From Acidimicrobiales bacterium (lineage in GTDB: Bacteria; Actinomycetota; Acidimicrobiia; Acidimicrobiales; Iamiaceae): a stretch of DNA of 37,755 bases. Within the stretch, counting starts at the first letter, position 1, and the number at the start of each line of letters is the position of its first letter. Below are positions 1 through 37,755 of this stretch, piece by piece. The notes beneath the pieces were generated by a model that was not told where the DNA came from, did not search any database, and saw nothing but the letters and a program-made list of their open reading frames with translations. A program made the position numbers and the translations under genes. Location: NCBI GenBank assembly GCA_012513855.1, contig JAAZBK010000305.1, positions 1 to 37,755 on the forward strand, read 5' to 3'.

Positions 1-37
1 ATGAGCCGAGTGCTCTGACCAACTGAGCTACGCCGCC
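1..37 (-). tRNA. tRNA-Met (CAT), partial, runs off window start
   Basis: Minus strand GGCGGCGTAGCTCAGTTGGTCAGAGCACTCGGCTCAT: acceptor 5' strand, D-arm, and anticodon CAT at the window edge. Confidence 0.85.
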
Positions 38-54
38 AGGGGACTGGCATTGCG

Positions 55-127
55 AGCCTCCTGTGGGAATCGAACCCACGACCTCTTCCTTACCATGGAA
101 GCGCTCTGCCGACTGAGCTAAGGAGGC
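55..127 (-). tRNA. tRNA-Thr (GGT)
   Basis: Minus strand GCCTCCTTAGCTCAG...CTTCC ATGGTAA GGAAG...GTGGGTTCGATTCCCAC AGGAGGC: full cloverleaf, acceptor stem pairs, anticodon GGT, CCA not encoded. Confidence 0.95.
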
Positions 128-393
128 GTGACCCGAGCGCTCGGGGAGCGAACGGAGCCGGCTCGGTAGCATAGCGAGCACTGCCGCAGAAGACGAAAGC
201 GAAACCGGACGAGACCGGCGACGCCGTCGGACCGCCGCTCCCGGCCGCCGGACCCAGGTTCCCGCCGGCCGCACCGAGCGGCCCACTGCCCTGTGGACAA
301 CACCGGTTCACAGGCCAGAAGCGCAGGTCGCTCATGGGTCATCGGGCCCAAGAAGCGCTCAAGAACCGGCCCGCGCGAACCGATAGGTGAAAC

Positions 394-1791
394 GTGCGCC
401 TCTCCCGCCTCATCATCGAGGGCAACCAGAACCGGGTCTCGCTCACCTTGCACCCGAAGTTGACGGTGGTCGCTGGCGTTCCGGGGCCTGTGCGGGCGCA
501 CCTGGTCGACGAGATCCTCGGCGGGTTCACCAGCGCCCGGTCCGGGGTCCACCTCGAGATGGTCAACGGCAGCGGGCGACGAATCACCGTGGTGCGCCCC
601 ACCGACGCACCCCACCGCGTCACCGCACCCGACGAGAAGATCGACCTGACCGAGGACTTCCGCGACAGCGCGGGGCGGACCGACGTCCTGGCCCGCTACG
701 GCATCGACAGCGCATCGGCTCACCGCGTCCTCCACGTGGGGCCGGAGGCCGTCCGCCACGTGACGGTCGACGACGCCGACATCGCCCGCCTGTCCTGCCT
801 CGACCAGTCGGCCCTGTGGTCCATGGCTGCCCGGGTCCAGGTGACCCAGGCCGAGTTCCAGACCCTCAGCGACGAGATCGCCAGGTGCGACGACTCCGAC
901 GCCGAGGCCGTCGCCACCATCGAGAAGCGTCACCAGAGCGTCGAGGCTGCTGTCGAGAGCCAGCAGGAGACCGAGACCCACCTCATCCGCATCGCCCTCC
1001 TGGCCCTCCTGGTGGCGCTGCCTGCGTCGGTGAAGAGCACCAACGCCGGTCTGCCGCTCATCGCCATCGCGGCAGCAGCGGTGGCGGCCGCGCTCTTCTT
1101 CCGGGCCCGGGTCGAGGCGGCCCGCCGCAGCGAACGATCCGCGCTGGCGTCGTCGGGCGATGGGTCCTACCTCGGCTTCGTGGTCAAGCAGGTCGATGGC
1201 CTCATGGAGGACACCGACAAGCGCCGACGTCTCACCAGCGTGGCCGCCGACCACCGCAACGCCGCCATCGCCTGGACCCGCCTCGCCGGCGACGTGACGG
1301 TGGAGTGGGCGCTCGAGCACCAGCCCGAGATCGATGCGGCAGCCCGACTGCGACACCAGATCGCCGCGTTCGACACCACCGGCGACATCTCTCCCGACAT
1401 GAACGAGCGGACCGCCGCCACGGCCCGCACCGTGCTCGGCCAGATGACGAACCTGCGCAGGATCGGCTACGGCGCCGAGAGCTTCCCGCTGCTCCTGGAC
1501 GATCCGTTCACCGAACTGGAACCTGCGTCCCGTCGAGCGCTGCTGGAGCTGATCAGCCGTTCGGCCGGTTCTCCCCAGGTGATCCTCCTCACCGAACAGG
1601 CCGACGTGGCCGACTGGGCCCGAGCCCAGTCCCACACCGGCGACGTGGCCCTCCTGGAGCCGCTCGGTCCCACCGCCCCACCCGGGCGCCAGGTTCCGGA
1701 CCACCAGCAGGCACCGGTGGAGAGCGGAGTCGCCGAGGAGCCCCGCGACACCTATCGCGGCTACGGCGGCGCCAGGAGCCTCGCCGGCTGA
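394..1791 (+). CDS. Degenerate SMC/ABC-like ATPase-related protein with central transmembrane segment
   Basis: N-terminus MRLSRLIIEG...LTVVAGVPGPVRAHLVDEIL resembles a RecF/SMC N-terminus; C-terminal SFPLLLDDPFTELEPASRRALLELI resembles Walker B/D-loop; hydrophobic hairpin IALLALLVALPAS...LPLIAIAAAAVAAALFF in the middle. Confidence 0.6.
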   Translation: MRLSRLIIEGNQNRVSLTLHPKLTVVAGVPGPVRAHLVDEILGGFTSARSGVHLEMVNGSGRRITVVRPTDAPHRVTAPDEKIDLTEDFRDSAGRTDVLARYGIDSASAHRVLHVGPEAVRHVTVDDADIARLSCLDQSALWSMAARVQVTQAEFQTLSDEIARCDDSDAEAVATIEKRHQSVEAAVESQQETETHLIRIALLALLVALPASVKSTNAGLPLIAIAAAAVAAALFFRARVEAARRSERSALASSGDGSYLGFVVKQVDGLMEDTDKRRRLTSVAADHRNAAIAWTRLAGDVTVEWALEHQPEIDAAARLRHQIAAFDTTGDISPDMNERTAATARTVLGQMTNLRRIGYGAESFPLLLDDPFTELEPASRRALLELISRSAGSPQVILLTEQADVADWARAQSHTGDVALLEPLGPTAPPGRQVPDHQQAPVESGVAEEPRDTYRGYGGARSLAG

Positions 1792-1842
1792 GCCATCCAG
1801 CTTCGTGCCACCACGGACGAGGCGCTACATTGATCGATTCCT

Positions 1843-1927
1843 GGGTCGGTGCCCGAGTGGCCAAAGGGAACGGGCTGTAAACCCGTCGGCTATGCCTACG
1901 TTGGTTCAAATCCAACCCGGCCCACCA
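1843..1927 (+). tRNA. tRNA-Tyr (GTA), class II long variable arm, CCA encoded
   Basis: GGGTCGG acceptor pairs CCGGCCC; anticodon stem ACGGG/CCCGT around CTGTAAA; T-arm GTTGGTTCAAATCCAAC; ends ACCA. Confidence 0.95.
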
Positions 1928-1928
1928 A

Positions 1929-1962
1929 CGTACGAGCCCCTGCTACGGCAGGGGCTCGTACG
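1929..1962 (+). terminator. Hairpin downstream of tRNA-Tyr, likely terminator or processing hairpin
   Basis: Perfect 15-bp inverted repeat CGTACGAGCCCCTGC-TACG-GCAGGGGCTCGTACG; no T-tract. Confidence 0.7.
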
Positions 1963-2028
1963 CGTCGTCGCCACGATCCGGCGTTCGATCAGGGCAGAGG
2001 GCGGTCCGGGTTCGTTAACCTCCCGGGC

Positions 2029-2517
2029 ATGCCCAGCTTCGATGTGGTTTCCGAGGTCGACATGCAGGAGGTCCGCAACGCTGTGGACCAGGCGGCGCGG
2101 GAGCTGTCCACCAGGTACGACTTCAAGGGCACCAACTCCTCGATCGAGCTCGGCGACGACGAGATCAAGATGGCCACCGCGTCCGAGGACCGCCTCGTCG
2201 CCCTCCGCACCATGTTGGAGGAGAAGCTGGTGAGGCGGAAGGTCTCGCTCAAGTCGATCGACTACGGCAAGGTCGAGGAGGCGTCGGGCGCCACGGTCCG
2301 CCAGAGCGCGGCGATCGTGGCCGGCATCTCCTCCGACAAGGCCCGTGAGCTGAACAAGTTCATCAAGGACCTCAAGCTCAAGGGCATCCAGTCACAGGCC
2401 CAGGGCGACCAGCTGCGGGTGAACGGCAAGAAGCGCGACGACCTCCAGGCGGTGATCGCCAAGTTGAAGGAAGCCGACCTGGGGATCCCGCTCCAGTTCA
2501 ACAACTTCCGCGACTAG
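2029..2517 (+). CDS. yajQ: YajQ family nucleotide-binding protein
   Basis: MPSFDVVSEVDMQEVRNAVDQAARELSTRYDFKGT...IKDLKLKGIQSQAQGDQLRVNGKKRDDLQAVIA...LQFNNFRD is characteristic of YajQ. Confidence 0.95.
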   Translation: MPSFDVVSEVDMQEVRNAVDQAARELSTRYDFKGTNSSIELGDDEIKMATASEDRLVALRTMLEEKLVRRKVSLKSIDYGKVEEASGATVRQSAAIVAGISSDKARELNKFIKDLKLKGIQSQAQGDQLRVNGKKRDDLQAVIAKLKEADLGIPLQFNNFRD

Positions 2518-2535
2518 GCCGCCGAAGGCGTGTGG

Positions 2536-3384
2536 CTACAGCCAGTCGCCGTTGCGGAGCCTCGCCACCCGGTCCTCCATCGGCGGGTGGGTGGTGAACA
2601 GGCTCTTGAACTGCATCTGCTGCCCGTTGAACGGGTTGGCGATGTAGGCGCCGGCCTGGACCGGGTCGACGCTGCTCGGGACCATGCGGGTGCCACGGTC
2701 GAGCTTCTCCAGGGCGCTGGCCAGCGCCACACCCGAGCCGAGCAGCCTGGCGCCACGACGGTCGGCCTCGTACTCGCGGCTCCGGCTGAGCGCCATCTGC
2801 AGCATCATCGCCGCGATGGGGGCCAGGATCACCAGGGCCAGGGTGCCGAGCGGGTTCTGGTCTCGGTCCCGGCCCCCGCCTCCGAACATGGCGCCCCACA
2901 TGGCCATGCGCGCCATGAGCGTGATTCCCATTGCGACGGCGGCAGCAACCGAGCTGATGAGGATGTCGCGGTTGCGCACGTGGCTGATCTCGTGCGCCAG
3001 CACTCCCTGGAGCTCCTCCCAGGACAAGATGTCGAGGATGCCCTGGTTCACGCAGACCGCGGCGTGCTTCGGGTTGCGGCCGGTGGCGAACGCGTTGGGC
3101 TGGGGATCCGGCGAGACGTAGAGGCGCGGCATCGGGATCTCGGCCTTCATCGAGAGGTCCCGCATGATGGCGTGGTAGCGCGGCATCTGCTGCTCGGTGA
3201 CCTCGACCGCCCGGGCCGACCGGATTGCGAGCTTGTCGCTGAACCAGTACGAACCACCGACGAACACGAGGCCGATCACCATGCCGATGGCCGCGCCGCC
3301 GGAGCCCCTGAGAGACCCGCCGATGGCTATGAGCAGGCCGCCGATGCCGGCCAGGAGGACCGCTGTCTTGAGGTTGTTCTTCAT
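2536..3384 (-). CDS. htpX: HtpX-like M48 zinc metalloprotease
   Basis: HEISH zinc motif in GVLAHEISHVRNRDILISS, EYEADRRGA motif, N-terminal TM segments; start at MKNNLKTAVLL. Confidence 0.92.
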   Translation of the reverse strand: MKNNLKTAVLLAGIGGLLIAIGGSLRGSGGAAIGMVIGLVFVGGSYWFSDKLAIRSARAVEVTEQQMPRYHAIMRDLSMKAEIPMPRLYVSPDPQPNAFATGRNPKHAAVCVNQGILDILSWEELQGVLAHEISHVRNRDILISSVAAAVAMGITLMARMAMWGAMFGGGGRDRDQNPLGTLALVILAPIAAMMLQMALSRSREYEADRRGARLLGSGVALASALEKLDRGTRMVPSSVDPVQAGAYIANPFNGQQMQFKSLFTTHPPMEDRVARLRNGDWL

Positions 3385-3508
3385 GGTTCGCTTCGAGGGT
3401 CTGGAGTGCCCCCGTCCCACACCGCACGCTACCGCCGCCAGCCGAAACCTGATCTAAGTAGGTGAGGCGATGGGCGAGCCGACCAGAGTCCTGAGAACCC
3501 GGAGGACC

Positions 3509-3540
3509 AGACGGGGCCGGGCGTGGTGCCCGGCCCGTCT
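3509..3540 (-). terminator. Hairpin downstream of the RCC1-like gene
   Basis: AGACGGGGCCGGGC-GTGGT-GCCCGGCCCGTCT, 13-bp stem with a 1-nt bulge, 27 nt past the stop at 3567. Confidence 0.55.
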
Positions 3541-3566
3541 GCGCCCGCCCGACCCCTGGTGAACGG

Positions 3567-6356
3567 TCAGCCCAGGTCCACGTCTATCCCGACCACGTCC
3601 GCGTCGACGTCGATGACCACCGCTACGAGACGGCTCGGGCCGCCGTGCCACGACCTGTCCAGCCCCGACCCCGCCGGCGGGTCCACCAACAGGTGGTACT
3701 CACCTGCCGGTAACGGCCCCGCATCGAAGGTCCCATCGGCCGAGGTGACCACGGTCGCCGCAGCGAACCAGTTGGTCGACTTCTCGAACACGTGGACCGT
3801 CGCGCCCTCGAGCCGTGCTCCCCCGAGGCCGGCCACGGTGCCGGCCAGCCTGTAACCAGGCTCCATCACCACCGGATCCATCGTGCCCGCACCCTCGCTG
3901 ACCACCACTCCGGTGACCATCTCGACCAACGCGTTCACACCCGCAGGCCCGACCACCAACGCCGTGTACGTGCCATCGGGCAGCTCAGCCGAGAACGCAC
4001 CGTCGGCATCGGTGGCGGCACCTCCGGTCGGTGTCCAGAAGGTGTCGCCCGGGGCGTACAAGAGCACCAGAGCGCCCGCCAGGGGACCCTCCACCGAGTG
4101 GCTCACCGAACCGGTGAGCGCCGGGGTCGCGTCGGCGACCTCGATCTCGACGATCCGGAAGTCCGACACCGGTCCGGTCGATCGGGCCTCGACCTCGAAG
4201 CTGTACGTACCAGCGATGTTCGGCATCCCGGACAAGAGTCCATCCGACGACAACGACAGGCCCGGCGGCAGATCACCATCGGACACCACGAAGCTGCCAT
4301 CACCCAGGTACGACGCCGAGATCTGGTGCGACACGCTCGAACCCAGGGTCAGCGACGAGGGCGGAAGAGACCCGAGCACCGGGCCAGACCGGCCATCGTC
4401 CGTGCTGCCCCAGCAGTCGATCCGCCCATCAGGGCGCAGACCACACGCATAGTCCTCGCCAGCCGCCACCGCCGCGAACGACACGTCGGGCGTCGAACCG
4501 AACGAGGGGGTATCGCCCCAGCACGCCACGCCCCCGGCAGCGAGGAACCCGCAGGTGAAGTCGAGCTGAGAGCTGAGGGAGTCGAACTCGAGCGCCGGCG
4601 GTGACGTCCGTCCACTGCCGGGGTCACCCCAGCAGATCACGGTGCGGTCGGCACGGATCGCACACGAATGACCGGCGCCAGCGGTCACCGAACGGTAGCC
4701 ACCAGAGGTGGGCGCGTCGCTCACCTGCCCGTTGTTGTCGTTGCCCCAGCACGTGACCGAGCCGGTCGTCGAGACGGCACAGACGTGGTTCTGTTCGATG
4801 CTGACATCGACGTAGGACCCGGCCGGCTCGTTCGTGGTCTGGCCGTATTGGTTCCGGCCCCAGCAGTCGATGGATCCGTCGAGGGCGATGCCACAGGCCG
4901 TGAAGGCACCCACGGAGACCTTGGCGAAGGTGGTCGAGGGAGCCAAGGCCACCGCCTCGCTGGACGATTTCCCCCAGCAGGTCACCGCACCGCTGACCGG
5001 CAGCGCGCAGCTGTAGCCGTAGCCGGTGGCCACCTGGGTGAACGATCCCGCGGGTGGAGTCGCCTCACCCGCGGTGTCGTTGCCCCAGCACGAGAGCGAC
5101 TGGTCCGGTTGCACGGCGCAGCCATGACTGGTCCCGGCATCCAACGGCGGCAGCGACAACGGAGGCGCCACCACCTCGATCTCGACGATCCGGAAATCCG
5201 ACACCGGTCCGGTCGTTCGAGCCTCGACCTCGAAGCTGTAGGCGCCGAGCGCGGTGGGAGAACCGGACAGCAGGCCGTCGGACGACAGCGTGAGGCCAGG
5301 CGGCAGGCCACCATCGGAGACCACGAAGCCGCCATCACCCAGGTGAGACGCCGAGATCGGGTGCGAGACGCTCGCACCGATCAGCAACGAAGCGGGCGGA
5401 AGGGATCCGATGACCGGGCCGCTCTCACCGCCCGATGACCTTCCCCAGCAGTCGATCCGGCCATCGCCACGGATGCCGCACGAACTGCGGTAGCCGGCCA
5501 CCACCGTGGAGAAGGTGCCCGGGGGCGGCGACGACTTTCCTTCATCGTGGCTTCCCCAGCAGAGGGCGGATGCGTCGGTGAGCAGCCCACAGGTGTGGAG
5601 ACCTCCCGCGCTGACCTCGGAGAAGGTCACCGGCGGGACGTTCGACTGTCCGAACGAGTTGCCGCCCCAACACGACGCCGATCCACTGCTATCCAACGCA
5701 CACATGTGGTAGTCGCCTGCCGTCACGGCTGTGAACCCTCCCCCCACCGGTGCTCCGCTCACGACGCCGTTGGCGTCCTGGCCCCAGCAGGCGAGTGAAC
5801 CGCTCGTCGAGAGCGCGCACGCATGACGCCCGTCGGTGGCTACCGAGGCGAACGAGCCAGAAGGCGCCTGGCTGACGATTCCGTCTTCGTCGCTTCCCCA
5901 ACAGCGCACCTCGCCATCAGTGGCACCGATGGCACAAGCGTTGTGGTAGCCCGTCGACACGTGCACGAACGATCCCGCCGGAGGAGAGGTCCTCCCGTCC
6001 TGGCCCTGCCCCCAGCAGGCCAGGCTCTGGTCGGTCTTCAAACCGCAGGTGAAATCGGTTCCGGTCGCCAACTGGGTGAACGACCCGTTGGGAGGGGTGC
6101 CCTGCCCGTCGACGTCCGAACCCCAGCACGACACCGACTGGTCCGACATCACGGCGCAACCGTGCTTGGTTCCAACGTCGAGCGATGACACCTCGACCAC
6201 CTCGTCGGCGGCGGATGGTGGTGCGAAGGTGAGGATCGCGGGTAGGCCCACCACCGCCATCAGCGCCACCACGACCGCCAGAACCGACCGGCGCCGCCGA
6301 CCTTCGCCCGGTGGGCCAGCCGTCTCCCCACCGCTCCTTGCCCGTCTCGCATCCAT
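3567..6356 (-). CDS. Secreted RCC1-like double beta-propeller protein with two Ig-like domains and C-terminal carboxypeptidase-regulatory-like repeats
   Basis: Signal sequence RRRRSVLAVVVALMAVVGLPAILTFAPPSAADEV; 14 C-x(9-11)-CWG repeats; two LPPGLxLSSDGLLSGxP...YSFEVEAR Ig-like segments; two SG-type repeats (DGAFSAELPDGTYTALV, DGTFDAGPLPAGEYHLLV). Confidence 0.85.
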   Translation of the reverse strand: MDARRARSGGETAGPPGEGRRRRSVLAVVVALMAVVGLPAILTFAPPSAADEVVEVSSLDVGTKHGCAVMSDQSVSCWGSDVDGQGTPPNGSFTQLATGTDFTCGLKTDQSLACWGQGQDGRTSPPAGSFVHVSTGYHNACAIGATDGEVRCWGSDEDGIVSQAPSGSFASVATDGRHACALSTSGSLACWGQDANGVVSGAPVGGGFTAVTAGDYHMCALDSSGSASCWGGNSFGQSNVPPVTFSEVSAGGLHTCGLLTDASALCWGSHDEGKSSPPPGTFSTVVAGYRSSCGIRGDGRIDCWGRSSGGESGPVIGSLPPASLLIGASVSHPISASHLGDGGFVVSDGGLPPGLTLSSDGLLSGSPTALGAYSFEVEARTTGPVSDFRIVEIEVVAPPLSLPPLDAGTSHGCAVQPDQSLSCWGNDTAGEATPPAGSFTQVATGYGYSCALPVSGAVTCWGKSSSEAVALAPSTTFAKVSVGAFTACGIALDGSIDCWGRNQYGQTTNEPAGSYVDVSIEQNHVCAVSTTGSVTCWGNDNNGQVSDAPTSGGYRSVTAGAGHSCAIRADRTVICWGDPGSGRTSPPALEFDSLSSQLDFTCGFLAAGGVACWGDTPSFGSTPDVSFAAVAAGEDYACGLRPDGRIDCWGSTDDGRSGPVLGSLPPSSLTLGSSVSHQISASYLGDGSFVVSDGDLPPGLSLSSDGLLSGMPNIAGTYSFEVEARSTGPVSDFRIVEIEVADATPALTGSVSHSVEGPLAGALVLLYAPGDTFWTPTGGAATDADGAFSAELPDGTYTALVVGPAGVNALVEMVTGVVVSEGAGTMDPVVMEPGYRLAGTVAGLGGARLEGATVHVFEKSTNWFAAATVVTSADGTFDAGPLPAGEYHLLVDPPAGSGLDRSWHGGPSRLVAVVIDVDADVVGIDVDLG

Positions 6357-6390
6357 GGCTCCAACCTCTCCTCGTCGGTCTCGATCTGGT

Positions 6391-6458
6391 GCCAGGGGTG
6401 CTGCACCGTCTCCAACACCGAGACGAGACCCGGCGAGGGCCGCTACGGCACCCCTGGC
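6391..6458 (-). promoter_or_regulatory. Structured leader/terminator candidate between the LuxR gene and the RCC1-like gene
   Basis: Perfect 11-bp inverted repeat GCCAGGGGTGC (6391-6401)/GCACCCCTGGC (6448-6458) enclosing hairpin GTCTC-CAACACC-GAGAC (6408-6424). Confidence 0.45.
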
Positions 6459-6563
6459 CCCGCCACCGTGAACCACTTGGCACCCGGGCCGCATCGGGGG
6501 ATCCCGCCAACCTTCAGCTGGCCCTCCACCGGATCGGGTGTCGGTTTCCCGCCAAAGCCCAGG

Positions 6564-9287
6564 TCAACCCATGTGGTTGCGGAGACCCCACGCCACCGCC
6601 GCCGCCCGGTTGGCGGTTCCGGTCTTGGAGAAGACGTTGGAGAGGTGTCGCTCCACCGTTCGCACGCTGACGTTGAGCGCGCCGGCGATGGCCGCGTTGG
6701 CCTCGCCGGCGATGACGTGCTCCAGGACGGCTCTCTCGCGTTCGCTCAGCACCCCGACTTCCGCTGCGGCGCTGGCCGGAGCGTCGCTGAGCGATGCGAG
6801 CAGCGGGGTTCGGGCTCCTTCGAGCCGCGCAGCCAGGTCTCGGGCTCGGGCTTCGATCACCGACGCATCGAGGTCGGCACCAGAACCCGATCCGGACCCA
6901 TCGGCATCGGCGGTGGCTCGGGCGGCGTGGACCAGCACCTCGGCGGCGAGCAAGCCGGCGCCTGAGCTCTCGAAGGCGTCGGCCACCGCCAGGAGACCCG
7001 ATGCATCGCGATCGCGCCAGGCCACCGCGTGATCCCTGAGCAGGGCAGGGAGGGCAGATTCGACATCGGCGGCGAGATCGGTGAGCAGCGGTGCGAGCGG
7101 TGCCGGATCAGCACCGAGCCGCATCGCCAGGTGGAGGAGCATGGCCCGGTGCACGCGCAGCTCGGGAAGCTGATCGGCCGCACGGAGCGCTCGCCGACAG
7201 CCGATCTCGACCTGCCCGGCCGCCACGTCGATGAACACGTCGGCCGACGCGAAGTCGAGCGCCTGGCGGGCGGGGATCGTGCCACCCGCCAGGTCGACAG
7301 CTTCGTCACGGGTGACCCGGGCCCGGTCGACCGCGCCCATCAAGGCCTCGGCGCGTGCCAGCAGCGCGAGCGCCCAGGGCAGCATCCGGCCACCGTCGGT
7401 TCGACGCAGCGCCGCGCACGCGTCGAGCAGTCGTCGACGAGCGGACACCGGAGCACCGGCCAGCAGGTGGGTGGCCCCGAGGCTCAGGGCCACCATGCCG
7501 CGGGTGGCGTTGTCGACGCTGGCGTGGAGATCGGCGTGGATGCGTTCGAGGTAGGCACCAAGGTCGCCGGGCCGACCATCGAGGAACGAGCGTTGGATCG
7601 CGGCGAGGTCGGCGATCGGTCCGGCCGCGGCCACCTCGGGGTCACCGGTCTCGGCCAGCGTCCTCAGCACGTTGCCCCAGCGACGGGCCTCGAGGGTCTG
7701 GCCCGACAGGGTCAACGCCTCCACCATGGGGGCCAGCGCCAGGTAGAGCGCGAGCGCGAGTGCGTCGGTGTCGTCGGCCACCGGTCGGGACCACGTCAGA
7801 GCCTCTTCCAGGCGTCCGGCCTCGACGGCGAGGTGGGCCCTGATCCCGGGCACCACCTGGAGGGCCCGCTGGTCTGACACGGAGCGCTCGAAGCGGTCGA
7901 CCGCCGCGGCCGCGGCCTCGGGCCGGTCCAGACCGTAGAAGAGGGCCACGAACCGGCGATGCAGGTAGAGCTGACGGACCCGAGGATCGCTGCTGGACAT
8001 CAGCGATCCCTCGGCTTCGGCCAGGACCTCCTCGGCATCGTCGAAGGCGTTCCGTGCCAGGAGGGCCGCGGCCACCTCCAGGGCAGCGCGGGCGTCACCG
8101 CCCCGGTCGAGCGCAGCCCGGCCCAGTCGCTCCGCTTCGTCGGGGGCGAAGCGCTGGTTGGCCAGGGCCGCTGCTTCGATCAGGTCCTCGGGGGTGGTCT
8201 CGCCGCCGCCCTGGAGCCGCCACGACACCACCCTCAGCCGATCGTCGGCGGACAAGTGACCCTGGTCCTCGTAGGCGTCGGCCAACCGGCGGAGCAGCGA
8301 CCGGCGCTCGAAGGTGCCCATCCGACCGAGAATGGCCTCGCCGTGGAGCGGGTGCGCGAGGCGGCACCACGGGCCCCCGTCGTCGTCGGTGACCTCGATC
8401 AGCCCGACGCCCTCCAACCGGACGAGGTGCTGAGGTTCGGTGAGCCGTTCAGCCACCGCCGGCGGAAGGGGTTCGGCCACCGCCACGGTGGCCAGCGCGT
8501 ACCGCTGCTCGGCGGACAGCGCCTCCAAGCGGACAGCGACCGCGTCGATCAGCCGGGGAGTGGCCATCATGGCGCCGGTCCAACGCCACGCTCCGTCGGC
8601 GACCCTCAGCGTTCCCGATTCGAGGGCCGCCAGCACCAGTTCCCGCAAGAACAGCAGGTTGCCGCCGCTGGCGCCGTGGAGGAGGCTCACCGTCCGATCC
8701 GCCACGTCGCCCTCGAGCACAGCGGACAGCAGCGAGCGCACCTGGTGCTGGCTCACGGGCGCCAGGTCGATCCTTCGGCCCGTGCCCTCCTTCCACAGCG
8801 CCGACACCGGCTCGGGGACCGGCTCACCGGAACGGACGGTGGCCACCACCCGGACGGTCCCCGTGAGCACGAGGTGCAGCAGCAGCGAGGCGCTGGCCAG
8901 GTCCAGGTGCTGGGCGTCGTCGACGGCCAGCACCATGGGCCGGCCGGCGGCCCGGATCCTTATGTCGTTCTCTGCCGCGGCCATCAGCGACGACACGTCG
9001 GGCTGGCTCCCGGCGGCCACACCCGGCGCGATGCGGGCCAGTGCCGCGTAGGGAAGATCGGCGCTGGCCCTCGAGCCGAGCACGGTCTCGACCAGGACGC
9101 TGTCGGAGACCTTCGATGCAGCAGCGCGCACCAGGCGGGTCTTTCCGACACCGGCCGCACCGCCGATCACCAGACTCCGTGCAGCGTCGGCCGCGACCGG
9201 CTCCGTCATCCACGAAGCCAGGTTCGCCAGCTCGATGTCTCTGGCCACGAACGGCCAGGGGTCGTGGGTCTGTGACGGTGCCGGCAT
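6564..9287 (-). CDS. LAL-type LuxR family transcriptional regulator (AAA ATPase + HTH)
   Basis: Walker A GGAAGVGKTRLVRA near the N-terminus; C-terminal LSERERAVLEHVIAGEANAAIAGALNVSVRTVERHLSNVFSKTGTANRAAA LuxR HTH. Confidence 0.92.
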   Translation of the reverse strand: MPAPSQTHDPWPFVARDIELANLASWMTEPVAADAARSLVIGGAAGVGKTRLVRAAASKVSDSVLVETVLGSRASADLPYAALARIAPGVAAGSQPDVSSLMAAAENDIRIRAAGRPMVLAVDDAQHLDLASASLLLHLVLTGTVRVVATVRSGEPVPEPVSALWKEGTGRRIDLAPVSQHQVRSLLSAVLEGDVADRTVSLLHGASGGNLLFLRELVLAALESGTLRVADGAWRWTGAMMATPRLIDAVAVRLEALSAEQRYALATVAVAEPLPPAVAERLTEPQHLVRLEGVGLIEVTDDDGGPWCRLAHPLHGEAILGRMGTFERRSLLRRLADAYEDQGHLSADDRLRVVSWRLQGGGETTPEDLIEAAALANQRFAPDEAERLGRAALDRGGDARAALEVAAALLARNAFDDAEEVLAEAEGSLMSSSDPRVRQLYLHRRFVALFYGLDRPEAAAAAVDRFERSVSDQRALQVVPGIRAHLAVEAGRLEEALTWSRPVADDTDALALALYLALAPMVEALTLSGQTLEARRWGNVLRTLAETGDPEVAAAGPIADLAAIQRSFLDGRPGDLGAYLERIHADLHASVDNATRGMVALSLGATHLLAGAPVSARRRLLDACAALRRTDGGRMLPWALALLARAEALMGAVDRARVTRDEAVDLAGGTIPARQALDFASADVFIDVAAGQVEIGCRRALRAADQLPELRVHRAMLLHLAMRLGADPAPLAPLLTDLAADVESALPALLRDHAVAWRDRDASGLLAVADAFESSGAGLLAAEVLVHAARATADADGSGSGSGADLDASVIEARARDLAARLEGARTPLLASLSDAPASAAAEVGVLSERERAVLEHVIAGEANAAIAGALNVSVRTVERHLSNVFSKTGTANRAAAVAWGLRNHMG

Positions 9288-9290
9288 GCC

Positions 9291-11279
9291 TCAGTCGTCG
9301 GTGGCGGTGGAAGCCGCCCGCGATCTGATCTCCTCGACCACGCCGGGGTCGGCGAGGGTGGTGGTGTCGCCCAGCTCGCGGCCCTCGGCCACGTCGCGCA
9401 GCAGGCGGCGCATGATCTTGCCCGAACGGGTCTTGGGCAGGTCGTCGGTGAAGATGATCAGCTTGGGCCGGCTGATGGCACCGATCTTGGTGGCCACGTG
9501 GGCCCGCAGCTCCTCACCCACGGCTTCGGCAGCCTCGACCCCGCCCTTGAGGGTCACGAACGCCACGATGGCCTGGCCGGTGGTGTCGTCCTTGGCGCCG
9601 ACCACCGCGGCCTCGGCCACCTTCGGGTTGTCGACCAGCGCCGACTCGACCTCGGTGGTGGAGATGCGGTGGCCCGACACGTTCATCACGTCGTCGACCC
9701 GACCCAGGACCCAGTAGTAGCCGTCGGCATCGAGCTTGGCGCCATCGCCCGCGAAGTACCGCCCCGGGTAGCGACTCCAATAGGTGTCGGCGTAGCGCTG
9801 GGGGTCGCCCCACACGCCCCGCAGCATCGACGGCCAGGGCTTGGTGAGCGTGAGGTAGCCACCGCCCTTCTCGATGGTCTCGCCGCTCTCGTCGACGAGT
9901 TCGGCGAAGATGCCGGGCAACGGGAACGTGGCCGAACCGGGCTTGGTGGTGGTGGCGCCCGGCAGCGGAGAGATCATGATGGCGCCGGTCTCGGTCTGCC
10001 ACCACGTGTCGACCACCGGGCAGCGGCCTCCGCCGATGGTCTCGTGGTACCACATCCAGGCTTCGGGGTTGATCGGCTCGCCCACCGAGCCGAGCAGCCG
10101 CAACGAGGAGAGGTCGTGCTTGGCCGGTTCGGCGTCGCCCCACTTCATGAAGGTTCGTATGGCGGTGGGCGCGGTGTAGAGGATGGTCACGCCGTACTTC
10201 TCCACCAGGTCCCAGAATCGGTCCTTGCCCGGCGTGTCGGGCGTGCCCTCGTACATCACCGAGGTGGCGGCGTTGGCGAGCGGGCCGTAGACGATGTAGC
10301 TGTGGCCGGTGACCCAGCCGATGTCGGCCGTGCACCAGTAGACGTCGGTGTCGGCGTGCAGGTCGAACACGTACTTGTGGGTGAACGCGCACTGGGTGAG
10401 GTAGCCGCCGGTGGTGTGCATGATGCCCTTCGGCTTGCCGGTGGTGCCCGAGGTGTAGAGCAGGTACAGCAGGTCCTCGCTGTCCATCTGCTCGGGCTCG
10501 CACCTGGCGTCGGCCGTGGCCATCAGCTCGTGGTACCAGTGGTCCCGTCCGTCGACCATGGCGACGTCGGCGCTCCCGCCCGACGACGAGATGCGATCCA
10601 CCACCACCACGTGGTCGATGCTCGGCGTGTCGGCGAGGGCGATGTCGGCCGTGGGCTTGAGGAGGCCCGGCTTGCCCCGGCGCCAGCCACCGTCGGCGGT
10701 GATCAGCACCTTGCACTCGGCGTCGTTGATGCGGTCGGCCAGGGAGTCGGCCGAGAAGCCGCCGAAGACCACCGAGTGGGGCGCACCGATCCGAGCGCAG
10801 GCCAGGAGCGACACCGGTAGCTCGGGGATCATCGGGAGGTAGATGGCCACCCGGTCGCCCTTGGTCACGCCCAGTCCCTTGAGGACGTTGGCGAACCGTT
10901 CGACCTCGCCCAGGAGGTCGGCGTAGGTGATGGTCCGGGTGTCGCCCGGTTCGCCCTCCCAGTGGAACGCGACCCGATCGCCCAGGCCCGCGGCCACGTG
11001 ACGATCGAGGCAGTTCTCGGCCACGTTGAGCCGCCCGCCGACGAACCACTTGGCGAACGGCGCCTGCCAGTCGAGCACGGTCTCCCAGTCGGCGGACCAC
11101 TGGAGCAGATCGGCCGCCTGCCGGGCCCAGAAGCCCTCGAAGTCGAGGTTGGCCTCGTCGTACATGGCGGTCGAGGTCACCAGCGCATCGGCGCTGAAGT
11201 GGGCAGGCGGCGGGAAGGTCCGGTCCTCCACGAGGTAGTCCTCGATGGTGGCTTCTCCCGGGTTGATCGCGTCGGTCAT
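9291..11279 (-). CDS. acs: Acetyl-CoA synthetase (AMP-forming)
   Basis: [97 protein letters not shown] motifs; start [10 protein letters not shown]. Confidence 0.96.
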
Positions 11280-11369
11280 CACAGCTCCCTTTCGGTGGTC
11301 GGTCCGCTCCCCTGCCTCCCGACCGGTCACCCTACCCATGCGCCACAGCACCTGTGGCAGGCTGCAGCC

Positions 11370-11885
11370 GTGCCTGAAGTGAACCCCACCGACGCGACCG
11401 ACGACCCCAACCGAGAGGTCCTGACCTGGGAGCGCTTCGGTGAGGCCACCCGCGAGCTCGCCGAGACGGTGGCGGGCGACGAGTGGCGGCCCGACCTCGT
11501 GGTGGCAGTGGCCCGGGGCGGACTCACCGTGGCTGGAGCGCTCTCGTACGCCCTGGGCGTGAAGAACTGCGGGGCGATCAACGTCGAGTTCTACACCGGC
11601 GTCGACGCCCGGCTCGACGTGCCGGTCGTCCTCCCTCCGAGCCTCGACCTCGTCGACGTGACGGGCCTCAACGTGCTGGTGGCCGACGACGTGGCCGACA
11701 CGGGGCACACGTTGCGGCTGGTGCGCGAGGTCCTGGCCCAGCACGTGGCCGAGGCCCGGACCGCCGTCCTGTACCACAAGCCCCAGTCGGTGATCGCGCC
11801 TGACTACGCGTGGAAGCGCACCGACGCCTGGATCAACTTCCCGTGGTCGACCCTGCCTCCCGTGGCCGGGCTGCCCCCTCGCTGA
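11370..11885 (+). CDS. Phosphoribosyltransferase family protein
   Basis: PRPP loop [45 protein letters not shown] start. Confidence 0.85.
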
Positions 11886-13518
11886 CCACGCGGATCTCGG
11901 CTTCCATCGCCACCACGCCGACCGGTTTGTAGGCGGCCGGGTCCGGCACCTTCACCAAGTCGACCCCCAGCTGACGCACCAGATCGAGCTGGGCCGGTTC
12001 CACCCCTGCGATGCCGGTGAGCGACCGGAGCCGCTGCACCAGTGCCACCGCGACCTCGATCAGATCGAGCCCGGATGCGGGGACGTCGGGCGCAGCGGGG
12101 ATCAGGAGCCGGGGATCGAACCAGACCTGGTCGGGCACCAGGTCGGCCAGGAGCCGCAGCGACCCCACCTCGGCCCCGAAGGAGTCGACCGCCAGGCCCA
12201 GTCCCTGCTCCCGCAGCGAAGCCAGGACCTGGTGCGCCGAACGGCCGCCTTCCAGGAGCCTCGCCTCGGGCAGGGCGAACGTGACCGACCCCGGCGAGAG
12301 CCCAGCGTCGGCTGCGGCCCGGCCTAGCCAGTTCACGGCGGAGCCGACGCCCAGGGGGAAGTCGGGCAGGTGGATCAGGTAGCGGTCGGGCTGTCCGACG
12401 CTGCGCCTCGAGTGACGCTCCGCCATCTCCAGCATGCGGACCAGCGCGCCGAGGGTGACCGGCAGCTCGGCGCCACGCAGGGTCACGTCGTGCAACACCA
12501 CCTCGCCGCCGTCGGCGAGCGTGACCGGATGGGCCCACAGCTCGAAGCCGCGCTCCTCCACCACGCGGTGGGGCGGCCAGGCGTCGGCCACCGAGCCCTC
12601 GTCGGAGCGAGGGCCAGACGTTCCGTTGAGCTGCGCTCTCGCCCGCGACTTGTTGGCGTACATGGCGACGTCGGCCTCGATCATGAGGTCGTGCACCCGC
12701 CGATCGGGGTCGGGGCCGGGGCAGCCGACGGCCCAACCTGCCGACAGCCGGATCTCGGGTGCGTTGGCTCCCACCACCACCCGACCGGTGGCGGCGACGA
12801 TGCGGGCGCAGCTCTCCGACGCGGCCTCGCGGGTGTTGGCGCGAAGGAACACCGCGAACTCGTCGCCCGACAGTCGAGCGGCTGCCGCCCCGGCGGGGGC
12901 CGCTCCCACGAGGGCGGAGGCCACCGCCGACAGGGCGGCATCTCCTGTGGCGTGTCCGAAGGTGTCGTTGACGGCCTTGAACCCGTCGACGTCGAGGAGG
13001 ACCAGCCCCACCGCGGCATCGGCTTCGTCGTGATCTCCGACGCCGTCGTGTCCAGCGGCGGATTCGGTCATGGCCGAGCGCAGCTCCCTCCGGAAGCGCC
13101 TGCGGTTCCAGAGGCCGGTGAGCTCGTCGTGATCTGCGGCCCGGGTCAGTTCGACGTTGGCGAGGTGCTCGGCCGAGCGGTCCTCGACCTGGATGATCAG
13201 GTAGGGCTGGCCGTCGTCGGGGACGACCTTCGCCACCGACTGACGCCACCAGACCGGATCGATGAGATCACCGAGCCTGCTCTCGATCACTGCACGGTGG
13301 TGGCCGGCCAGCGCCTCGACGATGGCCTTGAAGTCGTTCCTGGTCCCGCCCAACGGGCTGGGCCAGGCCAAGCCGACGAGCATCTCCGGGTCCACCCCCA
13401 GGCGCTGGGCGAGGGCCCGGTTGGCCACGAGCACGGTGCCGTCGTCGGCGTCGATCATGGCCATGGCCGCCGGCGCACGGTCGAAGGCCTCGGCGGCCGA
13501 CCAGGGTTGGGATGACAT
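11833..13518 (-). CDS. PAS-GGDEF protein with degenerate EAL-like C-terminal domain
   Basis: PAS-like N-terminus; [18 protein letters not shown]...[23 protein letters not shown]...[12 protein letters not shown]-terminal [28 protein letters not shown] aligned by eye to DDFGTGYSSLxYLxxLPxDxLKID. Confidence 0.88.
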
Positions 13519-13669
13519 GGTGCTACCCGTACCGTCCTGGGCTGTTCCCCCGCTTCGGACACCCCGATTCTGCCCGACCGAGCGGCAAGTGGCGAGCGTT
13601 GTGCTGCGAGAACGACGCGCTTCACCGAGCGTGACCGGAGGTCGTCTCCGCTACCAGCCGCCGGGACCG

Positions 13670-14776
13670 TCAGCGTGGCGTGACGATCCACTCCATGACG
13701 CGGAAGGCACCCAAGCCGGTGGCATCGGTCAGGGCCTCGGCCTCGACGACCCGGCTCCGCCCCGCCAGGGCTTCGAGCCCGCCGCCGAACCCAACATCGG
13801 CCCAGCGGCGCCTTCCCTCTTCCACCAGCTGGTCGAGCCCGTGCTCCCGAAGGAAGGTGGCCTGGCTGATGTCGCGGTCGGGGGTCCTCACCAGCGAGAG
13901 CTGGTCGACCGCCACCTCGCAGGTGATGTCGCAGGACCCGGGGCGGTCGAGCGGTGAGCTCGCCCGCTCGTGGCCCGCGTAGGTCCGCAACCAGGAACGG
14001 CTTGGCCGGCGGGCCATGTCGTCGCTGGTGGTGGCGTAGTCGATCGCCACCACCCGCCCGCCGCTGCCGCCTTCGACGAGGTCGAGGACGGCGGCCAACC
14101 ACGCGGCGGCGTCGGCCTGGACCGGGATCCTCGACCCGACCCGGGCCGAGGGAGCACGCTCGTGGCACCACCGGGACCTCAACGCGTCGAGCGGTGCGGT
14201 CACCTCGACCAGAGACCGGGTTCCCGCGTCGACTCCCACCCTGACCTCGGACCAGCCGCCGGGGGTCAGCTCGGCGAGGCCGAACGGCAGGTTGTCGAGG
14301 AGCTCGTTCGCCAGGACCACCACCGGGCCGCCGCCGAGGTCGGACGCCGCTGGCAGTTCCGGGCGGGAGGTCACCTCAGCCGGATGGCTCTCCCGCTGGA
14401 CCCGACCCGGCTCCACCAGGATCACGTCGAGGGCACCGACGCACGCGGGTTCAGCGGCCAGGAGGGTACGCGCCAGGGTGCCCGGGCCGGCGCCGGCCTC
14501 GACCAGCACCAGTCGATCGGGGCGACCAGACTCCACCCACCAGCGGTCCAGCGCCCTGGCCAGGACCGCTCCGAACAGCGGGCCGACCTCGGGGCTGGTG
14601 AGGAAGTCCCGCCGCCGGCCGGCGCCGCCACCGCGCATGTAGAAGCCGAGATCCGGGGTGTACAGCGCGTGGGCGACGTACTCGTCGAAGCCGATGGTCC
14701 CGACGGTCGAGATGTGGTCGACCAGAGCGCGCTCCAGCGCCCCTGGCCCCTGGGTGCGGGGGTCTCCCGCCACCAC
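13670..14776 (-). CDS. SAM-dependent methyltransferase, MidA/NDUFAF7 family
   Basis: TIGFDEYVAHALYTPDLGFYMRG...RRDFLTSPEVGPLFGAVLARAL...LVEAGAGPGTLARTLL...VVLANELLDNLPFGL. Confidence 0.9.
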   Translation of the reverse strand: MVAGDPRTQGPGALERALVDHISTVGTIGFDEYVAHALYTPDLGFYMRGGGAGRRRDFLTSPEVGPLFGAVLARALDRWWVESGRPDRLVLVEAGAGPGTLARTLLAAEPACVGALDVILVEPGRVQRESHPAEVTSRPELPAASDLGGGPVVVLANELLDNLPFGLAELTPGGWSEVRVGVDAGTRSLVEVTAPLDALRSRWCHERAPSARVGSRIPVQADAAAWLAAVLDLVEGGSGGRVVAIDYATTSDDMARRPSRSWLRTYAGHERASSPLDRPGSCDITCEVAVDQLSLVRTPDRDISQATFLREHGLDQLVEEGRRRWADVGFGGGLEALAGRSRVVEAEALTDATGLGAFRVMEWIVTPR

Positions 14777-16303
14777 CTACTCGCCCAGGGAGAGGGCGAA
14801 GGTGGCGTGGTCGGCGAGGTCGCCCACCAGGCCGGGCAGGAAGCCCACCACCAGGGTGGCCACCACCGTGATGCCGACCGCGGCCACGAGGGCCGGGGGC
14901 ACCCTCACCGGGGTGGTGTCGCCGTCGGGCACGTCGTCCATGAACATGGTCCGCATCACGCCCAGGTAGTAGCCGAGGCTGATGACCGAGTTCACGGCCA
15001 TGGCCACACCGGCCGCGTAGCCGAGGGTGGTGTCGGCCTTGACCACTGCGGTGAACAGCTGGAACTTGGCGAACCAGCCGACCGCGGGCGGGATCCCGCC
15101 CAGGGCGAAGAGGAACACGGCCATCGACACCGCCAGCGCGGGGGCGTACGTGAACAGCCCGCCCCAGCTGGCGATCTCGCCGCTGCCCGTCCGCCGGCTG
15201 ACGGAGATGATCACGGCGAAGGCACCGAGGTTCACCACCGTGTAAACGAGGAGGTACATGACCATCGACGACAGGATCTGATCCGCGGTATCGGCCGATC
15301 CGGCCCCGATCACCGAGAGCGGCACCAGGATGAAGCCGGCCTGAGCCACCGAGGAGTAGGCGAACATCCGCACGATGTTCGTCTGGCGCAGGGCGATCAT
15401 GTTGCCCACGGTCATGGTGGCGACCGCCAGGACGAACATGAACGGGCGCACCACGTCGGCCCGGCCGAAGAAGCCGAGGAACACGAGTTGGAGGATCGCC
15501 ACGAAGCCAGCCGACTTCGAGGCCACCGACAGGAAGGCCGTGACCGGGGTGGGAGCGCCCTCGTAGGTGTCGGGCGCCCAGTTGTGGAAGGGAACGGCCG
15601 AGACCTTGAACAGGAAGCCGACCAGGGTGAACAGGATTCCCACCACCGCCACGGGCTCCTGGCCGAAGTCGCCGCCGATGTGGGCGCCGATCTCGGAGAG
15701 GAGCGTGGAGCCGGTGCCGCCGTAGATGAGCGACATGCCGTAGAGCATGACGCCGGTGGCGAACACACCGATCAGGTAGTACTTCATGCCGGCCTCGATG
15801 CCGGTCTGGGCGCGCTTGCGCCAGGCGGCGAGCATGTAGGTGGGGATCGAGAGCATCTCGAACGCCACGAAGATGGTGATCAGGTCTCGCGCCGACGAGA
15901 TGGTCATCATCCCGAAGATCGACGCGAGCAGGAGCAGGTAGTACTCGCCCTCGTGGTAGTCGCCCTCGGCGATCTGGTTCGACGAGACCAGGACCGTGAC
16001 GTAGCCGGCCACCAGGAACAGCGCCTTGAGCACCAGCGAGAAGTCGTCGACCACGAACCCGCCACCGAACAGGGAGGCGGGGTCGCCGTCGCGCACGGCC
16101 AGGGTGAGCAGCGGCACGATGGCACCGAGCAGACCGATGCCGGCGAACGACGAGGCGGTCCAGCGGCTGTGCTCCTCGGTGAACACATCGACCAGCAGCA
16201 CCACCACGAACGTCGCCAGCACGACGAGCTCGGGCGCGAGCGCGTGCCAGTCGATGTCGGGGCGGACGAAGCCCTCGGCAGCGGCGAAGATGGTGGCGAG
16301 CAA
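14777..16303 (-). CDS. nuoN: NADH-quinone oxidoreductase subunit N
   Basis: NuoN-type antiporter-like membrane protein in operon order; FLFKVSAVPFHNWAPDTYEGAPTPVTAFLSVASKSAGF; TTG start. Confidence 0.95.
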   Translation of the reverse strand: MLATIFAAAEGFVRPDIDWHALAPELVVLATFVVVLLVDVFTEEHSRWTASSFAGIGLLGAIVPLLTLAVRDGDPASLFGGGFVVDDFSLVLKALFLVAGYVTVLVSSNQIAEGDYHEGEYYLLLLASIFGMMTISSARDLITIFVAFEMLSIPTYMLAAWRKRAQTGIEAGMKYYLIGVFATGVMLYGMSLIYGGTGSTLLSEIGAHIGGDFGQEPVAVVGILFTLVGFLFKVSAVPFHNWAPDTYEGAPTPVTAFLSVASKSAGFVAILQLVFLGFFGRADVVRPFMFVLAVATMTVGNMIALRQTNIVRMFAYSSVAQAGFILVPLSVIGAGSADTADQILSSMVMYLLVYTVVNLGAFAVIISVSRRTGSGEIASWGGLFTYAPALAVSMAVFLFALGGIPPAVGWFAKFQLFTAVVKADTTLGYAAGVAMAVNSVISLGYYLGVMRTMFMDDVPDGDTTPVRVPPALVAAVGITVVATLVVGFLPGLVGDLADHATFALSLGE

Positions 16304-16306
16304 GGG

Positions 16307-17860
16307 TCAGCCCCCCGCGAAGGCGGCGAGGCTCTGCACCACCGCAGCGTCGGTGATCTGGAACAGGAGCTGCGGGTAGACGCCGAGCACCACGATGAAC
16401 ACGACCATCGGCACCCAGGCGATGTAGTCGGTGAGGTGCATGTCGTGGATGTGCTCGTTCTCGAACTCCTCGGTGGGGGTGCCGAAGGCGACCCGCTGGA
16501 GCAGCCAGAGGAGGTAGCCGGCGGCGAACACGGTGCCGAGGGCGCCGACCACCATGTAGAAGCGGAAGAGCGGCTCGCTCAGGCCACCACCGGGCGAGTA
16601 GGCGGCCAGCAGGGCCGGGAACTCTCCCCAGAAGCCGGCGAGACCGGGCAGGCCCAGCGAGGCCATGCAGCTGAAGGCGAGGAGCCAGCCGAGGCGAGGC
16701 GCCTTGATGAGCAGGCCGCTGAGGCGCTTGATCTCGAGGGTGTGGTAGCGCTCCTTCACCGAGCCGGCGATGAAGAACAGCATGCCGGTGATGAGACCGT
16801 GGGCCACCATGCCGAAGATGGCGGCGCTGGTGCCCTCGGGGGTGAGGGTGGCGATGCCGAGCATCGTGTAGCCCATGTGGGCCACCGACGAGAACGCGAT
16901 CAGGCGCTTCATGTCGGTCTGGGCCAGGCAGCCGAGGGCGCCGTAGATGATGCCGATCACGGCGAGACCGCCGATGATGGGCGCCCACCACTTGGCTCCC
17001 TCGGGGAGGATCGGGATGGCGATGCGGACGAAGCCGTAGGTTCCGAGCTTCAGCAGCACCGCAGCCAGGATCACCGAGCCCTGGGTGGGGGCCTGGGTGT
17101 GGGCGTCGGGCAGCCAGGTGTGGAACGGGAACATCGGCACCTTGATGCCGAAGCCCATGAAGAAGCCGCCGAAGATCAAGATGGCCGTGGTCTCGGTGAG
17201 CCCGGCTCCTCCCCACTTCGAGAGCTCGATCATCGAGAAGGTGTGGCGCATCTCGCCGCCGACGCTGACCTCGGGCGAGAGGAAGTAGGTGGCCAGGATG
17301 GCCACGATCATCAGCGCCGAGCCGAACGCGGTGTAGAGGAAGAACTTGAGCGAGGCGTACTTGCGCTGCTCGCCGCCCCACACGCCGATCATGAAGTACA
17401 TCGGCAGGAGAACGAACTCGAAGAAGACGAAGAACAGCAGGAGGTCCTGGGCCACGAAGCAGCCCACCATGCCCGTCTCGAGGATCAGGGTGAGGATGAG
17501 GAACGCTTTGGGGTTGTGCGGTTCGGGGAAGTGGTCCCACGAGTACACGATCACCAGGGGCACCACGAACACCGTCAGGGCGATGAGCGGCAGGGAGATG
17601 CCGTCGATGCCCATGATGTAGCGGCTGTTGATGACCTCGATCCAGGTCTTGTCTTGGAAGAACTGCAGCTTCTCGCTGGCGTCGTAGTCGAAGTTCGCCA
17701 GCAGGGCGACCCCGACACCGAGCACCACGAGGCTGGTGGCCAGCGCCACCACCTTGTGCAGGGTCTCCTCCGACTTCGGGATCGCCAGCATCACCAGCGC
17801 TCCCACCAGCGGTAGGAACACGACGGCGGTGGCACCCCAGCCGTTGAGCAGGTCCTTCAC
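16307..17860 (-). CDS. nuoM: NADH-quinone oxidoreductase subunit M
   Basis: GIKVPMFPFHTWLPDAHTQAPTQGSVILAAVLLKLGTYGF; SSVAHMGYTMLGI. Confidence 0.96.
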   Translation of the reverse strand: MKDLLNGWGATAVVFLPLVGALVMLAIPKSEETLHKVVALATSLVVLGVGVALLANFDYDASEKLQFFQDKTWIEVINSRYIMGIDGISLPLIALTVFVVPLVIVYSWDHFPEPHNPKAFLILTLILETGMVGCFVAQDLLLFFVFFEFVLLPMYFMIGVWGGEQRKYASLKFFLYTAFGSALMIVAILATYFLSPEVSVGGEMRHTFSMIELSKWGGAGLTETTAILIFGGFFMGFGIKVPMFPFHTWLPDAHTQAPTQGSVILAAVLLKLGTYGFVRIAIPILPEGAKWWAPIIGGLAVIGIIYGALGCLAQTDMKRLIAFSSVAHMGYTMLGIATLTPEGTSAAIFGMVAHGLITGMLFFIAGSVKERYHTLEIKRLSGLLIKAPRLGWLLAFSCMASLGLPGLAGFWGEFPALLAAYSPGGGLSEPLFRFYMVVGALGTVFAAGYLLWLLQRVAFGTPTEEFENEHIHDMHLTDYIAWVPMVVFIVVLGVYPQLLFQITDAAVVQSLAAFAGG

Positions 17861-17879
17861 GGTTTCGACTCCCTCGTCC

Positions 17880-20138
17880 TCAAACAGCGATCACGAAGAT
17901 GGCGGCCAGGATGGCCGCACCCAGGAACAGGTATGCGCCGTAGGTCTGGACCTTGCCGGTCTGGGCCTTGCGCAGGATCTCACCGGAGCCGTCGGCGGCG
18001 GCACCGGAAGCGTTGACCGCACCGTCGACCACGCCCTGGTCGATGTAGCGGTACACGAACTCACCGGACTTGCGGACCGACGTCCCGACCAGGTTGACCA
18101 CCCCGTCGATGACGTTCTGGTTGGTCCAGTTGGCGGCCTTGGCGATCGGGCCCTTGGTGGCGCCGGCGATCCAGTCGACGTAGAGGACGTCAAGGCCGTA
18201 CTTGTTCTCGAGGATCTTGTAGCCACCGCGGGCGAAGCGGTTGCGATCGGTGAGACCGTGCGGGCCGAGGCCCTTCCAGTACCAGAGGTAGGCCAGGAGG
18301 ACGCCGGTCAGGCCGACCGCGGTGGAGACCACCGCCAGCACCAGGTTGAACTCGGGGTGGGCGAAGCTCTCCAGACCACCGGGGAAGTAGGCGCCGGTGG
18401 GCTCGATGAAGTGCTCGAATCGCAACGTCCAACCGTCGGGCACCCACGACAGCGCGAAGTTGTCGGTCTTGGGGATGTTGGTGAAGCCGGCCAGCACGGC
18501 TCCGGCAGCGAGGATCATGAGCGGAACGGTGATGCGGGGGCCGTTCTCGTGCATGTCGTGGGTGGCCGATGCCCCGCGCCGCTCACCGAAGAACACGTAC
18601 CAGATGGCCCGGGTCATGTAGGCGCCGGTGACGGCGGCGCCCAGGGTGCCCATGATCAGCATGAGCGGGTAGCCACCGTCGCCGCCGAGCTGTTGGGCAC
18701 CGGCGAGGATCTCGTCCTTGGACCAGAAGCCGGCCAGCGGAGGCACCGCCACCAGGGCACCGGTTCCCAGCATGAAGGTCCAGAACGTCTTGGGCATCAC
18801 CTTGCGGAGGCCACCCATGTCCTCCTTCATGTCGAAGGAGTGGATATGGTGGGCCAGCGACCCGGCTCCCAGGAACAGGCAGGCCTTGAACAGGGCGTGG
18901 GTGAAGAGGTGGAAGATGCCGGCGGTCCAGGCACCGACGCCGAGGGCCATCACCATGTAGCCGAGCTGGCTCACGGTGGAGTAGGCGAGCACCTTCTTGA
19001 TGTCGTTCTGGACGAAGGCGAGCAAGCCACCGAAGAGCAGGGTGACCGCACCGACCACGGCCATCACGTTGATGTTGGAGGTGCCGATCGACAGGCCGTT
19101 GAAGAACACGCCGTAGAGGCGGGCGATCATGTAGATGCCCGCCACCACCATGGTGGCGGCGTGGATGAGGGCCGAGACCGGCGTGGGACCGGCCATGGCG
19201 TCGGGCAGCCAGGTGTGGAGGATGAACTGACCGGACTTCGACATCACCGCTGTCATCAGCGACAGCGACCCCACCAGCAGCAGGAAGTGTCGGATCTCAC
19301 CGGCGTTGGCCAGCTCGTTGATCTGGATGATGTCGAAGGTGCGGCCGGCGGCGAAGAACAGGACGATCATCCCGCACAGGAGGCCGATGTCGCCCACGCG
19401 GTTGACGAGGAAGGCCTTGAGGGCGGCGTCGGAGTTGGGCTTCTCCTCCCACCAGTGACCGATCAGCGCGAACGAGCACAGGCCCACCAGCTCCCAGCCC
19501 ACGATCATCTGGAGGGTGCTCGACGACACCACGTAGAAGAGCATCGACGCCGTAAACAGGCTGAGGAAGGCGAAGTAGTGGGTGTAGCGGCGATCGCCGG
19601 CCACGTAGTCGGTGGAGAACACGTGGACCAGCAGCGAGATGAGCGTGACCACCACCAGCATCAGCGTGCTGAGGCCGTCGATCATGGTTCCGACCTTGAC
19701 CTGCATGGTCCCGTTGTCGAACCAGGTGATGTCGCGCACCACCGGCGGCGTCTCGTGGTGCTCCTCGCCCTCAGCGGCGGCCGGGGCGGAAGCGCTGCCC
19801 GGAGCGGCCGCGGCGAACGACACGGAGTCCTCGAACGCAGTGGCGGCGTGGCCCTCGTCTTCGGCGGCGGGCTCTTCGCCATGCTCGTCGGCCGGGGCCT
19901 CTTCGCCGTGTTCGTCACCTTCGACCACGTGCTCGGTGCCGGTGTCGTGGTGGACCACCGGAGGGTTGTTGACCCGGCCGATCCAGCCGGCGGCGACGCC
20001 GAGCGACATCACGAAGATGATCGCCACCGAGGCGATTCCGATCTCCGAGCCACCGCGCGGCAGCTTCTTGCCCACGGCCAGGATGGCCACGAACGAGATC
20101 GCAGGGATCAGGGGGATGAGCCAGGCGTGACTCAGCAT
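17880..20138 (-). CDS. nuoL: NADH-quinone oxidoreductase subunit L, with an acidic/His-rich insertion
   Basis: SKSGQFILHTWLPDAMAGPTPVSALIHAATMVVAGIYMIARL; LAYSTVSQLGYMVMALG; GWELVGLCSFALIGHW. Confidence 0.96.
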   Translation of the reverse strand: MLSHAWLIPLIPAISFVAILAVGKKLPRGGSEIGIASVAIIFVMSLGVAAGWIGRVNNPPVVHHDTGTEHVVEGDEHGEEAPADEHGEEPAAEDEGHAATAFEDSVSFAAAAPGSASAPAAAEGEEHHETPPVVRDITWFDNGTMQVKVGTMIDGLSTLMLVVVTLISLLVHVFSTDYVAGDRRYTHYFAFLSLFTASMLFYVVSSSTLQMIVGWELVGLCSFALIGHWWEEKPNSDAALKAFLVNRVGDIGLLCGMIVLFFAAGRTFDIIQINELANAGEIRHFLLLVGSLSLMTAVMSKSGQFILHTWLPDAMAGPTPVSALIHAATMVVAGIYMIARLYGVFFNGLSIGTSNINVMAVVGAVTLLFGGLLAFVQNDIKKVLAYSTVSQLGYMVMALGVGAWTAGIFHLFTHALFKACLFLGAGSLAHHIHSFDMKEDMGGLRKVMPKTFWTFMLGTGALVAVPPLAGFWSKDEILAGAQQLGGDGGYPLMLIMGTLGAAVTGAYMTRAIWYVFFGERRGASATHDMHENGPRITVPLMILAAGAVLAGFTNIPKTDNFALSWVPDGWTLRFEHFIEPTGAYFPGGLESFAHPEFNLVLAVVSTAVGLTGVLLAYLWYWKGLGPHGLTDRNRFARGGYKILENKYGLDVLYVDWIAGATKGPIAKAANWTNQNVIDGVVNLVGTSVRKSGEFVYRYIDQGVVDGAVNASGAAADGSGEILRKAQTGKVQTYGAYLFLGAAILAAIFVIAV

Positions 20139-20285
20139 GGCGGAACCATCCCGAGCGGGTCGACATAGTTCCGGTCGCCCGATCCGGAGCAGGCCGAAAC
20201 CATGACACCAAGGTCAGGATCGGCCGCCAGGCCAGCAGGCGAAGAGGCCTGCGGAAGGTCCGGCAGGTGAACTGTGCTCACGTCG

Positions 20286-20585
20286 TCAGCCCTTCATGAG
20301 GTCGACTTCGTCGATGTCGACCGTGCGGTAGTTGCGGAAGATCGCCAGGACGATGGCGAGGCCGACACCGACCTCGGCCGCGGCCACTGCGATCACGAAA
20401 AGAGCGAACACCTGACCCGAGATGGAGTCGTTCATGGCGCTGAACGCCACCAGGTTGATGTTGACCGAGTTGAGGATCAGCTCGATCGACATCAGCACCA
20501 ACACGCCGTTGCGACGGGAGATGACCCCGTAGACGCCGGTGCAGAAGAGGATCGCGGCGAGGATCAGGAACTGGTTCAGCAGCAC
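20286..20585 (-). CDS. nuoK: NADH-quinone oxidoreductase subunit K
   Basis: [52 protein letters not shown]. Confidence 0.96.
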
Positions 20586-20590
20586 GTCGC

Positions 20591-21136
20591 TCAGTCCTTC
20601 CTTGCGATCACGATGGCGCCGATGAGCGCTGAGAGCAGGAGCACCGAGATGACCTCGAACGGGACGAGGTAGGTGCTGAAGATCGCGTCGGACAGCACGC
20701 GGGTGTCGGTGGGCATCAGGTCGGCGGGCAGCTTGTCCTCGCCGAAGCCGTCGACGAGCGTGAAGACGAGCACCGCCAGCATGACCACCGAGGTGAGGGC
20801 GCCCACCTTCCAGTTGTCGCGGGTGAACTTCTCTGTGCCCTGCATCGGCGCCCGGGTGAGCATGATGCCGAACAGGAACAGGACCACGATGGCACCGATG
20901 TAGACCATGACCTGGGTGACGGCCACGAACTCGGCGCCGAGCAGGATGAACTGGGCCGCGGCGCCGGCCAGCACCATCACCAGGAATGCGGCGGCGTGGA
21001 CCACGTTCGACGTGGTCACCACCCGGATGGCCGAGAAGATCATGATGGCGGCGATGATGCCGAAGGCAACGTTTTGGGCCACCAGGACGTCGGCGTCGGC
21101 GTTTCTGGCCACCTCCGCCAGGATCGTGAACCCCAT
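20591..21136 (-). CDS. nuoJ: NADH-quinone oxidoreductase subunit J
   Basis: [54 protein letters not shown]-type sequence; ATGA overlap with nuoI. Confidence 0.95.
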
Positions 21137-21699
21137 CAGCGAGGCACCTTCTTGACCTTGGCCTCGGAACCGGCCTCGTAGGGCTCGAACTCGGGCACGG
21201 TCTCCATCCACTCGCCCAGGCGGGTCTTGTCGTGGATCAGGTCGGCGATGCGGGGCTCGGAGTACTCGAACTCGGGGCTCCAGAAGATGGCCTCGAAGGG
21301 GCAGACCTCGACGCAGATGCCGCAGTACATGCAGAGCGCGTAGTCGATGTCGAAGCGGTCGATCGCCGAGACGGTCCGCTCCTTGCCGCCGGGGCGACGG
21401 GGCGGGGCCTTGACCTTGTGGGCCTCGATGTAGATGCACCAGTCGGGGCAGCTGCGCACGCACAGCATGCAGGCGGTGCAGTTCTCCTCCTGGAGCGCGA
21501 TGACGCCACGGGCCCGGGTGGGGGGCGTCTCCTTCTCGTGGGGGTACTGCACCGTGGCCGCGCCCTTGGCGGGCGAGGGCGGCTGGGTGAAGCGCTTCAT
21601 GCCCTCACCGGGCCACAGGGTCTGGGTCAGCTCCTTGAAGGTGACGCCCATGCCCTGGATGACGCCGGGCAGCTTCGAGATCTTGTCTTCACGAGCCAT
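21136..21699 (-). CDS. nuoI: NADH-quinone oxidoreductase subunit I (2x[4Fe-4S])
   Basis: [12 protein letters not shown] and [16 protein letters not shown] ferredoxin motifs. Confidence 0.96.
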
Positions 21700-22745
21700 C
21701 AGAACGCGACCTTCAAGATGGTGGTGGCGAGGATGTTGACCAGGGACAGGGGGATGAGGACGGTCCAGGCCAACTTCTGGAGCTGGTCCTCTCGGAATCG
21801 GGGCATGGTGAACCGGATGAAGAAGATGAAGCCACCCACCAGGGTCATCTTCGCCATGAGGATCAGCGGGCCGAGCAGGTTGAAGATGTTGTTGTTCAGG
21901 TCGGCCCAGGCCGCCGGCACCGCCCACCCGCCCATGAAGAGCGTGGCGGCGATGGCACCGAACGCACCGACGGCGGCGAACTCGCCGATGAAGAACAGCA
22001 GGAAGCGGATGCCCGAGTACTCGGTGAGGTAGCCGGTGACCAGCTCGGATTCGGCGATCGGCATGTCGAAGGGCGTCTGGGCCAGCTCGGCCTGCACCGC
22101 GATCATGAAGATCACGAACCCCAGGAACTGGGTGATGAAGTACGGGCTGCCGATCCCGTCGAACCCGAAGATCTCACCGTTGGCCTGGGCGGCGACGATG
22201 CCGCTCATGTTCATGGTTCCGGCCTGGATGACCACGCCCACCACGGCGAGGATCAGCGGAAGCTCGTAGGCGATGAGCTGGCCGGCGGCGCGGAGGCCAC
22301 CCATGAGGGAGAACTTGTTGGCCGATGCCCAGCCGGCGGCGAGCACGCCGAGGGTGCTGATCGACGACACCGCCAGGGCGAAGAAGATGCCCGTGTCGTG
22401 GTTGGCGAAGATCATGTCGGGGCCGAACGGCACCACGATGTAGGTGAGCAGAACCGTGCTCACCACCAGGTAGGGCGCGATCTTGAAGAGGAGGCGGTCG
22501 GCCTTCTCCGGGATGATGTCTTCCTTCTGGATCCACTTGCCGACCTCGGCGAGCAGCTGCATCGAGCCGAAGGGGCCGGCCTCCATGGGTCCAAGACGGC
22601 TCTGCATGAAGCTCACCATCTTGAACAGGAAGAGGTAGACGAACGTACCGGCAGGCAGCAGAACGGCCAGCAGGATGCCGAGCGACCGGAGGATCGACTG
22701 CTGCCAGTAGGCCAGCTCGAGCCCGAGCACGAGGGAGGAGGTCAC
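21699..22745 (-). CDS. nuoH: NADH-quinone oxidoreductase subunit H
   Basis: FMQSRLGPMEAGPFGSMQLLAEVGKWIQKEDIIPEKAD; QTPFDMPIAESELVTGYLTEYSGIRF. Confidence 0.96.
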   Translation of the reverse strand: MTSSLVLGLELAYWQQSILRSLGILLAVLLPAGTFVYLFLFKMVSFMQSRLGPMEAGPFGSMQLLAEVGKWIQKEDIIPEKADRLLFKIAPYLVVSTVLLTYIVVPFGPDMIFANHDTGIFFALAVSSISTLGVLAAGWASANKFSLMGGLRAAGQLIAYELPLILAVVGVVIQAGTMNMSGIVAAQANGEIFGFDGIGSPYFITQFLGFVIFMIAVQAELAQTPFDMPIAESELVTGYLTEYSGIRFLLFFIGEFAAVGAFGAIAATLFMGGWAVPAAWADLNNNIFNLLGPLILMAKMTLVGGFIFFIRFTMPRFREDQLQKLAWTVLIPLSLVNILATTILKVAF

Positions 22746-22947
22746 GAGAGGACCTCGCTGGAGGCGGCAGCAAACCGGAGTGACGGCGAGGATTCGAGGC
22801 CCGGCGCAGCCGCTGGGGGCACGGGGGCGGAGCCCCCGACAAGCGCGCCGCAGGCGGCTCCGCCGCCGAGGACGCTGAGCGCGGCCGCAGGCCGCTCGTC
22901 AGAACTCGACGGAACGGAGTGAGCGAAGCGAACGAGTGAGGGAGAAA

Positions 22948-24123
22948 TCACCGGTCGATGTCTCCGAGGATGAAGTAGAGCGAGGCGAGGATGGTGATGA
23001 CGTCGGGGACGTAGACGCCACGGCACACCCAAGGCACCACCGACACGTTGTTGAACGATGCGGTGCGGATCTTCACGCGGAAGGGTCCGAGCCCGCCCTG
23101 GGAGACGACGTAGTAGCCCATCTCTCCGAGCGGGTTCTCGGTGGCCACCCAGGCCTCGCCCTCGGGCACCTTGATGATGCGGGGCACCTTGGCCATGTAG
23201 GGGCCGGCCGGCAGTCCGTCGAGCAGCTGGTCGACGATCCTGGTCGACTCGCGGATCTCCTGGAGGCGGACCCAGAAGCGGGCGAAGGAGTCGCCGTCGG
23301 GGTGGGTGATGACGTTCCAGTCGACCTCGTTCCAGGCCAGGCCCACCGGCTCGTCGCGGCGGAGGTCCCAGTCGACGCCGCTGGCGCGGAGGTTCGCACC
23401 GGTGAGGCCGAACTGCATGGCGACCTCGGCCGGGATGACCCCGATGCCGCGGGTGCGGGCCTCGAAGATCTCGTTGCCCTCGACCAGGATCTCCATCTCG
23501 TCGCAGAAGTCGCGGATGCGCTCCATGGCGGCCTTGGTGTCGGCGATCCAGCCCTTGGGCAGGTCGTCCTTGAGGCCGCCGATGCGGTCGAAGTTGGGGT
23601 GGAAGCGGCCACCGGTGGCCGCCTCGATCTGGTTGAGCACGAACTCGCGGTCGCGGAAGGCGTAGAAGGCGGCCGTCATGGCGCCGATGTGCAGGGCCAT
23701 GTCGCCCACGAAGAGCGAGATGTTGGCGATGCGGGAGAGCTCGAAGAGGGCGGTGCGGATCCACTGGGCCCGCGGCGGCGCCTCGATCTCCATGAGCCGT
23801 TCGGCGGCCAGGATGAACGGCACCTCGTTGGCGAAGCTCCCCAGCCAGTCGATCCGGTTGATGAGGGTGGTGACCTGCGGATAGGTCCGCACCTCGGTGA
23901 GCTTCTCGTAGCCACGGTGCATGTAGCCCATGACCGGCTCGCACGACAGGACCTGCTCGCCGTCGAGCTTCACCACGATGCGCAGCGTGCCGTGGGTGGC
24001 CGGGTGCTGGGGTCCCATGTTGAGGGTCATGCCCTCGTCGGTCTCGAACTCGAGGTTGACGCGGCCGTCGGCGGCCTGCGCGTTGGCGTAGGCGAGCCTC
24101 TGGCGATCGGTGATGGCAGCCAT
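22948..24123 (-). CDS. nuoD: NADH-quinone oxidoreductase subunit D
   Basis: TLNMGPQHPATHGTLRIVVKLDGEQVLSCEPVMGYMHRGYEKLTE...; ends ITILASLYFILGDIDR. Confidence 0.96.
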   Translation of the reverse strand: MAAITDRQRLAYANAQAADGRVNLEFETDEGMTLNMGPQHPATHGTLRIVVKLDGEQVLSCEPVMGYMHRGYEKLTEVRTYPQVTTLINRIDWLGSFANEVPFILAAERLMEIEAPPRAQWIRTALFELSRIANISLFVGDMALHIGAMTAAFYAFRDREFVLNQIEAATGGRFHPNFDRIGGLKDDLPKGWIADTKAAMERIRDFCDEMEILVEGNEIFEARTRGIGVIPAEVAMQFGLTGANLRASGVDWDLRRDEPVGLAWNEVDWNVITHPDGDSFARFWVRLQEIRESTRIVDQLLDGLPAGPYMAKVPRIIKVPEGEAWVATENPLGEMGYYVVSQGGLGPFRVKIRTASFNNVSVVPWVCRGVYVPDVITILASLYFILGDIDR

Positions 24124-24125
24124 GG

Positions 24126-24803
24126 CTAGCCCTCCTCTCCCTCTTCGCTCTCGTCGCCCGGCATCGGTTCGATGTCGACGATGCCCGGCCAAGGCTTCAC
24201 GTGGCGGGCCAGCAGCGGGAAGTCCTTGCGGAGCGGGTGTCCCTCGAACTCTCCGGGAAGATAGATGTTGACCAGGTGCGGATGCCCGACGAAGTCGATG
24301 CCGAACATCTCGCGGGTCTCGCGCTCGTGCCAGTTGGCTCCGGCGAAGACCGGGATCCAGGTGGGGAGGCTGAAGTCGTCCTCGGGCACGTCGACCTTGA
24401 GGGTCACGCCCATCTTGCGGGTCTGGGAGTGGGCCCGGGCGAACACCTGGAACCGGGTGTCTCCACCTGCGTAGCCGGTGACGATCTCGGCCGGCTCGGT
24501 CTCGACCACCTCGTCGGTGGGCGAATCCTCGCTCTTGCCCCAGGGGCTGGGCAGCCAGTCGATGGCCGAGACGAACTCGAACATCTTGAAGCCGGCGCCG
24601 TCGCGCAGTGCGAACCCGGCCTGCTGCCAGGCGTCCTTGGTGACCCGGACCCATAGGTCCTGACCAGGCACGATGTGGGTGCCGACGATGGCGTCGCCCA
24701 GGTCTTCGCGGAGCTCCGCCAGGACCTCCTCGCGCACCTCGTCGGTGACCGGGGCTTCTGCTTCTTCGGTGGCCGGGGCTTCAGGAGACGACAATTGGCT
24801 CAC
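24126..24803 (-). CDS. nuoC: NADH-quinone oxidoreductase subunit C
   Basis: [52 protein letters not shown] start overlapping nuoB by 23 bp. Confidence 0.94.
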
Positions 24804-25281
24804 CCCTCCAGCGCTCGGCCATGTCTTCCTTGCCGATGCGCTCCTGGAGCAGCACGATGCCCTCCAGCAGGGCCTCGGGCCGGGGCGGGCAACCGGGCAC
24901 GTAGACGTCGACGGGCACGATCTGGTCGACGCCCTTGGTGACCGAATAGCTGTCCCAGTACGGACCACCGCAGTTGGCGCAGGAGCCCATGGAGATCACG
25001 TACTTGGGATCGGGCATCTGGTCGTAGAGCCGGCGGATCGACGGGACCATCTTGTCGGTGACGGTGCCCGAGAAGCAGACGAGGTCGGCCTGGCGTGGGC
25101 TGGCCGGCAACGGGATGACGCCCAGGCGCATGACGTCGTAGCGGGGCGACCCCAGGGCCGCGCCCATCTCGATGGCACAGCAGGCCAGGCCCCACTGGAA
25201 GATCCAGATGGAGTACTTGCGCGACGTGTTGAGCAACGACGTCAACGGCTTGGGGAGCTTGCCGCTCTCTACGAGGCCCAT
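24781..25281 (-). CDS. nuoB: NADH-quinone oxidoreductase subunit B
   Basis: [38 protein letters not shown]. Confidence 0.96.
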
Positions 25282-25323
25282 TTCAGCGCCTTCCAGATGG
25301 GACGGTTGCGGGGATCGGGGCTG

Positions 25324-25689
25324 CTACAGCCACTGCAGCACCTTCTTGCGCCAGGCGTAGAGGAGGCCGAGGGCCAAGATGACGATGAACACCGACATCT
25401 CGATGGCGCCGAACCAGCCGTAGGTCTCGAGTTGGATGGCCCACGGGAAGATGAACACCGCCTCGACGTCGAAGAGGACGAAGAGGAGGGCGAACACGTA
25501 GTACCGCACGGGGGTCTGGTCCCACGCCGTGCCCACGGCGTCGACGCCGCTCTCGTAGGTGAGGTACTTGTCGGCCTGCGGACGGACCGGCCGGATCAAC
25601 TTCCCGAGGGCGAGCACGACGAGCAGGAGCCCGATGGCCACAGCGGCGAAGATGGCGACCGTCAGGTAGTCGCGGAGGAACTCTGACAC
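25324..25689 (-). CDS. nuoA: NADH-quinone oxidoreductase subunit A
   Basis: YESGVDAVGTAWDQTPVRYYVFALLFVLFDVEAVFIFPWA. Confidence 0.96.
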   Translation of the reverse strand: MSEFLRDYLTVAIFAAVAIGLLLVVLALGKLIRPVRPQADKYLTYESGVDAVGTAWDQTPVRYYVFALLFVLFDVEAVFIFPWAIQLETYGWFGAIEMSVFIVILALGLLYAWRKKVLQWL

Positions 25690-25765
25690 GATTTGGAACC
25701 TTAGTGATGCTGCTCACGAGCGGCCAAAGGAGCGGCACCCGGAGCCGAGCCACCTACGTTTCCGG

Positions 25766-27490
25766 TTGGTGACCACCGTTCGGACCACAGACCCTTCGAG
25801 CCCGAGCGAACCTCGATCCGTCAGGAGCACCTCCTACCCCATGTCCCGGTCCGGCCAGGTGCGACGACGCTCAGAACTGGGGTGCTGGGCGTTCCTCGTG
25901 GCGCTCCTGGCGCTGGCCGCCGGGGTGTGGGCGTTCGCCACGCCGCTGTTCACCGGACCCGACGAGGTGTCCCAGGCACGGCGGGCCGTGGCGGTGGTGC
26001 GGGGCGAGTTCACCGGCCGCCAGGAGAGGCCCGGGCCTCCCCTGTTGCTCACGGTCGACGTGCCGCCGATGTACGGGGAGCCAGCCGAGCAGAACTTCCT
26101 CTGCCACGTCGGTCCGCTGCTCGACGGCGCCCCCCAGGACGCGATGGCCCTGCCCTCTCCGCCGTGTCCCGATCTGGCGTCCGAGGCCACCGCCGGCGGG
26201 CCGGCCACCGTCGAGGCAGAGACCGTCCAGTACAGGGGGCAGCCCTTCTTCTACGCGCTGGTGGGGCTGCCGACCCTGCTCGATGAGCACGTCGCCGGGG
26301 CACGCGCCATGCGGATGGTGGGCGTCGTGGCCACCGCGGCGCTACTGGCCTCGGCGTTCCGCACCGTGGCCACGTCGCAACGCCGACGGCTGGCGACGGT
26401 GGGCCTGCTCGCCTGCGTGACGCCAGGGGTCCTCTACCTGGCCGGATCCACCAACCCCAGTGCTGTCGAGATCGCCGCGGCCCTCAGCGCGTGGACCGCG
26501 GTGGCGGTCCTCGCCACCGCCGACGAGGCGACCTTGGACGGTCCGCTCACCGGCCGGCTGGTGCGGCGGCTGGGCAGCGCGCTGGTGGTGCTGGCCCTCT
26601 GCCGGGGCCTGGGTCCCGCGTTCGCGGTGGCGGTGCTGGCCATCGGCACGGTCGCCGCCGGGCCCGGCCGGGCCCGGGTGCTGGCGGCGCGACGCGACGT
26701 GCGGGTCTGGGGGACAGCACTGGCGGCGGCGATCGCGGTGTCGGGCGCCTGGCTGGCCCACATCGCCCGGGAGTTCCCGCTGCCGGATCGTGCCGGCTCG
26801 GGTTTCGCCACCGCGCTCGGCTGGCTGCCCTGGTACCTGCACCAGAGCGTCGGCGTGTTCGGTACCAACGACAGCGGGGTCTCCCCCGTCGCCGCCGGGG
26901 TGTGGTGCGCGGTCGTCGTCCTGGTCATCGCAGTCGGTGTGGTCCTGTTGACGAGGGACCGAACCGACCATCCGCTCCCTTCGGGCGCCACCACCACCGC
27001 CGGCCCCGACCGCACCCGCGTGCGGATGGCGGTCCTGAGCGTGGTCGCCCTGGCCGGTGGCCTGATGATGAACGTGACCGCCGAGGGGTTGAGCCTCCCG
27101 CCCATCGGCTTCTTCTGGCAGGGTCGGTACGCGCTCCCGCTCCTGCTCGGGGGCATCGTGCTCGCCACCGTCTCCGCTCCCCCCGCCGGGGCATCCGACC
27201 TCAGCGACCCGAAGGCGGACAGGACCCCCCGGATCTCCTGGTCCGGCGAGCAACAGCTGGCCACCGTCGGAGCGGTGTTCGCTGCCGCGATCCTGATCGT
27301 CGTCCACCTCCACGGCCTGTGGGTCGTCACCGCCCACCACGGCTCCCCCGCCGGATCCGGGCGTTGGGTTGCGGCGGTGCTCTACGCCATCGCCCTCGCA
27401 GGTCTGGGTGCCATCTCCCTCGTGCCGGCCCCGCCCTCACCGCCGGAAGACGGAGATCGCCGCCCCGGAGGATCCGCCGCGCGAGCATGA
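25766..27490 (+). CDS. Multi-pass membrane protein, DUF2142-like
   Basis: Multiple TM segments, PLFTGPDEVSQARRA, QPFFYALVGLP, GSTNPSAVEIAAALSAWTAV; GTG start, alternative start at MSRSGQV. Confidence 0.7.
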   Translation: MVTTVRTTDPSSPSEPRSVRSTSYPMSRSGQVRRRSELGCWAFLVALLALAAGVWAFATPLFTGPDEVSQARRAVAVVRGEFTGRQERPGPPLLLTVDVPPMYGEPAEQNFLCHVGPLLDGAPQDAMALPSPPCPDLASEATAGGPATVEAETVQYRGQPFFYALVGLPTLLDEHVAGARAMRMVGVVATAALLASAFRTVATSQRRRLATVGLLACVTPGVLYLAGSTNPSAVEIAAALSAWTAVAVLATADEATLDGPLTGRLVRRLGSALVVLALCRGLGPAFAVAVLAIGTVAAGPGRARVLAARRDVRVWGTALAAAIAVSGAWLAHIAREFPLPDRAGSGFATALGWLPWYLHQSVGVFGTNDSGVSPVAAGVWCAVVVLVIAVGVVLLTRDRTDHPLPSGATTTAGPDRTRVRMAVLSVVALAGGLMMNVTAEGLSLPPIGFFWQGRYALPLLLGGIVLATVSAPPAGASDLSDPKADRTPRISWSGEQQLATVGAVFAAAILIVVHLHGLWVVTAHHGSPAGSGRWVAAVLYAIALAGLGAISLVPAPPSPPEDGDRRPGGSAARA

Positions 27491-29631
27491 CGCGGTGTCC
27501 GACGAGGCGGGGTGGGGATCTCTGTTTCGAGGACGGTCCCGCTGGCAGGCGTTCGGTCCCGGCCGCCATCGCGGCCCTCGTCCCGGCCGTCGCGGCGTTC
27601 TGGGCGGCGTGGGCGCTCGCCGACCCACCCGCCCGCCTCGAGCGCCGGTTCACGGCGCTCACCGCCGCCCTTCCCACCATCGTCACCGAGTCGCTCCTGA
27701 TCGTTGCGCTCCTCCCAGCGCTGCTCCTCCCCGTCGTCGGGGTCGTCGCGGCCCGCTTCTCACGACGGACGTTCGCGGTCGGCCTCGCCGCGACGGTGCG
27801 TGGGGCGGCATCGGCGGCGTTGCTGGCGGCCATCGGCCCCGGCTCGTTCGAGGACTGGGTCGACCAGATCGACACCACCGGAGCGTGGGCCCCTTCAGCG
27901 TGGGTCCTGGCTCCCTGCGCCGCTCTGCTCGCGCTGGCCGGCCACCTCCGAGGGTCCGCAGCCGGCGTCGCCCGCACCGCGGTCAAGGCCTCCCTCTTGG
28001 CGTCGGTCCTCGCCGGCGCCGCCACCCCCACCGGCACCATCGCCGCCGCCGCGCTCCTGTCGGGATTGGCCGCGCTCCTCGCGCTGGCGGCGCCCGCCCC
28101 CGTGCGAACCCGCGACCTCCATCAGCTCAGGGCCACCTTGATGGATCAAGGGTTGACGGTCGGGCTGCTGACCGCCGCCCCGCCCGGGCCCTCAGGCCAG
28201 CAGCGCTACTCGGGAGCCGACGACGACGGCGACATCGCCGTGGAGGTGCGGTCGGTGGCCGACGGCCGGACGCGCCTGGTGGCGAACGCTCTCCGGCAGG
28301 TCTGGTTCCGTCACGTCGGTGACCCGGTGGTGGTGGGTGCTCACCGCCAGGTCCGCCACCTCGCCCTCACCACGCTCCTGGCCGGCAACGCCGGGGTGCC
28401 CACCGATCGGATCGTGCGCGTGCTGCGCCTGCCGGACGGCGACGCGGCCCTGGTGATGCGCTCGCCCCACGGTCGACCGGTGGCGGAGATCCCTGCCCAG
28501 GACCGTGCACCACTGGGACCTCGTCTGTGGCCCCTGCTCGATCACTTGCACGGCGGCGGCCTGCACCACGGTCGGGTCGACTCCCACCACCTGGTCGACG
28601 ACGGAGACCGACTCGCCCTGGTCGACTTCGAGGTCGGCGGAGAAGCCGATGCGCCCGAACGTCGGATCGACCGGGCCCAGGCGTTGGTGACGTCGACTCT
28701 CGTCGACGGCCAGGACGCTGCGATCGAAGCGGCCCACCATCACCTGGGCGAAGAGTTGGGCGAGGTCGTCAGCTTCCTCCAGCCGGCGACGCTGACCGCG
28801 GCTCAGCGCGAGGCCGCGCCAGACCTACCGGCCCTGCGCGCTGCTGCCGCGGCCGCCGCCGGCGTGTCCGAGCCGGTGCTCGCACCGGTCAAGCGGGTCA
28901 AGCCGTTCGCCGCACTACAGGTGGCGCTGCTTCCGGTGGCGGTGGCCGCGCTCTGGGCCGTGGCCTCCGACATCGACACGGACCTCCTATGGGATCAGGT
29001 CCAGGAATCATCGAAGCTGCTGATCGTGCTGGCGATCTTCGTCGGACAGATCCCCCGGTTCGCGCAAGCCTTCTCGTCGCTCGGGGCCTCGCCGGTTCCG
29101 ATCCCGATCGGTCCTCTGTACGCACTCCAGCTCGCCGTGGGCTACGTCAACCTGGTGGTGCCCGGCGGCGCCGGGCGGGTAGCGCTGAACGTTCGCTTCT
29201 ACCAACGCTTCGGACTCCCAGCCGGATCGGCGCTCGCCGTCGGAGCCCTCGACGGGATCGGCGGCCTGGTCCTCCAGGTCATCCTGGTCGCGGTGATGGC
29301 GCTGGCCGGAGTGGCGTCGCTCGACCTCGACCTCGATCTGGGCCTCGCACACGACCCGACCGGCCTGTTGCTCCCACTGCTCATCGCGGTCGCGGTGGTC
29401 GCCGTGACGCTGACGGTCTTCGGCAAGCTGAGGCGGCGTCTCTTCGGCTGGGTGATCGACGCCATCCGCGATGCCGGATCGGTGTTCAACGGGTTGTGGT
29501 CTGGCCGGCGGCTAGGCCTCCTCGCTGCCGGCAACCTCACGTCGGATCTGGACCCTGTTCGACACCGACACGGTGGCCCGGTCGGTGGACAACGCCCTTT
29601 CGGAGCCCGCTGTGGTCGACGGGCTCAGTAG
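27487..29631 (+). CDS. Kinase-like + flippase-like (LPG synthase TM region/UPF0104) membrane protein, apparently C-terminally truncated
   Basis: LHGGGLHHGRVDSHHLVDDGDRLALVDFEVG degenerate kinase-like loop; YVNLVVPGGAGRVALNVRFYQRFGLPAGSALAVGALDGIGGLVLQV flippase signature; ATGA overlap with the upstream gene; low-complexity Arg/Gly tail after GLLAAGNLTS. Confidence 0.7.
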   Translation: MTRCPTRRGGDLCFEDGPAGRRSVPAAIAALVPAVAAFWAAWALADPPARLERRFTALTAALPTIVTESLLIVALLPALLLPVVGVVAARFSRRTFAVGLAATVRGAASAALLAAIGPGSFEDWVDQIDTTGAWAPSAWVLAPCAALLALAGHLRGSAAGVARTAVKASLLASVLAGAATPTGTIAAAALLSGLAALLALAAPAPVRTRDLHQLRATLMDQGLTVGLLTAAPPGPSGQQRYSGADDDGDIAVEVRSVADGRTRLVANALRQVWFRHVGDPVVVGAHRQVRHLALTTLLAGNAGVPTDRIVRVLRLPDGDAALVMRSPHGRPVAEIPAQDRAPLGPRLWPLLDHLHGGGLHHGRVDSHHLVDDGDRLALVDFEVGGEADAPERRIDRAQALVTSTLVDGQDAAIEAAHHHLGEELGEVVSFLQPATLTAAQREAAPDLPALRAAAAAAAGVSEPVLAPVKRVKPFAALQVALLPVAVAALWAVASDIDTDLLWDQVQESSKLLIVLAIFVGQIPRFAQAFSSLGASPVPIPIGPLYALQLAVGYVNLVVPGGAGRVALNVRFYQRFGLPAGSALAVGALDGIGGLVLQVILVAVMALAGVASLDLDLDLGLAHDPTGLLLPLLIAVAVVAVTLTVFGKLRRRLFGWVIDAIRDAGSVFNGLWSGRRLGLLAAGNLTSDLDPVRHRHGGPVGGQRPFGARCGRRAQ

Positions 29632-30972
29632 CCACCTCACCGACCAGATCTTCGACGCCATACCAGCTACCGCGTTCGTGGAGGACAGGCTTCCGACCGA
29701 CATGGCGCCGGTGGCCGGGCTGGTGGTGGGGGCGGTGCGCCCGGTGGTCCACGACGGCATCAGCCGCCTCCTGAGCGACGATGCCACCCGGCAGCTCATC
29801 GTGGGTGCGGCCGAACGGAGCCACCGCTCCGCCATGCGGGTCCTGGACGGCGGCAGTCTCAGCAGCGGGGTGAGCGTCGACTCCGGGACGGTGTCGGTCA
29901 ACCTGCTCCCCGTGGTCGGTCGGGCCCTGGAGCTGGTCCAGGGTGCGGGTCTGCTCACCAGGATCGAGGTGCCTGACCTCGATCCTGCTGGTGACCCGAG
30001 CGCTCAGATCCTCGAACTGGAGGAGCTCCTGGGCCGCTCCCTCCCGCCGGACCTCGGGCAGCTCGTCGTCTACGACAGCGAGCACATCTCGTCCGCCGAG
30101 ACCCTGGTCGCACGAGCCCAACAGGCCCTCGTCCTCTTCCGACGCGCAACCTCGGTGATCCTCATCATCACCGTGGCGAGCACCGTGGCCGCGTTGGCGT
30201 TGGCGGAGCGCAGGCGGCGGGCGCTCCTCCTCCTGTCGCTCGGGTTGATCGGGGCCATGAGCCTGGGACGGGCCATCATCCAGGCGCTGGTGTCGGCCGT
30301 TCCCGCGCTGGCGGTCAGACCTGAGGCACGAGCAGCGATCCGAGCCATGGTGAACACCATGGCCGAGGGCCTGCTCACCGTCGGCGTCATCGCCACGGTG
30401 GGCTCGGTGGCGACGTGGCGATGGCTGCACGGGGAGAGTGGCGCTTCGGACATCCTCGTGGCCGAGGCCACGGCCTGGCGGGTCGCGGCCCTGCGTGGCG
30501 CCGGCATGATCGTCGGCTTCTCCCTGCTGGCGGTGGTGCAGGGATCGAGTGGGACGAGGCGTCGCCCTACGTCGATCCGGTCATGGTGGTCATCACGTGC
30601 ATAGCGTTCGCTCCCGGGCCGATCCGGATGATCCGGTCGACCGTCCTCGAGCTCATCGAGAGCGCGCCCGACGGGAACATCCAAGCGGCCGTGGCCGATG
30701 CGGTGGCCGCGGTCCGGACCGGGTTCGACCTCTCCCCTCCAGAGGTCCGCGTCACCAAGCTGGGCCCGCGCCTCTACGTCGAGGTGGAGGGCACGGTGGA
30801 TCCGTCGGTCACCGTGGCCCAGGAGCACGAGGTGCGAAACGCCCTGCGACGTCGGCTGTCCGACCTTCCCTACGACGTGTGGATGAACGTCGAGCTGCTG
30901 CCACGAGGGGAGATCCACGACCACCACGACGGCCACCGGGATGGACCCGATCCGGACGAGACGGTTCGGTAG
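29573..30972 (+). pseudogene. Mosaic of an N-truncated actinobacterial membrane protein and the C-terminal half of a cation diffusion facilitator, split by a frameshift near 30541
   Basis: Frame 1: DTDTVARSVDNALSEPAVVDGLSSHLTDQIFDA...TM segments...SDILVAEATAWRVAALRGAGMIVGFSLLAVVQG; frame 2: IEWDEASPYVDPVMVVITCIAFAPGPIRMIRSTVLELIES...VRVTKLGPRLYVEVEGTV...LPYDVWMNVELL (CDF C-terminal style). Confidence 0.55.
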
Positions 30973-30981
30973 GGTGCCGCG

Positions 30982-32184
30982 ATGACCACTGGCGGGTCCA
31001 CTGGCGCCGACGAACCCGACGAGCGCCCCGAACCCGGCCACGGTGCGGGGGCCGGCGAGCCCGACCCACCCGGCCAGGCCGCGGTGGAGGCCACCGCCCA
31101 AGAGGTCGTCGAAGCCGCGACCGGGCGGGAGGCCGACGACGTCGCGGAGCCGACCGACGCTGGTGACGCCGGCGCCGGCGACAGCGAGGCTGGTGCAAGG
31201 ACGCCCGAGGCCGAGAAGGCGGCAGCGGTGGTTGCGGCCATGGCTTCGATCGACGCCCAGCGCGCCCTGTGGCCCTGGGTGGCCCAGAAGAGCCGCGCTC
31301 AGGTGGTGGCGCTGATCGTGGTCTCGTGCCTCTCACTCGGTCCCCTGGTGGCGTTGGTGGCGATCCTGAGCGCCGACCCCACGCCGGTGCACCAGCTGAT
31401 CGAGCCGGCACCCGCCGCGCCCGACATCAGTCGGGTCACGGCCACCGCTCTCGGGTTGTCGCCCACCGCAGGCGAGCTGAGGGTGCGGATCGTGGTCGAT
31501 CCCGCCGAGGACCTCGAGGACGACAACGGGCGGCTGGCCGTACCCATCTCGGTGGTGCTCAACAACCTGAGCGGAGCCACCACGCGCGCCTACGAGGTCG
31601 GCGACTCGCCGATCCCGTTCGAGGCCACGCTCCCCCTCGAGGAGGGGAGCACCAACCGGTACCCGTTCGACCGCTACCGCGGGTCGTTGATCGTCGTGCT
31701 GAACGACGAATCGGCGGGCGACCCCGAACCTCAGTTGGTGGATGTCGGCGCCCGGTCGGTCATCGACGACTTCAACCTGAGCGCTGGTCTGGCAACCGAA
31801 GCCGAGGAAGGTCCGCAGGCGCTCACCGTGATCCGGTGGAACGCCGACCGGACCCTCACCACCACGGTCTACGCGATCTGGCTGATGCTGCTCATGTGGG
31901 TGCTGGCGGTGATGGGTCTGCTCATCATCTGGGCCGTGGTCATCTGGATGGTCGAGGTGCCGTTCTGGGTGTTCGGCTATTTCGTCGGCGTCCTCTTCGC
32001 CCTCCCGCCGCTCCGCGACTCACTGCCGGGCAGACCCCCGCCCGGCACGATCTTCGACTACGGGTCGTTCTACTGGGCGGTGACCGTCAGCGGCGTGAAC
32101 CTGATCCTGATGCTGGGCGTGTACCTGCGTCGCACCCAGGCCAAGGAGCGCCTGCGCCGGCTGGATCCGTCCCGCCCGGAGTGA
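30982..32184 (+). CDS. Membrane protein, DUF4436-like
   Basis: Pro/Glu/Asp-rich N-terminus; TM helix; NRYPFDRYRGSLIVVLND; three C-terminal TM helices. Confidence 0.65.
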   Translation: MTTGGSTGADEPDERPEPGHGAGAGEPDPPGQAAVEATAQEVVEAATGREADDVAEPTDAGDAGAGDSEAGARTPEAEKAAAVVAAMASIDAQRALWPWVAQKSRAQVVALIVVSCLSLGPLVALVAILSADPTPVHQLIEPAPAAPDISRVTATALGLSPTAGELRVRIVVDPAEDLEDDNGRLAVPISVVLNNLSGATTRAYEVGDSPIPFEATLPLEEGSTNRYPFDRYRGSLIVVLNDESAGDPEPQLVDVGARSVIDDFNLSAGLATEAEEGPQALTVIRWNADRTLTTTVYAIWLMLLMWVLAVMGLLIIWAVVIWMVEVPFWVFGYFVGVLFALPPLRDSLPGRPPPGTIFDYGSFYWAVTVSGVNLILMLGVYLRRTQAKERLRRLDPSRPE

Positions 32185-32208
32185 CCGGACGAATCACCCG
32201 TACCGGGC

Positions 32209-33978
32209 ATGACCTCGGCATTAGGGTGCGATCCTCAAATCCTGGACCAGGGGGCCGTGGTGTCTGCAGAAGCGACTACAGGACCTCGACGAAGGCCGCG
32301 GGCGAGGCGCGTGCTGCGCACCTTCACCAAGGAACCGACCACCGGAGGGGCCGTGTTGGCCCTGGTGTTCTGGTGGGAATCGCTCGCCCCATCGCTGCTG
32401 CCCCGTGCATGGGTGATCCAGGCTGCGGTCAGCGCCATCTGCTCGGCGGTGGGGTACGCGATCGGCACGCTCGCCGGGCGCCTGGTCCGGGCGGCGATCC
32501 GTCGATCCGAGCGGAGGATCCCCGGGCGGTCCATGAAGCACCTGCGCCTCGGGCTCGCGGCACTGGCCGGCGTGGCCGTGGTGGCAGGTTCGCTTCGGTG
32601 GCTCGGCACGCAGAACGACCAGCGCGACCTGGTCGACATGGACCACCTCGGGAGCACCGCCGTGATCCCGATGCTCGTGGTCACGGTCATCCTCACGCTG
32701 ATGCTGGTCACGTTCGGACGACTGATCGGCGGGTTGGTAAGGGCGCTCGACCGCTGGAACCGTCGCCATCTCCCACGAGCGGTGGCCCAGCCGCTCACCG
32801 TCGCGCTGATCCTGGTGGTCGGGGTCCTGTTGCTCCGCGACGTCGCGTTCTCTCAGTTCACGAGTTGGGCCAACACCACGTTCGGAGCGTTCGACACCGG
32901 CACCCACGACGGCGTGTCGGCTCCCGAAGAGACCACCGCGTCCGGTGGCCCCGGGTCTCTGGTCGAATGGGACAACCTCGGCTACCAGGGTCGCAACTTC
33001 GTGTCGGCCGCCACCACGACCGCGGACCTGGAACGGTTCTGGGGTAGCGACGCCGACCTCGAGCGACCGGTGCGCGCCTACGCGGGCCTGCGCTCGGCCG
33101 ACTCGGCCGAGGAGCGGGCAGAGCTGGCGGTGAACGACCTGGAGCGCGCTGGAGGCTTCGAGAGGGAGGTCCTGGTGGTCGCCACGTCCACCGGTACCGG
33201 TTGGATCGATCCCGACGCCTCCGAGTCGATCGAGCAGATCTACCGCGGCGACACCGCCATCGTCTCGATGCAGTACTCCTTCCTGCCGAGTTGGATCTCC
33301 TTCATCACCGATCTCGACAAGGCCTCGGAGGCGGGAACCGAGCTGTTCAACGAGGTCTACGAGCGTTGGAGCGTCCTGCCGGCCGACGATCGGCCGAAGC
33401 TGTTGGTGTTCGGGCTGAGCCTGGGCTCGTTCGGCGCTGAGGCCGCGTTCGTCGGCCCCGACGCCCAGACATCGCTCACCAACATGGCGCTCCGAACGGA
33501 CGGCGCACTCCTCGTGGGAGCGGCCAACGCCAACCCGATCCTGAGGCAGATCACCGAGGAGCGCGACGCTGGTTCGCCATCGTGGGCACCGGTGTTCGAC
33601 GACGGCCGCATCGTCCGCTTCGCCACCCGCGATCCCAACCAGCCCGTGACCGTCCGCACCTGGGACGTGCCCCGGGTCCTGTACTTCCAGCATCCCACCG
33701 ACCCGGTCACCTACTGGGGCCTCGACTGGCTGTGGTCGCCACCGGAGTGGATGGACGATCCGCGGGGGCAGGGCGTCACGTCCGACGGGCGTTGGTTCCC
33801 GTTCGTGACCTGGACCCAGGGCGTCTTCGACCTGATGGCCGGTTTCAGCGCTCCTCCCGGGTTCGGTCACGACTACCGCCTCGACTACGTCGACGCCTGG
33901 ACCCAGGTGTCCCCGCCGGACGGCTGGACCGACGCCGACACCGACCGACTCGAATTGTTCCTCTTCGACGAACCGTGA
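32209..33978 (+). CDS. Membrane-anchored alpha/beta-hydrolase family protein (Abhydrolase_9-like)
   Basis: N-terminal TM region; STGTGWIDPDASESIEQIYRGDTAIVSMQYSFLPSW; nucleophile elbow FGLSLGSFGAE; VLYFQHPTDPVTYW. Confidence 0.8.
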   Translation: MTSALGCDPQILDQGAVVSAEATTGPRRRPRARRVLRTFTKEPTTGGAVLALVFWWESLAPSLLPRAWVIQAAVSAICSAVGYAIGTLAGRLVRAAIRRSERRIPGRSMKHLRLGLAALAGVAVVAGSLRWLGTQNDQRDLVDMDHLGSTAVIPMLVVTVILTLMLVTFGRLIGGLVRALDRWNRRHLPRAVAQPLTVALILVVGVLLLRDVAFSQFTSWANTTFGAFDTGTHDGVSAPEETTASGGPGSLVEWDNLGYQGRNFVSAATTTADLERFWGSDADLERPVRAYAGLRSADSAEERAELAVNDLERAGGFEREVLVVATSTGTGWIDPDASESIEQIYRGDTAIVSMQYSFLPSWISFITDLDKASEAGTELFNEVYERWSVLPADDRPKLLVFGLSLGSFGAEAAFVGPDAQTSLTNMALRTDGALLVGAANANPILRQITEERDAGSPSWAPVFDDGRIVRFATRDPNQPVTVRTWDVPRVLYFQHPTDPVTYWGLDWLWSPPEWMDDPRGQGVTSDGRWFPFVTWTQGVFDLMAGFSAPPGFGHDYRLDYVDAWTQVSPPDGWTDADTDRLELFLFDEP

Positions 33979-34688
33979 CGCCGTCGAGCGCGCCGCCGAG
34001 CGAACCGCCTCCCGATCCGGGACGAGCATCGGGCCACGGCGCAGGAGCTTGGCTCGCCGCCCTGGTCGGCACGCTCGCCGTTGCCAACGTGATCAGGTCG
34101 ACGGTGGTCCCCGACGGGTGGCACTTCTGGTTCAACCTCGCCATCGGGGCAGCAGCCGGACTCGTCGCCCTGGGGGCAGGGCTCGATCGCGTCGACCTGG
34201 GCCTGGATCCTCGTCTGGCCAGGGACGGGCTACGGGTGGGGGCCGGGGCGTTCGCGGTTGCGTCGGTGGTGATCATCATCGGTGGGCTGACGGGAGTCGT
34301 GTCCGACGATCGGACCGACGTCAACGTCCAACAGATGCTGATCCGCACCCTGGTGACCATCCCCCTGGCCACCGTCCTGGTGGAGGAGCTCGCATTCCGC
34401 GGGGTGATGCACGCCCTGATGCGCCGTGTGTGGCCCCCGGCCCTGGCCACTGCAGTCGGCGCAGCGCTCTTCGGCCTGTGGCACGTGCTCCCGACCTGGC
34501 AGACCGGCTCAGCCGGCGACGTCGAGGTGAGCCGCCTGGCGGCGGCTGCGGGAACCTTCGCCGCCACGACCGCCGCCGGCGTGGTGTTCACCTGGCTGCG
34601 GGAGCGGTCCGGGAGCCTCCTCTCCCCGGCGCTCCTCCACCTCGCCACCAACTCGGTGACGTTCGCTGTTGTGTGGGCGGCGGCGTGA
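33975..34688 (+). CDS. CPBP family intramembrane metalloprotease
   Basis: VEELAFRGVMHALMRR (EExxxR) and ALFGLWHVLPT motifs; C-terminal SPALLHLATNS; GTGA overlap with the upstream stop. Confidence 0.85.
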   Translation: MTPSSAPPSEPPPDPGRASGHGAGAWLAALVGTLAVANVIRSTVVPDGWHFWFNLAIGAAAGLVALGAGLDRVDLGLDPRLARDGLRVGAGAFAVASVVIIIGGLTGVVSDDRTDVNVQQMLIRTLVTIPLATVLVEELAFRGVMHALMRRVWPPALATAVGAALFGLWHVLPTWQTGSAGDVEVSRLAAAAGTFAATTAAGVVFTWLRERSGSLLSPALLHLATNSVTFAVVWAAA

Positions 34689-34689
34689 C

Positions 34690-34708
34690 CCGGATCCGCC
34701 GGATCCGG
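34690..34708 (+). terminator. Hairpin after the CPBP gene
   Basis: CCGGATCC-GCC-GGATCCGG, 8-bp perfect stem immediately after the stop; no T-tract. Confidence 0.4.
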
Positions 34709-34750
34709 TTTCCGGCCCGGTGATGAGATCCCAGGGTTACTGTGCGCGCC

Positions 34751-35419
34751 ATGGAAGACATCGCGGTGGGTCTCGTTGCGCTTCTGGCTGGAACGGTGTT
34801 CTGCTTCAGCGGGTACCGGGCCTTCCGCCTGGTCATCCCCATCTGGGGTGCTTTCGTGGGGTTCAGCCTCGGGGCCGGTGTGGTCGCCGCTCTCACCGGC
34901 GACGCCCTGCTGGCCAAACCGGTGGGTTGGCTGGTCGGCTTCTTCGTCGCCCTGGTCTTCGCCGGGTTGGCATACCTGTACTACGAGGTCGCCATCACCT
35001 TGAGCATGGGCTCGCTCGGATTCGCGGCGGGAGCGTCGCTCATGGTCGCCCTCGGCGTGAGCTGGAACTGGCTCGTGGCGCTGGTCGGCATCCTGATCGG
35101 GATCGCGGCGGCGGTGCTGGCCATCGTCACCAACCTGCCTCGCATAGTGCTCGTGGTGGTCAGCGCCACCGCCGGTGCCACGGCCATCGTTGGCGGCGCC
35201 ATGCTCCTGGTCGGAGCCCTCGAGACCGCAGACTTCACCAACAAGGCCATCACCGCCCGAATCGAGGACGACTGGTGGTGGTACCTGATCTACCTGTTCC
35301 TGGCCTTGGCGGGGATCGTCTCCCAGGCTCGCTCGAACGCCGAAGCCGACGCCCGGGCGTACTGGGTCGCCACGGGCGGCCACCCGGCAGCCGGTGCGGA
35401 GATCGACGGCCGGGCCTGA
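34751..35419 (+). CDS. Multi-pass membrane protein, DUF4203-like
   Basis: SGYRAFRLVIPIWGAFVGFSLGAGVVAAL... repeated Gly-rich TM helices; GTG at 34742 is an alternative start. Confidence 0.65.
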   Translation: MEDIAVGLVALLAGTVFCFSGYRAFRLVIPIWGAFVGFSLGAGVVAALTGDALLAKPVGWLVGFFVALVFAGLAYLYYEVAITLSMGSLGFAAGASLMVALGVSWNWLVALVGILIGIAAAVLAIVTNLPRIVLVVVSATAGATAIVGGAMLLVGALETADFTNKAITARIEDDWWWYLIYLFLALAGIVSQARSNAEADARAYWVATGGHPAAGAEIDGRA

Positions 35420-35525
35420 CCTGAGGCTGCCGCGGCGCACCGATCCCTCGTTTCGGGTGTTCGGTCGAAACGGTGCAGACCGGTAGGGTCGACGTCTTGC
35501 GCGCGTCACCGGTACCCCTCGCCCG

Positions 35526-36188
35526 ATGAGCATCGACCTCAGGGCCGTCCGCCGGGCGTTCGGCAGCTACCGGGGCGCACCCGTGGGGGCCAGGGCCTTC
35601 GTGGCCGCCCGCTACGTGGTGGCCCCCATGGGTCCGATCGCGGCGGAGTTCGAGGGACTCACCGGCACCGTGTTGTCGCTCGGTAGCGGCCTCTCGATGC
35701 TGGAGCGCTACGTGGCCGAGTTGGAGCCGAACCTGCGCTTCGAGGGGGTCGACCTCGATCCGGTGAAGGTCGAGCTGATCGCCCGGACCCACCACCTCAG
35801 CCCCCGTGTGTCGCTGCGCCAGGGCGACGCCACCCAACTCGACGGCCTCACCGGTGGGCGGCTCTACGACGCCGTCCTGGTCTGCGACGCCATGCACCAC
35901 TTCCCCGCCGACGTCCACGCCGACGTGGTCCGTTCGGTGGCCGAGGTGGTCCGCCCGGGCGGCGTGGTGATCATCAAGGACCTCGACCGTGGACCGGCGT
36001 GGAAGTACCACTGGAACCGCATCCACGACCGCATCGTGGCCGGCCCCGAGCCCATCCACTGCCGTCCCCCGGCCGAGATGGCGTCGCTGATGGAGAAGCA
36101 CGGCATGGAGGTCGAGCGGGCCGACCGCATCGACGGACCGCTCACCCCCTACGCCCACTACGTGATCAGAGCCCGCAAGCCCGCCTGA
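35526..36188 (+). CDS. Class I SAM-dependent methyltransferase
   Basis: TVLSLGSGLSMLERYVAELEPNLRFEGVDLDPVKVELI; YDAVLVCDAMHHFP; VVRPGGVVIIKDLD. Confidence 0.85.
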   Translation: MSIDLRAVRRAFGSYRGAPVGARAFVAARYVVAPMGPIAAEFEGLTGTVLSLGSGLSMLERYVAELEPNLRFEGVDLDPVKVELIARTHHLSPRVSLRQGDATQLDGLTGGRLYDAVLVCDAMHHFPADVHADVVRSVAEVVRPGGVVIIKDLDRGPAWKYHWNRIHDRIVAGPEPIHCRPPAEMASLMEKHGMEVERADRIDGPLTPYAHYVIRARKPA

Positions 36189-36302
36189 CCAACACGCACA
36201 GGCAGCGCATGCCCAACCGAGACGGGGCACCTACGAGGAGTCTTCACCAGTTGATTGAAGGCGCGGCACATTCCCGCTGCGGATGTGGTAACGATCCTCA
36301 AG

Positions 36303-36722
36303 TCAGTAGCCCGTGGAAAGGTACCAGCCGGTTGTGCCTTGGTCTCGCTCCAGCCGTACGTACGCCGCGAAGTCGCCGGTCTGGTCATAGAAGTGGTAGA
36401 CGATACCGGAAGCGTCGTAGCTTGTTGCTTGTATCCCGTTATACAGACCGTCGGAGTACCTGACATCAACGCAACTTCCATCGGTCAGCACGTCTAAGAC
36501 TCGACCGCGGTAGTGTCCGTCGTCCCCGTACGGATATGCACTCCCGGACGAGCCGCACTGCGGGTCACCCTAGCCTTGTTCCACGCCCCAAGCTGTCGAA
36601 ATTGGATACGTGAACTCATCGTTCAGACCACAGATCGCGCCCGCACGTTGCGGTGTCCATACCAGTGACATACAGCACAAGCAGATCGCGATCACAACTG
36701 ACGCTAGGTTCGGACGTCTCAT
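36303..36722 (-). pseudogene. Small secreted protein interrupted by an in-frame TAG at 36570-36572
   Basis: Manual translation from ATG 36722: MRRPNLASVVIAICLCCMSLVWTPQRAGAICGLNDEFTYPISTAWGVEQG*GDPQCGSSGSAYPYGDDGHYRGRVLDVLTDGSCVDVRYSDGLYNGIQATSYDASGIVYHFYDQTGDFAAYVRLERDQGTTGWYLSTGY*. Confidence 0.65.
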
Positions 36723-36748
36723 AACACCTGCCTGTGGCACTGATAGTG

Positions 36749-37588
36749 TCAGCGCTGATCTGTTTCAGTCCTAGATCTCTCAATCAGGACACGCCACTCC
36801 GCGGCGGTCACCGAGCGGAGGTTGATTGCCTGATCATCGTGCCGGTTGAAGGTCAACACGGCATGCGAACCATCGGAAGACGCGGATGTAGGATCAGTAT
36901 TGAACGCATATTCCACTTGGGTAGGTCTATCGCCCACGATTACCTCTACCCCGACAAAGTCACCGTCGATGCGACACGAGTAACCCATGAGCTGAGCAGT
37001 CCTCGCTGGTCTCTCGACCCACTGAAACTCTTCTGGGTCTATGGCGTCTACGGTGATATCCGCCACTAATGCGGAAAGCTCAGATGGGGATATCCGCTTT
37101 ACCGAGATTGTAGCCACGATCCGATCCTCTACGGTCCACTCCACCGCAGCTGATCCGTCCGGAAATAGTACGGAGTTGTGAGTGGCTTCGCTTAGCCAAC
37201 CTTCACTCTGCTCAGTCGCATCGAATACAGTCAACTGAGCCATCGTGCCCGCCAGATCCCCGCCTGCATTAACGTACCAACCGGCCACATCGACCGCCTG
37301 TGGCTGAGCCTGCGCTGATGGCAGCTCGTATGCCACTCCGTCTGTACACCGAGTATCATCCACCATGATCGGAGTGACCGAACCGTCCACGTCAGATGAC
37401 GCATGTTCGGCCTTGAGACTGGGTGGTCTTGAAGCAGCCTTCGTGACCGCCGTGTCGGACATGTCATCGGTCAAAATCTGCTCGCCCGGGTCGGATCGAA
37501 GTGAGGTGGTCGCCATCATCCCTGCGAAGAGCAAGAAACCCGCACTGCCGCCGACAACTATCCTGGATAAAGTCTTCTGCTTTATCAC
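36749..37588 (-). CDS. Hypothetical secreted or membrane-anchored protein
   Basis: 279-aa ORF, N-terminal hydrophobic segment IVVGGSAGFLLFAGMMATTSL, GTG start preceded by GGAGAGGA. Confidence 0.6.
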   Translation of the reverse strand: MIKQKTLSRIVVGGSAGFLLFAGMMATTSLRSDPGEQILTDDMSDTAVTKAASRPPSLKAEHASSDVDGSVTPIMVDDTRCTDGVAYELPSAQAQPQAVDVAGWYVNAGGDLAGTMAQLTVFDATEQSEGWLSEATHNSVLFPDGSAAVEWTVEDRIVATISVKRISPSELSALVADITVDAIDPEEFQWVERPARTAQLMGYSCRIDGDFVGVEVIVGDRPTQVEYAFNTDPTSASSDGSHAVLTFNRHDDQAINLRSVTAAEWRVLIERSRTETDQR

Positions 37589-37689
37589 GGACGGTCCTCT
37601 CCAAGACTGGCGGCTACTGTAACACCGGGTCGGGAACTCGGCAACGGGTCGTGTCGGCGCCTTTGTGACCCTATGAAGTCCAGGGCCAG

Positions 37690-37755
37690 TCAGCCTCCGA
37701 CGATCTCGAAGGGGATCTCCTGGTCGGCGGCGGGGGCGTCGACGATGCTCTTGAC
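37690..37755 (-). CDS. C-terminal end of an unidentified protein, runs off window
   Basis: Minus-strand frame open to window edge: ...VKSIVDAPAADQEIPFEIVGG*; high-GC coding style resumes here. Confidence 0.5.
   Translation of the reverse strand, partial: VKSIVDAPAADQEIPFEIVGG

Follow-up and report, generated by a model that had tools for sequence, protein, structure and literature searches.

BLIP-II of Streptomyces exfoliatus (PDB 1jtd, 3qhy, and 3qi0) is secreted and consists of seven RCC1-type blades, each short and three-stranded, and the plant CRINKLY4 kinases (ACR4, 7a0j; Physcomitrella CR4, 7a0k) carry seven C(x10)CWG repeats of about 39 aa each, for which disulfides have been proposed (PMC4617170), as we also propose below. 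The short blade of the one and the Cys-containing repeat of the other were thus known already. The window (the whole stretch of DNA analysed here; 37,755 nucleotides) encodes a protein that joins the propellers of the RCC1/BLIP-II type and whose Cys-paired blades are of the CRINKLY4 type. Like BLIP-II, it has rings of seven short three-stranded blades and is secreted, the latter by sequence inspection; like the CRINKLY4 kinases, it has a CWG repeat with paired cysteines, although with one residue fewer between them in 13 of its 14 blades. It has two such propellers, an arrangement that is unusual yet not unique.

Gene, domain order, and surroundings

The coding sequence of the twin-propeller protein occupies 3567..6356 (reverse strand; 929 aa). 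It was delimited from the open reading frame, the Pfam domains, and a GC3 of 0.82, and its GC content at the three codon positions (0.64/0.59/0.82) fits a real high-GC gene. A ribosome-binding-site-like sequence, GAGGAGAGG, was read at 6365..6373 (reverse strand), 9-17 bases 5′ of the ATG at 6356; a start at the in-frame ATG at 6494 instead would lengthen the protein by 46 aa.

All domains are encoded on the reverse strand. The N-terminal signal peptide (residues 1-50; 6207..6356) was judged by eye from an RRRR run, a hydrophobic stretch, and the ending ..PSAA/DE. It is followed by propeller 1, with seven C-x9/10-CWG blades (residues 51-312; 5421..6206), Ig-like domain 1 of the He_PIG family (residues 313-398; 5163..5420), propeller 2, with seven C-x9-CWG blades (residues 399-657; 4386..5162), Ig-like domain 2, again He_PIG (residues 658-741; 4134..4385), and two CarboxypepD_reg domains, the first prealbumin-like (residues 743-830; 3867..4130) and the second SpaA-like (residues 831-929; 3570..3866). 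All domains after the signal peptide were found with Pfam; the propellers were assigned in addition from motif counts and AlphaFold2 models (with Foldseek matches to BLIP-II and CR4 for propeller 1). The Pfam matches put the repeats and domains far beyond chance: RCC1_2 with E=7.8e-73 (239 bits against a cut-off of 22), He_PIG with E=3e-18 in two stretches, and CarboxypepD_reg with E=2.1e-13, also in two stretches. The order signal, propeller, Ig, propeller, Ig, and two regulatory-like repeats is the one proposed by an earlier sequence-only reading of this DNA, which had named RCC1_2 and He_PIG as the profiles to search; Pfam and inspection agree with it throughout.

No lipobox, SLH domain, or LPXTG-type sorting motif was seen in the protein by sequence inspection and the Pfam scan, so it is probably released or held non-covalently. 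NCBIfam gave no meaningful match to it, and a defence-system library gave no match at all. Directly upstream on the same strand lies a large LuxR-type regulator with an AAA domain (window:6564-9287); this gene and an M48 peptidase are the same-strand neighbours, and no clear functional link to the propeller gene was found in them. Elsewhere, GC content drops to 0.585 at window:36001-37500, the rest of the window being at 0.65-0.75.

Blades, rings, and their duplication

The protein has exactly 14 CWG motifs, seven at residues 77, 114, 152, 190, 229, 266, and 303 and seven at 423, 460, 498, 536, 575, 612, and 648, the two sets being separated by 120 aa. The pitches between blades are 37, 38, 38, 39, 37, and 37 aa in the first set and 37, 38, 38, 39, 37, and 36 aa in the second; canonical RCC1 (RanGEF) blades are about 50-60 aa. 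Thirteen blades have the spacing C-x9-CWG and one has C-x10-CWG; these 14 pairs account for every one of the protein's 28 cysteines. Counting thus bears out the sequence-only reading on two sets of seven CWG motifs, each followed by an Ig-like segment (He_PIG in Pfam), and on blades shorter than those of canonical RCC1; its C-x(9-11)-CWG spacing, however, has to be corrected to x9 or, in the one blade, x10.

That reading had further suggested one disulfide per blade, for which the evidence is indirect. The two cysteines co-occur almost perfectly: over 1338 blades from this protein and its relatives, both are present in 1189, neither in 123, and a single one in 26, a distribution whose p-value is inflated by relatedness and which comes from a blade model trained on C..CWG blades. 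Within proteins of the Cys type no blade has a single cysteine, and 24 of the 1338 blades lack the tryptophan yet keep both cysteines. To judge from the spacing, C-x9-C in a hairpin whose turn has three residues would make the two cysteines face each other, and a disulfide would then close each blade from strand 2 to strand 3.

AlphaFold2 placed the 21 propeller strands of a propeller 1 plus Ig construct in seven groups of three (pLDDT 84, mostly >90 in the blades), and the full-length model repeated the 21-strand pattern in propeller 2 (pLDDT mostly 60-90); the alignments behind these predictions held five to six sequences (six rows for propeller 1 plus Ig). The full-length model has a pTM of 0.40, uninformative on domain arrangement, and its Ig 2 and C-terminal part have pLDDT mostly below 50-60. 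A Foldseek search with modelled propeller 1 returned BLIP-II as the best match (3qi0_C; 251 columns superposed at rmsd 2.0, target-normalised TM 0.78), followed by CR4 and ACR4 and then UVR8 and RCC1. By single sequence, the closest solved chains are ACR4 7a0j (3.2e-20) and then BLIP-II 1jtd/3qhy; with a profile made from the alignment they are BLIP-II (1.2e-51) and CR4 7a0k (5.7e-44), human RCC1 reaching 4.9e-09. The earlier proposal of two full propellers is thus matched by the models, in which both sets form 7 x 3 strands and ring 1 superposes on BLIP-II.

The gap between BLIP-II and human RCC1 also bears on the idea that the protein is a host-directed effector mimicking eukaryotic RCC1 (RanGEF-like). 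The Pfam repeat is named after RCC1, and effectors carrying RCC1 repeats are known from Legionella (PMC7157520); but the profile scores favour BLIP-II by far, the blades are 37 aa rather than 50-60 aa long, and Cys-paired blades suit an oxidising exterior and not the cytosol, which leaves such mimicry with very little credibility.

We surveyed blade counts in about 105 regions of the organism's own genome and its relatives, to which viral and plasmid loci were added. Uncut runs of Cys-type blades are a multiple of seven in 80 of 105 cases, or in 69 of 89 once clustered at 60% identity. Of the 58 runs with fewer than 10 blades, seven is the count in 50 and six in none; 30 runs have 14. Arrays beyond 14 blades have 15, 16, 17, 18, 22, 23, or 29, one of them consisting of 22 perfect repeats; contiguous arrays of 15, 16, 22, 23, or 29 blades occur in L161, L149, L144, L145, L151, L159, L164, and L166 (loci of the survey), several being 7n+1. 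The rule of seven appears strong and not absolute: the sequence-only reading, for which homologues off a multiple of seven would count against the double propeller, fits the majority with seven or 14 blades and is at odds in part with these longer arrays. Assembly error in short-read genomes possibly lies behind the exceptions; short-read assemblies have been shown to be unreliable for such repeats in HET-D/E (PMC12222747).

These contiguous arrays of 15, 16, 22, 23, or 29 blades are also what could be cited for reading the 14 blades as one large ring, an open solenoid, or a strand-swapped dimer. We hold this to be very improbable, since in the window protein an Ig domain parts the two sets of seven, their pitch series are nearly identical, and both are modelled as 7 x 3 strands; a spacer-bearing relative, the 3425-aa protein of L148:1861-12135, in turn has six separated C..CWG sets with 42 Cys pairs, together with fn3 domains and a Calx-beta domain.

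Blades at the same position of rings 1 and 2 share 43% identity and other pairs 34%; a match as good as the positional one arises in 19 of 5040 permutations, and the six other rotations are all worse. Because blade i best matches blade i, the whole 345-aa propeller-Ig unit was duplicated, not blade by blade. Identity between the halves is 43% for the rings and 80% for the Ig domains. At 4-fold sites the propellers are 0.42 identical, where 0.35 is expected by chance, and the Ig domains are patchily conserved. The near-chance propeller sites rule out a recent duplication and make that of the unit old despite the 80% Ig identity; the Ig domains have probably been conserved and partly homogenised. 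The genome also encodes a paralogue (L016, contig 159) with seven C-x9-CWG blades, a He_PIG-like Ig domain, and three regulatory-like domains of the CarboxypepD_reg type, whereas the window protein has two propeller-Ig units and two regulatory-like domains; the paralogue shares 40-46% identity with the window protein in the propeller and 55-66% in the Ig domain and, to judge from its sequence, is the unduplicated form. A further paralogue, L014, carries a lipobox-like VLAGC and a contiguous array of 14 blades, each of 37 aa.

The variable face and its possible partners

The 22 residues with which BLIP-II contacts its target were taken from PMC10817188 (Tyr19 as printed being read as Tyr191), and a single offset brings all 22 into register with the chain, Thr57 and Asn304 being placed by hand. 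Allowing for a BLIP-II hairpin shorter by one residue, they map to blade positions 11-12 and to the post-WG loop at 28-32, with Thr57 further along the loop. The most variable positions among 667 family blades are, in order, 12, 30, 31, 11, and 28; under this mapping, the family's most variable positions are those that BLIP-II uses to grip beta-lactamase.

Rings 1 and 2 of the window protein share 4 of 42 face residues (10%) and 79 of 189 elsewhere (42%; p=3e-5), and diversity among its own blades is 0.92 at the face and 0.72 elsewhere (permutation p<0.0005). Since loops are variable whatever the fold, some divergence of the face is expected without selection. With synonymous sites saturated between the window's blades (0.67 different), its face diversity is only consistent with selection. 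In near-identical arrays of relatives, by contrast, the face has changed far more than synonymous sites have: face and synonymous differences are 0.56 and 0.05 in L149, 0.46 and 0.13 in L152, and 0.47 and 0.18 in an Acidovorax plasmid protein (L108). Loop pieces also reappear in fresh combinations in relatives' arrays. Both observations point to shuffling combined with selection that favours variability of the binding face. Codons 11, 12, 28, 30, and 31 differ strongly, and synonymous sites hardly, in L149 (plus strand, ORF from 1089), L152, L161, L175, L153, L183, and L108. As a source of this variation in the relatives a diversity-generating retroelement is disfavoured, as the variable codons include TGG, GTG, GAG, and TTG and not only NNC/NNT.

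The same propeller type is fused in relatives to other domains: L147:135-3515 joins it to a subtilase, and a Rhodococcus plasmid joins a version with 50-aa blades to a cutinase (L112:2704-5400); SLH domains or SLH-like motifs stand ahead of it in L176, L187, L165, and L161, apparently a surface-anchored subfamily, and some relatives join it to fn3 domains. Such fusions are expected of a binding module. In viral contigs, a single-sequence search found no direct relatives, and an alignment search found 24 loci, mostly long proteins with partial arrays, which served as alignment material and in the blade-count survey; L084-L107 are phage or viral contigs whose long proteins include short propellers of the RCC1 type, of which some have CWG.

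Taken with the mapped face, these data make binding the probable function of the window protein. The account we favour, and consider reasonably probable, is that of a secreted extracellular binding protein with two RCC1/BLIP-II-type rings, each with a He_PIG Ig domain, and a prealbumin-like pair at the C-terminus. Each modelled ring would have seven complete blades, locked by the disulfides without the split "velcro" blade of BLIP-II; the turn between strands 1 and 2 (positions 11-12) and the post-CWG loop (28-31) would form one face per ring; each ring may bind a different partner, a protein or a surface glycan; and the Ig and prealbumin-like domains would act as spacers.

The propellers could instead be stable building blocks of a surface layer, structural or adhesive, that bind nothing specific, the variation of the face being loop drift. 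The SLH domains, fn3 chains, and long arrays of relatives fit such a role, as do the saturated synonymous sites of the window protein, but drift does not produce face change far above synonymous change, as seen in L149 and the Acidovorax protein, and we regard this as unlikely. The resemblance to BLIP-II raises the narrower possibility of a secreted enzyme inhibitor, directed at a beta-lactamase, a protease, or another secreted enzyme: BLIP-II is the best structural match, it too is secreted by an actinobacterium, and the contact face is common to both. This is improbable, given that the aromatic contacts of BLIP-II (F74, W152, Y191, and W269) are not conserved at the window face, that no beta-lactamase was found among the scanned genes neighbouring the propeller gene, and that the protein's two faces are almost wholly unlike each other.

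Beyond the binding role of this one protein, we tentatively suggest, as a possibility that we hold with less than even confidence, that it belongs to a large bacterial family of disulfide-laced RCC1-type propellers forming a natural repertoire of binders, in which the blades are fixed, selection and the reshuffling of loop cassettes between blades diversify one face, and the proteins are secreted or surface-anchored; the double propeller of the window would be an old member with two specificities.

Comparison with known systems

BLIP-II differs from the window protein in having a single propeller and no Ig domain, and no Cys pairs in the part of its chain examined. Its chain begins with a strand (VVAWGG) that belongs to the last blade and ends after strand 2, whereas every repeat in the window protein is complete, so that the two ends of the chain do not share a last blade. 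The CRINKLY4 kinases are plant receptors with one propeller, a TNFR-like Cys domain, and transmembrane and kinase parts; Pfam found none of these three parts in the window protein, and no Cys lies outside its blades. Two proteins of the RCC1_2 family (PF13540) come near to it in other respects: Acidovorax WP_338799355.1 has 14 C..CWG blades and an Ig domain (Big_3_5), but its pitch is 41 aa and its blades form one run with no spacer, and Prescottella WP_286462199.1 combines a short propeller with He_PIG as here, but has one propeller and that Cys-less.

A more distant parallel is offered by the fungal HET-D and HET-E, whose two modelled seven-bladed WD40 propellers are built from repeats that are nearly identical but for a few hypervariable sites, which are under diversifying selection (PMC12222747). 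The variability of the arrays is similar to that of the propeller family, but HET-D and HET-E are of the WD40 lineage and are intracellular NOD-like receptors; the likeness is one of analogy.

Since neither the fold nor the repeat is new, annotating the window protein by itself is worthwhile but of modest weight; the diversification of the face in its relatives offers more. Propellers of this kind may prove to be binding scaffolds that can evolve, that have a variable face at defined positions, and that are stable in an oxidising exterior, and they could be of use in studies of bacterial self/non-self recognition and in binder engineering. The window protein itself links the CRINKLY4-type repeats of plants, the BLIP-II of an actinobacterium, and many unnamed secreted proteins of bacteria.
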